From Psychrobacter sp. Pi2-52 (GTDB lineage: Bacteria > Pseudomonadota > Gammaproteobacteria > Pseudomonadales > Moraxellaceae): a stretch of DNA of 64,000 bases. Each line of letters opens with the position of its first letter. Position 1 is the first letter of the stretch. Where the stretch lies: positions 1-64,000 of the forward strand of contig NZ_CAJHBS010000019.1 in assembly GCF_904846705.1 (NCBI RefSeq), given 5' to 3'. The notes beneath the pieces were generated by a model that was not told the DNA's origin, searched no databases, and was given only the letters and a program-made list of their open reading frames with translations. Position numbers and translations under genes: made by a program. This document shows positions 1 through 64,000 of this stretch, in pieces.

Positions 1-301
1 TATTAATATAGATGCTAATTCCCTACTAGCTTATGTAATATTACGTAATTGTTTCGATACATCCTGTATATTCTTGTATTAACCCTTAGTCATTTATCTA
101 TTTTAAGGGTTAATAACCGATAAATTCGCTTACATTGTCATCAAAAGTTACAAATTCAAAGTTATTTTTAATTTTAAAGTCGCAATAGCTAATGAATTTT
201 TTGATGAAGAATCATTTTATAAGCAATAGAACAGTCTTATACCTACCTCATTTACTTTTAACGCTAACACTATAATCAAAGTATTCTTAACTGCTAACAC
301 A
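1..301. other. Intergenic, AT-rich, with one hairpin
   Basis: No coding sequence is supported here. The only structure I see is an inverted repeat with 10-bp arms at 79-88 and 104-113 (TTAACCCTTA and TAAGGGTTAA) around a 15-nt loop. It lies downstream of the minus-strand DUF411 gene, but no clear T-tract follows on that strand, so a terminator role is uncertain. Confidence 0.4.
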
Positions 302-946
302 CTATAATTGCTGCTCTACCGATTCAATATCAGCATAAACTTGGGTTGTCCCGTCTTTATTGAGCTGCATAACCTGATAGGGCATGAATTTATTTTGATA
401 CTCCATACCTGGGCTACCAATAGGCATGCCAGGTACGGCAAGACCCATAGCTTGTACTGGCGGATTTTCTAAAAACTGCGCCATATATTTAGCGGGTACA
501 TGACCTTCAAAGACGTAACCATCCGTAGTGACTACAGTATGGCAAGAACGCATTTCATTTGGAACGCTGTAGCGCTCTTTAAATACGGCTAAGTCCGCAA
601 CATCTTGCGCGGTTGCACTTAGACCATTATCTTCTGCATGACTTATCCATTCTTTACAGCAGCCGCAATTGGCATCTTTATAGACAGTGGCTGATACGTT
701 TTTTAGTAAGTCTGGTTTACTTACTGATGTCATCATAGAATTATTTATAACGTTTGGTTCAGCTGTCTTTGGAACAGCCAAAACATCTTCAGTTGATGCC
801 GATGTTGTGCTTGCATCAGATACGCCACTACTCGGTTGGCTACAAGCAAATAGTGATGAGGCAGCCAGTAATAATAACGTACTACGCAACCCCTTAGACA
901 GATAACGATTGCATATAAGACTGGATTTTATTTTTAAGGGGGGCAT
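302..946 (-). CDS. DUF411 family metal-binding lipoprotein
   Basis: A 214-residue exported protein. The N-terminus has basic residues, a hydrophobic stretch near residues 22-34 and a lipobox ending LFAC-S, so it should be lipid-modified and anchored in the envelope. Residues 40-80 are a Ser/Thr-rich linker. The rest matches the DUF411 (CopG-like) family: a Cys cluster CGCC within a KDANCGCCKEW stretch near residue 95, followed by a conserved SCHT Cys/His site near residue 134 and GHVPA. In the family these residues are thought to bind copper or another soft metal. The gene stands alone and diverges from lnt across about 240 bp. The metal specificity is inference. Confidence 0.8.
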   Translation of the reverse strand: MPPLKIKSSLICNRYLSKGLRSTLLLLAASSLFACSQPSSGVSDASTTSASTEDVLAVPKTAEPNVINNSMMTSVSKPDLLKNVSATVYKDANCGCCKEWISHAEDNGLSATAQDVADLAVFKERYSVPNEMRSCHTVVTTDGYVFEGHVPAKYMAQFLENPPVQAMGLAVPGMPIGSPGMEYQNKFMPYQVMQLNKDGTTQVYADIESVEQQL

Positions 947-1185
947 AGTGCTTTCTCATGTACTGTAGGTATTGTGAGCTATAGAAGATCAAGTAACACT
1001 TCATATCGTTTGGTAATGTAGCATAATAACCCATTAAACGGAGTACATAAATTCATCCATTGAGCAGTGCAGGCTGGTATCATAAGCAGTTTTTATTTTA
1101 AAATACTGCCTGTAGTATTAACGGCTCTATCTAAGTTTTGGATTTTGATTAAAAATTCAAGGCTCATAATTTTGGATAATTTGCG

Positions 1186-2754
1186 ATGCGCCTGTCTACT
1201 ATTAATCTACAAAAGCGTTTGAGTACTCACTTAAATCAATTACCGCTATCGCTTACGCTAGTAGCAGCATGGCTTGCAGGAGCTATTTTTTTATTTTCGC
1301 TAGCGCCTTATGGGTTTTGGCCGCTAGCAATAGTATCACCAGCGATTTTATATGCGCTGTTGGTGACAAGTATGAGTGGTCGTCGCGCTTTTATTATCGG
1401 TGAAGCTTACGGTATGGGGCTATGGTGCGTCGGCGGCTTTTGGCTCTATACTGCTATCCATGATTATAGCGATACACCAACGTGGCTCGCATTGATTATG
1501 ATTGCATTGATGGGTCTCGGTATGGGACTATTTCATGGATTGTTAGCACTAGTCTTTAACCGTATGGTAGGCAAACAACCCTTTTCATTTGCTGCTCTTT
1601 GGGTGCTACAAGAATGGTTAAAAACTTGGTTATTCACAGGCTTTCCGTGGCTGTTTGTTGGTTATGCATTTACTGAAGAGTATTGGTTATCGTCCTTAGC
1701 ACCCGTTGCTGGTGTTTTTTCCGTCTCTTTTGTTGCCATACTATTGGCTGCAAGTTTAGTAGAGCTACTGCTTCGGCGCAGTAGTTATGCCATCGTTTCT
1801 GTACTGTTATTAGCCATTAGCACATCATTATGGCTGGTCAATCCGCAATGGACAAAACCTAAGGGCACACCTGATCTGTCAGTGTCATTGATTCAAGGTA
1901 ATATTTCACAAGATATAAAGTGGCTGACTAAGTATCAAGTAGAAACGCTAAAGATTTATGCGAAGTTAACACGCACTGAGTGGGGACGTGATGTTGTGGT
2001 GTGGCCTGAATCATCTATTCCTATGTTTCAGGATGAGGCTGCGGGCTTTATTAGTGAAATGATAGAAATGGCTAATGCGACCAATACGACATGGATAACT
2101 GGTATCCCTTATAAGGATAAAGCGGCATTCAATGCCAGTACGGATAAGTATCCCCCATTTTACAATAGCGTGATTGCTCGAGGTGTAGAAGCGGAAGGCC
2201 TATACAAGAAGCAGCGTCTAGTGCCTTTTGGAGAGTATATTCCATTTGAAGGCGTGCTCGATATTTTCCCAAGTTTGGCCGGTAGTCAGGATATTAAGAA
2301 CTATAGTCGTGGTAGTGATCAGCAGTCACCTCTAAAGGTGCGTGGACACAATATAGGGACGGCTATCTGTTATGAGGTAGCTTATCCAGATACCACGCGT
2401 AAAAATGCCATCGATACTGAATTTTTGTTGACCGTCTCTAACGATGCCTGGTTTGGCACTTCAGCAGGACCATTGCAACATTTGCAAATGGTACAAATGC
2501 GCGCGCTTGAGAACGGGCGCTGGTTTATTCGAGCGACCAATACTGGTGTTACCGCTATCATTAACCATAAAGGTCGTATTGTAAAACGCGCACCGCAGTT
2601 TGAGCGTACTGTACTACGTGGTGAGATACAGGCACGGGTTGGTAACACGCCCTTTATGCTTATGGGAAATTATCCTATCTTGATAATAATAACCTTGTTA
2701 TTACTACTAAGCTATTTTGGCAAAGGTCTAACCACACTTAGAAGACGAGGGTAA
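1186..2754 (+). CDS. lnt: Apolipoprotein N-acyltransferase
   Basis: A 522-residue integral membrane enzyme that transfers the third acyl chain to the N-terminal Cys of apolipoproteins on the periplasmic face of the inner membrane. The first 220 residues are a run of hydrophobic segments and the remainder is a nitrilase-fold domain. The expected catalytic Glu (VVWPESS), Lys (YKKQRLVPFGEY) and Cys (GTAICYEVAYPD) are all present, and a final hydrophobic segment lies near the C-terminus. Length is normal for the family. The usual neighbour corC/ybeX is not present upstream. IS3 copy 1 begins 94 bp after the stop, so the original downstream context has been lost. Confidence 0.95.
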   Translation: MRLSTINLQKRLSTHLNQLPLSLTLVAAWLAGAIFLFSLAPYGFWPLAIVSPAILYALLVTSMSGRRAFIIGEAYGMGLWCVGGFWLYTAIHDYSDTPTWLALIMIALMGLGMGLFHGLLALVFNRMVGKQPFSFAALWVLQEWLKTWLFTGFPWLFVGYAFTEEYWLSSLAPVAGVFSVSFVAILLAASLVELLLRRSSYAIVSVLLLAISTSLWLVNPQWTKPKGTPDLSVSLIQGNISQDIKWLTKYQVETLKIYAKLTRTEWGRDVVVWPESSIPMFQDEAAGFISEMIEMANATNTTWITGIPYKDKAAFNASTDKYPPFYNSVIARGVEAEGLYKKQRLVPFGEYIPFEGVLDIFPSLAGSQDIKNYSRGSDQQSPLKVRGHNIGTAICYEVAYPDTTRKNAIDTEFLLTVSNDAWFGTSAGPLQHLQMVQMRALENGRWFIRATNTGVTAIINHKGRIVKRAPQFERTVLRGEIQARVGNTPFMLMGNYPILIIITLLLLLSYFGKGLTTLRRRG

Positions 2755-2894
2755 TAGTAAACTTAATCATAATAATTTAATCAGTGTAAGTTTTTTATTT
2801 TTTCTAGGTAACGTCCTAACGCACGTAAATATAAAAGTTTTAAACTATTGACCCCTGCCGTCAAATCCGTATACATAAACTTGGGAGATTTTAA

Positions 2895-3857
2895 TTACGC
2901 AGCCTGACGATAATAATCAAACCACACCTGTCTTGGCGATTGATAGCCCAAACCCTTTTGAATCCTCGTCTGATTGTAGTACAGCTCGATATAACTGATA
3001 ATATCATTGATGGCTGTGAACCTTGTTTTATAGTCTTGATGATATACCAGCTCATTCTTTAATGTGCCCCAGAAGCTTTCTATCGGAGCGTTATCGAAAC
3101 AGTTGCCTTTGCCGCTCATTGAGCCTATAAATTGATGCTGCTTAATGGTCTTGTGGTAGGCGTGACTGCAATACTGACTGCCTCTGTCTGAATGAACGAT
3201 TAGCCCTTTGCTTGGACGTTTATTCTTGATGGCCATATTTAGTGCTTTGCAAACTAAATCTGCGGTCATACGCTTGTTAATAGCGTAACCGACAAGCTCT
3301 TTGGTGTATAAGTCTTTGACCCCTGCTAAGTACAGCCAACCCTCATTCGTCCAGATATAGGTGATGTCGCTGACCCACGACTCGTTAGGGCGCTTAGCAT
3401 CAAACTTCTGATCCAGTACGTTTGGATAGACCAGCTTGTTGTGATTGGAGTCGGTGGTGACTTTAAAGCGCTTATGACGACGACATTTAATGCCGTGTTG
3501 CTCTTTGATGCTTCTTACCATATACAGGCTAATGTTATGGCCTTGCTCGCTTAGATGAGCATGCAGTCGATCTGCGCCATAACGTTCTTTCGTTTCATTG
3601 TGAGCCGCTTTAACCAGTAATTCAGACTGGTTGCGATGTATCTGTTGGTCGCTGAGATCACGACTTAGCCAGTCGTAATAGCTTGATGGCTTAACCCTTA
3701 ACACACGGCACATAGTGGTGATGCGAAAGAGGAACTGGTTGTCTTTGATAAAGGCGTACCTGACTAGCTGTTTCTCGCGAAGTACGCCGTCGCCAACTCG
3801 AGCATAGCTCTCCCCTTGCGTCGGGGCGAAGCAGTGCTTCGCTTTATCCCTCCTCAT
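2895..3857 (-). CDS. IS3-family transposase OrfB (copy 1)
   Basis: A DDE-type integrase-core transposase subunit. The HTH_21-like N-terminal part is followed by the rve core, with the catalytic Asp in WVSDITYIW, the second Asp in VHSDRGSQY and the Glu in PIESFWGTLKNE. The C-terminus (QTRIQKGLGYQSPRQVW) is typical of the family. The first ~27 residues of this reading frame come from the extra 59-bp segment and are absent from copy 2, so the native protein normally starts near KQLVRYAFIKDN as part of an OrfAB fusion. Whether this copy is translated alone from the overlapping ATG is uncertain. Confidence 0.85.
   Translation of the reverse strand: MRRDKAKHCFAPTQGESYARVGDGVLREKQLVRYAFIKDNQFLFRITTMCRVLRVKPSSYYDWLSRDLSDQQIHRNQSELLVKAAHNETKERYGADRLHAHLSEQGHNISLYMVRSIKEQHGIKCRRHKRFKVTTDSNHNKLVYPNVLDQKFDAKRPNESWVSDITYIWTNEGWLYLAGVKDLYTKELVGYAINKRMTADLVCKALNMAIKNKRPSKGLIVHSDRGSQYCSHAYHKTIKQHQFIGSMSGKGNCFDNAPIESFWGTLKNELVYHQDYKTRFTAINDIISYIELYYNQTRIQKGLGYQSPRQVWFDYYRQAA
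3795..3854. repeat. 59-bp palindromic insert in the IS frameshift region
   Basis: Alignment with copy 2 shows that copy 1 has about 59 extra bases here, at the orfA/orfB junction. The segment contains a perfect palindrome GCGAAGCAGTGCTTCGC and a second inverted pair CCCC/GGGG. The A6G slippery run of copy 2 (CTAAAAAAGG on the minus strand, near 6880) reads CTAAATGAGG in copy 1, so programmed frameshifting should be lost. Confidence 0.6.
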
Positions 3858-4119
3858 TTAGTATTTCGCGTTCCTCTTCAGCCACTTTGAGCTGCCGCTT
3901 GAGCTGCTTTATTTCTTGAAGAGCACTCATAAGATCAGGATCGTATTGCTTTGTGCCGACAAGCTTGCCTTGATTGGCTTTGTTATGCCAATTTGATAGC
4001 GTTTGCATGGCAATGCCAAGCTGCTTTGCAGTGGCTGAGATATTGCCATTATTGTCTGATATCTTCTTGACGGCCTCGGCTTTAAATTCGTCACTGTAGG
4101 TTCTTACTTTCTTGGTCAT
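3844..4119 (-). CDS. IS3-family transposase OrfA (copy 1)
   Basis: A 91-residue helix-turn-helix protein (HTH_Tnp_1 family) that recognises the IS ends. The HTH lies around residues 10-45 (TYSDEFKAEAVKK, then SATAKQLGIAMQTLSNW) and is followed by a short leucine-zipper-like helix. The C-terminus ends EILNEEG instead of the DILKKATAYFAKHS of copy 2, because the frame runs into the extra palindromic segment. It overlaps orfB in another frame. Confidence 0.85.
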   Translation of the reverse strand: MTKKVRTYSDEFKAEAVKKISDNNGNISATAKQLGIAMQTLSNWHNKANQGKLVGTKQYDPDLMSALQEIKQLKRQLKVAEEEREILNEEG

Positions 4120-4192
4120 GGTAAACTCCTGTCAATACGCTTAGTTTACCAAGTTTATCTCTACGGTTTCTTCAGCATAGCTCACAATAGGT

Positions 4193-5779
4193 TTGCATTT
4201 AGGCAAGATACAAAGATTTATTGATACAGCATCTGTTTTAAATCAAAGTAATTTTTGGTGTAACATGCAACCTTCAAAAGAATTTTCAAGCAAACTAAGA
4301 AAGACTAGAAAATCTTTCCCTGAGACTTCTCAAAGTCTTCAAACCATGATCATTCCTTCACGTATTTATCAGAACCTGCTAAAAGATACCATTGAAAGTT
4401 TGCAGGTTTTTAATAAGCACGCTGAGCAGATCTCATATGTTTTTTCTGCACGTACTAAAGTAAGAGATGAAGCATTAAGATTAGATCAGAGTGTACCTAT
4501 GAGTAAGCTTACTAAATCACAAAAAAGCTTAATCAGATTTTATTGGCAAACTGCTTTGAAGACAGATACAAAGCTAACTAAGATTTTAGCAGAATTAACA
4601 GATTTAAACATCATCAAGAATGCTAATTGGTTAAGTTTAACAATCAGCTTAGGTCAAATACAGATGAAAAGCGCTTTTGTTATAGCTGCGTTTACAGGTA
4701 TGCGTAAAAATGAATTACTATCTATCCCTTTCAACGGGCTAAGACATATTCATTCCGATACTGGGAATATACCTGTAGTATGGTCAACTACAACAAAATT
4801 GGAAAGTAATGGAGTACCAAGATTTACAAAATGGGTAACAGGTTCAATTGTTGAAGAAGCTTTTGAAGCAGCTAAATTTATCACTCAAGGAGCTTTGAAC
4901 TGGTCTGCTAATAAGAGTCAGGTGGCAGAAGATGAGAGTAAGTTACCGTTGTTTTTTTCAATTGAAAATGGGAAATCTGGAAAGCCTCATCCGCATTTTG
5001 ATTATGCAACAACTGCCTTAAATAGCAACCTCATTCAAAAAATAATGTCATCAGAGCACTTATTAATTTCAGAACAAGACTTAAAGGAAGTCAGTCAATT
5101 TTTATACGGCGATGAAATATCTAATAATATTAAATTAGGTAAGCCTTGGCCTTTAGGCTTTCATCAGTTTAGACGCTCCTTAGCCGTGTATGCTGCTTCT
5201 AGTGGTTATGTTTCATATCCTACTCTTAAATCCCAGCTAAAACATATAAGCATGATGATGACAGTCTATTACACGGACTCAAACTCTAGAGCGATAAATA
5301 TTTTAGGCAACGGCCCTGAAGTCAAAGCTATGCAAAAGGAATGGCAGGAGGCCCAAGCAAGAGTAGAGTCAGATAATTTGCATGAATTGTTAGATAGCAG
5401 GGTGACACTAACTGGTGCAGCTGGTAAAAATCTACAAAAAAGAAAAGTAGAGAATAAGCTTCCTAAGTTCTTAGATAATAGAAATAGTACTAAGAAAGCA
5501 GTCAAAAATGGCAAAATTCGTTATCGATCTACTTTAGTTGGCGGATGTATGTCTATTAAACCTTGTGATAAAGGTGCTGGTGTATTGGCATCTGCTTGTA
5601 TTAGCTGTGAAAATGCGGTGTTTTCACCAGAATCCAAAAGTATTTTGCTACAAACTAAAGATTTTTATAAGTCTCAACTCACTTTAGATATTCCAAAGCG
5701 TGTTCATCATGAATACGAAGTGAGTATTAAAAAAATAGACAGTCTTCTTTCAGTATTAGAAGTAAATCAAGAGAAATAA
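4193..5779 (+). CDS. Tyrosine recombinase, N-terminally truncated
   Basis: A 528-residue remnant of a large site-specific tyrosine recombinase. The catalytic features are visible: the first Arg in FTGMRKNELLSIP, an H-x-x-R-type box in GFHQFRRSLAVYA, and His plus the nucleophilic Tyr in LKHISMMMTVYYTD. After the catalytic domain comes a Cys-rich segment (GGCMSIKPC then CISCENAVF) that could bind zinc, as in the long recombinases of GIST/Tn554-like three-gene units. The open frame runs back to the IS right end at 4184 and only a TTG is available as start, so the true N-terminus was removed by the IS. It is followed one base later by a small helper gene. AT-rich composition marks it as foreign. 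Confidence 0.8.
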   Translation: MHLGKIQRFIDTASVLNQSNFWCNMQPSKEFSSKLRKTRKSFPETSQSLQTMIIPSRIYQNLLKDTIESLQVFNKHAEQISYVFSARTKVRDEALRLDQSVPMSKLTKSQKSLIRFYWQTALKTDTKLTKILAELTDLNIIKNANWLSLTISLGQIQMKSAFVIAAFTGMRKNELLSIPFNGLRHIHSDTGNIPVVWSTTTKLESNGVPRFTKWVTGSIVEEAFEAAKFITQGALNWSANKSQVAEDESKLPLFFSIENGKSGKPHPHFDYATTALNSNLIQKIMSSEHLLISEQDLKEVSQFLYGDEISNNIKLGKPWPLGFHQFRRSLAVYAASSGYVSYPTLKSQLKHISMMMTVYYTDSNSRAINILGNGPEVKAMQKEWQEAQARVESDNLHELLDSRVTLTGAAGKNLQKRKVENKLPKFLDNRNSTKKAVKNGKIRYRSTLVGGCMSIKPCDKGAGVLASACISCENAVFSPESKSILLQTKDFYKSQLTLDIPKRVHHEYEVSIKKIDSLLSVLEVNQEK

Positions 5780-5972
5780 CATGAAAACTAGCCAGGCAGA
5801 ACAGGCTTATTGGGATGCTTTGAATCGTCTACAAGATGGTACAGCCAAAATTGTCAATACAAAGTCATCACGGTTTAAGTTTACTAGAGACGCTGTAGGT
5901 AGAGAGGCAGGTAAAGGAAAAGGGTATGACCTATGCTGTCAAATCTGTAGACATTGACTTGGGAGATTTTAG

Positions 5973-6845
5973 TTACGCAGCCTGACGATAAAAGTCAAAC
6001 CATACCTGTCTTGGCGTTTTATAGCCTAAACCCTTTTGGATTCTAGTCTGGTTGTACTCAAGCTCAATATATTTAGTGATATCACTGATGGCTTCAAACC
6101 TTGTTTTATAGTCTTCGTGATACACCAACTCATTCTTTAATATGCCCCAGAAGCTTTCTATGGGCGCATTATCAAAGCAATTGCCACGCCTGGACATTGA
6201 GCCCTTAAATTTATGCTTCTTAATGATCTTATGATAGTCATAACTACAGTACTGACTGCCTCTATCAGAATGCACAATCAGCTGTTGGTTGGGTCGTTTG
6301 TTCTTGATGGCCATATTGAGTGCACGGCAAACTAAATCTGCTGTCATTCGCTTATTGATGGCATAGCCGACAAGCTCTTTGGTGTAGAGGTCTTTAACAC
6401 CTGCTAAGTATAGCCAACCCTCATTGGTCCAGACATAGGTAATGTCACTAACCCAAGCTTCGTTAGGACGACTGGTATGGAATTTTTGGTCGAGCAGGTT
6501 TGGATAGATAAACTTGTTATGGTTTGAGTTGGTGGTAACTTTAAAACGCTTGTGACGACGGCAAGCAATGCCGTATTCTTCTTTAATGCGTCTTACCATG
6601 TATTGACTGATATGATGGCCTTGCTCTGCAAGATGAGCATGCAATCGCTCACAGCCATAACGCTGCTTAGTTTCATCATGAGCCACGCGCACTAGCAGCT
6701 CACACTGGTTGCGGTGGATCTGCTGATTACTAACACCACGATTTATCCAGTTGTAATAGCTTGATGGCTTGACATCTAATACGTGACACATACAGGTGAT
6801 GCTAAATATCTTCTGATTATCCTTGATAAAGACGTACTTCATCAA
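5973..6845 (-). CDS. IS3-family transposase OrfB (copy 2)
   Basis: A 290-residue DDE transposase subunit whose catalytic residues appear in WVSDITYVW, VHSDRGSQY and PIESFWGILKNE. It closely resembles copy 1 but shows many substitutions, so the two are related isoforms and not a recent duplication of each other. In the family the functional transposase is an OrfAB fusion made by a -1 frameshift. The frame overlaps orfA by a few bases, and the slippery run lies just upstream. Confidence 0.92.
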   Translation of the reverse strand: MMKYVFIKDNQKIFSITCMCHVLDVKPSSYYNWINRGVSNQQIHRNQCELLVRVAHDETKQRYGCERLHAHLAEQGHHISQYMVRRIKEEYGIACRRHKRFKVTTNSNHNKFIYPNLLDQKFHTSRPNEAWVSDITYVWTNEGWLYLAGVKDLYTKELVGYAINKRMTADLVCRALNMAIKNKRPNQQLIVHSDRGSQYCSYDYHKIIKKHKFKGSMSRRGNCFDNAPIESFWGILKNELVYHEDYKTRFEAISDITKYIELEYNQTRIQKGLGYKTPRQVWFDFYRQAA

Positions 6846-7138
6846 CTGTGTTTCGCGAAGTACGCCGTGGCCTTTTTTAGAATATCTCGCTCTTCCTGAG
6901 CAACTTTTAGATCACGTTTAAGACGTTTATTCTCTTCTAGTATAGCCATGAGCTCAGGATCATATTCTTTAGTACCGATCAGCTTGCCTTTATCAGCTTT
7001 GTTTTGCCAGTTAGATAATGTCTGCATGGCGATGCCAAGCTGCTTTGCAGTCGCTGAAACATTGCCATTATTATCTGCTATCTTTTTAACAGCTTCAGCT
7101 TTGAATGCTGCACTATAGGTTCTGATTTTCTTAGTCAT
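6842..7138 (-). CDS. IS3-family transposase OrfA (copy 2)
   Basis: A 98-residue helix-turn-helix protein. The DNA-binding part covers about residues 8-45 (KAEAVKKIADNNGNVSATAK, then QLGIAMQTLSNWQNKA), followed by a leucine-rich helix and the family-typical end DILKKATAYFAKHS. It binds the IS ends and supplies the N-terminal half of the OrfAB fusion. It starts about 65 bp inside the right end of the IS. Confidence 0.92.
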   Translation of the reverse strand: MTKKIRTYSAAFKAEAVKKIADNNGNVSATAKQLGIAMQTLSNWQNKADKGKLIGTKEYDPELMAILEENKRLKRDLKVAQEERDILKKATAYFAKHS

Positions 7139-7584
7139 GATAAACTCCTCATTGAGTCGTTAGTTTACCAAGTTTGGTTCTACAGTTTTTTCAGCATAGC
7201 TCAGGTATGTCCGTAATGAGAGATATCCAGAACTTTGCGAAGCAATAACAAAAGCGGAAGAAGAACGCAAAAATCGTGCTCAAGAAAAACCTAATACTTC
7301 TACTAAGTTAAAACATGAAAAAGAGCTCAAAATCAAAGCTAATTTGAAATACGACATGATAAAAGAAGAATATGACATTATAATGCAAGATTATCTTAAC
7401 ATTCTAAGACAGAATTTTGAACTTCAAAGAGAGTTAGCAGATTCTCCACATATAAGATTAGTGAAAAGATCTAATAAATAGCTTAATCTTGTTCCTGTTT
7501 AGCTCAAATACAATCTATGAATAAAGCCTCTCTAAAGCTTTATTTCTCATATTACGGCTATTAAGATGCCTTAAAAGTATTCCT

Positions 7585-8082
7585 ATGAATGACGATCATT
7601 TGTGTAACAAACTAAAAATTTTATTTGAACATCTTTTTCCTACTCTAACCATAATTGGTGGAGTAGATGAACCCTACTATGAAGCGCCAAAAGCAGATAC
7701 AAATGCGAAGATCTTTTTTAAAGAAAACTACCCAAGAAGCCTATTACATGAAATTGCTCATTACTGTTTGGCAGGGCAAAAACGACGCAAATTAGATGAC
7801 TATGGTTACTGGTATACTGAATGTGGTAGAACAAGTGAAGAGCAAGAGCTATTTCAATTGGTTGAAGCAAGACCTCAAGGCTTAGAAAAGGCTATGTGTG
7901 AAGCTATAGGTATACATTTTTCACCTAGCTTTGATGATTTTTCAGGTCGACCGATATCAGAGGTGTTTCTAAAAAACTTAGAAGTTAATTATCAAGAGAT
8001 GATTACGAATCCTCCTCCTACGGCTAGAATAGCTTTAGAAACATTAATGCATACAGATTTTTCTACGTTAAGGGATAATTAG
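7585..8082 (+). CDS. epmC: Elongation factor P hydroxylase, element-borne copy
   Basis: A 165-residue EpmC/YfcM homologue; in E. coli this enzyme hydroxylates the modified Lys of EF-P. Key features are the metal-site motif HEIAHYC, then RRKLDDYGYWY, and a conserved EEQELFQLVEARPQ segment. The gene looks complete. Its base composition is AT-rich like the adjacent recombinase remnant and unlike the downstream fragment of a second epmC (8489-8848). I read it as cargo of the mobile element that replaces the interrupted resident gene. No strong Shine-Dalgarno is visible before the ATG, so an alternative start is possible. Confidence 0.85.
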   Translation: MNDDHLCNKLKILFEHLFPTLTIIGGVDEPYYEAPKADTNAKIFFKENYPRSLLHEIAHYCLAGQKRRKLDDYGYWYTECGRTSEEQELFQLVEARPQGLEKAMCEAIGIHFSPSFDDFSGRPISEVFLKNLEVNYQEMITNPPPTARIALETLMHTDFSTLRDN

Positions 8083-8488
8083 TTTATTAACTACATATTG
8101 CAAATTCATACTTACTTAATTTTAAAATTTCAAAGCAGTCATGTGAAGTATATTCATCAGGCTACTATTCAGCCGATGATAACTATAGTAAATATTCTAG
8201 CCTTCCCAATTTTATTGAAAAAACAAAGAATATCTACTAAGAGAAGAACCAACAAAAAGTCCCGATCTATTCATCAAAAATAAAATATTGATATGTCTCG
8301 ATTGTATATACACGGCTAATATAAGCTTCTTAGTGCTTTGAAAAGTGATAATTCCAATGACTCACTTAATGTACAATATCTCCTTTTATGAGGAATATTG
8401 TACATTTTTTTATCAAGAAGCTGATTTTACATCATTACAATTACTTCTTTATCAATCAATAACTTAGTAATGTACATTTATAGTTAAG
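8083..8488. other. AT-rich end of the mobile element
   Basis: There is no convincing gene. A hairpin terminator occurs at 8369-8412, and a copy of its core AATGTACA (as the palindrome AATGTACATT) recurs at 8469-8478, about 10-20 bp before homology to the resident epmC begins. This is where the right boundary of the element should lie. Confidence 0.5.
8369..8412 (+). terminator. Hairpin with T-tract
   Basis: Arms AATGTACAATAT (8369-8380) and ATATTGTACATT (8396-8407) form a 12-bp stem that continues into a run of T on the plus strand. This fits a rho-independent terminator for the element side, downstream of the cargo epmC. The AT-rich stem makes it weaker than usual. Confidence 0.55.
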
Positions 8489-8848
8489 AGTTTACTAGAA
8501 ATCAGTCATTGGTGTGTAGCTGGTGACACTCGTAGACAACTATCTGACTTTGGCTACTGGTATGCTCCAGATGGACGATCAGCGGCGCAGCAGCAGGCAT
8601 TTGAGCGTGTAGAAATCAAACCTCAAGCATTAGAGTGTTTGTTCACCTTGGCGTGTGGACGAAATTTCCAAGTCTCACAAGATAACTTGTGTGCCGACTT
8701 CGATACTAGTAGTAGCACCTTTGCTATTGATGTCTATCAGCAAGTCCAAAGCTATATAGCCAAACCTCATACTCTGCCGCGTGACGCTAAGACTTTACTG
8801 ACTGCGTTACTTAGCGCTTGCACTTCTTCATCTGAGATCAGCGCTTAG
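8489..8848 (+). pseudogene. epmC: Resident epmC, 5'-truncated fragment
   Basis: The frame starting SLLEISHWCVAGDTRRQLSD and continuing FGYWYAPDGRSAAQQQAFER aligns with the second half of EpmC and ends at a normal stop (8846-8848). The N-terminal third is missing. In-frame stops lie just upstream at 8468-8470 and there is no good start codon. The first His of the metal-site motif (LLHEIAH in the element copy) is absent (LLEISH), so the break falls exactly within the active-site codons. Composition resembles the chromosome. I interpret it as the original epmC decapitated by element insertion, with its 5' end lost at the other, IS-rearranged side. Confidence 0.8.
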
Positions 8849-9080
8849 TTTAAATTACTAAGCGTTCCTAATTATTAACGATTTTCTACGGTTGGTAACG
8901 CCTTGCCACTAAACTTATATCTACTTTGAGCTATACTGATAACTGAAGTGGTATTTTGAAAATATCGATCTGCTTTAGTTCTAGAATAGTTTTCCTAATA
9001 TATCTAGTAATTGAACTAAATCTAATTAATGAAAAGTTTGTCTCAATTAAAAACCAATAATTATAAAATAAGGAACCACT

Positions 9081-9701
9081 ATGGAAGTCTTCTATATTCA
9101 TCCCGATAATCCGCAGCCACGTCTCATTGAGCAAGCCGCTGACCTATTGCGCAGAGATCAGTTAATTATTTACCCAACTGATACCAGTTACGCTTTTGGT
9201 TGCCGTTTGGGAGCAAAGGATGCCCTAGCTAAACTCAAGCAAATCCGTGAACTCGATGATAAGCATCAATTTACCTTACTGTGCCGCGACCTAAGCGAAA
9301 TTGCCAATTATGCAACAGTTGATAATGTGCAATTTAAACAGCTGAAAGCCCACACCCCTGCCCCAATTACTTTTATTCTTAATGCCACCAAAGACGTACC
9401 AAAAAAACTGGCGCATGCAAAGAAAAAAACCATTGGTATTCGTGTACCTAGTAACCCCATTGCTCAAGCATTATTAGAAGCGATGGATGAACCTATTTTA
9501 ACCAGCTCACTGATTTTGCCCAATCAAGACGATATTTTGGATGACCCATTTGAGATTGAAGACTTACTAGGCAACCAAATCGATGGACTGATCAATGCAG
9601 GTATAAAGACGACCAAGCTTACTACTATCGTAGATATGACTAGCAGCGTTCCTGAAGTTATCAGACAAGGTGCGGCCAATGTCGATTCGTTATTACTCTA
9701 A
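9081..9701 (+). CDS. YciO/Sua5-YrdC family protein
   Basis: A 206-residue single-domain protein of the YrdC fold. The ATP/threonine-binding landmarks are IIYPTDTSYAFGC near residue 30, the LKQIRELD KxR-like region, FTLLCRDLSEIANYA, PAPITFIL and IGIRVPSNPIAQALLEA. YrdC/Sua5 proteins make threonylcarbamoyl-AMP for tRNA t6A; the YciO subgroup, which this most resembles by length and the HPDNPQPRLIEQA start, has no settled role. A good Shine-Dalgarno (AGGAACC) precedes the ATG. It is followed by a bidirectional terminator shared with rplQ. Confidence 0.85.
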   Translation: MEVFYIHPDNPQPRLIEQAADLLRRDQLIIYPTDTSYAFGCRLGAKDALAKLKQIRELDDKHQFTLLCRDLSEIANYATVDNVQFKQLKAHTPAPITFILNATKDVPKKLAHAKKKTIGIRVPSNPIAQALLEAMDEPILTSSLILPNQDDILDDPFEIEDLLGNQIDGLINAGIKTTKLTTIVDMTSSVPEVIRQGAANVDSLLL

Positions 9702-9760
9702 GCAGCTAATTATTGCTTTAAACAACTAATAGTATATTTAGTCAAATTTAAGACAAAAAA

Positions 9761-9787
9761 AAGCTCCAATTGCATTGGAGCTTTTTT
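9761..9787. terminator. Bidirectional rho-independent terminator
   Basis: Arms AAGCTCCAAT (9761-9770) and ATTGGAGCTT (9774-9783) are flanked by A-tract and T-tract on both sides. It lies between the plus-strand YciO gene and the end of the minus-strand ribosomal operon (rplQ), so it can stop transcription from both directions. Confidence 0.9.
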
Positions 9788-9811
9788 ATGGAATATGTCT
9801 TAGGTGCAAAA

Positions 9812-10177
9812 CTAGTCGCGATCAACCAATTCTACATAAGCCATTGGCGCATTGTCACCATCACGGTAACCGCATTTTACGATACGCAAATAACCACCTG
9901 GACGCGTCTGGTAACGAGGACCTAACGTGCCAAATAACTTGCCTACCATAGCTTTGCTACGCATACGGCTGAATGCTAAACGACGGTTAGCAACGCTGTC
10001 TTCTTTAGCCATAGTGATCAATGGCTCGGCAACGCGACGTAGTTCTTTAGCTTTTGGTAAAGTTGTTTTGATCAGTTCATGCTCAAATAATGAGTTAGTC
10101 ATGTTCTGAAACATTGCCTTACGATGACTGCCGGTACGACCCAGCTTGACTCCACTCTTACGATGGCGCATAGTCAA
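9812..10177 (-). CDS. rplQ: 50S ribosomal protein L17
   Basis: A 121-residue L17, last gene of the alpha operon. The conserved start [20 protein letters not shown] and the C-terminal [14 protein letters not shown] region identify it. L17 lies at the exit-tunnel side of the large subunit. It follows rpoA with a 13-bp gap and is followed by the bidirectional terminator. Confidence 0.97.
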
Positions 10178-10190
10178 AAATCCTTAAAGT

Positions 10191-11198
10191 TTAACGGCTA
10201 CGATAAGAAAAGCGATCATCAACACGTAAATCAGCTGGTGGCCAGTTATCTAGGCGCATACCGAGCTCTAAATCTTTAGACGCTAATACGTCCTTGATTT
10301 CTGTCAATGATTTCTTACCAAGATTTGGGGTTTTTAGAAGTTCAGTCTCTGAACGCTGTACCAAATCACCGATATAGTAAATGTTTTCAGCTTTCAAGCA
10401 GTTGGCTGAGCGAACCGTTAGTTCAAGATCGTCCACAGGGCGTAATAGCACCGGATCAACCTCTTCTTTCTCTTTCACAGGCTCAGGCGCTTCTTCAGCT
10501 TCTAGGTCAACAAAGATAGAAATCTGTTGTTGTAAAATAGTGGCTGCTTTACGAATTGCTTCTTCTGGATCTATAGTGCCATTAGTTTCAAGCTCAATGA
10601 TAAGACGATCAAGATCAGTACGCTGCTCTACACGAGCGTTCTCAACCTGATAAGCAACACGAAGCACAGGACTAAAACTTGCATCAAGCTTTAAGCGTCC
10701 AATTGCTTTAGTATCACCATCTTCACGGCGCTGGTTTGCTGGCTCATATCCACGACCCATCACTACACGCAAACGCATCTTAAGATGACCACGATCGCTC
10801 AATGTACCCAAGACCAATTCTGGATTGATGATGTCAACATTGTGCGGCAACGCGATGTCTGCAGCAGTAATAGTGCCTGGACCTTGTTTATCCAAGGTCA
10901 AAAATACTTCATTTTGGTCATGAAGCGTAATTGCTAAGCCTTTTAGGTTCAAAAGCAAATCAAGTACGTCTTCTTGCAGGCCTTCAAGCGTTGAGTATTC
11001 ATGGTCAACACCATCAATCTCAGCTTCAATGACTGCAGCACCAGGTAATGAAGATAACAAGATGCGACGCAGAGCATTACCTAGGGTATGCCCAAAGCCG
11101 CGTTCTAACGGTTCGAGCGTGACTTTCGCAATCGTTTCGTTAACCGTATCCACATTAATGGCATTCGGCGTTAGAAACTCAGTTGCATTTAGCATCAT
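10191..11198 (-). CDS. rpoA: RNA polymerase alpha subunit
   Basis: A 335-residue alpha subunit. The N-terminal dimerisation domain (residues ~10-235) includes [21 protein letters not shown] charged linker ([15 protein letters not shown]) leads to the C-terminal DNA- and activator-binding domain with [18 protein letters not shown] and [16 protein letters not shown]. It dimerises to nucleate RNA polymerase assembly. It sits in the usual rpsD-rpoA-rplQ order. The ORF starts MMLNATEF; either Met could be used. Confidence 0.98.
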
Positions 11199-11278
11199 GA
11201 TGTCACCTCGATTTATTAAACTGGTTTAATTAACGTTAATTGCTCAATGCCATTTTCATAACATTGAGCATTACGTCA

Positions 11279-11920
11279 TTACTTAGAGTATAGCTCAACG
11301 ATCAAGCTTTCGTTGATTTCAGCAGGTAGATCAATACGATCAGGCGCATGTTTAAACGTGCCTTGTAGTTTGCTGTGGTCAACATCAAGCCATTCTGGAA
11401 TACCACGTTGTGTCGCTAATTCGATAGCGTTTTTAATACGTAGTTGTTCGCGAGATTTCTCTTGGATAGCGATGACATCACCATCTTGAAGCTGAATTGA
11501 AGGAATGTTCACACGAACAAACTCATCACGACCAGCTTTTTTTACCATAACAGTACGATGACTGACTAGCTGACGTGCTTCTGCGCGAGTCGAGCCAAAG
11601 CCCATGCGATATACAACGTTATCTAGACGGCTCTCAAGCATTGCTAGCAAGTTTTCACCAGTAGCGCCACGCTTACGAGCAGCTTCTTTATAGTAGTTCG
11701 CGAATTGACGCTCTAGTACACCATAAATACGCTTAACTTTTTGCTTTTCACGCAACTGTAGAGCATATTCTGAGGTCTTGTTACGGCTTACGCCATGCTG
11801 ACCTGGTGGACGACCAGCTTTCTTCGTTTTTACGTCATACGGTTTAACGCCAGACTTAAGGCCTAAATCCGTACCTTCACGACGTGATAATTTCAGTTTT
11901 GGTCCAATATAGCGGGCCAT
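11279..11920 (-). CDS. rpsD: 30S ribosomal protein S4
   Basis: A 213-residue S4 that begins [20 protein letters not shown] and contains the S4 RNA-binding domain ([20 protein letters not shown]). It is a primary 16S rRNA binder and, in enterobacteria, the translational repressor of the alpha operon through the rpsM leader. It is a few residues longer than the E. coli protein. It lies between rpsK and rpoA. Confidence 0.98.
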
Positions 11921-11968
11921 TGTTATGTCTCCTATAAGCTTTTAGTATAAAAAGCTTCGTCTTTAATA

Positions 11969-12358
11969 TTAGACGCGGCGCTTTTTCGGCGCACGGCAAC
12001 CATTGTGTGGGATTGGGGTTACATCAGAGATGCTGTTAACTTTATAACCCAATGCACCTAGTGCTCTTACCGCAGACTCACGACCCGGTCCTGGTCCTTT
12101 GACCAAAACATCGATATTCTTAACACCATATTCTTGGGCCGCTTTACCAGCGACTTCAGCTGCAACCTGAGCTGCAAATGGTGTAGATTTACGTGAACCA
12201 CGGAAGCCTTGTCCACCTGAAGTGGCCCAAGCCAATGCATTACCTTGACGATCGGTAATCGTAACAATGGTGTTATTAAAAGACGCATGGATATGGGCAA
12301 TGCCCTCCGATACTGAACGACGAGCCACCTTTTTGCGACTGCGAGTGTCTTTTGCCAT
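11969..12358 (-). CDS. rpsK: 30S ribosomal protein S11
   Basis: A 129-residue S11 with a basic N-terminus, the conserved core [20 protein letters not shown] and the C-terminal end [18 protein letters not shown]. It forms part of the 30S platform near the mRNA exit. Standard position between rpsM (20-bp gap) and rpsD. Confidence 0.98.
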
Positions 12359-12378
12359 CTTTTAGCTTCCTAAGTTAA

Positions 12379-12735
12379 TTATCTTTTGAGAGGGCGTGTC
12401 GGACCCTTACGAGTACGAGCGTTGTTCTTGGTGTTCTGACCTCTAACTGGTAGGTTACGACGATGACGGATGCCACGGTAACAACCAAGATCAACTAAAC
12501 GCTTGATGTTCATTGAAACTTCACGACGAAGGTCACCTTCAGTCATGTAGTTTGCAACTTGTGCACGGATAGCATCTAACTGTGTATCATCTAACTGACT
12601 GACTTTAGTAGTAGGGGCGATGCCAACTGCTTCTAAGATTTTCTGAGCAGTGGTACGACCTACACCAAAGATGTAAGTTAGTGAAATAACAGCATGCTTA
12701 TTATCCGGAATGTTTACGCCGGCAATACGAGCCAT
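12379..12735 (-). CDS. rpsM: 30S ribosomal protein S13
   Basis: A 118-residue S13 ([31 protein letters not shown], then [20 protein letters not shown] and RTRKGPTRP). It contacts the P-site tRNA and the L5 bridge. It is the first gene of the alpha operon. The 247 bp upstream, back to rpmJ, contain a candidate promoter and a leader of about 125 nt that could carry the S4 autoregulatory fold. Confidence 0.98.
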
Positions 12736-12867
12736 TGATTTCTCTCCATTAAAGAAAAATAAGCGTTATCTAGCGATAAGGCTTTACTCTTCAGATTTGT
12801 TGCTGTTAATACTAGAGCTTTTATAGTTATTATCGATGGTTTGACTATAAGTCTGCTCATCGATTCT

Positions 12868-12897
12868 ATTATAAAAGATTTTGTATAAACACGGCAA
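12868..12897 (-). promoter_or_regulatory. Candidate alpha-operon promoter
   Basis: Minus-strand boxes TTGCCG (12892-12897) and TATAAT (12868-12873) lie 18 bp apart, upstream of rpsM. The transcript would begin near 12861 with a leader of about 125 nt before the rpsM ATG. The gap between rpmJ and rpsM supports a separate transcription unit. Confidence 0.6.
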
Positions 12898-12899
12898 GT

Positions 12900-12921
12900 G
12901 GCGGATGATATCGCATCCGCC
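12900..12921. terminator. GC-rich hairpin between rpmJ and rpsM
   Basis: Arms GGCGGATG (12900-12907) and CATCCGCC (12914-12921) enclose ATATCG. It lies just upstream of the alpha promoter and 61 bp after the rpmJ stop. On the minus strand no T-tract follows, so it may only attenuate the spc transcript or protect its 3' end. Confidence 0.45.
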
Positions 12922-12982
12922 GTTATTTTTCAAGTATTAATTTAATTAGCAGCGAAAACTAGAGGTTTTCTAATACTAAAGA

Positions 12983-13099
12983 TTAACCTTGACGTTGCTT
13001 GTGGCGAGGTTCTGCTGTACAAATAATATGTACACGGCCTTTACGGCGCACAACTTTACAGCTACCACAAATCTTTTTAACTGATGCTTGAACTTTCAT
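12983..13099 (-). CDS. rpmJ: 50S ribosomal protein L36
   Basis: A 38-residue protein with the short four-ligand zinc ribbon CGSC...[12 protein letters not shown] that defines L36. It starts [20 protein letters not shown]. It lies 31 bp downstream of secY, as in the spc operon of related bacteria, with an AAGGAGCATGCT-type ribosome-binding site on the minus strand just upstream of the ATG. Confidence 0.96.
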
Positions 13100-13130
13100 A
13101 GCATGCTCCTTGAAATATCGTACCGCTCAT

Positions 13131-14477
13131 TTAAGGTTGAGTGGGCGATTGAATTAACGTCTGATCATGATATTGATGGGTCATCAAATGCGCTTGAATC
13201 TGCGAGATGAAGTCCATTACCACAACCACCATAATCAGTAAAGACGTACCACCGAGTTGAAACGGCACACCAAACGATGACTGGACGACCATTGGCATTA
13301 AACAAATAACCGTCATATACATCGCGCCAATAAAGGTCAGTCGGTTTAATACATGATCGAGGTAACGCTGAGTTTGTTGTCCTGGGCGAATACCTGGGAT
13401 ATACGCACCACTACGTTTAAGGTTCTCTGCTACTTCACGCGGACTAAATACCAATGCCGTATAAAAATAACAGAAGAAAATAATCATTGCGCCAAACAGT
13501 ACTAAATATAGAGGCTGCCCTGGAGACAACACCAATGCCATATTTTGAAGTATTTTCTGTACAAAGGTAGGATCAGTCGATTGACCAACCCACTGCCCTA
13601 AACTTGCAGGAAACAATAACAAAGAACTGGCAAAAATAGCGGGGATAACCCCTGCCATATTTAGCTTCAACGGCAAATGTGATTGCTGCTGAGCATAAAT
13701 TTTGCGACCTTGTTGCTGCTTTTGAGCATAGTTCACAGGAACACGGCGTTGAGCACGTTCAATATAAACGATACCCGCAGTAACCGCGATACCTAGCAGT
13801 ACAAAAATAAATAGCACAATCAAGTTCATCTGACCTTGATTGACCTGTTCAATAGACTGCGAAATCATACCTGGCGTACCAGCCACAATACTCGCAAAAA
13901 TGAGCATTGAAATACCATTACCTACGCCGCGCTCTGTAATCTGCTCACCAAGCCACATTAAGAACATTGCGCCTGCTACTAAAGAAGTAACAGCTGGAAT
14001 ATAAAAAGTAAGACCAGTAGATAAAGTAAGGTTTTGACTGATTAAGCCGGCACACATTCCTAATGACTGTACTAGGGCTAAAGCAAGCGTTCCCTGACGG
14101 GTATACTTGTTTAGCTTGCGTCGTCCCGCTTCACCTTCTTTTTTGAGGGCTTCAAGCGATGGCAATACTGCAGACATCATCTGTACGATAATCGATGCTG
14201 AGATATATGGCATAATACCAAGTGCCATGATAGACATACGCTCTAGCGCACCACCTGAGAACATATTAAACATGCTCAGAATGGTGTTTTCGTTGCGCGA
14301 AAACAGATCAGCCAAGTTAACTGGGTTAATACCCGGAACTGGAATATGTGACCCTAAACGATAAACAATCAATGCGCCGATTAAAAATAATAAACGCGTC
14401 CATAGCTCATCATACTTACGTATAAATGCGAATGGATTAAGCGGTATACCAGCCGATGACATTGATTGTTTTGACAC
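13131..14477 (-). CDS. secY: Protein translocase subunit SecY
   Basis: The central pore of the Sec translocon, with ten predicted membrane segments. Motifs include [13 protein letters not shown] (plug region), [29 protein letters not shown] and the cytoplasmic loop [22 protein letters not shown] chose the GTG at 14475-14477 because GAGGAG, embedded at the end of rplO, sits 7 bp upstream. The frame could begin earlier (14528) but would overlap rplO by 47 bp, and the ATG five codons further in (14462) is poorly placed for that site. The product would be 448 residues, close to the family norm. Confidence 0.95.
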
Positions 14478-14481
14478 GTTA

Positions 14482-14922
14482 CTACTCCTCGATGCTACCA
14501 CCAGCAGCTTCGATAGCTTGCTTAGCACCTTTAGTCACTTTAATACCTTTGAAAGTATAAGCTTTAGTGACTTCGCCTGATAGCATTACACGAGCACGTT
14601 TCATATCGTGACGGATAAGGTTAGCAGCTTTAAGTGTTTCAAGGCTAACTACATTGCCTTCAATTTTATTCAGTTCAGAAAGACGTACTTCAGCAGTCTT
14701 CATAGCCAGTTTACTGGTAAAACCAAATTTTGGTAGACGACGATATAAAGGCATTTGACCACCTTCAAATCCTGAGCGAATGCTAGAACCTGAACGAGAT
14801 TTCTGACCTTTTACACCACGACCACCAGTCTTACCAAGACCTGAACCGATACCACGACCACGACGTTGGGCAGTTTTCTTTGCGCCAACACCTGGTGATA
14901 ATTCATTTAATCTAAGACCCAT
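14482..14922 (-). CDS. rplO: 50S ribosomal protein L15
   Basis: A 146-residue L15: the Gly/Arg-rich N-terminus ([38 protein letters not shown]) threads into 23S rRNA, and a globular domain follows. Its ATG overlaps the rpmD stop (TAATG), and its last codons contain the secY ribosome-binding site, so all three genes are translationally linked. Confidence 0.97.
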
Positions 14923-15101
14923 TACGCTTCCTCCACTTTTACCATGTAGTTAACGCGATTGACCATACCACGAGTCGAAGGAGTATCTTCTACTACTACA
15001 GTATGATTAATACGGCGTAAACCCAATCCTTTCAAGCTCGCTTTGTGGCTCTTTAGGCGATGGGCACCCGATTTAAATTGAGTGACTTTCATTTTTTTCA
15101 T
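14922..15101 (-). CDS. rpmD: 50S ribosomal protein L30
   Basis: A 59-residue L30. The minus-strand translation begins [20 protein letters not shown] and continues [20 protein letters not shown]; it ends NYMVKVEEA, matching the bacterial short form. AGGTGAG precedes the ATG at 15101; the second Met at 15092 is a less likely start. The stop codon overlaps the rplO start. It lies between rpsE and rplO as expected. Confidence 0.95.
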
Positions 15102-15121
15102 CGTAACTCACCTAGTCTAAG

Positions 15122-15637
15122 TTAACCCAAGATTTCGTCTACAGATTTACCACGTTTAGCTGCCATCTTCTCTGGAGTTGACATATCACGTAAACCGTTA
15201 AACGTTGCGCGAACAACGTTAGCAGTATTGGTAGAACCATAACATTTAGTCAAAACATCTTTGACACCAGCAACTTCTAATACAGCACGCATTGCGCCAC
15301 CAGCGATTACGCCAGTACCTTCAGATGCAGGTTGCATGTAGACTTTACTAGCACCATGACGTGCTTTGATTGGATGATGCAAAGTTGCATCATTTAGCTC
15401 AACAGTAATCATATTACGTTTGGCAGCTTCTAGTGCTTTTTGGATAGCAGCTGGCACTTCACGTGCTTTACCACGACCAAAACCTACACGACCATTGCCA
15501 TCGCCCACTACAGTTAATGCAGTGAAAGAGAAAATACGACCACCTTTAACAACTTTTGCTACGCGATCAACGGTAACTAAGCGTTCTACTAGACCGTCAG
15601 TCTGTTCATTTTTATCATTTTTATCATTTCTAGCCAT
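15122..15637 (-). CDS. rpsE: 30S ribosomal protein S5
   Basis: A 171-residue S5 with an N-terminal double-stranded RNA-binding-type domain ([20 protein letters not shown]) and the [20 protein letters not shown] loop, then a C-terminal S5 domain. It is important for decoding accuracy. The N-terminus has an unusual [10 protein letters not shown] repeat-like stretch ([10 protein letters not shown]). Standard position between rplR and rpmD. Confidence 0.98.
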
Positions 15638-15639
15638 GA

Positions 15640-15990
15640 TTAAAACTCCAATCCGTTTTCGCGAGCAGCTTCTGCTAAAGCTTTAACTCGACCATGATAT
15701 TTGAAACCACTACGGTCAAAGGCAACTTTAGTAATGCCAGCTGCTTTTGCGCGTTCTGCGATCATTTGGCCTACAGACGTTGCTGAATCAGCATTACCAG
15801 TCGCGCCTGAACGCAAGCTGCTGTCTAAGGTAGATGCCTGAGCAATCACTTCACCACCATTTGGAGAGATAATCTGGGCATAAATATGTTTTGACGTGCG
15901 GTTAACCGTTAAGCGATGAACGCCTAAGAAACGGATATGCGCGCGTGTTTTCTTAGCTCGACGCAGACGAGCTGCTTTTTTATCAAACAT
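15640..15990 (-). CDS. rplR: 50S ribosomal protein L18
   Basis: A 116-residue L18 ([46 protein letters not shown]). It binds 5S rRNA with L5 in the central protuberance. It is separated from rpsE by only 2 bp and from rplF by 11 bp. Confidence 0.98.
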
Positions 15991-16001
15991 TTCAACTCAC
16001 C

Positions 16002-16535
16002 TTATTTTTTCTTAGCTTCTTTGCGAATCACATGCTCGTCACTATAACGAATACCTTTACCTTTATAAGGCTCAGGTGGGCGGAAACCACGGATGTTGGC
16101 GGCTGCTTGACCAAGCTGCTGTTTATTGTTTGATTTCAAAACAATTTCAGTTTGCGTTGGCGTTTCAGCTGATACACCTTCAGGTAACGTATACTCTACT
16201 GGATGAGAATAACCAACGTTCAAGGTTACTTTGTTACCAGTAACTTGCGCGCGATAACCAACACCAATTAATTGAAGACGTCTTTCAAAGCCTTCGTTTA
16301 CGCCAGTAACATAGTTGTTAACAAGAGCGCGCATGGTGCCAGTGTGCATCATAGCTTCTTTTGAATCGACTGTAGGTGAGAAAATGATAGCATCATCTTC
16401 CTGTTTCAGCTCGACCAATTCATGCAGGCGTAAAGACATAGAACCGTTCTTGCCTTTAACTTCGACCTGCCGATCGTTCAAAGTAACGCTTACGCCGTTT
16501 GGCAGCGTCACTGGGGCTTTAGCCACACGAGACAT
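16002..16535 (-). CDS. rplF: 50S ribosomal protein L6
   Basis: A 177-residue L6 with two tandem alpha/beta domains and the C-terminal motif [20 protein letters not shown]. It lies near the sarcin-ricin loop. Unusually for the spc operon, 176 bp separate it from rpsH upstream, and that gap contains a terminator-like hairpin (16575-16607). Confidence 0.97.
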
Positions 16536-16574
16536 AGGAATATTCCTTAAAAAATTTAACTTCTTTATATTAGC

Positions 16575-16607
16575 GAAAAAACTAACAGGCTAAAAAGCGT
16601 GTTAGTT
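16575..16607 (-). terminator. Terminator-like hairpin inside the spc operon
   Basis: On the minus strand, arms AACTAACA and TGTTAGTT (16600-16607 and 16580-16587) with an inner GCT/AGC pair are followed at once by TTTTT. It lies 40-70 bp before the rplF start, in a 176-bp gap within an operon that is normally tightly packed. It could be an attenuator that sets the ratio of upstream to downstream genes. Confidence 0.55.
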
Positions 16608-16711
16608 TAGCATAGTTGACTGTGTTAGACATCTATCAATTCAAAATAATTTAATATTACTCAATCAATAGAAGCCTAACAACCATCAAATAGACTTCAT
16701 CGTCGTATAGC

Positions 16712-17110
16712 TTACGCTACAAATGCGACGATTTCACCACCGATACCAGCAGCGCGTGCAGCACGATCGCTCATGATACCTTGGCTAGTAGATACGATAG
16801 CAACACCCATACCTTGCTTAACAGTAGGGATAGCGTCTTTACCGCGGAACTGGCGTAAACCAGGACGGCTATAACGTTGGATAGTTTCGATGACAGCACG
16901 GCCTTCGAAATATTTCAATTCAATAGTAAGGGTTGCTTTGTTGTTTTCTTCTTCAGCAACAACAGCGCTAGCCACATAACCTTCGCTAACTAGTAAATCA
17001 GCAATTGATTTACGTAATTTAGAGCTCGGCATTGCTACCGATACTTTGTTAGCCATTTGTGCGTTACGGATACGGGTTAGCATATCCCCAACGGTATCTT
17101 GCATACTCAT
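16712..17110 (-). CDS. rpsH: 30S ribosomal protein S8
   Basis: A 132-residue S8 ([20 protein letters not shown] and the C-terminal [20 protein letters not shown]). It is a primary 16S binder and, in E. coli, the repressor of the spc operon through rplX-rplE mRNA. It follows rpsN with an 11-bp gap and is followed by an unusually long gap before rplF. Confidence 0.98.
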
Positions 17111-17121
17111 ATAGTTACTCC

Positions 17122-17427
17122 TTACCAGCTTGCTTTACGAACACCAGGCACATCGCCTTGCATGACACGCTCACGCAGCATATTGCGTGACAAGCCAAAC
17201 TTGCGGAAGTAACCGTGAGGACGACCGGTGATAGCACAACGATTACGCAGACGTACTGGTGATGAGTTGCGTGGAAGAGCTTGTAGCTCTAACATCGCTT
17301 CCATACGAGTTTCGTCACTTGCAGTCATATCACTGATAGTTTCTTTTAGCTTGATACGCTTTTCAGCATATTTAGCAACCATTTTTTCGCGCTTTAATTC
17401 GCGGTTAATCATGCTCTTCTTTGCCAT
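17122..17427 (-). CDS. rpsN: 30S ribosomal protein S14
   Basis: A 101-residue S14 of the zinc-free long form ([50 protein letters not shown]). Cys-x-x-Cys zinc ligands are absent, as in most gammaproteobacteria. It lies between rplE and rpsH. Confidence 0.98.
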
Positions 17428-17439
17428 AACGTCTTTACC

Positions 17440-17976
17440 TTATTTAAATGGGAAGCCGAATGCTTTAAGCAACGCACGACCTTCTTCATCAGATTGAGCT
17501 GACGTGGTGATTGTCACATCCATACCACGGATACGATCAATCTTGTCAAAATCTACTTCTGGGAATACGATTTGTTCTTTGATACCCAATGAGTAGTTAC
17601 CACGTCCGTCAAAGGCTTTAGGTGAAAAACCGCGGAAATCACGAATACGAGGAATTGCAATGGCAACGAGACGATCTAAAAATTCGTACATTTGCTCACC
17701 GCGTAGCGTTACTTTACAGCCAATTGGCCATTCTTCACGAATCTTAAAGCCAGCAACTGATTTACGCGCTTTGGTGACAACAGGTTTTTGACCAGCAATC
17801 GCGGTCATATCAGCTACAGCGCCTTCCAACAATTTCTTGTCTTGAGACGCGCCGCCTACACCCATGTTAAGTGTGATTTTAGTGATTTTAGGCACTTGCA
17901 TCACATTTGCCAAACCAAGCTCTTCTTTGATTTGCTGCTTTAGTTCATCGTTATATAAAGATTTTAATCTTGCCAT
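17440..17976 (-). CDS. rplE: 50S ribosomal protein L5
   Basis: A 178-residue L5 that binds 5S rRNA and forms an intersubunit bridge with S13. Conserved segments are [35 protein letters not shown] and [20 protein letters not shown]. Two ATG codons are in frame, at 17982 and 17976. I prefer the second because it gives the MARL start expected for the family and a better distance to the AAGGGTG site. Confidence 0.95.
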
Positions 17977-17997
17977 TACCATTACACCCTTAGTGTC

Positions 17998-18315
17998 TTA
18001 CGCAGTCGCCACTACTTCACCGCTTGAACGATAGACGCGTTGTTTCTTGCCGTCTTCGCCAAACTGATAAGTAATACGGTCTGCTTTTTGGGTTTGCGCA
18101 TTTAAGATTGCGACATTTGAGATATGCAGAAAAGCTTCTTGCTTAAGAATGCCACCTTCAACGCCAGTTGCCTGATTTGGCTTCTGATGTTTAGTAACAA
18201 TATTAATGCCTTCAACTTTAATACGATCGTTTTTTACAGCTTGTACAGTACCCTGCTTGCCTTTGTCTTTCCCAGCAATCACGATAACTGTATCGCCTTT
18301 ACGTAATTTTGACAT
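17998..18315 (-). CDS. rplX: 50S ribosomal protein L24
   Basis: A 105-residue L24 with an N-terminal KOW motif (KLRKGDTVIVIAGKDKGKQG). It is an early assembly initiator of the large subunit. It follows rplN with an 8-bp gap. Confidence 0.98.
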   Translation of the reverse strand: MSKLRKGDTVIVIAGKDKGKQGTVQAVKNDRIKVEGINIVTKHQKPNQATGVEGGILKQEAFLHISNVAILNAQTQKADRITYQFGEDGKKQRVYRSSGEVVATA

Positions 18316-18323
18316 GGATTACC

Positions 18324-18692
18324 TCACAATACTTCTGGTGCTAGTGATACAATTTTCATAAACTGATCACCACGTAGTTCACGAGTTACCGGTCCAAAAA
18401 TACGAGTTGCAATCGGCGCTTTGTTTTGGTTCAACAATACCGCAGCATTGTCATCAAAACGTAACACAGAACCATCTGGACGACGAACGCCTTTTTTGGT
18501 ACGTACAACTACTGCATTCATCACGTCGCCTTTTTTAACACGACCACGAGGAATGGCTTCTTTAACCGTTACTTTAATAATGTCGCCAACTGATGCATAA
18601 CGACGATGAGAACCACCCAGTACTTTAATGCACTGAACTCGCCTTGCACCGCTATTGTCTGCAACTTCCAGCATTGACTCAACCTGAATCAT
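18324..18692 (-). CDS. rplN: 50S ribosomal protein L14
   Basis: A 122-residue L14: [20 protein letters not shown] at the start, [15 protein letters not shown] and [17 protein letters not shown] later. The open frame extends to 18818, but that extra 42-residue N-terminus is leader sequence, not L14. A GTGGAG ribosome-binding site (minus strand) precedes the ATG at 18692. It is the first gene of the spc operon. Confidence 0.97.
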
Positions 18693-18841
18693 AGCGTTAC
18701 TCCACACGTATGAGCAATAAAAACCAGTTGCTGCCGCTAGCACAGAATGAGTAGGACGGCATTTTAATATAAATAACCGCGACTTACTCTTAATGTGAGT
18801 GATATACGCTCGGCGCAATCAGCATCCTTAAAAAGGCGGCT

Positions 18842-18870
18842 ATTTTAACAGCTTCTGGCTTTTAATGCAA
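18842..18870 (-). promoter_or_regulatory. Candidate spc-operon promoter
   Basis: Minus-strand boxes TTGCAT (18865-18870) and TAAAAT (18842-18847) lie 17 bp apart, directly after the rpsQ stop. A leader of roughly 140 nt would precede rplN. The 183-bp gap here, in an otherwise compact gene array, marks the S10/spc operon boundary. Confidence 0.65.
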
Positions 18871-18875
18871 TTTAC

Positions 18876-19151
18876 TTAGATTTTTTCTACTTTTTCAACC
18901 ACATCAACTAAAGTCCAAGACTTAGTTTTTGAGATTGGACGCGTTTCTTTGATGCGGACAAGGTCGCCTTGTTGGCAAACGTTATTCTCATCATGAGCTT
19001 TGATTTTCGTAGAACGACGAAGCTGCTTGCCATACAAAGGATGACGAACCAGACGCTCAATCAAAACTGTGATGGACTTGTCCATCTTGTCGCTGACAAC
19101 TCGTCCTGTCAATACGCTAGCATTGGTAGCTGTTTGATTGTTATCGCTCAT
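18876..19151 (-). CDS. rpsQ: 30S ribosomal protein S17
   Basis: A 91-residue S17 ([40 protein letters not shown]). It is a 5'-domain assembly protein of 16S rRNA. It overlaps rpmC by 4 bp (ATGA) and is the last gene of the S10 operon. Confidence 0.98.
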
Positions 19152-19345
19152 GAGTCGCCTCGTTGTTTCTCGTTAATCAAAGTCTGAAGCTGGGCAATCG
19201 TGCGACGATTGGCTCTAACTTCATGGGTATTACCCAACTGACCAGTTGCTTTAGCCATACGAATACGGAAAGCATCAAGTTGCTTTTCATCAAGTAACTG
19301 GGTCAGTTCTTCTAATGATTTATCACGTAATTCACTGATCTTCAT
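19148..19345 (-). CDS. rpmC: 50S ribosomal protein L29
   Basis: A 65-residue two-helix L29 ([34 protein letters not shown]). It lies at the tunnel exit beside L23. It shares a base with rplP and overlaps rpsQ by 4 bp, so it is translationally coupled to both. Confidence 0.98.
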
Positions 19346-19758
19346 TACATTATCGTCCGCTTAACAATGGTAGTTTTAAAGGGCAATTTTGCTGCAGCGA
19401 GCGTTAATGCATCACGAGCAAGCTCTTCAGATACCCCTTCAATTTCATATAGCACTTTACCAGGTTTGATTTCGCATACCCAATATTCTACTGGACCTTT
19501 ACCTTTACCCATACGTACTTCTAATGGTTTGTTGGTAATTGGTTTGTCAGGGAATACACGAATCCAAATCTTACCGCCACGCTTAATTTTACGAGTGATG
19601 GTACGACGTGCTGCTTCAATTTGACGAGCTGTCATACGACCACGCGTCAATGATTTTAGACCAATTTGTCCGAATGCAACGGTGCTTCCACGATGAGCTA
19701 GCCCAGTGTTACGACCTTTGTGCATTTTACGAAACTTGGTACGTTTTGGCTGTAACAT
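19345..19758 (-). CDS. rplP: 50S ribosomal protein L16
   Basis: A 137-residue L16 ([53 protein letters not shown]). It organises the A-site region of the large subunit. It sits 3 bp after rpsC. Confidence 0.98.
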
Positions 19759-19761
19759 AGT

Positions 19762-20484
19762 TTAACCTCTGTCTGAGTTTCGACGGTTTCCACGACCACG
19801 GCGTTTTGGCGCACGAGTCTGCTCTTCTTTGACGGGATTATATACACTGTTCATACCGTCAAGGATTTCGCCACGGAAAATCCAAACTTTAACACCGATG
19901 GTGCCGTAAGTTGTCTCTGCACGAATTGACGAGTAGTCAATATCAGCACGGAGTGTATGCAATGGCACACGACCTTCACGGTACCATTCACTACGAGCAA
20001 TCTCAGCACCGCCTAGACGGCCAGACAGCTCAACCTTGATACCTTTAGCACCAGAACGCATGCTGTTCTGTACCGCGCGTTTCATCGCACGACGGAACAT
20101 AACACGACGCTCAAGCTGGCTACCGATGCCGTCTGCTACCAAACGTGCATCAAGGTCAGGTGACGTGATTTCTTCAATGTTGACCTGAGCAGGTACGCCC
20201 ATAATTTTGGTCAATTCTTTTTGAAGTCTTTCGATATCTTCGCCTTTCTTACCGATAACAATACCAGGACGCGCAGTGGCGATGGTAATCTTAGCAGCGC
20301 CAGTAGGACGCTCGATCATGATGTTGCTGATCATAGCGTTATCTAGCTTTTTGCGTAGATATTCACGAACTTGAATGTCGTTGATTAGGTATTCTGAGTA
20401 TTGTTTAGGGTTAGCATACCAGTTTGCGTTATGCTTTTTTACAACACCAAGACGAATTCCGATTGGATGTACTTTTTGACCCAT
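19762..20484 (-). CDS. rpsC: 30S ribosomal protein S3
   Basis: A 240-residue S3 with an N-terminal type II KH domain ([18 protein letters not shown]) and a C-terminal domain ending in an Arg-rich tail ([16 protein letters not shown]). It forms part of the mRNA entry tunnel. It is separated from rplV by 3 bp. Confidence 0.98.
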
Positions 20485-20487
20485 AAC

Positions 20488-20817
20488 TTATTCTCCTACC
20501 TTTATAGTGATGTGACAAGTACGCTTGCTGATACGATCAGCACGGCCTTTGGCACGTGGTAGGATACGTTTTAGCGTAATGCCTTCATCAACATAGATAG
20601 TAGCGACTTTTAGGTCGTCAATATCTAAGCCGTGATTATGTTCGGCATTGGCGATGGCTGAGTTAAGGCATTTCTTAACAAACACAGCGCCTTTTTTATT
20701 GCTATACGTTAGGATATCCAAAGCACGCTCAATAGATTTGCCACGAACTTCATCAGCAACGAGTCTAACTTTTTGTGCCGATATGGCGGCACCGCGTAAT
20801 TTTGCAGTTACTTCCAT
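20488..20817 (-). CDS. rplV: 50S ribosomal protein L22
   Basis: A 109-residue L22 starting [20 protein letters not shown], with the tunnel-lining hairpin loop [20 protein letters not shown] near the end. The open frame continues upstream to 20889 inside rpsS, but the conserved N-terminus and the rpsS boundary support the ATG at 20817. Confidence 0.97.
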
Positions 20818-20827
20818 GGTAAGCACC

Positions 20828-21103
20828 TTATCTCTTAGCTTTTTTGTCAATGCCGTGACCACGATACGTACGAGTCGGGGCAAATTCACCTAGTTTATGA
20901 CCAACCATCTGCTCGCTCACGATAACCGGTACATGAGTACGGCCGTTGTGAACAGATAAAGTTAGGCCAACCATTTGTGGCAGAATCATCGAGCGGCGCG
21001 ACCAAGTCTTAATTGGCTTGCGTGAGTTGGTGTCTAATGCATTCTCAACTTTAGCAAACAAGTGCGCGTCTATGAATGGACCTTTTTTCAATGAACGAGG
21101 CAT
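20828..21103 (-). CDS. rpsS: 30S ribosomal protein S19
   Basis: A 91-residue S19 ([55 protein letters not shown]). It lies on the 30S head near S13. Standard position between rplB and rplV. Confidence 0.98.
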
Positions 21104-21115
21104 GAAATTCTTCCT

Positions 21116-21943
21116 TTATTTCTTCTTGGCGCGACGGCGGATGATCATGTTGTCAGTACGCTTATTGTGACGCGTTTTAAGTCCTTTAGACTTCTGACCC
21201 CAAGGGCTGGTTGGATGGCGACCTTTGTTACGACCTTCACCACCACCGTGTGGGTGATCAACCGGGTTCATAGCGACACCACGAACAGAAGGACGAACAC
21301 CACGCCAACGTGAAGCACCGGCTTTACCAAGTGATTTCAAGTTGTTTTCAGTGTTAGAAACTTCACCAATAACAGCGCGGCAATTTACGTGTACACGGCG
21401 AGTTTCGCCAGAACGCATACGTAGAATAGCATAAACACCGTCACGACCTAATAACTGAACGCTAGCACCCGCAGAACGAGCCATCTGTGCACCTTTACCG
21501 ATTTTAAGCTCGATATTGTGAATCACAGTACCCAATGGGATGTTTTTTAGCGGTAAGCAGTTACCTGGACGAATTGGAGAAGTCTCGCCTGACATTACTG
21601 TATCACCAACTACTTGTTTCTTAGCAGCGATAATGTAACGACGTTCGCCATCAGCATACTTAAGTAGAGCAATATGAGCAGTACGGTTAGGATCGTATTC
21701 GATACGCTCTACCGTTGCTGGGATATTGTCTTTAGTACGTTTGAAATCGATAATGCGATAATGTTGCTTATGACCACCGCCAATGTGACGAGTAGTAATG
21801 CGGCCATTATTGTTACGACCACCTGACTTGCTTTTTGATTCTAGAAGTGCTGCAAACGGACGACCTTTGTACAGGTGTGGATGCACTACTTTTTCAACAA
21901 AACGACGGCCTGGTGATGTTGGCTTTGCTCTTACGATAGGCAT
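21116..21943 (-). CDS. rplB: 50S ribosomal protein L2
   Basis: A 275-residue L2, important for subunit association and the peptidyl-transferase region. The conserved [19 protein letters not shown] and [19 protein letters not shown] segments are present, with the essential His in the HPHGGGEG loop. It lies between rplW and rpsS. Confidence 0.98.
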
Positions 21944-21954
21944 GAGTGTAATCC

Positions 21955-22305
21955 TTATTCGTTATTCGCTGTTTCACTAGTAGAATCAGTAGTATTCGCT
22001 ACTTCTTCACCAGCATCAGCCATTTGTACATCTTGACCAGCTTTTAAGGTAACATAGGCTTTTTTGTAGTCGTTACGACGGCCGATGCTTTTACCAAAAC
22101 GCTTTGTCTTACCTTTAACATTCAAAGTGTTTACTTTAGTGACTTCAACACCTTCAAACATCAACTCAACTGCTTTCTTGACTTCAAGCTTAGTAGCATT
22201 AGAATCAATTTTAAATACCTGCACACCAAGTGAGTCGCCAAGCATTTGAGATTTTTCTGAGAATACAGGCCCTCTTAAGACCTGATAAAGTCTTGCGTTA
22301 TTCAT
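21955..22305 (-). CDS. rplW: 50S ribosomal protein L23
   Basis: A 116-residue L23 that docks trigger factor and SRP at the tunnel exit. Family features are the N-terminal [15 protein letters not shown] and the [20 protein letters not shown] loop. The C-terminus has an acidic Ser/Thr-rich tail (about 20 residues) that is longer than in E. coli. It overlaps rplD by 4 bp. Confidence 0.97.
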
Positions 22306-22904
22306 GCTAGTGCTTCCTCAAATTGTTTCGCAGCTTCAACTGACATGATCACTTTATCAAATGCGATCAAGCTCACTGGGTCCACTTCATTTGTACCAAG
22401 TACATTGACATGTGGAATGTTGCGAGCAGCTAAGTATAAGTTTTCATCAACTTCTTTAGTCACGATTAGTGCACGAGGTGCATTCAAATCGTTCAACTTA
22501 GCAATCAGTTCTTTGGTTTTCGGCCCAGAAACGCTCAACTCTTCTACCAAAATCAGACGCTCTTGACGAATCAATTCTGCTAGGATGCACTGCATCGCAC
22601 CGCGATACATTTTACGGTTTACTTTCTGTGACCAATCTTGTGGTTTTGCAGCGAATGCACGACCACCTGAACGCCAGATTGGGCTACGAATAGAACCCGC
22701 ACGAGCGCGACCAGTACCTTTTTGGCGCCATGGCTTAATACCACCGCCAGAAACTTCGGCACGTGTTTTTTGTGCGCGTGTACCTTGGCGAGCACCAGCT
22801 AAATAAGCGGTGACGACTTGATGCACTAGTGCTTCGTTGAATTCACGACCAAATGCCGTATCAGAAAGCTCAACCGCCGCACCTGTAACTGTTTTTAAAT
22901 CCAC
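22302..22904 (-). CDS. rplD: 50S ribosomal protein L4
   Basis: A 200-residue L4. The tunnel-lining loop [20 protein letters not shown] is conserved. In E. coli it also represses the S10 operon through the leader; a long leader exists here too (23919 to about 24197). It overlaps rplW and follows rplC with a 14-bp gap. Confidence 0.97.
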
Positions 22905-22918
22905 GTTAATCCCCTTGC

Positions 22919-23557
22919 TTAGGCTTTGACTGACGGACGTACGATAACATCGCCACCGGTGGCACCTGGGATAGCACCCTTGATGACAAGTAACCCTTTT
23001 TCGGCATCAACCGAAATCACTTCTAGGCCTTGAACGGTAACACGTTTGTTACCCATCTGACCCGCCATCTTCTTGCCTTTGAATACTTTACCTGGTGACT
23101 GGTTTTGACCAGTTGAACCATGCGCACGATGAGACACTGAGTTACCATGAGTAGCATCTTGCATACTAAAGTTGTGACGCTTAACAGGGCCTTGGAAACC
23201 TTTACCTTTGCTCTGTCCTGTCACATCAACCATCTGACCTTGTTCGAACAAGTCAGCTAGAATCTCGCCACCAATCTCACGACCTTCAAGATCGCTTTCG
23301 TTGGCACGGAATTCCCAAACACCACGGCCAGCTTTAACACCAGCTTTAGCGAAGTGACCCTTTTGTGCAGCTGTTACGCGGCTGTCACGACGAGTACCTG
23401 TGGTAATTTGGATGGCTTGATAACCATCTACATCAGTATTTTTTACTTGAGTAATGCGGTTTGCATCGACCTCAACAACTGTTACAGGGATAGATGCGCC
23501 TGTTTCAGTGAAGACACGGGTCATGCCGCACTTTTTACCGACTAAACCGATCGCCAT
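22919..23557 (-). CDS. rplC: 50S ribosomal protein L3
   Basis: A 212-residue L3 ([60 protein letters not shown]). The methylatable Gln of GQNQ is present. L3 initiates large-subunit assembly. Confidence 0.98.
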
Positions 23558-23606
23558 TTTAGACCTCTTTATATCTTATATTAATGGGTTGGGTGTTTAA
23601 TATGCA

Positions 23607-23918
23607 TTAACCCAAAGCAATTTGAACGTCAACACCCGCCGCTAAATCTAATTTCATTAGCGCATCCACAGTTTTGTCAGTTGGTTGAACGATATCAACC
23701 ATACGCTTATGAGTACGGATTTCGTACTGGTCACGAGCGTCTTTGTTAACGTGTGGTGAGGTTAGAACGTTGAAGCGCTCAATGCGAGTCGGCAACGGTA
23801 CAGGACCACAAACTTGCGCACCGGTGCGCTTTGCAGTATCAACAATCTCTTGTGCAGATTGATCAATCAGACGATGATCAAAAGACTTAAGACGGATACG
23901 GATTCTCTGGTTAGCCAT
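23607..23918 (-). CDS. rpsJ: 30S ribosomal protein S10
   Basis: A 103-residue S10/NusE ([40 protein letters not shown]). It acts in the 30S head and in transcription antitermination. It is the first gene of the S10 operon, with AGGAGCTTGCTGGC upstream of the ATG. rpsL-rpsG-fusA-tufA are not adjacent in this window. Confidence 0.98.
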
Positions 23919-24328
23919 GCCAGCAAGCTCCTAATATGTGCCTTTGTCATTCTTGCGTCGCAAGACCATGATCAAAAGCAGTTTGGTTAAATATTCACTT
24001 AAAGCGGCCTTCTGTTCTTAACCAGAATGAGTTCTTTATCCGAACTTATAGCGTGCCAAAAGCAAAATAGTTTAAAGCCCCGCCAACCCTCCTATTAATT
24101 GGAAAGTAGCAAAGGCATAATGAAATAGTGCTAGAAACGATGCTCTAGCTGTCATAGCGCCAGCTTTTTTTATTCAGCTGCGCATATATAATTCAGTGGT
24201 GTATATTATACATAGTATTTTAGATATTGCAAGAGCAATCTCTAGTATGATTAGAGATTGCCATTCTTAGACTAGCGACTAATCACACAAATATTTTCAT
24301 CTGAAATTATTATTTTTTTTGAATAATA
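23919..24328 (-). other. S10-operon leader and rng/rpsJ intergenic region
   Basis: A 410-bp gap. It contains the candidate S10 promoter, then a leader of about 280 nt that includes small inverted repeats. A leader of this length fits autogenous control by L4 as known from enterobacteria, but I cannot show the fold. A perfect 10-bp inverted repeat (GCAATCTCTA 24235-24244, TAGAGATTGC 24252-24261) lies directly upstream of the -35 box and could be the rng terminator or an operator. Confidence 0.55.
24205..24232 (-). promoter_or_regulatory. Candidate S10-operon promoter
   Basis: Minus-strand boxes TTGCAA (24227-24232) and TATAAT (24205-24210) lie 16 bp apart. The -10 is a consensus match. The start point would be near 24197, some 280 nt before rpsJ. 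Confidence 0.7.
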
Positions 24329-25930
24329 TTAATCTAAAACAATATCATACTGCTCTTGGGTATATAGATTCTCTACATCAAAAGTAATCACCCTACCCAG
24401 TAAGTACTCTAAATCGGCTACTGTGTCTGACTCTGTGGTAAGTAGTAAATCAATGACTGCCGCATGAGCAACCACTGTGAACTTTTTGGGAGAATTATAA
24501 GTGCGGGCACAGCGCATAATCTCACGGAAAATCTCAAAGCAAACGGTTTCTGCAGTTTTAACAAATCCTCGACCTTGGCAAGTTGAGCACGGCTCACAAA
24601 GCTGTTGACCCAACGATTCACGTGTGCGCTTACGTGTCATTTCTACTAAGCCAAGCTCACTAACCTGCGTAATTTTAGTTTTTGCGTAATCTTGGGTAAG
24701 CTGTGCCTGTAAGCTCTCAAGCACATCATCTTTATGCTGTTGCTCAAGCATATCGATAAAATCTAGAATGATAATGCCACCTAGGTTACGTAGTCGTAGC
24801 TGACGAGCAATAGCATGTGTGGCTTCTAGATTGGTCTTATAAACCGTATCCTCCAATGAGCGACCGCCCACAAAAGAACCTGTATTAACATCAATCGTCG
24901 TCATGGCTTCAGTCTGATCGATAATCAGATAACCGCCAGACTTTAGATCGACACGGCGCTTTAGTGCATCACGTAAGTCGTCTTCGACACGGTGTACATC
25001 GAATAGCGACTGCTCAGCAGTGTAATGCACAATACGATCATAGACAAATGGAACAAATTCTTTGGCAAAGTATCTGACTTGCTCATAGATTTGCGTATTA
25101 TCAATGATGACTTTTTCGGTATCAGCGTGAACCAAGTCACGGATAGAACGTAATGGTAATGACAGTTCTTGATAGATCAGCTCTGAGCTCTGATGATGAT
25201 TAATCTCTTGACGACGAGCACAGATAGTACGCCATAGCTGCAATAGATAATAGATGTCCTCTTCTAGCTTATCGACAGGAACACGCTCAGCAGCGGTACG
25301 GGCAATCAGTCCACCTTTTAGATTGACCGTCTGCATCAGGCTACTAAGTTCGGTCTTTAATCGGCTACGCTCTTCTTCACCATCGATACGCTGCGATATA
25401 CCAATATGATCACTCGATGGCAAATATACTAGATAACGTGATGGCAGCGAGATATTAGTGGTTAGACGAGCACCTTTACTTCCTAACTGGTCTTTGGTTA
25501 CCTGTACCAAAATACGCTGACTTTCATGCAGACGATGCTGAATCAATGTTTTAGACGCTGGTACGATCTCCGTACTTTGCGCACTGACAATAGGCGGCGT
25601 CACAGCCAAGCTATCAGCAGAAGCCTTGGCAGTCGCATCGTCCTCATTTATCTCGTGCTTAGTGGCCTTAGCCGCTTTGTTTTTTTCTGCAACCGGGCGT
25701 GGTTCACGCTGCATATCGTTGACATGTAGAAATGCGGTCCGTGATTGACCAATATCTACGAAGGCTGCCTGCATACCAGGAAGGACACGTACGACCGTCC
25801 CCAGATAGATATTGCCGACCAACCCCAGTTTGTGATGTCGTTCAATATAAATCTCGCCCAAAATACCATTGTCTAAAACCGCAACACGGGATTCCATTGG
25901 ACTAATATTAATCAGCAGCTCTTCGGACAT
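24329..25930 (-). CDS. rng: Ribonuclease G
   Basis: A 533-residue RNase E/G-family endoribonuclease that matures 16S rRNA 5' ends and degrades mRNA. It has the N-terminal S1 domain, the catalytic site with the magnesium Asp residues (MTTIDVNTGSFVG and IILDFIDM), and a Cys pair in CEPCSTCQGRGFV like the Zn-link. No C-terminal scaffold is present, so it is RNase G and not RNase E. It is about 45 residues longer than E. coli Rng because of a low-complexity charged/Ala-rich insert within the S1 region (residues ~80-125). Downstream of maf, as is common. Confidence 0.95.
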   Translation of the reverse strand: MSEELLINISPMESRVAVLDNGILGEIYIERHHKLGLVGNIYLGTVVRVLPGMQAAFVDIGQSRTAFLHVNDMQREPRPVAEKNKAAKATKHEINEDDATAKASADSLAVTPPIVSAQSTEIVPASKTLIQHRLHESQRILVQVTKDQLGSKGARLTTNISLPSRYLVYLPSSDHIGISQRIDGEEERSRLKTELSSLMQTVNLKGGLIARTAAERVPVDKLEEDIYYLLQLWRTICARRQEINHHQSSELIYQELSLPLRSIRDLVHADTEKVIIDNTQIYEQVRYFAKEFVPFVYDRIVHYTAEQSLFDVHRVEDDLRDALKRRVDLKSGGYLIIDQTEAMTTIDVNTGSFVGGRSLEDTVYKTNLEATHAIARQLRLRNLGGIIILDFIDMLEQQHKDDVLESLQAQLTQDYAKTKITQVSELGLVEMTRKRTRESLGQQLCEPCSTCQGRGFVKTAETVCFEIFREIMRCARTYNSPKKFTVVAHAAVIDLLLTTESDTVADLEYLLGRVITFDVENLYTQEQYDIVLD

Positions 25931-26050
25931 AGTTTTTTCTCTTATCTCTCAGCTTTCTTATTAGACGGTCATCGCCTATTAGATTGACAGTGTAACAAAT
26001 GCGACTTGCTATTGCCCATTACCCTACCGTGTCATTATGTGCATATCTCA

Positions 26051-26734
26051 TTATAACGGGTTGACTGTGTCCATACTGCCTTCTGTCATTTCTTTGATTA
26101 GTGCCAGTGTTTGTGCCAGTGGCAGACCAACGACATTGGTATAGCTGCCATTAATACGACTGACCCATGTAGCACCAAGTCCTTGAATGCCATATCCACC
26201 TGCTTTATCAGCAGGTTCGCCACTATTCCAGTAGTCGCTCATCATCTGTGTCGTCAGTGGTATAAAAGTCACTTCCGTACGTTCAGTGATTCTCTGCTGG
26301 TTGATAATTTGAAAGGACTGTGTAGGTTCTGAGGGGCTTCGTTCTGCTATAGGCAATAACTGTACTTGAGTCGCTTGAACGGCAGTCCATACTTCGTGGA
26401 CGTTATCAGACATACGCTGCCACATACTATATGCGTGCTCGCGATCGACGGGCTTGACCAATACTGTCTTACCATCTGACAGCACGCCAATAGTATCAGA
26501 AGTCAAAATAACAAACGGTGATGTAAGGTTATCGTGATTTGCTTGAGAGGTGTCGCTCAATTGTTGTATCGCGGCATTAGCTTTGGTTTCGACCATACGT
26601 TCGATATAGGCTGTCGGCGACTCATTATCCAACGGTGTCTCATCGATATCTACACTTAATATAGTAAAGTTTAGTTGCGCTCTTTCTAGTAGCTCACGAC
26701 GACGCGGAGAGCCAGATGCCAAAATGATATCCAT
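26051..26734 (-). CDS. maf: Maf-type nucleoside triphosphate pyrophosphatase
   Basis: A 227-residue Maf/YhdE-like protein that hydrolyses non-canonical or pyrimidine NTPs to NMPs. The signature IILASGSPRRRELLERAQL is at the N-terminus, LTSDTIGV holds the catalytic Asp, and EPADKAGGYGIQGLGATWVS is the C-terminal conserved block. Two short inserts around residues 60-75 and 130-150 make it longer than the typical 190-200. The position between mreD and rng supports the YhdE (dTTP/UTP) subgroup. Confidence 0.92.
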   Translation of the reverse strand: MDIILASGSPRRRELLERAQLNFTILSVDIDETPLDNESPTAYIERMVETKANAAIQQLSDTSQANHDNLTSPFVILTSDTIGVLSDGKTVLVKPVDREHAYSMWQRMSDNVHEVWTAVQATQVQLLPIAERSPSEPTQSFQIINQQRITERTEVTFIPLTTQMMSDYWNSGEPADKAGGYGIQGLGATWVSRINGSYTNVVGLPLAQTLALIKEMTEGSMDTVNPL

Positions 26735-26833
26735 CGATATTCTCTTTATTTATAAATTTATGATGCGCGTGGTCATATAGTATTACGGACAGAGTAAGCT
26801 AAGCTGTTAATCAGAGTAATAGCTAATGACTCA

Positions 26834-27319
26834 TTAACGCGAAAACTTGCGCAAAGCAAACAGTACGAGTGGCCAGCTGATGATACTCATAAACAATGAA
26901 AAAGCAGACTGAGCGACAAAGACGTTTTGAATAAACATCTGTAGTATCCATAGATTTACCTGAAAGACAACCAGCCCTAGACTAGCAATTAACCAAGCAC
27001 TAACGGTATTCAACTGTCTGACATAGATACTGGTAATTTTGATAACCAGTGCAACAACAACAGCGGCAAACGCTTGCTGTCCTAAATGGGTATCCATCAA
27101 TAAATCAGCAATCAGTCCAACCGTAAACGCGGTAAAAATGCCAACATAGCGGGGCTGAAACAATAACCAATAGATCAGCACCATGATCATGACCATAGGA
27201 CGCAGTGTGGCCATGCTTGGGCTTAATGGATAGACATTGAGCGATGATGCAGCAATGAAACTTAGAACAATCACAACTATCAAGAGTACCGTGGCATTCT
27301 CAGAATCAGGATACGACAT
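26834..27319 (-). CDS. mreD: Rod shape-determining protein MreD
   Basis: A 161-residue protein with five or six hydrophobic segments, including the FTVGLIADLLMDTHLGQQAF conserved region. It links MreC/MreB to the elongasome in the inner membrane. It lies after mreC with a 118-bp gap and before maf. Confidence 0.92.
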   Translation of the reverse strand: MSYPDSENATVLLIVVIVLSFIAASSLNVYPLSPSMATLRPMVMIMVLIYWLLFQPRYVGIFTAFTVGLIADLLMDTHLGQQAFAAVVVALVIKITSIYVRQLNTVSAWLIASLGLVVFQVNLWILQMFIQNVFVAQSAFSLFMSIISWPLVLFALRKFSR

Positions 27320-27437
27320 GGGTACTTACCTTAGCGAGTGTTTGATGGTTGCGGTTATATTGTTGATTGGATATTGGCAAGGTGAATACCATAAATGGAA
27401 AGATTTAAAACGTTACTACTGTGACTTACGTCGTTAT

Positions 27438-28298
27438 CTATGGAGCAGTAGCAGCAGCATTGTTCTCGTTTAGCAGCTTGTCTTGAAGTATTAATACATA
27501 GGCATTGTCAATAAAGTTAGCTGCTGGAGTAACTTCGATCGTTCTAAAGTTATCGGTTTGCTCGTCTTTGACATGCGAGATACGCCCTACTCGATAACCT
27601 GCCGGAATACGACCGCCCAATCCTGACGACACTAGCTCATCACCTACTCGCACATCTGAGGTTTTAAAGACATAATTGAGGCTTAATGCGGTTGGAATAC
27701 CTTGGCCTGTAACGATAGCACGCTGACCGGTACGCTTAACAGTAACCGCAACTGACTGCTGCTCATCTGTAATCAACAACAGACGGCTAGTATTCGGGTA
27801 GACATTAATAATCTGCCCTAATACACCGTCTTCATCGATGACCGTTTGTCCAACTTGAACGCCATCTTGCTCACCTTTATTGAGCACGACAATCTGTCTG
27901 AGCAAATTGGTATCTGTACCAATGACTTGTGCCAAACTAAGATCGAATTGCTCGGGCTTGGTGGTAGATAAGATACCTTGCAGACGTGCGTTCTGAGCCA
28001 AAATATAATCTTGCTGTTGTAGCTTGGCATGCGCGTGTATTAATTGCGACTTTAGCTGCATGTTTTCGCGACGCAGTGCTTCTTTTGATTGCAGACTACC
28101 ACCTGCCCAATGCTTGGCATAGCTTGGTAATAGAGACAGCTCATAGATTGGCTGCATGGCGGCATGACTGGTGCTACGTACAGGCTTGAACCAATCAGAG
28201 TTTTTGCTATCAAACCACATCAAAATTAAGGCTGCTATCAATACGATAACAGTCTTACGAAGTGATAACGGCTGGCGAGCAAAAATACTTGGAGTCAT
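27438..28298 (-). CDS. mreC: Rod shape-determining protein MreC
   Basis: A 286-residue bitopic protein: one N-terminal membrane segment (residues ~15-28), a periplasmic coiled coil (ALRRENMQLKSQLIHAHAKL), then the beta-barrel domain with GEQDGVQVGQTVIDEDGVLG and DVRVGDELVSSGLGGRIPAG. It scaffolds the elongasome. The normal mreB-mreC spacing is enlarged here by a MITE-like insertion. Confidence 0.95.
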   Translation of the reverse strand: MTPSIFARQPLSLRKTVIVLIAALILMWFDSKNSDWFKPVRSTSHAAMQPIYELSLLPSYAKHWAGGSLQSKEALRRENMQLKSQLIHAHAKLQQQDYILAQNARLQGILSTTKPEQFDLSLAQVIGTDTNLLRQIVVLNKGEQDGVQVGQTVIDEDGVLGQIINVYPNTSRLLLITDEQQSVAVTVKRTGQRAIVTGQGIPTALSLNYVFKTSDVRVGDELVSSGLGGRIPAGYRVGRISHVKDEQTDNFRTIEVTPAANFIDNAYVLILQDKLLNENNAAATAP

Positions 28299-28393
28299 AA
28301 GTCGTCTGATTTAAGGATTCTAAAATGAACAATAGCACTTATTTATAGCATGAGTGTTTATCGAGGATATTGGGTTCTAGCACAAATGAATGC

Positions 28394-28430
28394 AATTAAA
28401 GGTAGCACAATCGGCTACCTTTAATTTTAT
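28394..28430 (+). terminator. Strong hairpin between mreC and mreB
   Basis: Arms AATTAAAGGTAGC (28394-28406) and GCTACCTTTAATT (28414-28426) form a perfect 13-bp stem with a 7-nt loop. T residues follow on the plus strand only, so on the coding (minus) strand it may act as a partial attenuator or RNA processing site. Direction uncertain. Confidence 0.4.
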
Positions 28431-28540
28431 ATATAGTCAATTTTCTATAAATCGGATACGGTGTCAGTCACGCTCAGCCTAATAATTATAGTACTTTCGC
28501 TCGGCTTTCCTGTATCCAAATTATATTGAACCGACTATAT
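28431..28540. repeat. 110-bp MITE-like element with TTAT duplication
   Basis: The left terminus ATATAGTC and the right terminus GACTATAT are exact inverted repeats, and the similarity extends inward to GGATAC/GTATCC over about 29 bp with mismatches. The element is flanked by TTAT on both sides (28427-28430 and 28541-28544), as expected for a target duplication. It has no coding capacity. Confidence 0.65.
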
Positions 28541-28611
28541 TTATAGTTTCATCATTCACATAAATCATCATATATTGCCAAGACTATATGGCAATTGAAG
28601 ATAAAGATGAC

Positions 28612-30328
<1,717 letters not shown>

Positions 30329-30643
30329 ATGTCTCAGCAGCCAGCAACGTCTGACAGCAACGTCAGCCGTGAAGAAATCCTAGAAGTTGCCAACCTTGCC
30401 CGCTTAGGTGTCGATGAAAGTACAGCCGATAGCTATGCTGATGATATCAGTAAAGTATTAAAACTGATGAATACGCTATCTAACGTTGATACGACAGACA
30501 TTAAGCCACTAGCCAATATCCATGAAGCTTGCCAAGAGCTGCGTGCTGATGTAGCAAAACACGATATCAATCGTGAGCGTAATCAGTCAGTCGCGCCTGC
30601 CGTAGAAGAAGGCTTATATCTAGTGCCTCAGGTGATTGAATAA
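30329..30643 (+). CDS. gatC: Asp-tRNA(Asn)/Glu-tRNA(Gln) amidotransferase subunit C
   Basis: A 104-residue GatC that stabilises the GatA-GatB complex. The core SREEILEVANLARLGVDEST and NTLSNVDTTDIKPLANI are typical. A TGGAG ribosome-binding site lies just before the ATG. The presence of gatCAB means Gln-tRNA and/or Asn-tRNA is made by transamidation. Confidence 0.95.
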   Translation: MSQQPATSDSNVSREEILEVANLARLGVDESTADSYADDISKVLKLMNTLSNVDTTDIKPLANIHEACQELRADVAKHDINRERNQSVAPAVEEGLYLVPQVIE

Positions 30644-30724
30644 TAATGGCTGAGTAATACAATCACGCATTTGCCATTATCCTATTTTATTTTATGCTAT
30701 TAACATTTTGACGGACGACACCTT

Positions 30725-32221
30725 ATGTCTGAACTTCATTTATTAAGTACCGAGCAGCTCATTACTGGCTTGCAAAACAAACAATTTAGCAGCGCCGAAT
30801 TAACCGAACACTACATCAAGCGTATCGATGCGCTAGACGGCAAAATTAACAGCTTTATCACTCATACCTCTGAAACAGCACGCGCACAAGCAAAAGCGGC
30901 AGACGAGATGCGTGCTCAGGGCGATCAACGTCCGCTACTTGGCGTCCCAATGGCGCACAAAGATATCTTTTGTACTCAGGGCGTACTGACCACTTGTGGC
31001 TCAAAGATGCTACATAACTTTGTCTCACCATATGACGCGACTATCGTTTCTAACATCGACAAAGCTGGCATGATTAGCTTAGGTAAACTCAATATGGATG
31101 AGTTTGCGATGGGCTCAGACAACAGTAGCTCATACTACGGCACCGTACAGAATCCTTGGAACCTAGAGCGCGTCCCTGGTGGCTCATCAGGTGGTAGTGC
31201 TGCTGCTGTTGCCGCTGGTTTTGTCCCTGTTGCTACCGGTAGTGATACGGGTGGCTCTATTCGTCAGCCTGCCTCATTCTGTGGTCTAACGGGCATCAAG
31301 CCTACTTATGGCCGTGTGTCACGTTTTGGTATGATTGCCTACGCTTCAAGTCTAGATCAAGCGGGTAGCATGGGACGCAGCGCTAAAGATTGCGCTTATC
31401 TACTCCAGCCAATGATTGGTCATGATCCGCGCGATGCAACTTCTATCAAATATGAGATGCCTGACTACGTACAAGACATCGATGATGCCCAAGCCGCTGC
31501 TGGTGATAAGCCATTTGACGGTCTTCGTATTGGTGTGGCCAAAGAATACTTCGGTGCAGGGCTTGATAGCGAAGTTGAGCAAGCAGCACGTGCTGCGCTC
31601 AAAAAATACGAAGAGCTGGGCGCAACGATTGTAGAAGTGAACATCACTGATCCTGAGATCACGCTTGCCACTTACTACATGCTAGCACCTGCTGAAGCGT
31701 CATCGAACCTATCACGTTTCGATGGCGTACGTTTTGGCTATCGCTGTGAGAACCCAACGGACCTTATCGATCTATATACACGCTCACGCTCTGAAGGCTT
31801 TGGCCCTGAAGTACAGCGCCGTATCTTGACAGGGACGTATGCGCTATCGGCTGGTTATTTCGATGCTTACTATACCAAAGCACAGAAGATTCGCCGCTTA
31901 ATCGTCAAAGACTTCGATGAAGCCTTTGCTAGCTGTGATGTGATTGCTAGCCCGACTGCACCGACTGCGGCTTATAAGCTTAGTGAAGACCTAGATCCTG
32001 CAACGATGTACTTAGGTGACGTTTATACCATCGCGGTCAATCTAGCAGGTCTACCTGCCCTCAGTCAGCCAGTTGGTTTGACGACAGAAGGCCTACCTAT
32101 TGGCTTGCAATTAATCGGTAAGCATTGGCAAGAGAGTCAACTGCTCACGACAGCGCATCTGTTCCAGCAGCATACTGATCATCACCTACAACACTCTACC
32201 ATCGCAAAGGAGACGGTATAA
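30725..32221 (+). CDS. gatA: Asp-tRNA(Asn)/Glu-tRNA(Gln) amidotransferase subunit A
   Basis: A 498-residue amidase-signature protein that releases ammonia from glutamine. The catalytic Lys (MAHKDIFC, near residue 79), the cis-Ser and nucleophile Ser within the [16 protein letters not shown] and [16 protein letters not shown] blocks are all visible. Its stop overlaps the gatB start (TAATG), so the two are translationally coupled. Confidence 0.98.
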
Positions 32222-33747
32222 TGAGTACAGCTACTACTGATAACAATGCCGTCCGTGAACACGCCGTGCGTAAAGAGCTATTTGTCGATGGCTATGAAGT
32301 GGTCATCGGTATCGAGATTCACTGCCAGCTAAATACGGAAAGTAAGATTTTCTCAAGTGCGCCGACTGACTTTGGTCATGAGCCAAACAGCCAAGCAAGT
32401 ATCGTCGATTTGGGTTTGCCTGGCGTATTACCAGTGTTAAATGCTGGTGTGGTCGATCGTGCGCTAAAATTCGGTATCGGTGTCAATGCTGAGCTGGGTC
32501 TGTTTAATACGTTTGACCGTAAAAACTACTTTTACCCTGACTTGCCTAAAGGCTATCAAATCACCCAGATGGCCAATCCTATCGTGGGTGAAGGCTATAT
32601 CGATGTCGTCGTCAACGAAGGCGAAAAGAACGAATATCCGAAACGTATGGGTATCACTCGCGCACATCTAGAAGAAGATGCAGGTAAATCTGTCCATGAT
32701 GCAGTCGATGGTATGACGGGTGTGGATTTGAACCGTGCAGGTACACCACTAATCGAAATCGTCTCTGAGCCAGACATGCGCTCTGCTCACGAAGCACTTG
32801 CCTACATCAAAGCCATTCATCAGCTAGTTACTTGGCTAGGTATCTCAGACGCAGTAATGGCTGAAGGCTCATTCCGCTGTGACTGTAACGTCTCTGTGCG
32901 CAAGCCAGGTGCTGATCTCGGTACACGTACTGAGCTAAAAAACCTAAACTCATTCCGCTTTATTGAGCGTGCTATCAATCGTGAAATCGAGCGTCAAATC
33001 GATATCTTAGAAGATGGCGGCAAAGTCGTACAAGCAACGATGCTATATGATCCAGAGCGTGATGAAACGCGTACCATGCGTACCAAAGAAGACGCCAATG
33101 ACTATCGCTACTTCCCTGATCCTGACCTGCTGCCTGTCCGTATCGAGCAGCATACGGTTGATGCGATCAAAGCAGCGATGCCAGAGCTACCAGTCGCTCG
33201 TCGCGCACGCTTTGAAGAAGCGCTTGGTCTGTCAGAATATGACGCTCGTATCTTGACTGGTAGTCGTCAAATTGCCGACTACTTCGAAGATGTAGTGGCT
33301 GAAATCGGTCAGCAAGATGCCAAAATGGCTGGCAACTGGGTCATGGGCGACTTGCTCGGTGCCCTGAACAAAGATGACACCGACATCATCGACTCCCCTA
33401 TCAGCGCCAAACAATTGGCTGGCATGCTCAAGCGTATCAAAGATGACACGCTATCTGGCAAACTGGCTAAGAAAGTCTTTAGTGCTCTATACGAGCGCGA
33501 TGGCGGCGATGGCGATGATGCAGCAGATAAAATCATCAAAGAAAAAGGCCTCAAGCAAGAAACCGATACTGGCGCTATCAAAGCGATGGTAGAAGAAGTC
33601 ATCGCAAAAAATGAAGCGATGGTAGAAGAATATCGTGGCGGTAAAGAAAAAGCCTTTAACGGTCTAGTCGGTCAGGTCATGAAAGCCAGTCGCGGTAGTG
33701 CTAACCCACAGCAAGTGAACCAAATTCTAAAAGAATTATTGGGTTAA
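32221..33747 (+). CDS. gatB: Asp-tRNA(Asn)/Glu-tRNA(Gln) amidotransferase subunit B
   Basis: A 508-residue GatB that phosphorylates and amidates misacylated tRNA. The N-terminal cradle includes [19 protein letters not shown] and [15 protein letters not shown]; the central part has [17 protein letters not shown]; the helical and YqeY-type tail domain ends [13 protein letters not shown]. Complete and normal in length. Confidence 0.98.
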
Positions 33748-33822
33748 TATTGGCTGCTAAGCGATTATACTGACTATGCTATGCAGAATAATATTGTAGA
33801 GTTTGGCTGCTATAAATAGCCC

Positions 33823-33850
33823 TTGCAATATACATAATTTTGCGTAAAAT
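33823..33850 (+). promoter_or_regulatory. tRNA-Pro promoter
   Basis: TTGCAA (33823-33828) and TAAAAT (33845-33850) lie 16 bp apart. The -10 ends 11 bp before the mature tRNA 5' end, which fits a short 5' leader. Confidence 0.65.
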
Positions 33851-33861
33851 AGTCAGTCACT

Positions 33862-33938
33862 CGGGGCGTAGCGCAGTCTGGTAGCGCACTACACTGGGGG
33901 TGTAGTGGTCGCAGGTTCAAATCCTGCCGTTCCGACCA
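33862..33938 (+). tRNA. tRNA-Pro (anticodon GGG)
   Basis: A 77-nt cloverleaf: acceptor CGGGGCG pairs with CGTTCCG (two G-T pairs), the anticodon arm CTACA/TGTAG encloses loop CTGGGGG, the T loop is GTTCAAATC, and CCA is encoded. It is followed by a strong terminator and by accessory genes, so its 3' end may once have been an integration site. Confidence 0.95.
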
Positions 33939-33960
33939 AACATAGCAGTAATAGAGAAAA

Positions 33961-33994
33961 GCCAATCATTGTTTTCAATGGTTGGCTTTTTTTT
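33961..33994 (+). terminator. Rho-independent terminator after tRNA-Pro
   Basis: Arms GCCAATCATTG and CAATGGTTGGC (one G-T pair) with a TTTT loop are followed by eight T residues. Confidence 0.9.
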
Positions 33995-34034
33995 GTGCTA
34001 GATTTGGTTGGTGATTGTATGATGGACAATCAAA

Positions 34035-34102
34035 AGTCAGCCATTCACACACTTTTAGGCTGACTTGTATTTATCTTTGTTTAAGGGTGTAGGGGTGTGA
34101 AT
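34035..34102 (+). promoter_or_regulatory. Structured leader with loop complementary to the start region (copy A)
   Basis: Stem AGTCAGCC (34035-34042) and GGCTGACT (34058-34065) encloses a 15-nt loop containing ATTCACAC (34043-34050). GTGTGAAT at 34095-34102 covers the GTG start of the next gene and is the exact complement of that loop segment. The same architecture precedes the related gene at 55741. It could form a pseudoknot that blocks translation, or be a DNA operator. Confidence 0.55.
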
Positions 34103-35077
34103 GTGAGCTATTTGTTTAAGGACTTCTTAAGTCTTGAAGATGTAGGCGAATATATGAACCAGCATGGATATTCTTGTGACTTGGAAGTAGAAGAGGATTA
34201 CTATAGATTGAAAGATACTATCTTAGACCTTCATAATGAACAGAAACTGAGCATCGTATTTTATCATGATGATTTTGCTACTATTAAAACGCTAAAGATT
34301 GCTGAAAATGGTTCGACTGAACAAATAGAAGAATTTGAGTTCTATATATCAGGATACTTCCATGCCCCAGAAGCTACTTCAGTACTAAAAGACGGAGCGA
34401 ATTTAAGAATAATACAAAGCTATTACAACTATTATTTATTGCATGATAAAGATGAATTACCAATTTATGATGATGATAATAAATATAAAAATATAATTGG
34501 TAGTAAGTTTACTTCAATAGAGTTTGGTGATGACATAACGCCGTCAATCGTAGAGCTTTCTGATTTGAGATTTCCTAAGGCTGATTTAGATAAGTTGTTC
34601 AATAAAAAAGGTAGCGAGTTGAAAAGTGTCAAAGATGAATTAGCAGACGTAAAAGCACAAAATGCGAAATTAATTGCTGACATAGAGAAAAATAAAACTA
34701 CCGGCAGTTTTTCAACGGGAACACCGACAGTAGCGTATGGCGAACCTAAGACCAATGAGCAGTTAACAGAAGCGTTGACAACTGCTAACAACCAAATAGC
34801 AGACCTTAAGAGCCAACTTGCACAAGCTAAATCTGAACTAGCAGACAAGCCAGTTGATGATAAGAAGTTAGCGCCCAACTCAGAAGCTAAAGTAGCTAAG
34901 CTAATCTATACCATATTGAGTGAACTTAAATATGAACTAACACTAGGCGGTAAAGGCAACACTAACCTATTAATCGAAAATGCTTCAAAAAACCTCAATA
35001 CCCCGCTATCACCTAATTTTATAGCTTACTGGTTAAAAAAAGCCTATCAGCTAAAAATTAAAGACCCAAATAATTAG
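34097..35077 (+). CDS. Uncharacterised coiled-coil protein, accessory (copy A)
   Basis: A 326-residue acidic protein of no family I recognise. Residues ~1-150 are a globular Asp/Glu/Tyr-rich part. Residues ~165-260 form two coiled-coil stretches (KSVKDELADVKAQNAKLIAD and IADLKSQLAQAKSELAD), joined by a linker TGTPTVAYGEPKTNEQL-like. Residues ~265-326 are a compact basic-hydrophobic C-terminal domain. The linker (TPTVAYGEPKTNEQL) resembles NPTVAHSDPQTNNYL in the protein at 55741. Start is GTG with an AGGGG site upstream. A palindrome cluster begins at its stop codon. A DNA-binding or replication/partition role is inference from context only. Confidence 0.7.
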   Translation: MNVSYLFKDFLSLEDVGEYMNQHGYSCDLEVEEDYYRLKDTILDLHNEQKLSIVFYHDDFATIKTLKIAENGSTEQIEEFEFYISGYFHAPEATSVLKDGANLRIIQSYYNYYLLHDKDELPIYDDDNKYKNIIGSKFTSIEFGDDITPSIVELSDLRFPKADLDKLFNKKGSELKSVKDELADVKAQNAKLIADIEKNKTTGSFSTGTPTVAYGEPKTNEQLTEALTTANNQIADLKSQLAQAKSELADKPVDDKKLAPNSEAKVAKLIYTILSELKYELTLGGKGNTNLLIENASKNLNTPLSPNFIAYWLKKAYQLKIKDPNN

Positions 35078-35134
35078 GGTCATATCGTCATTTTTTAGGG
35101 TCATATGACCGTCATGTGACCTTATATGACCCCC
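35077..35134. repeat. GGTCATATGACC palindrome cluster
   Basis: Sites: GGGTCATAT (35077-35085), GGGTCATATGACC (35098-35110), GTCATGTGACC (35111-35121) and ATATGACCC (35124-35132). They start on the stop codon of the coiled-coil gene and precede a small membrane ORF. They could be binding sites for the coiled-coil protein or a regulator. Confidence 0.7.
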
Positions 35135-35204
35135 TTATCACCACATACCATAGAACCATGTTGAAAGCCGTAGCACACCGTTATGGCAAATATGGAGCTA
35201 GATA

Positions 35205-35381
35205 ATGACTCAGCAAGATTATACCCCACCTAATTTAGAGCAGCCACCGCATAACGCGCCTAGCAATTTATCAAAACGGCTACTCCCTATACTTAGAATA
35301 GTACTCAGCATCCTTTTACCCTACCTGCTATCACCGCCTGATATCAGCATTCATATTTATCATATTAATATTATATTTTAA
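35205..35381 (+). CDS. Small membrane ORF, accessory
   Basis: A 58-residue ORF. The N-terminal half is Pro/Asn/Gln-rich (MTQQDYTPPNLEQPPHNAPS), followed by a basic turn and a hydrophobic segment (LLPILRIVLSILLPYLL) that could span the membrane. No strong ribosome-binding site besides GGAGCTAGATA. Its position after the palindromes parallels the regulator genes of the tRNA-Arg island. It may be a relic. Function unknown. Confidence 0.4.
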   Translation: MTQQDYTPPNLEQPPHNAPSNLSKRLLPILRIVLSILLPYLLSPPDISIHIYHINIIF

Positions 35382-35455
35382 CGCTAAAACACTGAGCACT
35401 ACCCTAGCCGATACTCGTGTCCTATAGACTTTTATGAAGCGAGCCGTTAGGGTAA

Positions 35456-36460
35456 ATGTACACCTTCACACTGGTTTATCCGATGTCCGAGCTTGTCAAT
35501 CAGCCCACATTTAATCGCCTCATAGATGACTCTCCTTGGGAACGTTACCGCCGACCTTATGTGCGCGACTTGTCTTATGTATTGGCATGTCCTAATGTTT
35601 TGACACAGTGGCTAGACTTTGCTCCGCACCAGAATACACATACGGTTGCCGTGCATAGCGCACAATTTTGGCAGACGCAGTTTGAGGCGTATAAGCAACG
35701 ATTAACAGAGCTAGACACCACTGCCGCCTATCAAGAGCTGACTCGCTATTTGCTCAAACGCCCCAGTCCCAATCGGCTGGGTTTTCATTTTGAAGGTTTA
35801 CTGTCATTTTGGTTAGAGGATGGGTTTGCACGCAAGCTGCATCCGTATGAGACACTGGCTAGCAATGTGCAGCTCTATAATGGTAAGCAGACGACTGGTG
35901 AGCTTGATTTGATTTTGTATAACCATGCAGAACAGCTGGTTGAACATTGGGAGCTAGCCATTAAGTTTTTTATGGGGTCAGCACCTTTTGAGCCTGTGAA
36001 CTGGGTTGGGATTAATTCCAATGATAATCTACAGCGTAAAATGACACACATGCAAACCAAGCAGTTTCGAGCGGTGTGGGTAGATACAGAAAATCACGGA
36101 CAGGTAAAAATCGATAAGCGTTATGGCGTGATTAAAGGGCGATTCTTTTTACCGATTAACACAGCTGATTGCGGTGATTATGATTGGCCATACTGGCTCA
36201 CGCCGAGTTTTCCAATACATGAGTGGTGTGATAAAAGAGACATGGCAAGTCTTGCAACGATTGACACTACAGATTTGCGAGCCGCGCATTATATTGAGTG
36301 GTTCACCAAGCGCGACTTTTATGATGGGCGAACTGCTTATGATGGTCATCAGCAGCCGATAGTTTGGTCAGATAGCGAGCTACCTAAAACAGGTTTATAT
36401 TTTGAAGGCAATCGACCAATCGTTATTTACCCAAGACAGTCAGACCAGCTCGATGAATAA
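35456..36460 (+). CDS. DUF1853 family protein
   Basis: A 334-residue cytosolic protein of the DUF1853 family (function unknown). Recognisable segments: RPYVRDLSYVLACPNVL near the N-terminus, RLGFHFEGLLSFWLED, GELDLILYN and EHWELAIKFFMG, a nuclease-like Glu/Asp arrangement (E-x-D...E-x-x-x-K) seen in PD-(D/E)XK folds. The start could be the ATG at 35456 or the internal MSELVNQ Met nine codons later. It marks the return to ordinary chromosome after the tRNA-Pro remnant. Confidence 0.85.
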   Translation: MYTFTLVYPMSELVNQPTFNRLIDDSPWERYRRPYVRDLSYVLACPNVLTQWLDFAPHQNTHTVAVHSAQFWQTQFEAYKQRLTELDTTAAYQELTRYLLKRPSPNRLGFHFEGLLSFWLEDGFARKLHPYETLASNVQLYNGKQTTGELDLILYNHAEQLVEHWELAIKFFMGSAPFEPVNWVGINSNDNLQRKMTHMQTKQFRAVWVDTENHGQVKIDKRYGVIKGRFFLPINTADCGDYDWPYWLTPSFPIHEWCDKRDMASLATIDTTDLRAAHYIEWFTKRDFYDGRTAYDGHQQPIVWSDSELPKTGLYFEGNRPIVIYPRQSDQLDE

Positions 36461-36541
36461 ATTTAGCTAACCTAAACTTTTAAAATAAAACTGCTTGGAT
36501 AATGTTTTAGCCTTAACAATCGAACAGCTTTCACAGAATGC

Positions 36542-37084
36542 TTAATAGCTCTCAATCACTTGCATTAGCTCATATCTAAGCATATCGGCACTCGGCATAC
36601 GCTCAGCATGGAAGCGCACCATCGCAATACCTGCACTGGCAAGCGCCTTATCCTTTTTATCATCCGCTTTTTGGCGGGCTTTGCTACTATGCGTCCAGTC
36701 ATCAAGCTCGATAGCGACCAATGTAGTCTGAGCATCGACATCCACGATCACATAGTCAACGCTCTGACGGCAGATACGATTGAACCAAAAGCTACGCTCT
36801 GATGTCTCACTACTATTGGCTTCAATGATCCGTGACAGCTGTACTTGGACAAATATGTGATACTCCGGCAGCGCATTTTTTAACTTATTAAAAAATATCA
36901 CTTCCGTATCGGTCATAATCGGCATCGGCGCAAATGGCCAAATAGCCAACTCATCACCGCGCACAGGTTTTGGATCTGGCTCAACGACAGGGCGCTTCGT
37001 CAGTAGTGTTGGTAGCAGCTTCGGTAACGTAATCAGCCCCAAAAACCCAACGGCCAATATTAAAAATATAACACCAAACGACAT
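36542..37084 (-). CDS. DUF2726 membrane-anchored nuclease-like protein
   Basis: A 180-residue protein with one N-terminal membrane segment (residues 4-22) and a DUF2726 domain (MTDTEVIFFNKLKNALPEYH to the C-terminus). The segment SVDYVIVDVDAQTTLVAIEL followed by DDWTHSSKARQKADDKKDKA has the D...E-x-D pattern and Lys-rich helix of restriction-endonuclease-like (Vsr-like) folds. Biological role unknown. It lies alone on the minus strand between DUF1853 and the LysM/SPOR gene. Confidence 0.8.
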   Translation of the reverse strand: MSFGVIFLILAVGFLGLITLPKLLPTLLTKRPVVEPDPKPVRGDELAIWPFAPMPIMTDTEVIFFNKLKNALPEYHIFVQVQLSRIIEANSSETSERSFWFNRICRQSVDYVIVDVDAQTTLVAIELDDWTHSSKARQKADDKKDKALASAGIAMVRFHAERMPSADMLRYELMQVIESY

Positions 37085-37259
37085 GATTCTACCTTATACA
37101 GTATGAGAGTGATGGGCTAATTGTCATTATTAATAGCAATGAATAATGCGCCGATCACGACAAGGCAACCTATATAGGCTGACAGGTTATACAACAACGG
37201 ATTATAAAAATGGCGCTCATCTTAACTAAGGCTGCGCTAATCAGCAATCTATAAAACAA

Positions 37260-37290
37260 AAAACACGACAGTATTTGTCGTGTTTTTATA
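37260..37290. terminator. Terminator of the accD-folC-SPOR operon
   Basis: Arms AAAACACGACA (37260-37270) and TGTCGTGTTTT (37276-37286) with a 5-nt loop and A/T tracts on both sides. It lies 50 bp past the stop of the LysM/SPOR gene on the minus strand. Confidence 0.88.
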
Positions 37291-37335
37291 TAAAGTAGAT
37301 AAAAGTCGTATTGAGACCGTTAGAAATGCTCTAGC

Positions 37336-38541
37336 TTAACGCCAGTAAAGCACCCAAGCGCTGGTCGTATTTACTTTAGGGTCACTATTGATTTTATCTT
37401 TTAATGCCAATGCTGCGACTTTGCCACGTTCAGGCCCAACCACAACACGCACTCCACGACTAGTGGCACTGGTCTTGACTTGATAACCTGCTGCTCGGAA
37501 CTTTTTCGCTAACTCATCCGCTTTGGCTTGGTCGTTTGCTAGAGCTACTTGCACCCCAAAGCTACCTTTAGCGTCTGTTTCTTTGACTTCTTTACGCGCT
37601 TCACTCAGTTTTTGCTGCGCTTCACGTTTGGCATCGGCAGATTTCTTAGCCAGCGCTTCTTCTTGTTGGCGCTTCTTCTCACGTGCTTGTTCAGCGGCCG
37701 CCGCTTCACGCTCTAAACGTTGTACCTGTTTGCTCGATGGGATGGTGATACTCTGACCCAGTTGTAGCGCTGCTGATGGAGATAGGTTGTTGGCTTGAGC
37801 CAATACTTCTACAGGCATATTATATTGTCTTGCCAGTTTTATGAGTCCATCACCTTTCTTAATCTGATATTCAGAAGGCGATTTGGGTGGCTCGTTTTTT
37901 GCCGCTTCAGCTGCTTCTCTTTTTCTCTCAGCCGCTGCTTGAGCTTCAGCCTGCTTTTTTTCTTCGGCTAGTTTCTCTGCCTCCGCTTGTTTTTTGCTCT
38001 CAGCAAGTTTTTTGGCGGCCGCTTGCTCTTTGATAGCCGCTTGCCTTTGGGCTTCTTGTTGCTCTTGAGCCGCCTTTTGCTTTTCGGCTTCGCTAGACTT
38101 TGTAGTATCAGTAGCAGACTGACTCTCAGTACGAGGCTGAACGGTAAGATCTGTAGTAACGTCTTTTGTAGACTCGGTACTGCTGGTTTCATCAGGAGTT
38201 GGCGCACTATTATCGACATATTGCTGGCTCTCAGCACGTGCCTTGGCCAATGCTTCTGCTTCAGCAATCTCCTGCTCTGTCAAAAACTCTTTTGCACGTT
38301 TTTCTTGCTCTGCAACGCGGGCTGCACGCTCTTTTTGCTTTTGAGCAAGGATACGCTTTTCTGTTTCAATATCAGTTGTGAGCGGCTGCGGAGACTCTTG
38401 CTCCGAGCTTGATTTATCGACCATCGCTGACATCGGCTCAGGCTGATCGCTATCACCAATCTGTTGCACCATGGCGTATAGCATCACGCTACCGCCGATA
38501 ATCATCCCAATGCCCAATAAGGCTTGTCTCGAAAAGTTCAT
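37336..38541 (-). CDS. LysM- and SPOR-domain envelope protein (DedD-like)
   Basis: A 401-residue protein with an N-terminal membrane anchor (residues ~8-24), a long Ala/Glu/Lys/Gln-rich coiled or extended region (~45-225), a LysM domain (YQIKKGDGLIKLARQYNMPV to ITIPSS, ~227-272), a second charged helix and a C-terminal SPOR domain (GSFGVQVALANDQAKADELA to YWR). SPOR binds denuded septal glycan, and LysM binds peptidoglycan. Its place after accD-folC is that of E. coli dedD, but the LysM domain is an addition. Likely a cell-division protein. Confidence 0.85.
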   Translation of the reverse strand: MNFSRQALLGIGMIIGGSVMLYAMVQQIGDSDQPEPMSAMVDKSSSEQESPQPLTTDIETEKRILAQKQKERAARVAEQEKRAKEFLTEQEIAEAEALAKARAESQQYVDNSAPTPDETSSTESTKDVTTDLTVQPRTESQSATDTTKSSEAEKQKAAQEQQEAQRQAAIKEQAAAKKLAESKKQAEAEKLAEEKKQAEAQAAAERKREAAEAAKNEPPKSPSEYQIKKGDGLIKLARQYNMPVEVLAQANNLSPSAALQLGQSITIPSSKQVQRLEREAAAAEQAREKKRQQEEALAKKSADAKREAQQKLSEARKEVKETDAKGSFGVQVALANDQAKADELAKKFRAAGYQVKTSATSRGVRVVVGPERGKVAALALKDKINSDPKVNTTSAWVLYWR

Positions 38542-38799
38542 CCGTTTACGTCTCTTAGTTGGTAATAAGGTTGATTGAGCGGCGCAGCGACTATCTCAAA
38601 GCAGTATATCAAATCGCTTTAATCATGATCTCTTACCGCCAGTTACTGTCAGTTAATGCCATCAGGGTTGAAAATTTGTGCCGACCATCTTCTACTGGTC
38701 TGGCAAATCATTTTGATTATAAAGCATATTTTTCATGCTGTCTGCTATCAGGCTACGACTAAGATTAACATTAAACAGGCACTACTTTAACTTAAATTA

Positions 38800-40173
38800 T
38801 CATACGCTAAGGGCACTTAACGCTTCCCCAATCGTATGAAACGAGCCACATACGACGATAAGGTCTTGCGGTTGGCTCGCCTCTATCACTGCATGGGTCG
38901 CTGTATGCAAACCATCGAACTCATATATATTGGTGCTATCGATATATTTAACCAATACACCTTGTAGCTGCTCAGTAGTCGCGGCACGAGGGTAATCAAT
39001 CTCAGCGATAAACCAGTCACTAATTGGTAAGCCTGCTTCAGTCAAACGCTGCACAACCTTATCAATATCCTTATCACCTAACATAGAAAATAGCATTTTT
39101 ATCTTTGGTGTAGGGATATCCGCTGAGCTATCTTGATTACTTTGCTTGGCTACATGCTGCTGCCAAAATGGTAATAGCTGCGCTAGTAAGAACTCAACGC
39201 CTTGCTCATTATGCGCCACATCAAACAACCAATGACGGCTATGACTCTCACGATAATCGAAACGACCTGCCAGTTTGACAGTTTGTAGTGCTTGCTCAAT
39301 GGCATTGATATCGACATCCAATGGACTTGCTAATACGGCTGATAGTGCATTGGCCGTGTTAGTCAACGATAGCGCAGGACGTGGTAACTGCAAGGTAACC
39401 GCTGCATTACTGTATTGCCAAGTCGTTGCATCAATGTCGCGGTAGCTAAAATCTTGTTCAATCTGATAGCAAGTAGCCTGCTGAGTATCGATGGATTTTT
39501 GCACGCTGGCTGGCATCTCAGTAGCACCGTAAATCAGAGGAATGCCGTTGCGCAAGATACCTGCTTTCTCGCGGCCAATATCCTCGACATTGTCCCCCAA
39601 CCAGTCGACGTGATCGATGCCGATATTGGTAATGACTGCCATGTCAGGATCAATAATATTGACCACATCTAGGCGGCCGCCCAACCCTACTTCTAATACC
39701 CACACGTCACAATCTGCCTCAGCGAATATCAATAGCGCTGCTAGTGTGGTCATCTCAAAGAACGACAACGTCAACTCGCACTGTAAGCGTGCCGCCTCTA
39801 CTTTGCTAAAGGCCTCAATCAGCGTCTGGTCGCTAACCATCTCGCCATTGATGCGTACACGCTCATTGAAAGCGCTAAGATGTGGCGACTGGTATAGTGC
39901 CGTCTTATAACCTGCGGCTTTACACATTTCGGCGATGACAGCGGTTGTAGATCCTTTGCCATTGGTACCTGCTACAGTAAATACATAAGCGTCATCTTTA
40001 GCTGACTGCACCACACCTAACGCTTCTGCGACAGGCAATACTCGTGACAATCCCATATCGATTGCAGACACATGAATCTGCTGCATATAATCGAGCCACT
40101 CAGTTAGGCTAGCACTTTCATTAGGACTATGGGCGTTGGGGCTGCGAAGGTCAGAGGCTAAAAGGTCAGACAT
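38800..40173 (-). CDS. folC: Dihydrofolate synthase / folylpolyglutamate synthase
   Basis: A 457-residue Mur-ligase-family enzyme that adds glutamate to dihydropteroate and folates. The P-loop is VAGTNGKGSTTAVIAEM, the Mg-binding and folate region is VLEVGLGGRLDVVNIIDPD, and the C-terminal domain has LFDVAHNEQGVEFLL. Downstream of accD and upstream of the SPOR protein, as in many gammaproteobacteria. Confidence 0.95.
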   Translation of the reverse strand: MSDLLASDLRSPNAHSPNESASLTEWLDYMQQIHVSAIDMGLSRVLPVAEALGVVQSAKDDAYVFTVAGTNGKGSTTAVIAEMCKAAGYKTALYQSPHLSAFNERVRINGEMVSDQTLIEAFSKVEAARLQCELTLSFFEMTTLAALLIFAEADCDVWVLEVGLGGRLDVVNIIDPDMAVITNIGIDHVDWLGDNVEDIGREKAGILRNGIPLIYGATEMPASVQKSIDTQQATCYQIEQDFSYRDIDATTWQYSNAAVTLQLPRPALSLTNTANALSAVLASPLDVDINAIEQALQTVKLAGRFDYRESHSRHWLFDVAHNEQGVEFLLAQLLPFWQQHVAKQSNQDSSADIPTPKIKMLFSMLGDKDIDKVVQRLTEAGLPISDWFIAEIDYPRAATTEQLQGVLVKYIDSTNIYEFDGLHTATHAVIEASQPQDLIVVCGSFHTIGEALSALSV

Positions 40174-40372
40174 GGATAAAACCTATATAAAATTTAATAA
40201 GAGATAAAAACATATGTGTTAGCTAAAACCAAAAATAGCATTTACCGTGCAATGACGATAAATGCTATTAGGGGTCTTGCATATGTAGTAGATGTTAGCA
40301 CGCAGCTAAGTCATTATGCACTCAATAAATGATTCATTATACTGAGTCATTTACCTTATCGAGCATCTCATT

Positions 40373-41350
40373 TTACTGAGCATCTACATTTGGTACGCGG
40401 CATAGTTTTGCAAGCAGACGATAGATCGTATCAATTAGCTGATGACGATGTACCACTTCATCCACTACGCCATGCTCTAATAAGAACTCAGCGCGCTGGA
40501 ACGGCTCTTCTAACGTCTCACGTACAGTCTGTTCAATCACTCGCTTACCAGCGAAACCGATCATCGCTTTTGGTTCTGCTAGATGAATGTCACCTAGCAT
40601 CGCCAGTGATGCAGTTACGCCGCCGTACACAGGATTGGTCAATACCACAATGTAAGGAATCCCAGCGATTCTTAGACGCTCAATCGCTGCTGCCGTGCGT
40701 GCCATTTGCATTAATGACAATAGACCTTCTTGCATACGTGCACCACCAGAAGCAGCAAAGCAAACCAAAGGTACTTTTTGCTCTAGCGCTTTTTCAGCTG
40801 CTTGAACGAAACGATCACCAACGACTGAACCCATTGACCCGCCCATAAAGCGGAAGTCAAAAGCACAGGCGACGATATCAAGGTTACGCAGTTTGCCATA
40901 CATAGCAACCAACGCCTCAGACTCACCTGTTTTTTCTTGTGCTTCACTCATACGCGCAGGATATGGCTTACTATCCACAAAGCTCAATGGATCTTTTGCC
41001 GTAAATTCTTGTCCTGTTTCGCCGTCTACTTGATCAAGTAACCAGTTCAAGCGCTCACGAGCACTCATCGGTAAATGATGATCACAATGCGGGCACACAT
41101 AACAGTTAAAGATCAGCGCTGTGTTGGTAATCATCGAATGACAATTGCTACACTTAGTTGACGGTTCAGTCTCTACCGCAGACAGTGGCGCAGTCAAATG
41201 CTGCTTGATACCTGGAATAGGACGGTTAAACCATGACTGCCTATCCGTATTGCTGTTTGGCGCGGCTTTAGCAGTATTGTTATCGGGTTTTGTTATTGTA
41301 TCAGTCATATTATTTGCCATCATAAAAGGCTTATTGACAAGTTTGCTCAT
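40373..41350 (-). CDS. accD: Acetyl-CoA carboxylase carboxyltransferase subunit beta
   Basis: A 325-residue beta subunit that makes malonyl-CoA for fatty-acid synthesis with AccA. The four-Cys zinc ribbon (CSNCHSM, then CYVCPHCDHHLPMSARERL) precedes the crotonase-like carboxyltransferase core with FAASGGARMQEGLLSLMQMA and VVLTNPVYGGVTASLAMLG. The N-terminal ~45 residues are Asn/Thr-rich and lack conservation, so an internal Met (41323, 41320 or 41308) may be the real start. No good ribosome-binding site decides this. Confidence 0.93.
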   Translation of the reverse strand: MSKLVNKPFMMANNMTDTITKPDNNTAKAAPNSNTDRQSWFNRPIPGIKQHLTAPLSAVETEPSTKCSNCHSMITNTALIFNCYVCPHCDHHLPMSARERLNWLLDQVDGETGQEFTAKDPLSFVDSKPYPARMSEAQEKTGESEALVAMYGKLRNLDIVACAFDFRFMGGSMGSVVGDRFVQAAEKALEQKVPLVCFAASGGARMQEGLLSLMQMARTAAAIERLRIAGIPYIVVLTNPVYGGVTASLAMLGDIHLAEPKAMIGFAGKRVIEQTVRETLEEPFQRAEFLLEHGVVDEVVHRHQLIDTIYRLLAKLCRVPNVDAQ

Positions 41351-41717
41351 TCGCTTGTCATTGAGAGTTTAATGGTTGTCTAAACAAAGTGTCTAATACA
41401 GTCATAACATGAGCAGTTATGCGACATATTGATAAATAAATCTTGTATGTCGGTAATTTGATTATGCGCTTGTTGATAGATAATGTATTTGCCGATCAAA
41501 ATGACGAATAAACCATTGCTATCAGACACCATATAATAGTGATGTTAGTTTACACTCGTAAACTAATTTTAGCAAAGTCATTTAGTAGTGTCTTCACGTA
41601 AAGCTTTTAAGTAAAGTCTTAGGTAAACAATAGCTGCAATTTGACTTTGCCGTTTCAAATAACTGCTTCTTCAAATAACTATCTCTTCAAGTAATAACAA
41701 TATGGAAGCAATAGCTA
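41351..41717. other. trpA-accD intergenic region
   Basis: No gene seen in 367 bp. Contains a perfect 9-bp inverted repeat TTAGTTTAC/GTAAACTAA (41545-41553, 41558-41566) and three imperfect direct copies of TTCAAATAACT near 41655-41696. One of these may be an operator or attenuator for accD, but nothing shows which. Confidence 0.45.
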
Positions 41718-42542
41718 TCAAGCACTTAAACTGTCTAATGCTGCACGTAGCTCATCCATTTTTACCATGATGTTCTGCTGTGCATTTGCAACCGCAGCGG
41801 CATCGTTGGCATCAATATCGGCAAAATTCTGTACCAATGCACTACCGACGATAACACCATCTGCATGAGTACCGATCGCTTTTGCAGAAGCACCATCACG
41901 GATACCAAAGCCGACGCATACTGGTAGGTCTGTTTCCGCTTTGATTGCTTGAACTTGAGTTGCTACATCGTCGGTATCTAGCGTGGCTGAACCAGTCACA
42001 CCTTTTAGTGATACATAATAAATATAGCCGCCACAATGAGTCAATACTTGCTCACGGCGCTCAGGTAACGTCGTTGGCGATAGCAAGAAAATCTCATTCA
42101 TCGAATGATCGGTCAAATGCTGAGTGAAGCTGCCCGCTTCTGCTGGTGGCAAATCTACCATCAATAAACCATCAACGCCTGACTGCTCGCATAGCGCGAC
42201 AAAATTGTCATAACCGATGATTTCAACAGGATTGAGATAGCCCATTAGGATAATTGGCGTTTGTGTATCTGTTTTACGGAACTCTGCGACCATTTTTAGT
42301 GCATCACGAGTACTCGTACCTGCTGCTAATGCACGCTCGCCAGCCAATGCTACAGTTGGACCATCTGCCATTGGGTCAGAGAATGGTAAGCCGACTTCGA
42401 TCATATCGGCGCCGTGCTTGACCAAGTCATGCAGTAGACCGACAGTGGTTGCAGGATTAGGATCGCCTGCCATCACATAAGGAATCAGGGCTTTTTTGTT
42501 TTGTAATTTTAAGGTTTCAAAGGTACTTTCAATTCTGGTCAT
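41718..42542 (-). CDS. trpA: Tryptophan synthase alpha subunit
   Basis: A 274-residue TIM-barrel that cleaves indole-3-glycerol phosphate and channels indole to TrpB. The catalytic Glu is in ADMIEVGLPFSDPMADGP, with the Asp in the GVDGLLMVDLPPAEA loop, and the phosphate site is VGFGIRDGASAKAIG. Downstream of trpB with a 142-bp gap. Confidence 0.97.
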   Translation of the reverse strand: MTRIESTFETLKLQNKKALIPYVMAGDPNPATTVGLLHDLVKHGADMIEVGLPFSDPMADGPTVALAGERALAAGTSTRDALKMVAEFRKTDTQTPIILMGYLNPVEIIGYDNFVALCEQSGVDGLLMVDLPPAEAGSFTQHLTDHSMNEIFLLSPTTLPERREQVLTHCGGYIYYVSLKGVTGSATLDTDDVATQVQAIKAETDLPVCVGFGIRDGASAKAIGTHADGVIVGSALVQNFADIDANDAAAVANAQQNIMVKMDELRAALDSLSA

Positions 42543-42684
42543 AGTGGTCTCTTAATTGTTATAAACTGGCATATTTGACCCTTCATTTAATAATCTATAT
42601 TGAGCAATAAAAGGTCAAACAATTTTTCTTATAAAGAAGAATCTAGTAACTTATAAATTTAACAACTTATAAAGATATTCGTTA

Positions 42685-43959
42685 CTACAACTCAATCCCT
42701 TCTGCCTTCATCACTGAATGCAGATCCTTGTCACCGCGACCTGACATATTAACGATAATCGTCTGATCAGGGGTCATGGTTTTAGCCAGTTTCAATGCAT
42801 AAGCGACAGCATGGGCAGTCTCAAGCGCAGGGATAATACCTTCTTTGCGCGTTGCTTCATGGAAGCCTTCTAACGCTTCTTTGTCCGTACAGCCGACATA
42901 CTCAACACGCTTCATGTCTTTTAGGAAGCTATGCTCTGGGCCGACACCAGGATAATCAAGACCCGCTGAGATAGAATGCGTCTCTTGAATCTGGCCATCA
43001 TCATCTGCCATGAGGTAAGTACGGTTACCATGTAGCACGCCGATACGACCAGCCGCCAATGGTGCTGAATGACGACCTGACTCGATACCATCACCTGTTG
43101 CCTCGACGCCATACATTTTAACTTCAGTATCGTTTAGGAAGTCAAAGAACAAACCAATCGCGTTTGAGCCACCACCGACACAAGCAACCAACGCATCAGG
43201 CATTTTACCTGTTTTTTCTAGATGCTGAATGCGTGCTTCTTTACCGATAATCGCTTGAAAGTCACGCACGAGTAGCGGATAAGGATGCGGACCTGCAACC
43301 GTACCGATGATGTAATAAGTGGTATCTACATTAGTGACCCAGTCACGCATGGCTTCATTCATCGCGTCTTTAAGCGTGCGTGAACCAGAAGTCACTGGCA
43401 CAACCGTTGCACCCAGCAAACGCATACGATAGACGTTCATCTTTTGGCGCTCGACATCATCTGCACCCATATAGACGATACATTCTAGACCTAGGCGCGC
43501 GGCAATCGTTGCCGTCGCGACACCATGTTGACCTGCGCCCGTTTCAGCAATAATACGCTTCTTACCACACATTTTGGCAAGTAGAGCTTGTCCAATGGTG
43601 TTATTCACTTTATGCGCACCAGTATGATTTAAGTCTTCACGTTTAAAATAAATCTGCGCACCGCCAATCTCATCACTGAGACGCTTGGCATGATAAAGCG
43701 GTGTTGGACGACCGACATAATTGACCAAATCATTGTGATACTCTTCCCAGAATGCTGGGTCTGCTTTTACTTTGGTATAAAGCGTTTCTAGCTCTTCTAG
43801 AGCAGCCATTAGCGTCTCAGAGACAAAACGCCCCCCATGTACACCAAAATGACCGCGCGCATCAGGATACTGGTTAAAGTCCTGTACGTTTTCAGGGTTG
43901 GTAAAAGTATTAACCGATTGTGCGGTAGCAGATAAATCTTTGTTCTCGACATGACTCAT
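42685..43959 (-). CDS. trpB: Tryptophan synthase beta subunit
   Basis: A 424-residue PLP enzyme joining indole and serine. The PLP Lys is in [20 protein letters not shown], the Glu of [20 protein letters not shown] and the phosphate-binding [14 protein letters not shown] are conserved. It has an N-terminal extension of about 30 residues compared with E. coli. Middle gene of trpF-trpB-trpA. Confidence 0.97.
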
Positions 43960-44120
43960 GATAATTCCTACTGTAATAAGTGGTATTTTTTAGATAACTT
44001 TAGATAAATAGAGAGAAAATAATAAAAAGGGATAACAATCTAATAAGATTTAAGCAGAAAAATCGGAATAACGATCAACTAAACAGATTACGTATAGCAA
44101 ATAGCTAGATACACACCCAC

Positions 44121-44792
44121 TTAGATGGCGCCAGTGACCGTAGCGTTTTGCCATCGATCGCGCTTGACCGCTTTCATAAAGGCACGCATTTTGGCAGCGT
44201 CTTTTTTACCTTTATCAACCTCAATACCACCGCTCACATCGACGCCATAAATAGGCAAATCTAATGTCGCGGCAACATTGTCAGTATTGAGCCCACCAGC
44301 CAAAACGATCGGTAGTGCGCTGTCATGTGGAATGAGACTCCAGTCAAAACGCTGCCCTGTACCGCCATATGAATCTTGATGATAAGCATCCAATAAAATA
44401 CTACTGGCACCTGCGGTCGCAAATTGATTAATTTGGGCACGAACGCTATCGAGGGTGTCTTGCTCTGTATTGATACGCAATGCTTTGATCCAGCGTTTAT
44501 TGACCATACCTGCCAGCTGTTGGCACTGTTCAGGCGTTTCATCACCATGGAACTGGATAATATCAAAAGAGACGTTGTTTGCTAATTTAATCAGCTTATC
44601 TTTAGGCATATTAACCATTAACGCCACCACGCTGATAAAAGCAGGTACAGCAGCACTCAGGGTTTGCGCTTGCTCTATCGTAACTGCACGTGGACTTGGT
44701 GGATAAAAAACCAAACCCACTGCATCTGCACCTAGCTGTGCCGCAGTCTGTATATCACTAAGCTGAGTAAACCCGCAAAACTTAACGTGCAT
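44121..44792 (-). CDS. trpF: Phosphoribosylanthranilate isomerase
   Basis: A 223-residue TIM-barrel enzyme for the Amadori step of tryptophan synthesis. The catalytic Cys is at the N-terminus (VKFCGFTQLSD, family KICG), and the Asp/phosphate site is YGVDVSGGIEVDKGKKD. It is a stand-alone gene and not fused to trpC. First of the trpF-B-A group, divergent from phrB. Confidence 0.95.
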   Translation of the reverse strand: MHVKFCGFTQLSDIQTAAQLGADAVGLVFYPPSPRAVTIEQAQTLSAAVPAFISVVALMVNMPKDKLIKLANNVSFDIIQFHGDETPEQCQQLAGMVNKRWIKALRINTEQDTLDSVRAQINQFATAGASSILLDAYHQDSYGGTGQRFDWSLIPHDSALPIVLAGGLNTDNVAATLDLPIYGVDVSGGIEVDKGKKDAAKMRAFMKAVKRDRWQNATVTGAI

Positions 44793-44993
44793 TTTGTGAC
44801 CTTGCGTTTCATGGTACTGAATATGACACCGATTATAGCGGCATCAGGTAGGTTCAAGCCAAAGATAAATCGTTAGATGTGATGAGGTTTTGTTAACCAA
44901 ACGGCAAAGCCATTGCATCCAAAAACTTATCCTAGCATACTTTTATCCTTAGTTTTGTTTATGATTGCGATTGATTAATATAGGGATACTTTG

Positions 44994-46610
44994 ATGTCTA
45001 AGACTGCACAGACAGCCGCTACTGATACTGGCGACAATGCTACTAGCAAAAATCCAGCACATTACTTGATGTGGTTTCGTCGTGACCTACGTATCCATGA
45101 CAATACTGCTTTAGCAGCGCTTTGTGAACGTGCAAAGGAAGACAACGCCTCAGTGTCTGCCGTATTCTTTTTGACGTCTGAGCAGTGGCAAGCGCACGAT
45201 ACGTCTCTTGTACAAGTTGATCATATTGCTCGCACGCTACCTATTCTAGCAAAGGACTTGCAATCGCAACTGAACATCACTTTAACAGTACAGCTCTGCC
45301 CAAGCTTTACTGACTGTATAGAGGCGCTCACGACCTTATGCAATGACAATGAAATCAGCTGCGTCATGGCCAATCACGAGTATGAAGGAAATGAGATTGA
45401 TCGTGATGAACAATTAAGCAAACAACTTGCAAAAGGCGATATCGAGTTCGTCCGCTGGCATGACCAATGCATTTTGCCACCAAAAACTATCACGACCAAT
45501 GATGGCGATAGTATGTATAAGGTTTTTACGCCGTTTTATAAAAAATGGCGACATACATTGGACGTCAGCACCATTCAAATGCATGAAGCACCCGCAGTGG
45601 ATAGCGATTATAAAATCAAACTACCATCATCGCAAACGTTTGCCAATACAATCGACAAGATCAAATCACTAAGTGAGAAGATGCTCAGTGACTACCAGCA
45701 GACATTAGAAAAGAACGAGTCATTGCAGCATATCGATATGATAGCTCAGCTTGACCGCGCAAGAGACGCCTATCCTGCAGGTGAATCTGCCGCTTGCCAG
45801 CGTCTAGAGGCATTCGTCGATGATGATATCAATAATTATGATGTGAGCCGTGATGTCCCCCATCTGCATGCAACCAGTCAGCTATCGGCTTACCTCACCA
45901 TAGGCTCTATCAGTCCTAGATTATGCTATCTACAGGCGAGCAAAGCACAAGAAAATCTACACGGTAATGACGGTGATAATGAAGACATCAATCGCTGGAT
46001 AAGTGAGCTGGCGTGGCGAGACTTTTATCGTCATGTACTAGTAGAAAAACCAAACCTGATTCGTCATAAAGCGTATAAAGAAGAGACTGATACCAAGATT
46101 AATTGGTCGTATAACACTGATGATTTTGAGACATGGTGTACGGGTAAGACAGGCGTGCCATTGGTCGATGCAGCGATGCGTTGCTTAAATGCGACGGGGT
46201 TTATGCACAATCGCCTGCGAATGGTCACGGCGATGTTTTTGACCAAAGACTTGCTGATTGATTGGCGCTTGGGTGAGCGCTACTTTATGCATCAGCTGAT
46301 AGATGGCGATTTTGCCTCCAATAACGGCGGCTGGCAATGGAGCGCCTCAACAGGTACGGACTCAGCGCCCTACTTCCGCATTATGAACCCCTTTAGCCAA
46401 GCCAATACGCACGATTCTAAAGCTCTGTTTATTAAAACTTGGCTACCAGAGTTAAAAGACATTCCTAATAGCATCTTACATAACGAAGATAAGATGCGTA
46501 AAGAGTTGGCAAAAGGTGGCAAGTTTGCCTATATCGACTACCCTGCGCCGATGGTCGAGCATAAATCAGCACGTAAGCTAGCTATCGCCGAATTTAAAAA
46601 AGAAGCTTAA
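44994..46610 (+). CDS. phrB: Deoxyribodipyrimidine photo-lyase
   Basis: A 538-residue class I CPD photolyase that repairs cyclobutane pyrimidine dimers with light. The N-terminal antenna-binding domain begins LMWFRRDLRIHDNTALAAL. The FAD domain includes WISELAWRDFYRHVLVEKPN, MRCLNATGFMHNRLRMVTAM and the C-terminal NGGWQWSASTGTDSAPYFRI. I take the ATG at 44994; a TTG directly before it is less likely. AGGGAT lies 8 bp upstream. Confidence 0.95.
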   Translation: MSKTAQTAATDTGDNATSKNPAHYLMWFRRDLRIHDNTALAALCERAKEDNASVSAVFFLTSEQWQAHDTSLVQVDHIARTLPILAKDLQSQLNITLTVQLCPSFTDCIEALTTLCNDNEISCVMANHEYEGNEIDRDEQLSKQLAKGDIEFVRWHDQCILPPKTITTNDGDSMYKVFTPFYKKWRHTLDVSTIQMHEAPAVDSDYKIKLPSSQTFANTIDKIKSLSEKMLSDYQQTLEKNESLQHIDMIAQLDRARDAYPAGESAACQRLEAFVDDDINNYDVSRDVPHLHATSQLSAYLTIGSISPRLCYLQASKAQENLHGNDGDNEDINRWISELAWRDFYRHVLVEKPNLIRHKAYKEETDTKINWSYNTDDFETWCTGKTGVPLVDAAMRCLNATGFMHNRLRMVTAMFLTKDLLIDWRLGERYFMHQLIDGDFASNNGGWQWSASTGTDSAPYFRIMNPFSQANTHDSKALFIKTWLPELKDIPNSILHNEDKMRKELAKGGKFAYIDYPAPMVEHKSARKLAIAEFKKEA

Positions 46611-46631
46611 TTTTAGAAAATAACTAGCAGA

Positions 46632-47372
46632 CTAGCCATTGGTAGTGACTGGCAATTGACATGCACCTGCACCCTGAGTGGTAACCGTCACTACCGCTCC
46701 TGTGAGTGCAAATAGCTGCTGCAACTGGGTTTGCGCATTTTGCAGTGCCATATTCATGACATCACCTCGGCAGGCACGTTCAAGTACTTCTTTTTTTGCC
46801 ATAGTCTGTGCTTGTGCCAATATCTTAGGGTCGACTTGCATCATGCCAAAAGCCCCTGTCTGCCAGTCATAAATCTCAATATCATCCAGATATACTGAAA
46901 ATATCTCTGTAGGCGGCAAAGTAATATTGATTTGCGGCATAGTGGCAGCTGATGAATTGGCATCAGCTACTTGCTCTTCGTCTACGTTAACTTGAGCAGG
47001 TTGCACTACTTGTACCATCTCAGGTGTCAGTGCACTCAAATCAACGCCTGCTTCTACGCGACCATGAGCGATAAACAATGCCTTTTGCTCATCCTGCCAC
47101 AGCTTCATCCAGCTCCCAGGTCGCTCACTCGTAATCACCGTATCAACGCTGAATGCGACGGTATGTAAGCGATTTAACTGCTGAATTTGCGTAACCACCC
47201 CTTCGCGAGTAATGGTTTCTATCGGCGCTTCTTCTGGTTTGTTTTGCGCACTATAAATAGCAAAAACAATCGCTGCTAGACCGATAAGTAATATCACCCA
47301 CGACATTGTCGCAATAGGACGTTTCGCAGGCTTTTGAGTGGCATTAGCGTTATTCATATCAGGATTATCCAT
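46632..47372 (-). CDS. DUF4230 family membrane-anchored protein
   Basis: A 246-residue protein of the DUF4230 family, function unknown. One membrane segment at residues ~23-42 is followed by a periplasmic or cytosolic domain with VVTQIQQLNRLHTVAFSVDT, HGRVEAGVDLSALTPEMV, INITLPPTEIFSVYLDDIEI and a helical tail with KKEVLERACRGDVMNMALQN. The family pattern is recognisable. A 30-residue Gln/Val/Ala insert (~140-160) looks disordered. Convergent with phrB. Confidence 0.8.
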   Translation of the reverse strand: MDNPDMNNANATQKPAKRPIATMSWVILLIGLAAIVFAIYSAQNKPEEAPIETITREGVVTQIQQLNRLHTVAFSVDTVITSERPGSWMKLWQDEQKALFIAHGRVEAGVDLSALTPEMVQVVQPAQVNVDEEQVADANSSAATMPQINITLPPTEIFSVYLDDIEIYDWQTGAFGMMQVDPKILAQAQTMAKKEVLERACRGDVMNMALQNAQTQLQQLFALTGAVVTVTTQGAGACQLPVTTNG

Positions 47373-47965
47373 AGAAGCTACCTTTATAATATTGCATCGT
47401 TTGGTAAGGCTAAGAGCGTTGTAAAAATGGAACAGATGCTTAGTCTATAAATGCGACTATTGTGCAGTAACTTCAAGTAATGGCTACCATTCCTCTACAT
47501 AACTTTATCCATAAACCTCTACGCAACCACCTCAATAAACTGTCGCCAAAATAAGCAGTGCTTTCGCTATAAAATCATACGAATAGCTCAATTATTTATC
47601 CCTTATTGAAGCCTTTACGTCACGTTCGGTCTGAAAAGACAAAAAGTCATTGCGTCTTAGGCGAACTTTACCTAACATAGTCAGATTGTATGAATAAAAT
47701 GTCAGTCTTAAAGCATTTATCAGGGTTTTGATCTGAATATATTGCATTTTTGGCATATTGATACATCAAATCAAATTTGCCTCTCTTTTATGAGAGTGGT
47801 TTTTACTGATGTGCTTTGTATATAAGCAGGTTGGTAACTAGGAAATACCCTAGATTATTGCTAAGTGATAAAGGTAAGCTTGCGGCGGCAATGAAACGAT
47901 TAGCCATACGCTCAACATCCTACTATTTCTTATTTTTTTATCGTTGATAAGGTTACGCTTTATTT
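47373..47965. other. Intergenic region before proS
   Basis: 593 bp without a supported gene. Several T-rich stretches occur, but I see no convincing -10/-35 pair, riboswitch-like fold or repeat. The proS promoter must be somewhere in the last few hundred bases. Confidence 0.4.
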
Positions 47966-49684
47966 ATGAAAGCCAGTCAATTTTTATTTGCCACACTAAA
48001 AGAAACCCCAAGTGACGCCGACATCGCCTCAAGCCAATTGATGGTGCGTGCTGGTCTTATCCGAAAGATTGCTTCTGGATTGTATATTTGGTTGCCTATG
48101 GGTCTGCGCGTTTTGCAAAAGGTCGAACGCATTGTTCGTGAAGAGATGCAAAACGTCGGCGCACAAGAAGTGCTTATGCCGATGACTCAGCCTGCTGAGC
48201 TTTGGCAGACGACCGGACGTTTTGATGATTATGGTCCTGAGCTATTGCGCTTCAAAGACCGTCATGATCGCGACTTTGTACTTGGTCCAACACACGAAGA
48301 AGTCATCACCAATCTAGCACAAGGTGAGCTGCGTAGTTATAAACAACTACCGATTACTTTCTTTCAGATTCAAGGTAAATTCCGTGATGAGATTCGTCCA
48401 CGCTTCGGTGTGATGCGTGCTCGTGAATTCACCATGAAAGATGCTTACTCTTTCCATGTGGATCAAGCCTCATTGGCCAAGACTTACCATGACATGTATG
48501 ACGCTTATACACGCATCTTTACCCGCTTGGGCTTAGACTTTCGTGCAGTACAAGCAGATACAGGCTCTATCGGTGGTTTTGCTTCACATGAGTTCCATGT
48601 ATTGGCAGATAGCGGCGAAGACGATATTGCGTTTTCGGACTCATCTGACTACGCAGCCAATGTAGAGCTAGCAGAATCTGTCAGCACTGCTGAGCGTCAA
48701 CCACCGAAAATGGAGCGTGAAGACGTTCTAACTGAAGGCATGACCAGCTGTAAAATGGTTGCTGAACACTTGGATATCCCGTTAGAAACTACGGTTAAAA
48801 CCTTGATCGTTCATGGTCATACTGAGAACGATGAGCCACAATTGATTGCTATCGTATTGCGCGGCGATCATCAGCTCAACACTATCAAAGCTGAGAAAAT
48901 CGAAGAAGCCAACGTACCATTGACGTTAGCTTCTGACGAAGAGCTAAAAGCGGCAGGTCTGCACAAAGGCTATATCGGCGTTAATTTAGATATGCCTGTG
49001 TTTGTTGATCGTTCAGCAGCTGCGCTGTCAGATTTTGTCTGCGGTGCCAATGAAGTGAACAAACATACTATCGGTATGAACTGGGCACGTGATACTCGCA
49101 TTACTCGCATCGTTGATGTGCGCAATGTACAAGAAGGCGACCCGTCTCCTGATGGTAAAGGCAGCCTGAAAATCAAACGTGGTATCGAAGTCGGTCATAT
49201 CTTCCAGTTGGGTGATAAATACTCACAAGCGATGAACTGTACGGTTTCTGGTGAAGATGGCAAACCTGTTACCTTGATGATGGGCTGTTATGGTATTGGT
49301 GTTAGCCGTATCATTGCCGCTGCTATTGAGCAGAACAATGATGAAAACGGCATCATGTGGCCAAAAACGCCAACGGTTGATGATTCAATCGCTCCTTTTG
49401 AAGTCGCTATCATCCCGATGAAGTCTAAAGAAGAGACGGTCATGCAGACGGCAACCGCACTGTATGAAGAGTTGAAAGCTCATGGCATCAACGTACTACT
49501 GGACGATCGTAATGAGCGCCCAGGCGTTAAGTTTGCTGATCTTGAGTTGATTGGTATTCCGCATCGTATCGTCGTCTCTGATCGCAACTTGGCGGAAGAC
49601 AAGTACGAGTACGTCAATCGCCGTGAAGCCGAAAAGCAGATGCTGAGCCGTGAAGAAGTCATGGCAAAAGTAAGCGGTAAATAG
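47966..49684 (+). CDS. proS: Prolyl-tRNA synthetase
   Basis: A 572-residue bacterial-type (long) ProRS. Class II motif 1 is in the N-terminal catalytic half ([20 protein letters not shown]), motif 2 is [20 protein letters not shown], the INS editing domain spans roughly residues 225-400 ([20 protein letters not shown]), motif 3 is [15 protein letters not shown], and an anticodon-binding domain ends the protein. A strong terminator follows. Confidence 0.97.
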
Positions 49685-49710
49685 TCTTGTAATTAAAGAC
49701 TATATAACAA

Positions 49711-49750
49711 AAAGCGCCTATCTCATCACGTGAGATAGGCGCTTTTTTTA
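49711..49750. terminator. Terminator after proS
   Basis: Arms AAAGCGCCTATCTCA (49711-49725) and TGAGATAGGCGCTTT (49731-49745), a perfect 15-bp stem with a T-tract. It can also serve the convergent queF. A near-copy occurs at 52773-52806. Confidence 0.93.
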
Positions 49751-49808
49751 TTGGCTTAAAAACTATTTAACATTGTATTTTTATTAACATCGTATTTTTA
49801 GCAAGAAC

Positions 49809-50696
49809 TTACTGGCGGATTAAACGGCTTGGCTTAGGCAATAGACTGATATCACTAACACGGCATGGATTGATATCGATACCACCGCGGCGCGTGTACC
49901 ACGCCCGTACCATTAGCTCACTTGGCTGATAGTATTGGCTCAAATCAGCAAATATCTGCTCAACACACTGCTCATGAAAACCATTGTGCTGACGGAAGCT
50001 CAATATATAACGCAGCATATTTGCATTATTAAAAAGCTTATCAGTCGTAATCGATACGGCCAACGTACCCCAATCTGGTTGATTGGTCACTGGGCAGTTA
50101 CTGCGCAGTAGATTGGAATAAAAGGTATACGGCTGCGTACCATCATTTACCATGCTTTCACTACTCGCCTCTATTGCTTCGCTAGCACTTAGCAATGACG
50201 TATCAGGATGTTCAGTCAACGCAACTTTGTCCGTGTTTCCTGCTAGTGCCTCATCAATACAAACACCCTCAGGCTGAGCGATCAATAACGCTGTTCCGTT
50301 ACCATCTAGATCATCATTTAAGCGAAATAACGCTACCTGTACATCTGTTTGCAAACAAGCTGACAAGTCTTTCGCAATCAACGCTTGTACGTCATTCCAA
50401 CTGGCAAACTCGGTAAAGTTAATGCTATTCAAATACAACTTAAGCGATTTTGACTCTACGATAAACGGTGAGCTGGCAGGAATACTAAAGCGTGCAATCG
50501 CTACTTGCGAGATACCTTGCGGATTTAACCAAGATATCTCAAAGGCCTGCCACCAATCGACACCAACGGCTAGCTTGTCATCTTGCCAACCAATCGCATC
50601 ACGTCCCATGCTGCGCGCAATCGGATATAGCGTCTCTGGGCTATACTCAGTTGGATAGTCTGTGGTTTGCTCACCCAAGATACCGTGAATACTCAT
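49809..50696 (-). CDS. queF: NADPH-dependent 7-cyano-7-deazaguanine reductase
   Basis: A 295-residue two-domain QueF that reduces preQ0 to preQ1 in queuosine synthesis. The QueF motif is FVIESKSLKLYLNSINFTEF, with the substrate Cys in LRSNCPVTNQPDWGTL and HQHNGFHEQCVEQIF-like segment RQHNGFHEQCVEQIF. It is the long (YqcD-type) form with a short insert around residues 145-180. Transcribed alone. Confidence 0.95.
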   Translation of the reverse strand: MSIHGILGEQTTDYPTEYSPETLYPIARSMGRDAIGWQDDKLAVGVDWWQAFEISWLNPQGISQVAIARFSIPASSPFIVESKSLKLYLNSINFTEFASWNDVQALIAKDLSACLQTDVQVALFRLNDDLDGNGTALLIAQPEGVCIDEALAGNTDKVALTEHPDTSLLSASEAIEASSESMVNDGTQPYTFYSNLLRSNCPVTNQPDWGTLAVSITTDKLFNNANMLRYILSFRQHNGFHEQCVEQIFADLSQYYQPSELMVRAWYTRRGGIDINPCRVSDISLLPKPSRLIRQ

Positions 50697-50765
50697 CTGT
50701 CTTCCTAATATTAAACCGTTTAAAATTTACTCTAAAATAATAATATGCTTAGCGAATAATACACA

Positions 50766-51572
50766 CTACAAACGTACACGTGAACCGTTACTTAGCAAGC
50801 GATAAGCGATGGTATAAAATATCGCACAAAACACAAAAATAGCCGCCATTGAATACCAAACATTGACATCAGAATATCCAAGAATACCGTAACGGAATGA
50901 GTTGACCATATAGACGATAGGGTTCAGTAGCGAGATATTTTGCCAAAATGGCGATAAATTCTCCATTGAATAAAACACACCACCAAGATAGGTTAGCGGA
51001 GTCAGTACAAAGCTTGGGATAATAGAGATATCATCAAATGAGCGTGCAAATACCGCATTGATAAAACCGCCCAATGAAAACAAGATAGACGTACCAAGTA
51101 CCGTAAATACGGTCACAAATAAATGCTCGATACCCAGATCGGTAAAGAAGAGCGCCACTATCGAGACAATCACACCAATAGCCAGTCCACGGAAGATACC
51201 ACCACTGATATAACCCATCAAAATAGCATGCTTTGATACTGGCGAGACCAAAAGCTCTTCGATACTAGACGTGAACTTAGCACTAAAAAAGCTTGAGACC
51301 ACGTTAGAGTAACTGTTGGTAATGATCGACATCATGATCAAACCAGGCACGATAAACTGCATGTATGGCACGCCGCCCATCTCACCCACGCGCGAGCCAA
51401 TCATCTTACCAAAGATGACAAAATACAAACTCATCGTGATAACTGGCGGTAACAACGTCTGCGGCCAGATACGTAAAATACGGCGCACTTCTTTGAACCA
51501 AATAGTACGAAACGCAATCCACTTCTTACTCAATGACATTGTTTTATTATGATCGACTAGTTCCTGACTCAT
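50766..51572 (-). CDS. ABC-2 type transporter permease (YadH-like)
   Basis: A 268-residue permease with six predicted membrane helices and the ABC-2 signature region (LTPLTYLGGVFYSMENLSPF, NPIVYMVNSFRYGILG). It matches the YadH group, whose substrate is not established. Its ATG overlaps the end of the ATPase gene by 4 bp. Confidence 0.9.
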   Translation of the reverse strand: MSQELVDHNKTMSLSKKWIAFRTIWFKEVRRILRIWPQTLLPPVITMSLYFVIFGKMIGSRVGEMGGVPYMQFIVPGLIMMSIITNSYSNVVSSFFSAKFTSSIEELLVSPVSKHAILMGYISGGIFRGLAIGVIVSIVALFFTDLGIEHLFVTVFTVLGTSILFSLGGFINAVFARSFDDISIIPSFVLTPLTYLGGVFYSMENLSPFWQNISLLNPIVYMVNSFRYGILGYSDVNVWYSMAAIFVFCAIFYTIAYRLLSNGSRVRL

Positions 51573-52531
51573 AATCCCGCCTCCTTCATGCTATCTGCAC
51601 TCTGAATGTTTTTGTCTACCAAGCGCATAAATAACTCTTCTAGTCGGTTGGCTTTATTGCGCATACTTGCCACACTGATACCTTTATCAGACAACTGATC
51701 AAAGACACCGTTTAGTGACTCACCTTCTGTCAAGGTAACTTCTAGCGTTTGCTCATCTGGTTGCGAGACCCCTGTGACTCCTGTTAGAGCCAACTGCTCA
51801 GTGAGCGGCGTATCCAAATCAAATACAAACGTCTCTACCGACAACTGCGCCAGTAGCTCTTTCATTTCCGTATTGATTCGAATTTCACCATGATCCAAGA
51901 TCGCAATGCGTTTACATAATTGCTCAGCTTCTTCGAGATAATGAGTCGTCAGAATAATAGTGGTGTTTTCTTCGATATTAATCTGCTGCATAAATTCCCA
52001 CATCGAGCGGCGAAGCTCGATATCGACACCCGCCGTTGGCTCATCTAGAATCAATAGTTTTGGTTTGTGAATTAAGGCACGGGCAATCATCAAGCGGCGT
52101 TTCATACCACCAGATAGCTCACGTGATTTACTGTCGCGTTTATCCCATAGTCCCAACGCTGTTAATAGTCTCTTTGCGCGTGGTTTGGCTTCTTTTGCCG
52201 GAATACCAAAATAACCCGCTTGCGTAATCAAGATATCTTCGACTTTTTCGAACATATTAAAGTTAAATTCTTGCGGTACGACACCAAGGTATTGCTTGGC
52301 AATCGAAGGGTTCTCTAGTAGATCTGTGCCGAAAATATGGACGCTACCGGTGGTTGGCTTAAACAATGAGCTAATAATACCAATCATGGTAGATTTACCT
52401 GCGCCGTTTGGCCCAAGTAACGCAAAGAAACCACCTTGTGGTACCGTTAAATCAACCCCTTTTAATGCCGAAAACCCATTGTCGTAGGTTTTGGATAGGT
52501 TTTTTATGGAGAGTGCTGGTGCATCAGACAT
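51569..52531 (-). CDS. ABC transporter ATP-binding protein (YadG-like)
   Basis: An ATPase of about 320 residues. Walker A is LLGPNGAGKSTMIGIISSLF, the signature is RELSGGMKRRLMIARALI, Walker B is KLLILDEPTAGVDIELRR and the H-loop is LTTHYLEEAEQL. I chose the ATG at 52531 because AGAGGTCTTC lies directly upstream; the frame extends eight codons further. With the adjacent permease it forms a YadGH-type exporter. A palindromic repeat sits 58 bp upstream. Confidence 0.93.
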   Translation of the reverse strand: MSDAPALSIKNLSKTYDNGFSALKGVDLTVPQGGFFALLGPNGAGKSTMIGIISSLFKPTTGSVHIFGTDLLENPSIAKQYLGVVPQEFNFNMFEKVEDILITQAGYFGIPAKEAKPRAKRLLTALGLWDKRDSKSRELSGGMKRRLMIARALIHKPKLLILDEPTAGVDIELRRSMWEFMQQINIEENTTIILTTHYLEEAEQLCKRIAILDHGEIRINTEMKELLAQLSVETFVFDLDTPLTEQLALTGVTGVSQPDEQTLEVTLTEGESLNGVFDQLSDKGISVASMRNKANRLEELFMRLVDKNIQSADSMKEAGL

Positions 52532-52588
52532 GAAGACCTCTTTATTTGTTATCAATTTATATAAAATGCGATTTTAGAATAATAGGCC

Positions 52589-52648
52589 GTGTTGAACATT
52601 CGACTATCATTATCATATAGGCAAAAGCCGTATAAGAATGTTCAACAC
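52589..52648. repeat. 60-bp palindromic element before the ABC ATPase
   Basis: Perfect 13-bp arms GTGTTGAACATTC (52589-52601) and GAATGTTCAACAC (52636-52648) enclose a second inverted pair (TATAGGC-AAAA-GCCGTATA region, 52615-52633). It could fold into one long hairpin in the 5' leader of the exporter operon or be a small repeat element or operator. Confidence 0.6.
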
Positions 52649-52772
52649 ACTCTACTATCTAAAGGTGACAATGTACGGTAATAAACGAACTAATCTCATA
52701 AAATGAGGCTACTCATGGCGAATTTCAACTGCCTTATATTCGAAGTACCGTATTAATAATACTCATCATGAA

Positions 52773-52806
52773 AAAGCGCCTATCTCATCACTGAAATAGG
52801 CGCTTT
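52773..52806 (-). terminator. Terminator after the cytochrome c gene
   Basis: Arms AAAGCGCCTAT (52773-52783) and ATAGGCGCTTT (52796-52806) with flanking T residues on the minus strand. It lies 43 bp after the cytochrome c stop. Very similar to the proS terminator. Confidence 0.85.
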
Positions 52807-52848
52807 ATAGATAACTATCGTAAAAGCTTGGAAGGTAATCAACAAAGA

Positions 52849-53505
52849 TTAGCTTGCTTCTGCGACCATATAATCTACGGCATTTTGAACTTCTTCATCA
52901 GGAATATCCGCGCCACCTTTAGCAGGCATCGCATTGAAACCATTGATAGCATGGGTATATAGCGTATCTTTACCTTTTGCAATACGTGGACCCCAAGCGC
53001 CAGCATCACCAAAGATAGGAGAGCCTAGCAAGCCTGCTGTATGACAAGTATGACATACGGCGTTATATACCGCTTTACCGTCACGAGGACCGTCGCCAGC
53101 AGCTGGGCCAGATGAGCGTGCTGTTACATCACAAGCTTCACCATCTTCAAAACAGATATTGGCAACAGGCTGGATACGCGCAATCAGATTAGGATACAAA
53201 GCAATTAGCTTCTGTACTTGCGGCGTATCTTGTGGAATTGGCTCTTCATCAGCGGCAGGCGCTGCAGCGGCAGTTTCTTCGCCTTCTGCTGGAGCGGCTT
53301 CGTCAGTGGGCGCAGCACCATCTGTCGTATCTGCAGCAGCTTGGGTATCGTCACCTAGCGTTTCAGGAGCAGCTTCTACGACCTCTTGGCCTTCTGCTAC
53401 GTCTGACGCAGTTACAGGAGTGTCTACAACATCTTCAGCTTGGCTCACCGCGATACTAGCGATTCCTAGAATGGCAGCTGCCGATAACATAACTACTTTT
53501 CTCAT
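52849..53505 (-). CDS. Cytochrome c5-like periplasmic protein
   Basis: A 218-residue exported class I c-type cytochrome. A signal peptide covers about residues 1-23 (ends SQAED). A long Ala/Glu/Asp/Pro-rich linker (~30-95) is followed by the haem domain, with heme-binding CHTCH in AVCHTCHTAGLLGSPIFGD and a candidate axial Met in GFNAMPAKGGADIPDEEV. The domain is closest to the cytochrome c5 family. Electron partner unknown. Confidence 0.9.
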   Translation of the reverse strand: MRKVVMLSAAAILGIASIAVSQAEDVVDTPVTASDVAEGQEVVEAAPETLGDDTQAAADTTDGAAPTDEAAPAEGEETAAAAPAADEEPIPQDTPQVQKLIALYPNLIARIQPVANICFEDGEACDVTARSSGPAAGDGPRDGKAVYNAVCHTCHTAGLLGSPIFGDAGAWGPRIAKGKDTLYTHAINGFNAMPAKGGADIPDEEVQNAVDYMVAEAS

Positions 53506-53857
53506 TCGTCACGTTCTCTTATTACGTATACAAGGACTAGCACGGCTCGGACATTCTGTCTGTCCTCCTTTGACGACCTCTAAGTCTTCAATAGCAGACA
53601 GCCATCCCGCGTGCCAGCGCACTTGCAATCGGTGATTATAAATATGAATTCTCCCCAACATTATAAGGGAAAAGGCAGGTAAATTGCCATGCTTGTTTAA
53701 TGACTTGGCTGTTTTTTCTTAAAAAACCTCAATCGCGACTGTCATTTATTGGCTTTATGCTTTTTATTTGTTAGACTAAGCGGTCTTTATTTCTAGACAC
53801 CTTATGCTAATTATCATGCGCATCTAAGCGTGACAGTCAGACATATCGTTATCATAT
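53506..53857. other. Intergenic region before tRNA-Arg
   Basis: 352 bp without a supported gene. No clear -10/-35 pair stands out for the tRNA, and no repeat was seen. Confidence 0.4.
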
Positions 53858-53934
53858 GCGCTCGTAGCTCAGTTGGATAGAGTATCGGTCTCCGAAGCCG
53901 AGGGTCGTGGGTTCGATTCCCGCCGAGCGCACCA
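53858..53934 (+). tRNA. tRNA-Arg (anticodon CCG)
   Basis: A 77-nt cloverleaf: acceptor GCGCTCG/CGAGCGC, anticodon arm TCGGT/GCCGA with loop CTCCGAA, T loop GTTCGATTC and encoded CCA. Its 3' end is the likely attachment site of the island that starts with the integrase at 54107. Confidence 0.95.
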
Positions 53935-54106
53935 ATCATCATACTTAGTCCTTCCTTAGCGTTACCAAAAACCTCTAAAACCCTTTATAACCATCATTTT
54001 ATGTCTTTTGATATAACTTGTCATTACCTAGTAGCACCTATAGAATGTTGTACATATTGTTGTACACACACAACATTACTATTCTATGGCTCTCAGAGGT
54101 GTGGTG

Positions 54107-55570
54107 ATGAATAAGCGCAAAAACTATCTACTAACTGATAATGGTGTAAAAGCAATAGCCAAACAGTCAGCACCTACTAAACGCACCAGACATAGTGACG
54201 GTGATAGCCTCTCCCTAATTCATGACCCCAAAGGCTCGCTTTATTGGGTAATGTCTTATCGCTACCAATCTGACAAAGATATTGAGCCAAAACAAAAAAC
54301 TTATCATATAGGTACTTATAAGCCCTCTTCACAAGTAATAGACACCAATTTCAAGCCCGAAGTTTCTTTGAAACAAGCAAGGCTTGCGCGTGACAGTGCC
54401 AAAAAACTACTTAACGATGGTATCGATCCCAACGAGCATAAGAATAGACATAAAAATAGCTACGAACAGAAAGATTTATTTAAATTCATAGCTAAAAACT
54501 ATATGTCAGAAAAATCAAAAACTACATCAAAGAATGTGCAAAAGCTGCAAGGGTTTCTAGATAATCATATTCTAAAGCACATAGGTGAATATCCTATTGG
54601 TGCAATCACAGCGCAAGATATTATCAAGACAGGACTTGCCATTCAAACTACTTTTGAACAGCAAGGCAAACATACCTCAGAAACCGCTCATAAATGTATG
54701 GGACTTATCAGCTCAATCTTTGATTATGCTATCAATACGCTAGGTCATGACATTGTTAACATTGCCAGCGGACGTAATAAAGCGTTACGACCTCACAAAG
54801 CTGAGCGTATGAAAGCTGTTGAGCAGCATCAATTCCCTGAACTACTTCGAAATATTGATAGCTATATAGAAAAGCATCCTAATGGGCATCAACAGACGGT
54901 TGCTGGCTTACAGCTAATGACGCTATGTTTTGTTAGGACTAAAGAATTGAGGTTTTTTGAGTGGTCAGAAATTGATTATCATAAAAGCGTTTGGCGTGTA
55001 CCAGCTCATAAAATGAAAATGCGTCAAGATCACATTATTCCGCTGTCATCCCAAGCAATGGCAATTATTGAAAGCTTAAGGCCACTGACAGAAAGTACTG
55101 GCTATGTGTTCTATAACTTTGAGTCAAATAAGCCATATAGTGAAGCATGGTTCAATCAGGCGTTGAATAGAATGGGCTATAGTGGAGATCCCTACCCTAA
55201 AATGACAGGTCATGGATTTAGACAGCTTGCCAGCACTGGCTTATACGAACTACAATTTTCCGAAAGCATTATCGAAATACAATTAGCACACCTTGAGCAA
55301 TCGAGCGTTAAAAAGCGTTATGATCTGTCAGCACACTTAGCCCAACGTCAAGTAATGATGAATAAATGGGCGAACCATTTAGATGACTTGCGAGCTGGCA
55401 AGGCGGTCAGCTTTGACTTACTGACCCCTAATGAACTCGCCAAAGAAATGGATAGCCGTAACGAGCAAGCCACTGATATAGCGCTGCATGATAAAGATAT
55501 ATTGATAAACAGCTTACGGGCACAAGGCGTATCTCAACAGGTATTAGCCAGACTTGCCGAGCAACTTTAA
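54107..55570 (+). CDS. P4-type tyrosine integrase
   Basis: A 487-residue phage-satellite-type integrase (DUF4102/P4 group). The N-terminal domain binds arm sites (LTDNGVKAIAKQSAPTKRTR; GTYKPSSQVID); the central SAM-like core is residues ~125-230; the catalytic domain holds the first Arg in CFVRTKELRFFEW, the box HGFRQLASTGLYE, and His/Tyr in LAHLEQSSVKKRYDL. I chose the ATG at 54107, which follows AGAGGTG; the frame also opens at 54086. It sits 170 bp after tRNA-Arg, the typical layout for integration into a tRNA 3' end. Confidence 0.92.
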   Translation: MNKRKNYLLTDNGVKAIAKQSAPTKRTRHSDGDSLSLIHDPKGSLYWVMSYRYQSDKDIEPKQKTYHIGTYKPSSQVIDTNFKPEVSLKQARLARDSAKKLLNDGIDPNEHKNRHKNSYEQKDLFKFIAKNYMSEKSKTTSKNVQKLQGFLDNHILKHIGEYPIGAITAQDIIKTGLAIQTTFEQQGKHTSETAHKCMGLISSIFDYAINTLGHDIVNIASGRNKALRPHKAERMKAVEQHQFPELLRNIDSYIEKHPNGHQQTVAGLQLMTLCFVRTKELRFFEWSEIDYHKSVWRVPAHKMKMRQDHIIPLSSQAMAIIESLRPLTESTGYVFYNFESNKPYSEAWFNQALNRMGYSGDPYPKMTGHGFRQLASTGLYELQFSESIIEIQLAHLEQSSVKKRYDLSAHLAQRQVMMNKWANHLDDLRAGKAVSFDLLTPNELAKEMDSRNEQATDIALHDKDILINSLRAQGVSQQVLARLAEQL

Positions 55571-55675
55571 CAACACCGATTTACTAATTATCGTCAGCAT
55601 TAGGCTGGCAAGCTAATATTGATAGCGTTAATCGCTGTCATAATCGATTGCAAGGCTAGGATTAATTACCCGAAC

Positions 55676-55745
55676 GACAGCTATTCACACCTTTATGCTG
55701 TCACTGCCTTGCACCTACTTTAATTTAAAGGTGTAAGGGTGTGAG
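55676..55745 (+). promoter_or_regulatory. Structured leader with loop complementary to the start region (copy B)
   Basis: Stem GACAGC (55676-55681) and GCTGTC (55697-55702) encloses a 15-nt loop (55682-55696) containing CACACCTTTA. AAAGGTGT (55727-55734) and GGGTGTGA (55737-55744) overlap or precede the GTG start at 55741 and can pair with parts of the loop. It matches copy A at 34035 in layout, loop length and the core TTCACAC. Confidence 0.55.
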
Positions 55746-57150
55746 TGTGCGGTCATTAAACGATAAAGTTATTTTGAGTAGTGAAAATCAATACATCAGC
55801 TTTAGAGATTTTTTGTTTCATTTATCAAGCAGTAATAACGAAACTATATATAGCATTATTAATTTTTTACTTTCTCAAAAAATAGAAAAATTGACAGTTA
55901 TTCGTCTCAACAATCACTATTCGCAAACTAGAAAGCCGTACAATACTTTGCCAGTAGCAGTAAATAACTCTATTCCAGATACGCAATTTACTCGCTATTT
56001 AAAGGCTATTCAAGAAGTGCTGGTATTCCCTTGTGATATGTGGATATTCGAGGATATGAATGATTTTAATTTTTGCACACCGACAGCTGAAGACCAGCTA
56101 AAAAATATATTTAACCAGTACTCTAGCTCAGGCTTGATAGTATCGGAACTCATAGACTTTAAACCATTAGATGACTTATTGCATTTTGATAGCGAGAATA
56201 TTAGTGAGGAAAGCCCAAGCAGTGACACTAATATTGTCGTAAATAACAATAGTCTAGCTAGCTATCTACCTGAGTACACTTTGCCACAAGTGGTGGCCTT
56301 AATTTTAAAAATCGATTTCAGTGACATAACTATTCATGAGAATAATAGTTATATTAATAATCAGTCTAAATACCCTGATAGCTACTATCATAAGTTTGAA
56401 AACCTATTACAGTCCTATACAGCAGCAGCACGCAACCATCAACCAAGTGGAATTAATCTAGTTATCGCTAATACCGAAATTTTTAATGGCTCTTCCAAAT
56501 CTTACGTCAATCTTGAAGAGACCACTATTAGTAGAGGAAATCTTTCAGATTATTTCTCTACAATAGGATATAAGTTGAACAATCTAATCCTCATGCAAGA
56601 GAAACTTCATTCTGTGTTTGAAGAGCAGGAAGCCCTAGACTATCGAGAGCGCATAGCTGAACTTGAACAAGAATTAGGAGATGAAAAGACTACCAGCAAC
56701 TTACCAATAGATAATCCAACAGTAGCTCATAGCGATCCTCAGACTAATAATTATCTCAGTGAAGAACTGGCTGCTGCTAACGCTAAGATCATTCAGCAAG
56801 AAGAAGATATAAATAGACTCAATGACGAGTTAAGTAAGCAAGCAAATGAACTAACTGACGAGCATTTGTACGACTGGCAAGCAATGAACCAATATACCTA
56901 CCCTCCTGAACTTCATTTAGCTATAACAATATGGAAAAAGAGCTATATATTAAATGAGATAGACAACCGACACATAACAGATCACTCTCAACGATTTGAT
57001 ATTATTGCTAAAAAAATAGGGTTAGATAAAACCATTCATGGTGCAGCATTAATCAGTAGGTTAAGTAAAATAACTAACCCTCAAATTAACAAACAGAAAG
57101 GCGACATTGAAAACTTAAAAGCTATTAAAGGTTTAAATATAAAAGATTAG
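55741..57150 (+). CDS. Uncharacterised coiled-coil protein, island (copy B)
   Basis: A 469-residue protein without a recognised family. Residues ~1-280 are an Asn/Ser-rich globular part, ~290-385 a coiled coil (YRERIAELEQELGDEKTTSN; EELAAANAKIIQQEEDINRL), and ~385-469 a C-terminal domain (PPELHLAITIWKKSYILNE, then KIGLDKTIHGAALISRLSK). The coiled coil is interrupted by IDNPTVAHSDPQTNNYL, which resembles the linker of the protein at 34097. Start is GTG. A GGGTAACCC palindrome cluster lies 16 bp past the stop. A role in replication control or segregation is inference from context. Confidence 0.75.
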   Translation: MSVRSLNDKVILSSENQYISFRDFLFHLSSSNNETIYSIINFLLSQKIEKLTVIRLNNHYSQTRKPYNTLPVAVNNSIPDTQFTRYLKAIQEVLVFPCDMWIFEDMNDFNFCTPTAEDQLKNIFNQYSSSGLIVSELIDFKPLDDLLHFDSENISEESPSSDTNIVVNNNSLASYLPEYTLPQVVALILKIDFSDITIHENNSYINNQSKYPDSYYHKFENLLQSYTAAARNHQPSGINLVIANTEIFNGSSKSYVNLEETTISRGNLSDYFSTIGYKLNNLILMQEKLHSVFEEQEALDYRERIAELEQELGDEKTTSNLPIDNPTVAHSDPQTNNYLSEELAAANAKIIQQEEDINRLNDELSKQANELTDEHLYDWQAMNQYTYPPELHLAITIWKKSYILNEIDNRHITDHSQRFDIIAKKIGLDKTIHGAALISRLSKITNPQINKQKGDIENLKAIKGLNIKD

Positions 57151-57165
57151 ATGACATCAACCTCA

Positions 57166-57222
57166 AAGGGTAACCCTTGACCGTAACCCATTGTTTAGAG
57201 GGTAACCCTTTGCAGTAACCCC
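57166..57222. repeat. GGGTAACCC palindrome cluster
   Basis: Two full palindromes, AAGGGTAACCCTT (57166-57178) and AGGGTAACCCT (57199-57209), are each followed about 13 bp later by a half site (GTAACCC at 57183-57189, GTAACCCC at 57215-57222). The spacing is regular. They lie between the coiled-coil gene and the AlpA-like gene and are likely an operator or binding array. Confidence 0.75.
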
Positions 57223-57296
57223 ACTACTACCCATTAGTATCACTTTATAGCAGGGCATTACCGCCCATTCCTTAAACCGCTATGGAGTGAACTATC

Positions 57297-57599
57297 ATGA
57301 CCCTAATTGACCAGTATCTAAGAATGGCAGATCTTGCCAATCAACCTGAGCGTAAAGCCAAAACTTATACCACTAAATCAAATCAACAGCGCACTGTCAC
57401 AGCCAAAGCTGCCACACGTGGTATCACAGGTTTTAGTGCTAAGCATATCTATCATTTAATCAATCAAAATCAATTCCCAGCACCCGTTAAAATCGGACGG
57501 GCTAGTCTATGGCGCCTATCTGAAATCAATAGTTGGGTAGAAAGCCATACCCAGCCAGCAGACGACCATGCCACTGCTAACACGCAAGAAAGGGTTTAA
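57297..57599 (+). CDS. AlpA-family DNA-binding regulator
   Basis: A 100-residue protein. The C-terminal two thirds form an AlpA/MerR-like winged helix (GITGFSAKHIYHLINQNQFP, APVKIGRASLWRLSEINSWV). In P4-like satellites AlpA-type proteins control integrase/excision. A GGAG site lies 9 bp before the ATG. The region ahead holds the GGGTAACCC palindromes. It ends at the start of the next gene, so the two form an operon. Confidence 0.85.
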   Translation: MTLIDQYLRMADLANQPERKAKTYTTKSNQQRTVTAKAATRGITGFSAKHIYHLINQNQFPAPVKIGRASLWRLSEINSWVESHTQPADDHATANTQERV

Positions 57600-57600
57600 T

Positions 57601-57885
57601 ATGGAGGTCTCAGCGAACGCACCCGTTACCAATGAGCAAGCACCTAAGACCCAAATAGAGACTGTTAGAGCGCATCTAATGACAGGAGCAACTATCACCA
57701 CATGGGACGCTTATCGCCTTTATCAAATCACATGTCTAGCTCAGCGCATACATGATTTACGAACGGCAGGGCTAATAATCCAAAGTGAAATGGTTAAACA
57801 TAACAACAAGTGGTTTTCTGTTTATTGGCTTGATGAAGCAACCTTACCTAAAAGCGAACTATATAACAGTGAGGTGACTCCATGA
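57601..57885 (+). CDS. Winged-helix DNA-binding protein
   Basis: A 94-residue protein starting MEVSANAPVTNEQAPKTQIE; the frame opens 11 codons earlier but that part overlaps the AlpA-like gene. The middle resembles a phage-type winged helix (GATITTWDAYRLYQITCLAQ, RIHDLRTAGLIIQSEMVKH, WFSVYWLDEA), a family of small HTH regulators common in islands. It overlaps the next ORF by 4 bp. Confidence 0.75.
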   Translation: MEVSANAPVTNEQAPKTQIETVRAHLMTGATITTWDAYRLYQITCLAQRIHDLRTAGLIIQSEMVKHNNKWFSVYWLDEATLPKSELYNSEVTP

Positions 57886-58076
57886 GCAGTAGTGACCTTA
57901 AAACTAACCCAAAGCCTCAGCATAGAGCTTACAGTCACAAGCAGACTAGCAAATATAGCTTACTGGTCAGGTTTATTATCCTTGTGCCATTGGTAGTAGG
58001 CATAGTATTACTTACATTATTAGTGGCCTACCATCAGGATGAAATTATAATCTTCGTTGTAAAGGTGGGTAGCTGA
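57882..58076 (+). CDS. Small single-span membrane protein
   Basis: A 64-residue ORF with a hydrophilic N-terminal half (Lys/Gln/Ser-rich) and one clear membrane segment (LLVRFIILVPLVVGIVLLTL). It overlaps both neighbours by ATGA/TGATG-type junctions, so it is part of the same operon. Function unknown. Confidence 0.6.
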   Translation: MSSSDLKTNPKPQHRAYSHKQTSKYSLLVRFIILVPLVVGIVLLTLLVAYHQDEIIIFVVKVGS

Positions 58077-58192
58077 TGAAAACTTACCTACAGCCAAAGC
58101 AAAGCCGTAATAACTCTAGGCGTAAAAGCTACTTTAGGAGATATAGAACCATACACGAGCCAAGTCAGGCGCGAGCAAGGGGGAACAGATGA
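58076..58192 (+). CDS. Small basic ORF, coupled on both sides
   Basis: A 38-residue, highly basic ORF (MKTYLQPKQSRNNSRRKSYF, RRYRTIHEPSQARARGNR). Its ATG overlaps the stop of the previous ORF (TGATG) and its TGA overlaps the ATG of the DUF3987 gene (ATGA). The end of the ORF contains the GGGGGAACAG ribosome-binding site for the next gene. It may be a real nucleic-acid-binding peptide or a leader ORF for coupling. Confidence 0.5.
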   Translation: MKTYLQPKQSRNNSRRKSYFRRYRTIHEPSQARARGNR

Positions 58193-60309
58193 CTATTACA
58201 GACAAAACAAAGCCCCAAGCTGATGACAAGGGGCTAAGCAATTTACTAGGCACTTCAAAACGACTTACTGATGAAATTATAGCAGATGATGAAACAATAG
58301 CTAGCCTGATAGCACTAGGTCAAGGCGATAAGCTAAGGCAGTTTTCTGATACGTTCACCATTCATAATGGCGATAGAAAAAGCGAGATAATAAATACCGC
58401 TGGAAAAGTGGCTATGATATTAAGCGATAACTTGCATCAGCCAGCCAACATAGGTATTTATAAGCCTAATAGTGATGAACCTATAGAAGTAACAGACCCT
58501 AGCCAGCCCAGTGCTTTTATTATTGGAAGTCTTAACCTAGATAGCGACTGGTATGCAGTAAATAACCTAGCTGATGGTATAGAGTTATACAGGCAGTTAA
58601 TAAGCCAAAGGCTAAACATTACTATTTTAGTCAGTGTTAACCCTTTCAACTTTAATAGCATGGTCAGGCATTTTGCAGAGGTTAAGCAAATTATTGTATT
58701 GGCTACCCTAGATCAAAAAGATAAGCTAACTAAGCCGTTACTAGCGGTAAACGTCAAAGCCATAATAACGACTTTTGACTTGCTGCTATTGTTTGATAAT
58801 AACCAGACGCTTGCTGATGTGCTAAGCGACCCTGATACAATCACAAAAGACTTACTAGCTGATGCATGGGGGCAATTAGGCAATATAGCAGATCAAGCCA
58901 GCAAAGCTACACGCTATCCAGTAGAGGCGTGGGGAAACGAGGGTGAGATACTAAGAGATACTTTAACAGCTATTACTTATCATTCACAAGTACCGCCAGC
59001 TATGGCAGGTCAATGCATGCTAGGGGCTTTAGGTACTATTGTTCAACAATATATAAACGCCCCTTATGCCTTGGGTGATAAGTTTATGCCAGCCTCACTA
59101 TTTTTACTAACTGAGGCAGAAAGCGGAGGCGGTAAAAGTAGGACAGTAGACTTTACCCATAAAGAGCTTTTCAATTATCAAAATGAGAAAAGGAAAGAAT
59201 ACAGGTTATTGCTAGATGAATGGTTAGCACAAAAAGCCAGTACACCTAAGAAAGATTTAGAACGATGGTTACTTGAAAACCCCAAACCTAAGCAATCCAT
59301 ACTTTTAGTAAAGTCTGGCACTATCCAAGGCTTTTTAGACAATATGCTGATCGGTAATACTACAGATATAGCATGGTCAACCGCTGAGGCTGCATTATTT
59401 TTAAGCGGTCATAGCTTAACTAGTGACACGGCAAAGAGTAACATTAGCCAGATATGTGATATATGGAGTAGTGGTTCGTTTGATCGGCTGCTATCGCCTC
59501 GCTATGACACCATAGAGCAAAACAGCATGAATGGGGTTAGGTTTACTTTAGACTTGCAAGGACAACCACCAGTAGTAGCACCAGCGTTAAATGATGAGGC
59601 TATGAACGGTCAAGGTTTACTCCCTCGCTTTTTGTTCGCCTTTCCTGACAACATGAACGGTAAAATCGTTTATAACACTGATGAGAGACTAGACGCTAAA
59701 CCAGAGAAAGACCCAAGATTACAAGCCTACTGGCAACGGTGCAGATCATTATTTGATCCTATTGCTGATAGTATCGATAAAGATAGCGAGGGTAATATTG
59801 TTCGCTTTAATATGCCCTTTAAGGATAGACAGGCAAGGCAAGCATTAGCCAACTATCAAACCGATAAAGAAAGCCAGTTATGTAAAGGCGGTAAATTGGA
59901 GAAATACGCAAGCTATGCCAGACGCTTACATGAAAATGCTAGCCGTATCGCCTCAATACTCGCTTACTTTGATGGTAGGCGCGTTATATCAGCTGATGAC
60001 ATACATAGAGCCTCATTACTGACTGATTATTCAATAAGCGAACGTATGCGATACACTGACAAGCCCCAATCTGGTGACAATGATGCTCAAAAGCTAATCA
60101 GCTGGCTAGTGAGTTACTGCAAGAAGCGATCAATTAAAGAGCTGGCTTATTCAATGGCTCAAAGCAAAGTAACCCCTAAGCACTTACGGCAAAAACATAA
60201 CTTTGAATTACTGACTGAGGTATTAGAAAGCGAGGGTTATATTAAGATCATAACCAATGGCAGGGCTAGAACCATACAGGTAAGACCTGAGTTGTTAGAG
60301 GCTAGATAA
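58189..60309 (+). CDS. DUF3987 (YfjI-like) primase/helicase-type ATPase
   Basis: A 706-residue protein. Residues ~1-250 are a poorly conserved part; from ~265 it matches DUF3987/YfjI proteins, a group of satellite and island replication-type ATPases. The Walker A is TEAESGGGKSRTVDF, followed by a Walker-B-like acidic region and LLPRFLFAFPDNMNG. No separate primase motif was recognised. It is the largest gene of the island operon and the likely replication protein of the element; the ori-like region directly follows. Function is inferred from family and context. Confidence 0.8.
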   Translation: MTITDKTKPQADDKGLSNLLGTSKRLTDEIIADDETIASLIALGQGDKLRQFSDTFTIHNGDRKSEIINTAGKVAMILSDNLHQPANIGIYKPNSDEPIEVTDPSQPSAFIIGSLNLDSDWYAVNNLADGIELYRQLISQRLNITILVSVNPFNFNSMVRHFAEVKQIIVLATLDQKDKLTKPLLAVNVKAIITTFDLLLLFDNNQTLADVLSDPDTITKDLLADAWGQLGNIADQASKATRYPVEAWGNEGEILRDTLTAITYHSQVPPAMAGQCMLGALGTIVQQYINAPYALGDKFMPASLFLLTEAESGGGKSRTVDFTHKELFNYQNEKRKEYRLLLDEWLAQKASTPKKDLERWLLENPKPKQSILLVKSGTIQGFLDNMLIGNTTDIAWSTAEAALFLSGHSLTSDTAKSNISQICDIWSSGSFDRLLSPRYDTIEQNSMNGVRFTLDLQGQPPVVAPALNDEAMNGQGLLPRFLFAFPDNMNGKIVYNTDERLDAKPEKDPRLQAYWQRCRSLFDPIADSIDKDSEGNIVRFNMPFKDRQARQALANYQTDKESQLCKGGKLEKYASYARRLHENASRIASILAYFDGRRVISADDIHRASLLTDYSISERMRYTDKPQSGDNDAQKLISWLVSYCKKRSIKELAYSMAQSKVTPKHLRQKHNFELLTEVLESEGYIKIITNGRARTIQVRPELLEAR

Positions 60310-60617
60310 GGGAAAACTAGGAAAATAGGAAAACGATAGCTAGAACGATTGCTATACCTACCCTAGCCATCTTTCCTACAAGTCAACTCATTAGGCAAGT
60401 AGGAAAAGTAAAAGGCTCAAGAGCTACTAACTTTCCTTACTTGCCTTCTTGCTTTCGTAAGGGAAAACACTACAAGCCATACATATCAAAGATTTGATAA
60501 CTTACTTTCCTACTTTCCTTACTTTCCTATATAGATATTGAATACTTATAAATTACGTTTTAATATACTTTAAGGTCTAAGAATCAGTTTAGCCCCTTAC
60601 ATCCTAGGATAATAAAC
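60310..60617. repeat. Origin-like region with repeated TTTCC/GGAAA motifs
   Basis: About ten copies of CTTTCC or GGAAA(A) occur in both orientations from 60310 to 60527: GGAAAA at 60311, 60320 and 60329; CTTTCC at 60371, 60431, 60505, 60513 and 60522; AGGAAAAG at 60401; GGGAAAAC at 60461. The last three are in tandem at 8-9 bp spacing. The adjoining stretch (60530-60580) is AT-rich. No coding ORF. It lies directly after the replication-type gene. Confidence 0.6.
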
Positions 60618-60716
60618 ATGTATGCAGAAAGAGAACCAGCTGACGTTAATACAGGTGAAGAGTTAACTAATCAGCAAATTGTAGAGATATTCAAATGCGG
60701 TAACCAGAGTATATAA
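60618..60716 (+). CDS. Short ORF, doubtful
   Basis: A 32-residue acidic ORF (MYAEREPADVNTGEELTNQQ, IVEIFKCGNQSI) with a weak AGGAT site 7 bp upstream. It converges tail to tail with the 121-residue gene. It could be an incomplete gene remnant. Confidence 0.25.
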   Translation: MYAEREPADVNTGEELTNQQIVEIFKCGNQSI

Positions 60717-61082
60717 TCAAAGTATTTTATCCAGCTCAATCAGTTTGAGTTGTTGATCAGCATCTTCATCTCCGTTCTTAGACCTATAGACTAAAATCTT
60801 ATAATCTCTATTTTTAGATTCCACATCTTTTGCATTTTCATAGTCATAGCTTACTTGCTCATTAGATCTGTTATGTAACTCTAGAACGTCTATAAGCGTG
60901 GATGGATAGCTATATGTTGAACTAAGCAACCCCAGGACGTGAATTCTCTTCAAAATTTCAAGGGCGGATAAATCACCCATATCAAGCCTAGATATTAGCG
61001 TATAACAATTCATATGTTGATAGTCACACTTACTAGGATCTGAATATTCTTTGAGTAGATCTTCATTTGATCGTTTATTCAT
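60717..61082 (-). CDS. Hypothetical protein
   Basis: A 121-residue acidic, mostly helical protein (NKRSNEDLLKEYSDPSKCDY; DMGDLSALEILKRIHVLGLL; YENAKDVESKNRDYKILVYR). No membrane segment, no recognised domain. It begins at an ATG with no strong ribosome-binding site. Part of the island cargo. Unknown function. Confidence 0.55.
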   Translation of the reverse strand: MNKRSNEDLLKEYSDPSKCDYQHMNCYTLISRLDMGDLSALEILKRIHVLGLLSSTYSYPSTLIDVLELHNRSNEQVSYDYENAKDVESKNRDYKILVYRSKNGDEDADQQLKLIELDKIL

Positions 61083-61140
61083 ATAGTTCTCAGACTTATA
61101 TATTAATTCAAAATTCGCGTTTTTGGGGGAGATTCAATTT

Positions 61141-61169
61141 TTGTTAACCGTTAAGATATTGGTTATAGA
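61141..61169 (+). promoter_or_regulatory. Candidate promoter for the Gly-rich small ORF
   Basis: TTGTTA (61141-61146) and TATAGA (61164-61169) lie 17 bp apart, about 50 bp before the ATG at 61223. Confidence 0.5.
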
Positions 61170-61222
61170 CAGTAAGCAACTGGCTATATGAAATAAACTA
61201 AACCTTTAATGGAGTAATAACT

Positions 61223-61324
61223 ATGAAAGTTTATATGAATAATGGCGGTCAAGGTGCAGGCTGGCCGAGCACAACAGGCAACCCATCAGGTGGTGGTCGC
61301 GATAATAATCCATCAGGAAAATAG
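61223..61324 (+). CDS. 33-residue Gly/Asn-rich peptide
   Basis: A very small ORF (MKVYMNNGGQGAGWPSTTGN, PSGGGRDNNPSGK) with a good GGAG site 8 bp upstream and its own candidate promoter. The composition is 30 percent Gly with Asn, Pro and Ser, so it is expected to be unstructured. It sits convergent with the 416-residue gene next to hsdR. I do not recognise it; it could be an antimicrobial-like, signalling or toxin-related peptide. Confidence 0.5.
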   Translation: MKVYMNNGGQGAGWPSTTGNPSGGGRDNNPSGK

Positions 61325-61352
61325 GTAGTTAGCTGATAATTACCAGCTATAT

Positions 61353-62603
61353 TCAAGCCACATATTCAATACGTGTGGCTTGCTTCTTTAAATAATCCGG
61401 CCATTCGACCCGTGGATTGTTTACATGCTCACTGATCATCTTCTCGTACTTAGCCGTCATTGATTCCCACAATCCATAATACTCATCACAGATAAAACAA
61501 TGTTGCTCTTTGGTCTGCTTGTTGAGCTTATCCGTGTGCTCATAAATACTTTGAAAGAAAGCATATATGAACCAAGTCATGCTTTCAGCAGTAGGAGGAA
61601 GTCCACCAAGTTCATTTATATCTTCATTTTTTATATATCTGACAAACGATTTCCGGAAACTAACTAATGCTTTGTCAGGCTCATCTTCTAGAGACTCTTC
61701 CATACCTAATAACCAGTAAAATTCTTCAAGACTAATCCAGTTTCTCTTACTATCACGTTCGCTTTTTCTATCTAAAAAACTATACAGCTGACCATCTTCA
61801 TCATCCGTTCTCCAATTAATCTCATTTCGAAGACCATAATGACCTTTTGGCATTTCTTTAGGTTTCGGATTTTTACGGACTTGTTTAGTTTTCTCGCCAC
61901 TATAGAAATAAAGGTCGGTTAATATAAAATGTATGAATGAGCGTGATGTACAAGTGAAAGGGTTACCATTTCTGTTAGTTATCTTGTATTTTTTAGTTGT
62001 TGTGTCATATTCCCATTTATCTGGATCTCGTTTGTGCATAAACAACCAGCCCAAACTAATTGGCTTAATATCTTTTGAATAAAAAGCTGCATGAACCAGA
62101 GCATCAAGATTAGCAATAAAACTAAGCACTATAAACGAATAGAAGTTTCCTACTGGCATGCTTATATTAAGCACCTCATCTTCGTAATTAAAAGTCTTAG
62201 ATAAGTAAGTCTTAAAATTTACAATAAGCTTACTATTAAACTTCTGACTCAAACAGTCATCTACAATCTTGGCATGCTCAAGTAAGTGGGGTGATTTTTC
62301 AGCACCAAGCAGCGTACGTACTAATGACTCGTAAGGATGTTTGGATAGCTCTCCTTCTTCTAAGTTTATATCTTCTGGTTTAATACTTCCTTCTTCCTGC
62401 GTTGTAGCTATATTATCAAATATATCTGCGATCTGTACTTTCCGCTTTCTAGGTACTTTAGACAGTTCTTTGGTCAACTTTCTCATTAAAGCTTTGCCTT
62501 CAGGCATACCTTTCTTCAAAAGAAGCAAGGACGGGAACATACTGAAGTTATAACGCAGCTTTTCGTCTTCAGTATCACAAAGGTTAATATTCTTATCTGT
62601 CAT
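61353..62603 (-). CDS. Hypothetical protein downstream of hsdR
   Basis: A 416-residue cytosolic protein that I cannot assign. The N-terminal ~110 residues are charged and helical (SMFPSLLLLKKGMPEGKALM). The middle has a hydrophobic helix (NFYSFIVLSFIANLDALVHA). The C-terminal third contains a Cys pair, CFICDEYYGLWESM. It follows the restriction gene by only 28 bp on the same strand, which suggests cotranscription and a role in or beside the restriction locus. Function unknown. Confidence 0.6.
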   Translation of the reverse strand: MTDKNINLCDTEDEKLRYNFSMFPSLLLLKKGMPEGKALMRKLTKELSKVPRKRKVQIADIFDNIATTQEEGSIKPEDINLEEGELSKHPYESLVRTLLGAEKSPHLLEHAKIVDDCLSQKFNSKLIVNFKTYLSKTFNYEDEVLNISMPVGNFYSFIVLSFIANLDALVHAAFYSKDIKPISLGWLFMHKRDPDKWEYDTTTKKYKITNRNGNPFTCTSRSFIHFILTDLYFYSGEKTKQVRKNPKPKEMPKGHYGLRNEINWRTDDEDGQLYSFLDRKSERDSKRNWISLEEFYWLLGMEESLEDEPDKALVSFRKSFVRYIKNEDINELGGLPPTAESMTWFIYAFFQSIYEHTDKLNKQTKEQHCFICDEYYGLWESMTAKYEKMISEHVNNPRVEWPDYLKKQATRIEYVA

Positions 62604-62631
62604 GCCATGTACCCTTTATTCTCTGTATAAC

Positions 62632-64000
62632 CTATCCTAAAACTTCATCACTCAACTTGGTATCAAGCATCAATCGAATAAACTGCTTAAACTGATTCGG
62701 GTTAGACAGTAGATGCATGGTCATGTTTTCAAACGTACCTTTGGCATCAAACATAGCGTCCTCGGCAGCGTTTGGATAACCGCCCAGCATAATCTGATCA
62801 ACACTGTTATTGGTGAACTGCTTAACCACGATCTCGTTTTCAGTGACTTTATCCCAAATGGTATTCATAAAGTTCACTTTGTCTTTATCGGTAAAGTCCT
62901 CACCAGCAAAAACCTCGTTTAATCTATCAATAATCTGTGATAGCAGCGCTTCTTGTTTATCCTTGGGTGTTGCTGTACCCGCTCCACTGCCGCTATCTAG
63001 TTGATACTCAGACTTGCCCTCTTGTAGCTTTAAGTCCTGCTGGTGCAGCTTTGAGACGCGGTAATGGCTCATGACGATGTTACTTAGATCAACGTCATCT
63101 TCATTGTCCATGCTTTCACGCAGTAGCGGTTGTAGGTTACGCGTGTATAGGCTCAGCTTCTCTAATTCTTTATCGTCATAGTCCACGATTTGCGACATAA
63201 ACTCATACTGGCGTGTGAAAGTACCTAAGTCCTTTTTGAATATTTCTAGCGCGTCTTGATCGGCCTTAAAACCTTTGTAGTCATTCTCAGCATTGGTCAT
63301 CAGTACTACATCGCCCGTCGCTTTGGTACGCTCAAGCATCACTTTGGCATGTTGTGCTTGCTCACGTGCCAGCTTGTACTTCTTCTGCCAACGCTCAACT
63401 GCTGGCTTGCAGATATTGCTAATGGCCGCGTTAGACTTGTTCTTACTATAAAACGCCTCAACGAATTGTTCTACCTCATGCCATAAGAAAATACCGCTGG
63501 CACGCAATCTTTCACAAAGGTCAAATATCTTATCAGGGTCAGACACATCCGCTAAAGTTGCGGTCTCATAGTATGGTTGGAAGGCTTCCAGAATATCGTC
63601 AGGATCATTAAAGAAATCGAGCACAAACGTACCGCTCTCTGCTTTGCCTTTATAGGTACGGTTAAGCCGTGAGAGTGTCTGTACGCAGTCCACACCCGTC
63701 AGTTTCTTATCAACATACATCGCGCACAGTTTGGGCTGATCAAAGCCTGTCTGGAACTTATTAGCCACCAGCATCACTTGATAGTCGTCACTATCAAAGG
63801 CTTTACGTAGATCGCGGCCTTTTAACCCAATATTCATATTATGCTCGGTGAACTTCTCACCAAGTAATGCGCCGCTATCAGGGTCATTGTCATTAAAGGT
63901 GACTTCACCTGAGAACGCGACCATGGCGTTGATGTTTCTATAACCGTAATCAGCGATATAGTTATCAAAAGCGATTTTGTAGCGTACTGCTTCCTTACGT
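62632..64000 (-). CDS. hsdR: Type I restriction enzyme R subunit, C-terminal part (runs off window)
   Basis: The gene reads without a stop to the window edge, so the 5' half lies beyond 64000. This part contains the end of the translocase: ANKFQTGFDQPKLCAMYVDK and the helicase motif VI DCVQTLSRLNRTYKG, then a helical C-terminal coupling domain with DRLNEVFAGEDFTDKDKVNF near the end. HsdR provides ATP-driven translocation and cleavage. The M and S subunits are expected beyond the window. Its ATG at 63924 seen as an ORF start is internal. Confidence 0.88.
   Translation of the reverse strand, partial: RKEAVRYKIAFDNYIADYGYRNINAMVAFSGEVTFNDNDPDSGALLGEKFTEHNMNIGLKGRDLRKAFDSDDYQVMLVANKFQTGFDQPKLCAMYVDKKLTGVDCVQTLSRLNRTYKGKAESGTFVLDFFNDPDDILEAFQPYYETATLADVSDPDKIFDLCERLRASGIFLWHEVEQFVEAFYSKNKSNAAISNICKPAVERWQKKYKLAREQAQHAKVMLERTKATGDVVLMTNAENDYKGFKADQDALEIFKKDLGTFTRQYEFMSQIVDYDDKELEKLSLYTRNLQPLLRESMDNEDDVDLSNIVMSHYRVSKLHQQDLKLQEGKSEYQLDSGSGAGTATPKDKQEALLSQIIDRLNEVFAGEDFTDKDKVNFMNTIWDKVTENEIVVKQFTNNSVDQIMLGGYPNAAEDAMFDAKGTFENMTMHLLSNPNQFKQFIRLMLDTKLSDEVLG

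Follow-up and report, generated by a model that had tools for sequence, protein, structure and literature searches.

Why does a bacterial chromosome hold two sequences of epmC, the gene of the EF-P hydroxylase, one directly behind the other, the first complete and the second lacking its beginning? The pair lies in the window analysed here, which comprises the first 64,000 of the 66,328 bases of contig C19 of a Psychrobacter genome (3.25 Mb in 69 contigs; G000 in our survey). Both sequences are matched by PF04315. The first (7585-8082, forward strand; 3.5e-32, 111.8 bits) is intact, starts with an ATG at 7585 and encodes the motif LLHEIAH. The second (matched at 8489-8848, 2.7e-41) reads LLEISH, without the first His of HExxH; its frame is open from 8471, and no in-frame ATG, GTG or TTG stands ahead of this motif in the fragment. 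The GC content of the first copy (35.3%) is close to that of a recombinase gene remnant upstream (34.6%), and that of the second (46.7%) is closer to the rest of the chromosome (42.8% for positions 9000-64000). Downstream follows tsaC (9081-9701, forward strand; TIGR00057, 6.8e-55), which adjoins epmC also in the island-free loci that we used for a TsaC tree. The host genome further encodes EpmA and an EF-P with a PGKG loop. An initial annotation of this DNA had read the locus as a mobile element that targets and destroys epmC and supplies a substitute; its description of a complete, AT-rich first copy and of a second copy reduced to a 3′ part of chromosomal composition is borne out by these data.

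What the resident gene lacks at its 5′ end was found on another contig, at C24:33385-33525 (model positions 1-49), where it is fused to the left end of an element: the reading frame runs to LHEI and then enters foreign sequence and a stop. The element sequence starts at C24:33526, and its right part occupies positions 1-8497 of the window. It is thus spread over separate contigs (C24 and C19), and its left end (motif C) is absent within the window. The right end (motif C′, 8471-8497, forward strand), found in 12 Psychrobacter right junctions, runs from TGTACAT to AGAGTTTACTA, which stops at 8497; the genome G001 has the variant TGAGTTTACTA, and the loci L073 and L074 a diverged form. Next comes the 6-bp spacer GAAATC (8498-8503, forward strand; by junction comparison), the Glu-Ile codons of HExxH, and only then the 3′ part of the resident gene (8504-8848, forward strand), a pseudogene fragment that has lost the His of the first metal ligand. 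The earlier proposal that the second copy begins exactly in the active-site codons can be refined: the loss of the first His stands, but positions 8489-8497 still belong to the element and the resident sequence resumes at 8504.

The intact site reads ..TTACAT-GAAATC-AGTCATTGG, encoding H-E-I-S-H-W, the left junction ..TTACAT-GAAATC-CACACATCTCC and the right junction ..GAGTTTACTA-GAAATC-AGTCATTGG. Together, these three sequences place the crossover on the 6 bp that form the E-x codons of the HExxH metal motif. The insertion site was identical in all 14 elements of which both ends were read, with the split attB kept in attL and attR around the 6-bp spacer, and the recurrence of the same junction in 14 elements excludes chance. 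The site is not the best-conserved DNA of epmC, a candidate explanation that we rejected since it ranked 135 of 339. Resident loci encode SHW in 78 of 85 cases and SHF in the other seven; no insertion was read in an SHF-type gene, which gives little support either way to a protection of SHF hosts, as 78 of the 85 loci are SHW anyway. The right ends in G044, G001, L073 and L074 provide the 3′ epmC fragment with an in-frame ATG, and those of the group of G000 do not.

Comparison with 100 genomes of the genus, this one included, revealed what the uninterrupted gene looks like. In 83 of them epmC is in one piece, with a frame that is open throughout in 82 and closes early in G058. A three-piece arrangement (5′ piece covering model positions 1-49, element epmC, 3′ piece) was found in 11 genomes (G000, G001, G026, G028, G036, G044, G047, G050, G063, G071 and G081). 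G068 has an element epmC; its left epmC piece lies at the end of a contig, and only the left end of the element could be read. G031 displayed a left epmC piece with the left end of the element, on a contig that ends 3.7 kb further on in a genome that is 89% complete; neither IntB nor an element-type EpmC was found in it, and it was left out of the count of read elements. The gene is frameshifted in G062 and G076. The former, an island-free draft, lacks 2 bp of its resident epmC where target arm and spacer meet (about 3810-3830 of L048), which is possibly an excision scar and possibly a sequencing error; excision of GInts is reported to leave deletions of 2 or 6 nt. The annotation's expectation that relatives free of the insert would have an intact epmC at this place, of which the 5′ part is missing from the window, was thus confirmed.

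The recombinase remnant that had been noticed upstream of epmC belongs to a real element, as proposed; it turned out to be the third gene of a four-gene operon, and the element to be a whole island. In relatives, the operon consists of intA (475-489 aa), tfp (655-679 aa), intB (679-699 aa) and srap (139-142 aa), followed by epmC, and this core is intact and in the same orientation in G028, G044, G001, L073 and L074. IntA and IntB display the R-H-R-H-Y residues of tyrosine recombinases (IntA of five elements by alignment; IntB of G028 by pattern, with the residues invariant in a 6-row alignment), including the motifs TGMR, HQFRR and LKH..YY in G028 IntB. Neither the R nor the H-x-x-R pattern occurs in the four Tfp proteins inspected. 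Pfam agrees with this catalytic assignment for G044, and NCBIfam gave no names above cut-offs for the proteins of the recombination operon. A four-gene operon on a Vibrio plasmid encodes similar IntA (27.7%) and IntB (28.5%) proteins. The sequences show that the insertion, between H and xH of the motif H-[E-x]-x-H, leaves the resident gene for the EF-P hydroxylase as two nonfunctional halves. From the gene set and the junctions we infer that the tyrosine recombinases carry it out by a 6-bp crossover.

The copy in the window has decayed. Its intB (4193-5779, forward strand; model positions 137-679) retains the C-terminal three quarters of the large tyrosine recombinase, with about 137 N-terminal residues missing and 99.9% DNA identity to the intact 679-aa gene of G028. 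It is abutted by an IS3-family insertion sequence with two ORFs (2895-4119, reverse strand; NF033516, 1.4e-98 for the larger ORF), whose homology to the G028 copy extends to 4188. A second IS3-family copy (5932-7203, reverse strand; NF033516, 2.5e-97) splits srap into a 5′ part (5781-5931, forward strand), which has an intact 139-aa relative in G028, and a 3′ part (7204-7481, forward strand; by comparison with G028). This second insert is absent from the srap position in G028, G071, G081, G047, G063 and G050. With intB truncated at one IS3 copy and srap split by another, the element of the window is probably immobile. Despite these decayed recombination genes, its carried epmC displays no difference from that of G028.

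Outside the conserved core, the islands are large and their cargo varies. The outer epmC pieces are about 33 kb apart in G028, 42 kb in G071, 70 kb in G081, 18 kb in G044 and G001, 21 kb in L074, 12 kb in L073 and 19 kb in G567, so that the insert measures about 12-70 kb in the eight relatives measured and is not a short one. By eye, G044 carries type III restriction-modification-like genes, G001 an ATPase and type I-like genes, and G028 metal-related genes. In the latter, the cargo lies between attL and intA and the operon at the right of the island; a second left end, which would account for cargo on this side of intA, was not found inside it at up to 7 mismatches in 30. Positions 1-2988 of the window are 99% identical to DNA between attL and attR of the complete genome G028. 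They include a second copy of lnt (1186-2754, forward strand; apolipoprotein N-acyltransferase, TIGR00546, 3.5e-94), which has 81% identity to the other lnt of the genome on contig C18. The G028 island has this gene as well, and the portion of the G081 island that was read contains its 3′ part.

An IntB alignment search retrieved close relatives from 13 of 299 genomes of the family, all of this genus (11 full-length, the truncated protein of G000 and one in two pieces in G050), and all 13 also have an element-type EpmC; the remaining 22 matches were distant, with at most 211 bits. In a sample of 369 genomes of the class, IntB matched this genome and one distant protein. Two peptide patterns retrieved 16 loci from a collection of species genomes: ten of Psychrobacter, which appear to correspond to genomes of our survey, L073 of an uncultured gammaproteobacterium, L074 of Photobacterium ganghwense and four distant ones of Acinetobacter. 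Both L073 and L074 have a split epmC and a complete epmC behind srap, with no further epmC match in either genome; they are such elements in epmC of other species as the annotation had proposed to search for. In all 15 elements of which the core was found (13 from Psychrobacter, one from Photobacterium and one from the uncultured gammaproteobacterium), epmC lies next to srap and the element is inserted in epmC. The proposal that the element targets epmC, destroys it and carries a candidate substitute is supported by this constancy, by the single insertion point and by the empty sites. No IntB relatives were found in viral contigs. Among plasmid and phage records, tblastn gave no relative of the carried epmC over 60% identity; epmC matches occurred in 26 plasmid records (34-44% identity among the 25 listed) and in two phage records (41.8%).

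In the TsaC tree, which lacks G036, G567 and G068, the ten island hosts fell into several places: one grouped with three island-free genomes (98/88), one with twelve (100/98) and seven with eight (97/89), and G071 stood outside all three clades. The simple reading of this tree is that of separate insertions into hosts of different clades, and loss of the island by excision may be another source of the pattern.

The spacers at the two ends of the islands provided a clue to their movement. They are unlike in 11 of the 14 elements (9 of 12 from Psychrobacter and, by eye, both of the others), as expected from recombination with mismatched spacers, which suggests that the elements bring along six bases from their former site. 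For SEs (strand-biased circularizing integrative elements), the published rule is that the 6 bp of attL come from the target and those of attR from the donor (PMC10214605). Compared with the nearest island-free relatives, the spacer is host-like on the left in G047 and G071 and host-like on the right in G028, G081 and G036, and it is polymorphic among close relatives. Inverted repeats around the spacer, which in SEs are imperfect and 13-19 bp long, exceeded shuffled sequences in two of four elements: 10 of 19 positions matched in G044 and in the gammaproteobacterial MAG (shuffle fractions 0.014 and 0.011), 7 of 19 in G000 and 6 of 19 in Photobacterium (0.271 and 0.348). An assignment to the SEs is less clear on these points: the footprint rule is not clearly followed, with relatives pointing both ways, the inverted repeats stand out in two of four elements, and the cargo of G028 between attL and intA, with the operon at the right, departs from the layout of SEs, whose operon is usually at the left end.

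These islands resemble several systems of which descriptions have been published, and the comparisons below hold for the portions of those papers cited. The closest are the bcp-targeting SEs of Vibrio (SE-6283-like), which insert in bcp and carry a bcp homologue (PMC9345347). They share with the epmC elements the order intA-CDS2(tfp)-intB-CDS4(srap), the 6-bp crossover, one conserved target gene and a carried homologue; the epmC elements differ in having epmC as both target and substitute, in the cut within active-site codons, in their hosts and in forming islands of about 12-70 kb (PMC9345347). In Pseudomonas putida KT2440, an island splits tmk and carries the dNMPK PP_1964 (PMC10653934). Here too a housekeeping gene is split and a distant functional analogue carried, and strains with the substitute only resemble two genomes discussed below (G013 and G020); but the tmk target is essential, its substitute was shown by genetics and belongs to another gene family, and its recombination genes are described as encoding a TetR regulator and an unknown protein besides two tyrosine recombinases (PMC10653934). 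Tn552-II likewise combines a recombinase triplet (tnpABC) with a homologue of the disrupted gene, the target-gene-like tgl, for which its authors suggest a rescue mechanism, and brings the donor spacer at its right end. It differs in a 7-bp spacer, in its host Staphylococcus and in a TnpABC that its authors liken to Tn554 (PMC12486829), which, as far as the cited text goes, has no counterpart of tfp (PMC10214605). GInts (ginABCD) have three recombinase-like genes and a small gene, a 6-nt staggered exchange and variable cargo, and the cited portion describes no carried target homologue; membership in the GInts was ruled out, since the non-catalytic protein is second in our operon and third in theirs (PMC5385486). 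We found no paper in the open-licence literature that reports epmC or yfcM as the target of a genomic island or integrase. The epmC element clade is, within that literature, new, and that an SE can carry its target gene has already been published for bcp (PMC9345347, cited portion).

The carried EpmC itself is far removed from the resident protein, with about 36% identity between them. In the EpmC tree, the element proteins group in one clade with support of 100/100, and a branch of 2.85 separates them from the 39 other EpmC rows; the tree lacks the class locus L205, which did not fit the search pattern, and its rows for L219 and YfcM are partial. That clade also holds two proteins outside any recognisable island, those of G013 (L133:4304-4993) and G020 (L134:4115-4642). 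In both genomes, the element-type gene occupies the resident locus, between a DUF177-like gene (named by eye) and tsaC, and no other epmC was found. The stretch read around it held no recombination genes, and no close element end motifs stood beside it; one weak match, with 3 mismatches in 16, lay away from epmC. These features would fit islands that have decayed to the substitute alone in G013 and G020. They would also fit the opposite direction of transfer, in which this EpmC type is native to lineages such as G013 and G020 and was captured from them by the elements, and the tsaC rows of both genomes branch early, with long branches that make their placement unsure. We consider such a native source unlikely. 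The element-type EpmC occurs in only 15 of 299 family genomes, the 13 element hosts and these two (next score 107 bits), and in one of 369 genomes of the class sample, while the other sampled members have the resident type where an EpmC was found; moreover, G013 and G020 share a single clade with the elements, with no resolved order inside it.

If islands can decay to this gene, what does its product do? The metal ligands of YfcM are His59, His63 and Glu98 (PMC4231759, cited portion). By alignment, H55, H59 and E94 of the carried EpmC correspond to them and are invariant in element EpmC, and an acidic residue is kept at the position of YfcM D105. An AlphaFold2 model of the carried protein (pLDDT 81.8) was used in a fold search, in which YfcM was the sole significant match (4pdn, E 1.2e-5, TM 0.59/0.70, rmsd 5.8); by sequence and fold, 3wtr and 4pdn are matched. 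The carried epmC is, judging by dN/dS values of 0.07-0.22 (computed for pairs that have finite dS and at least 4 nonsynonymous changes; most pairs have a saturated dS), under purifying selection. A complete, highly diverged epmC with all three metal ligands stands directly behind the recombination operon, and most likely takes over EF-P hydroxylation. Another role is conceivable, such as a changed substrate or a function in the element's own life, with the homology to the target a relic of acquisition. The long branch and low identity would be compatible with a changed substrate, a Tyr stands behind the second His in the aligned element EpmC sequences where resident loci have Trp (78 of 85) or Phe (7 of 85), and the loop at residues 65-78 of the model is of low confidence. 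We regard this other role as rather improbable, given the conserved ligands and acidic residue, the exclusive fold match, the purifying selection and the fact that G013 and G020 have this gene as their only epmC, at the resident locus.

A third explanation would make epmC ordinary cargo that hitchhikes after a chance recombination with a host copy, with no selection for replacement. The islands do carry many other genes, among them the restriction-modification-like genes and the second lnt; the constancy of epmC beside srap in 15 of 15 elements while the cargo differs, and the agreement of the IntB tree with that of the element EpmC wherever they are resolved, make this explanation very unlikely. 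An ancient tandem duplication with later decay of one copy, as the tandem order in the window might suggest, can be dismissed as having a negligible chance, because the resident 5′ part lies on another contig at the left end of the element, epmC is a single piece in 83 of 100 genus genomes, the two types form separate deep clades, and none of these 100 genomes showed the arrangement named beforehand as its hallmark, an uninterrupted locus with both copies in this order.

Collectively, we consider it very probable that an SE-type element, with epmC as its only observed target, splits epmC and carries a substitute. At the level of the sequences compared, an epmC-specific element of SE type that splits epmC and carries another is shown; a working replacement, self-protection and dependence of the host are steps we infer from them. 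With the carried gene as a substitute, insertion would come at little cost to the host, and a cell that lost the island would have no enzyme. The carried copy encodes AHY or SHY where the resident gene has SHW, so that the right half of the site is altered in protein and DNA, which might shield the carried epmC from the element's own recombinase.

We also looked for similar pairs of target and homologue in more distant SEs, by comparing the ORFs of each locus among themselves; both positive controls recovered the epmC pair. The 13 distant SE loci came from 12 genomes; 12 of the loci belong to a second genus of the family, probably Acinetobacter, and the remaining one to a different family. In six of the 13, involving three genes, a gene is split or truncated and a homologue of it is carried: L260 (G620), L267 (G534), L270 (G652), L271 (G626), L268 (G592) and L269 (G551). 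In G620, an S-formylglutathione hydrolase gene is split within its nucleophile motif GHS|MGGHG and a complete copy lies inside the element; TIGR02821 matched the two halves and one complete gene in this genome, and one or more complete genes in each of seven other genomes. Three loci have a pilin gene that breaks off just before LMIVVAIIGILAA, with a complete pilin gene between srap and that junction. This case is weaker: the 20 kb read did not contain the left pilin piece, and an extra pilin-like gene past the junction in L271 means that adjacent pilin genes are nothing unusual there. Two loci have a gene that is interrupted after HEL, and a HEMxH homologue stands behind srap; only the left target piece was seen, and no Pfam family was found for this gene pair. 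The other seven loci displayed no such pair (L263 and L264 had other repeats only), and the genes hit in them include one for a Band-7 protein, one for a flotillin-like protein and one for a ParA-like protein. The last of these (L261:4336-4959, in G527) is cut by an SE-like insertion beside its Walker A codons, and no substitute was found within 20 kb.

From these cases, a wider reading can be put forward tentatively, and we hold it to be possible rather than probable: many SE clades may each replace one conserved gene, often cut in the codons of a catalytic motif, with a recoded, recombination-proof substitute near srap, and the islands may decay to the substitute alone. As part of this reading, a copy-out element would never restore its target, and the substitute would thus repay the host and at the same time make it dependent on the island.

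What had been a remark on bcp in a single SE paper becomes a testable rule with these findings: target and substitute are paired at epmC in separate Psychrobacter clades and two other lineages, and similar pairs occur at three further genes in distant SEs. If the wider reading is true, SEs would be a source of the displacement of core-metabolism genes by distant homologues. If the carried EpmC works, mobile elements would swap an enzyme that modifies a translation factor, which would be a route by which conserved genes are replaced by distant homologues.
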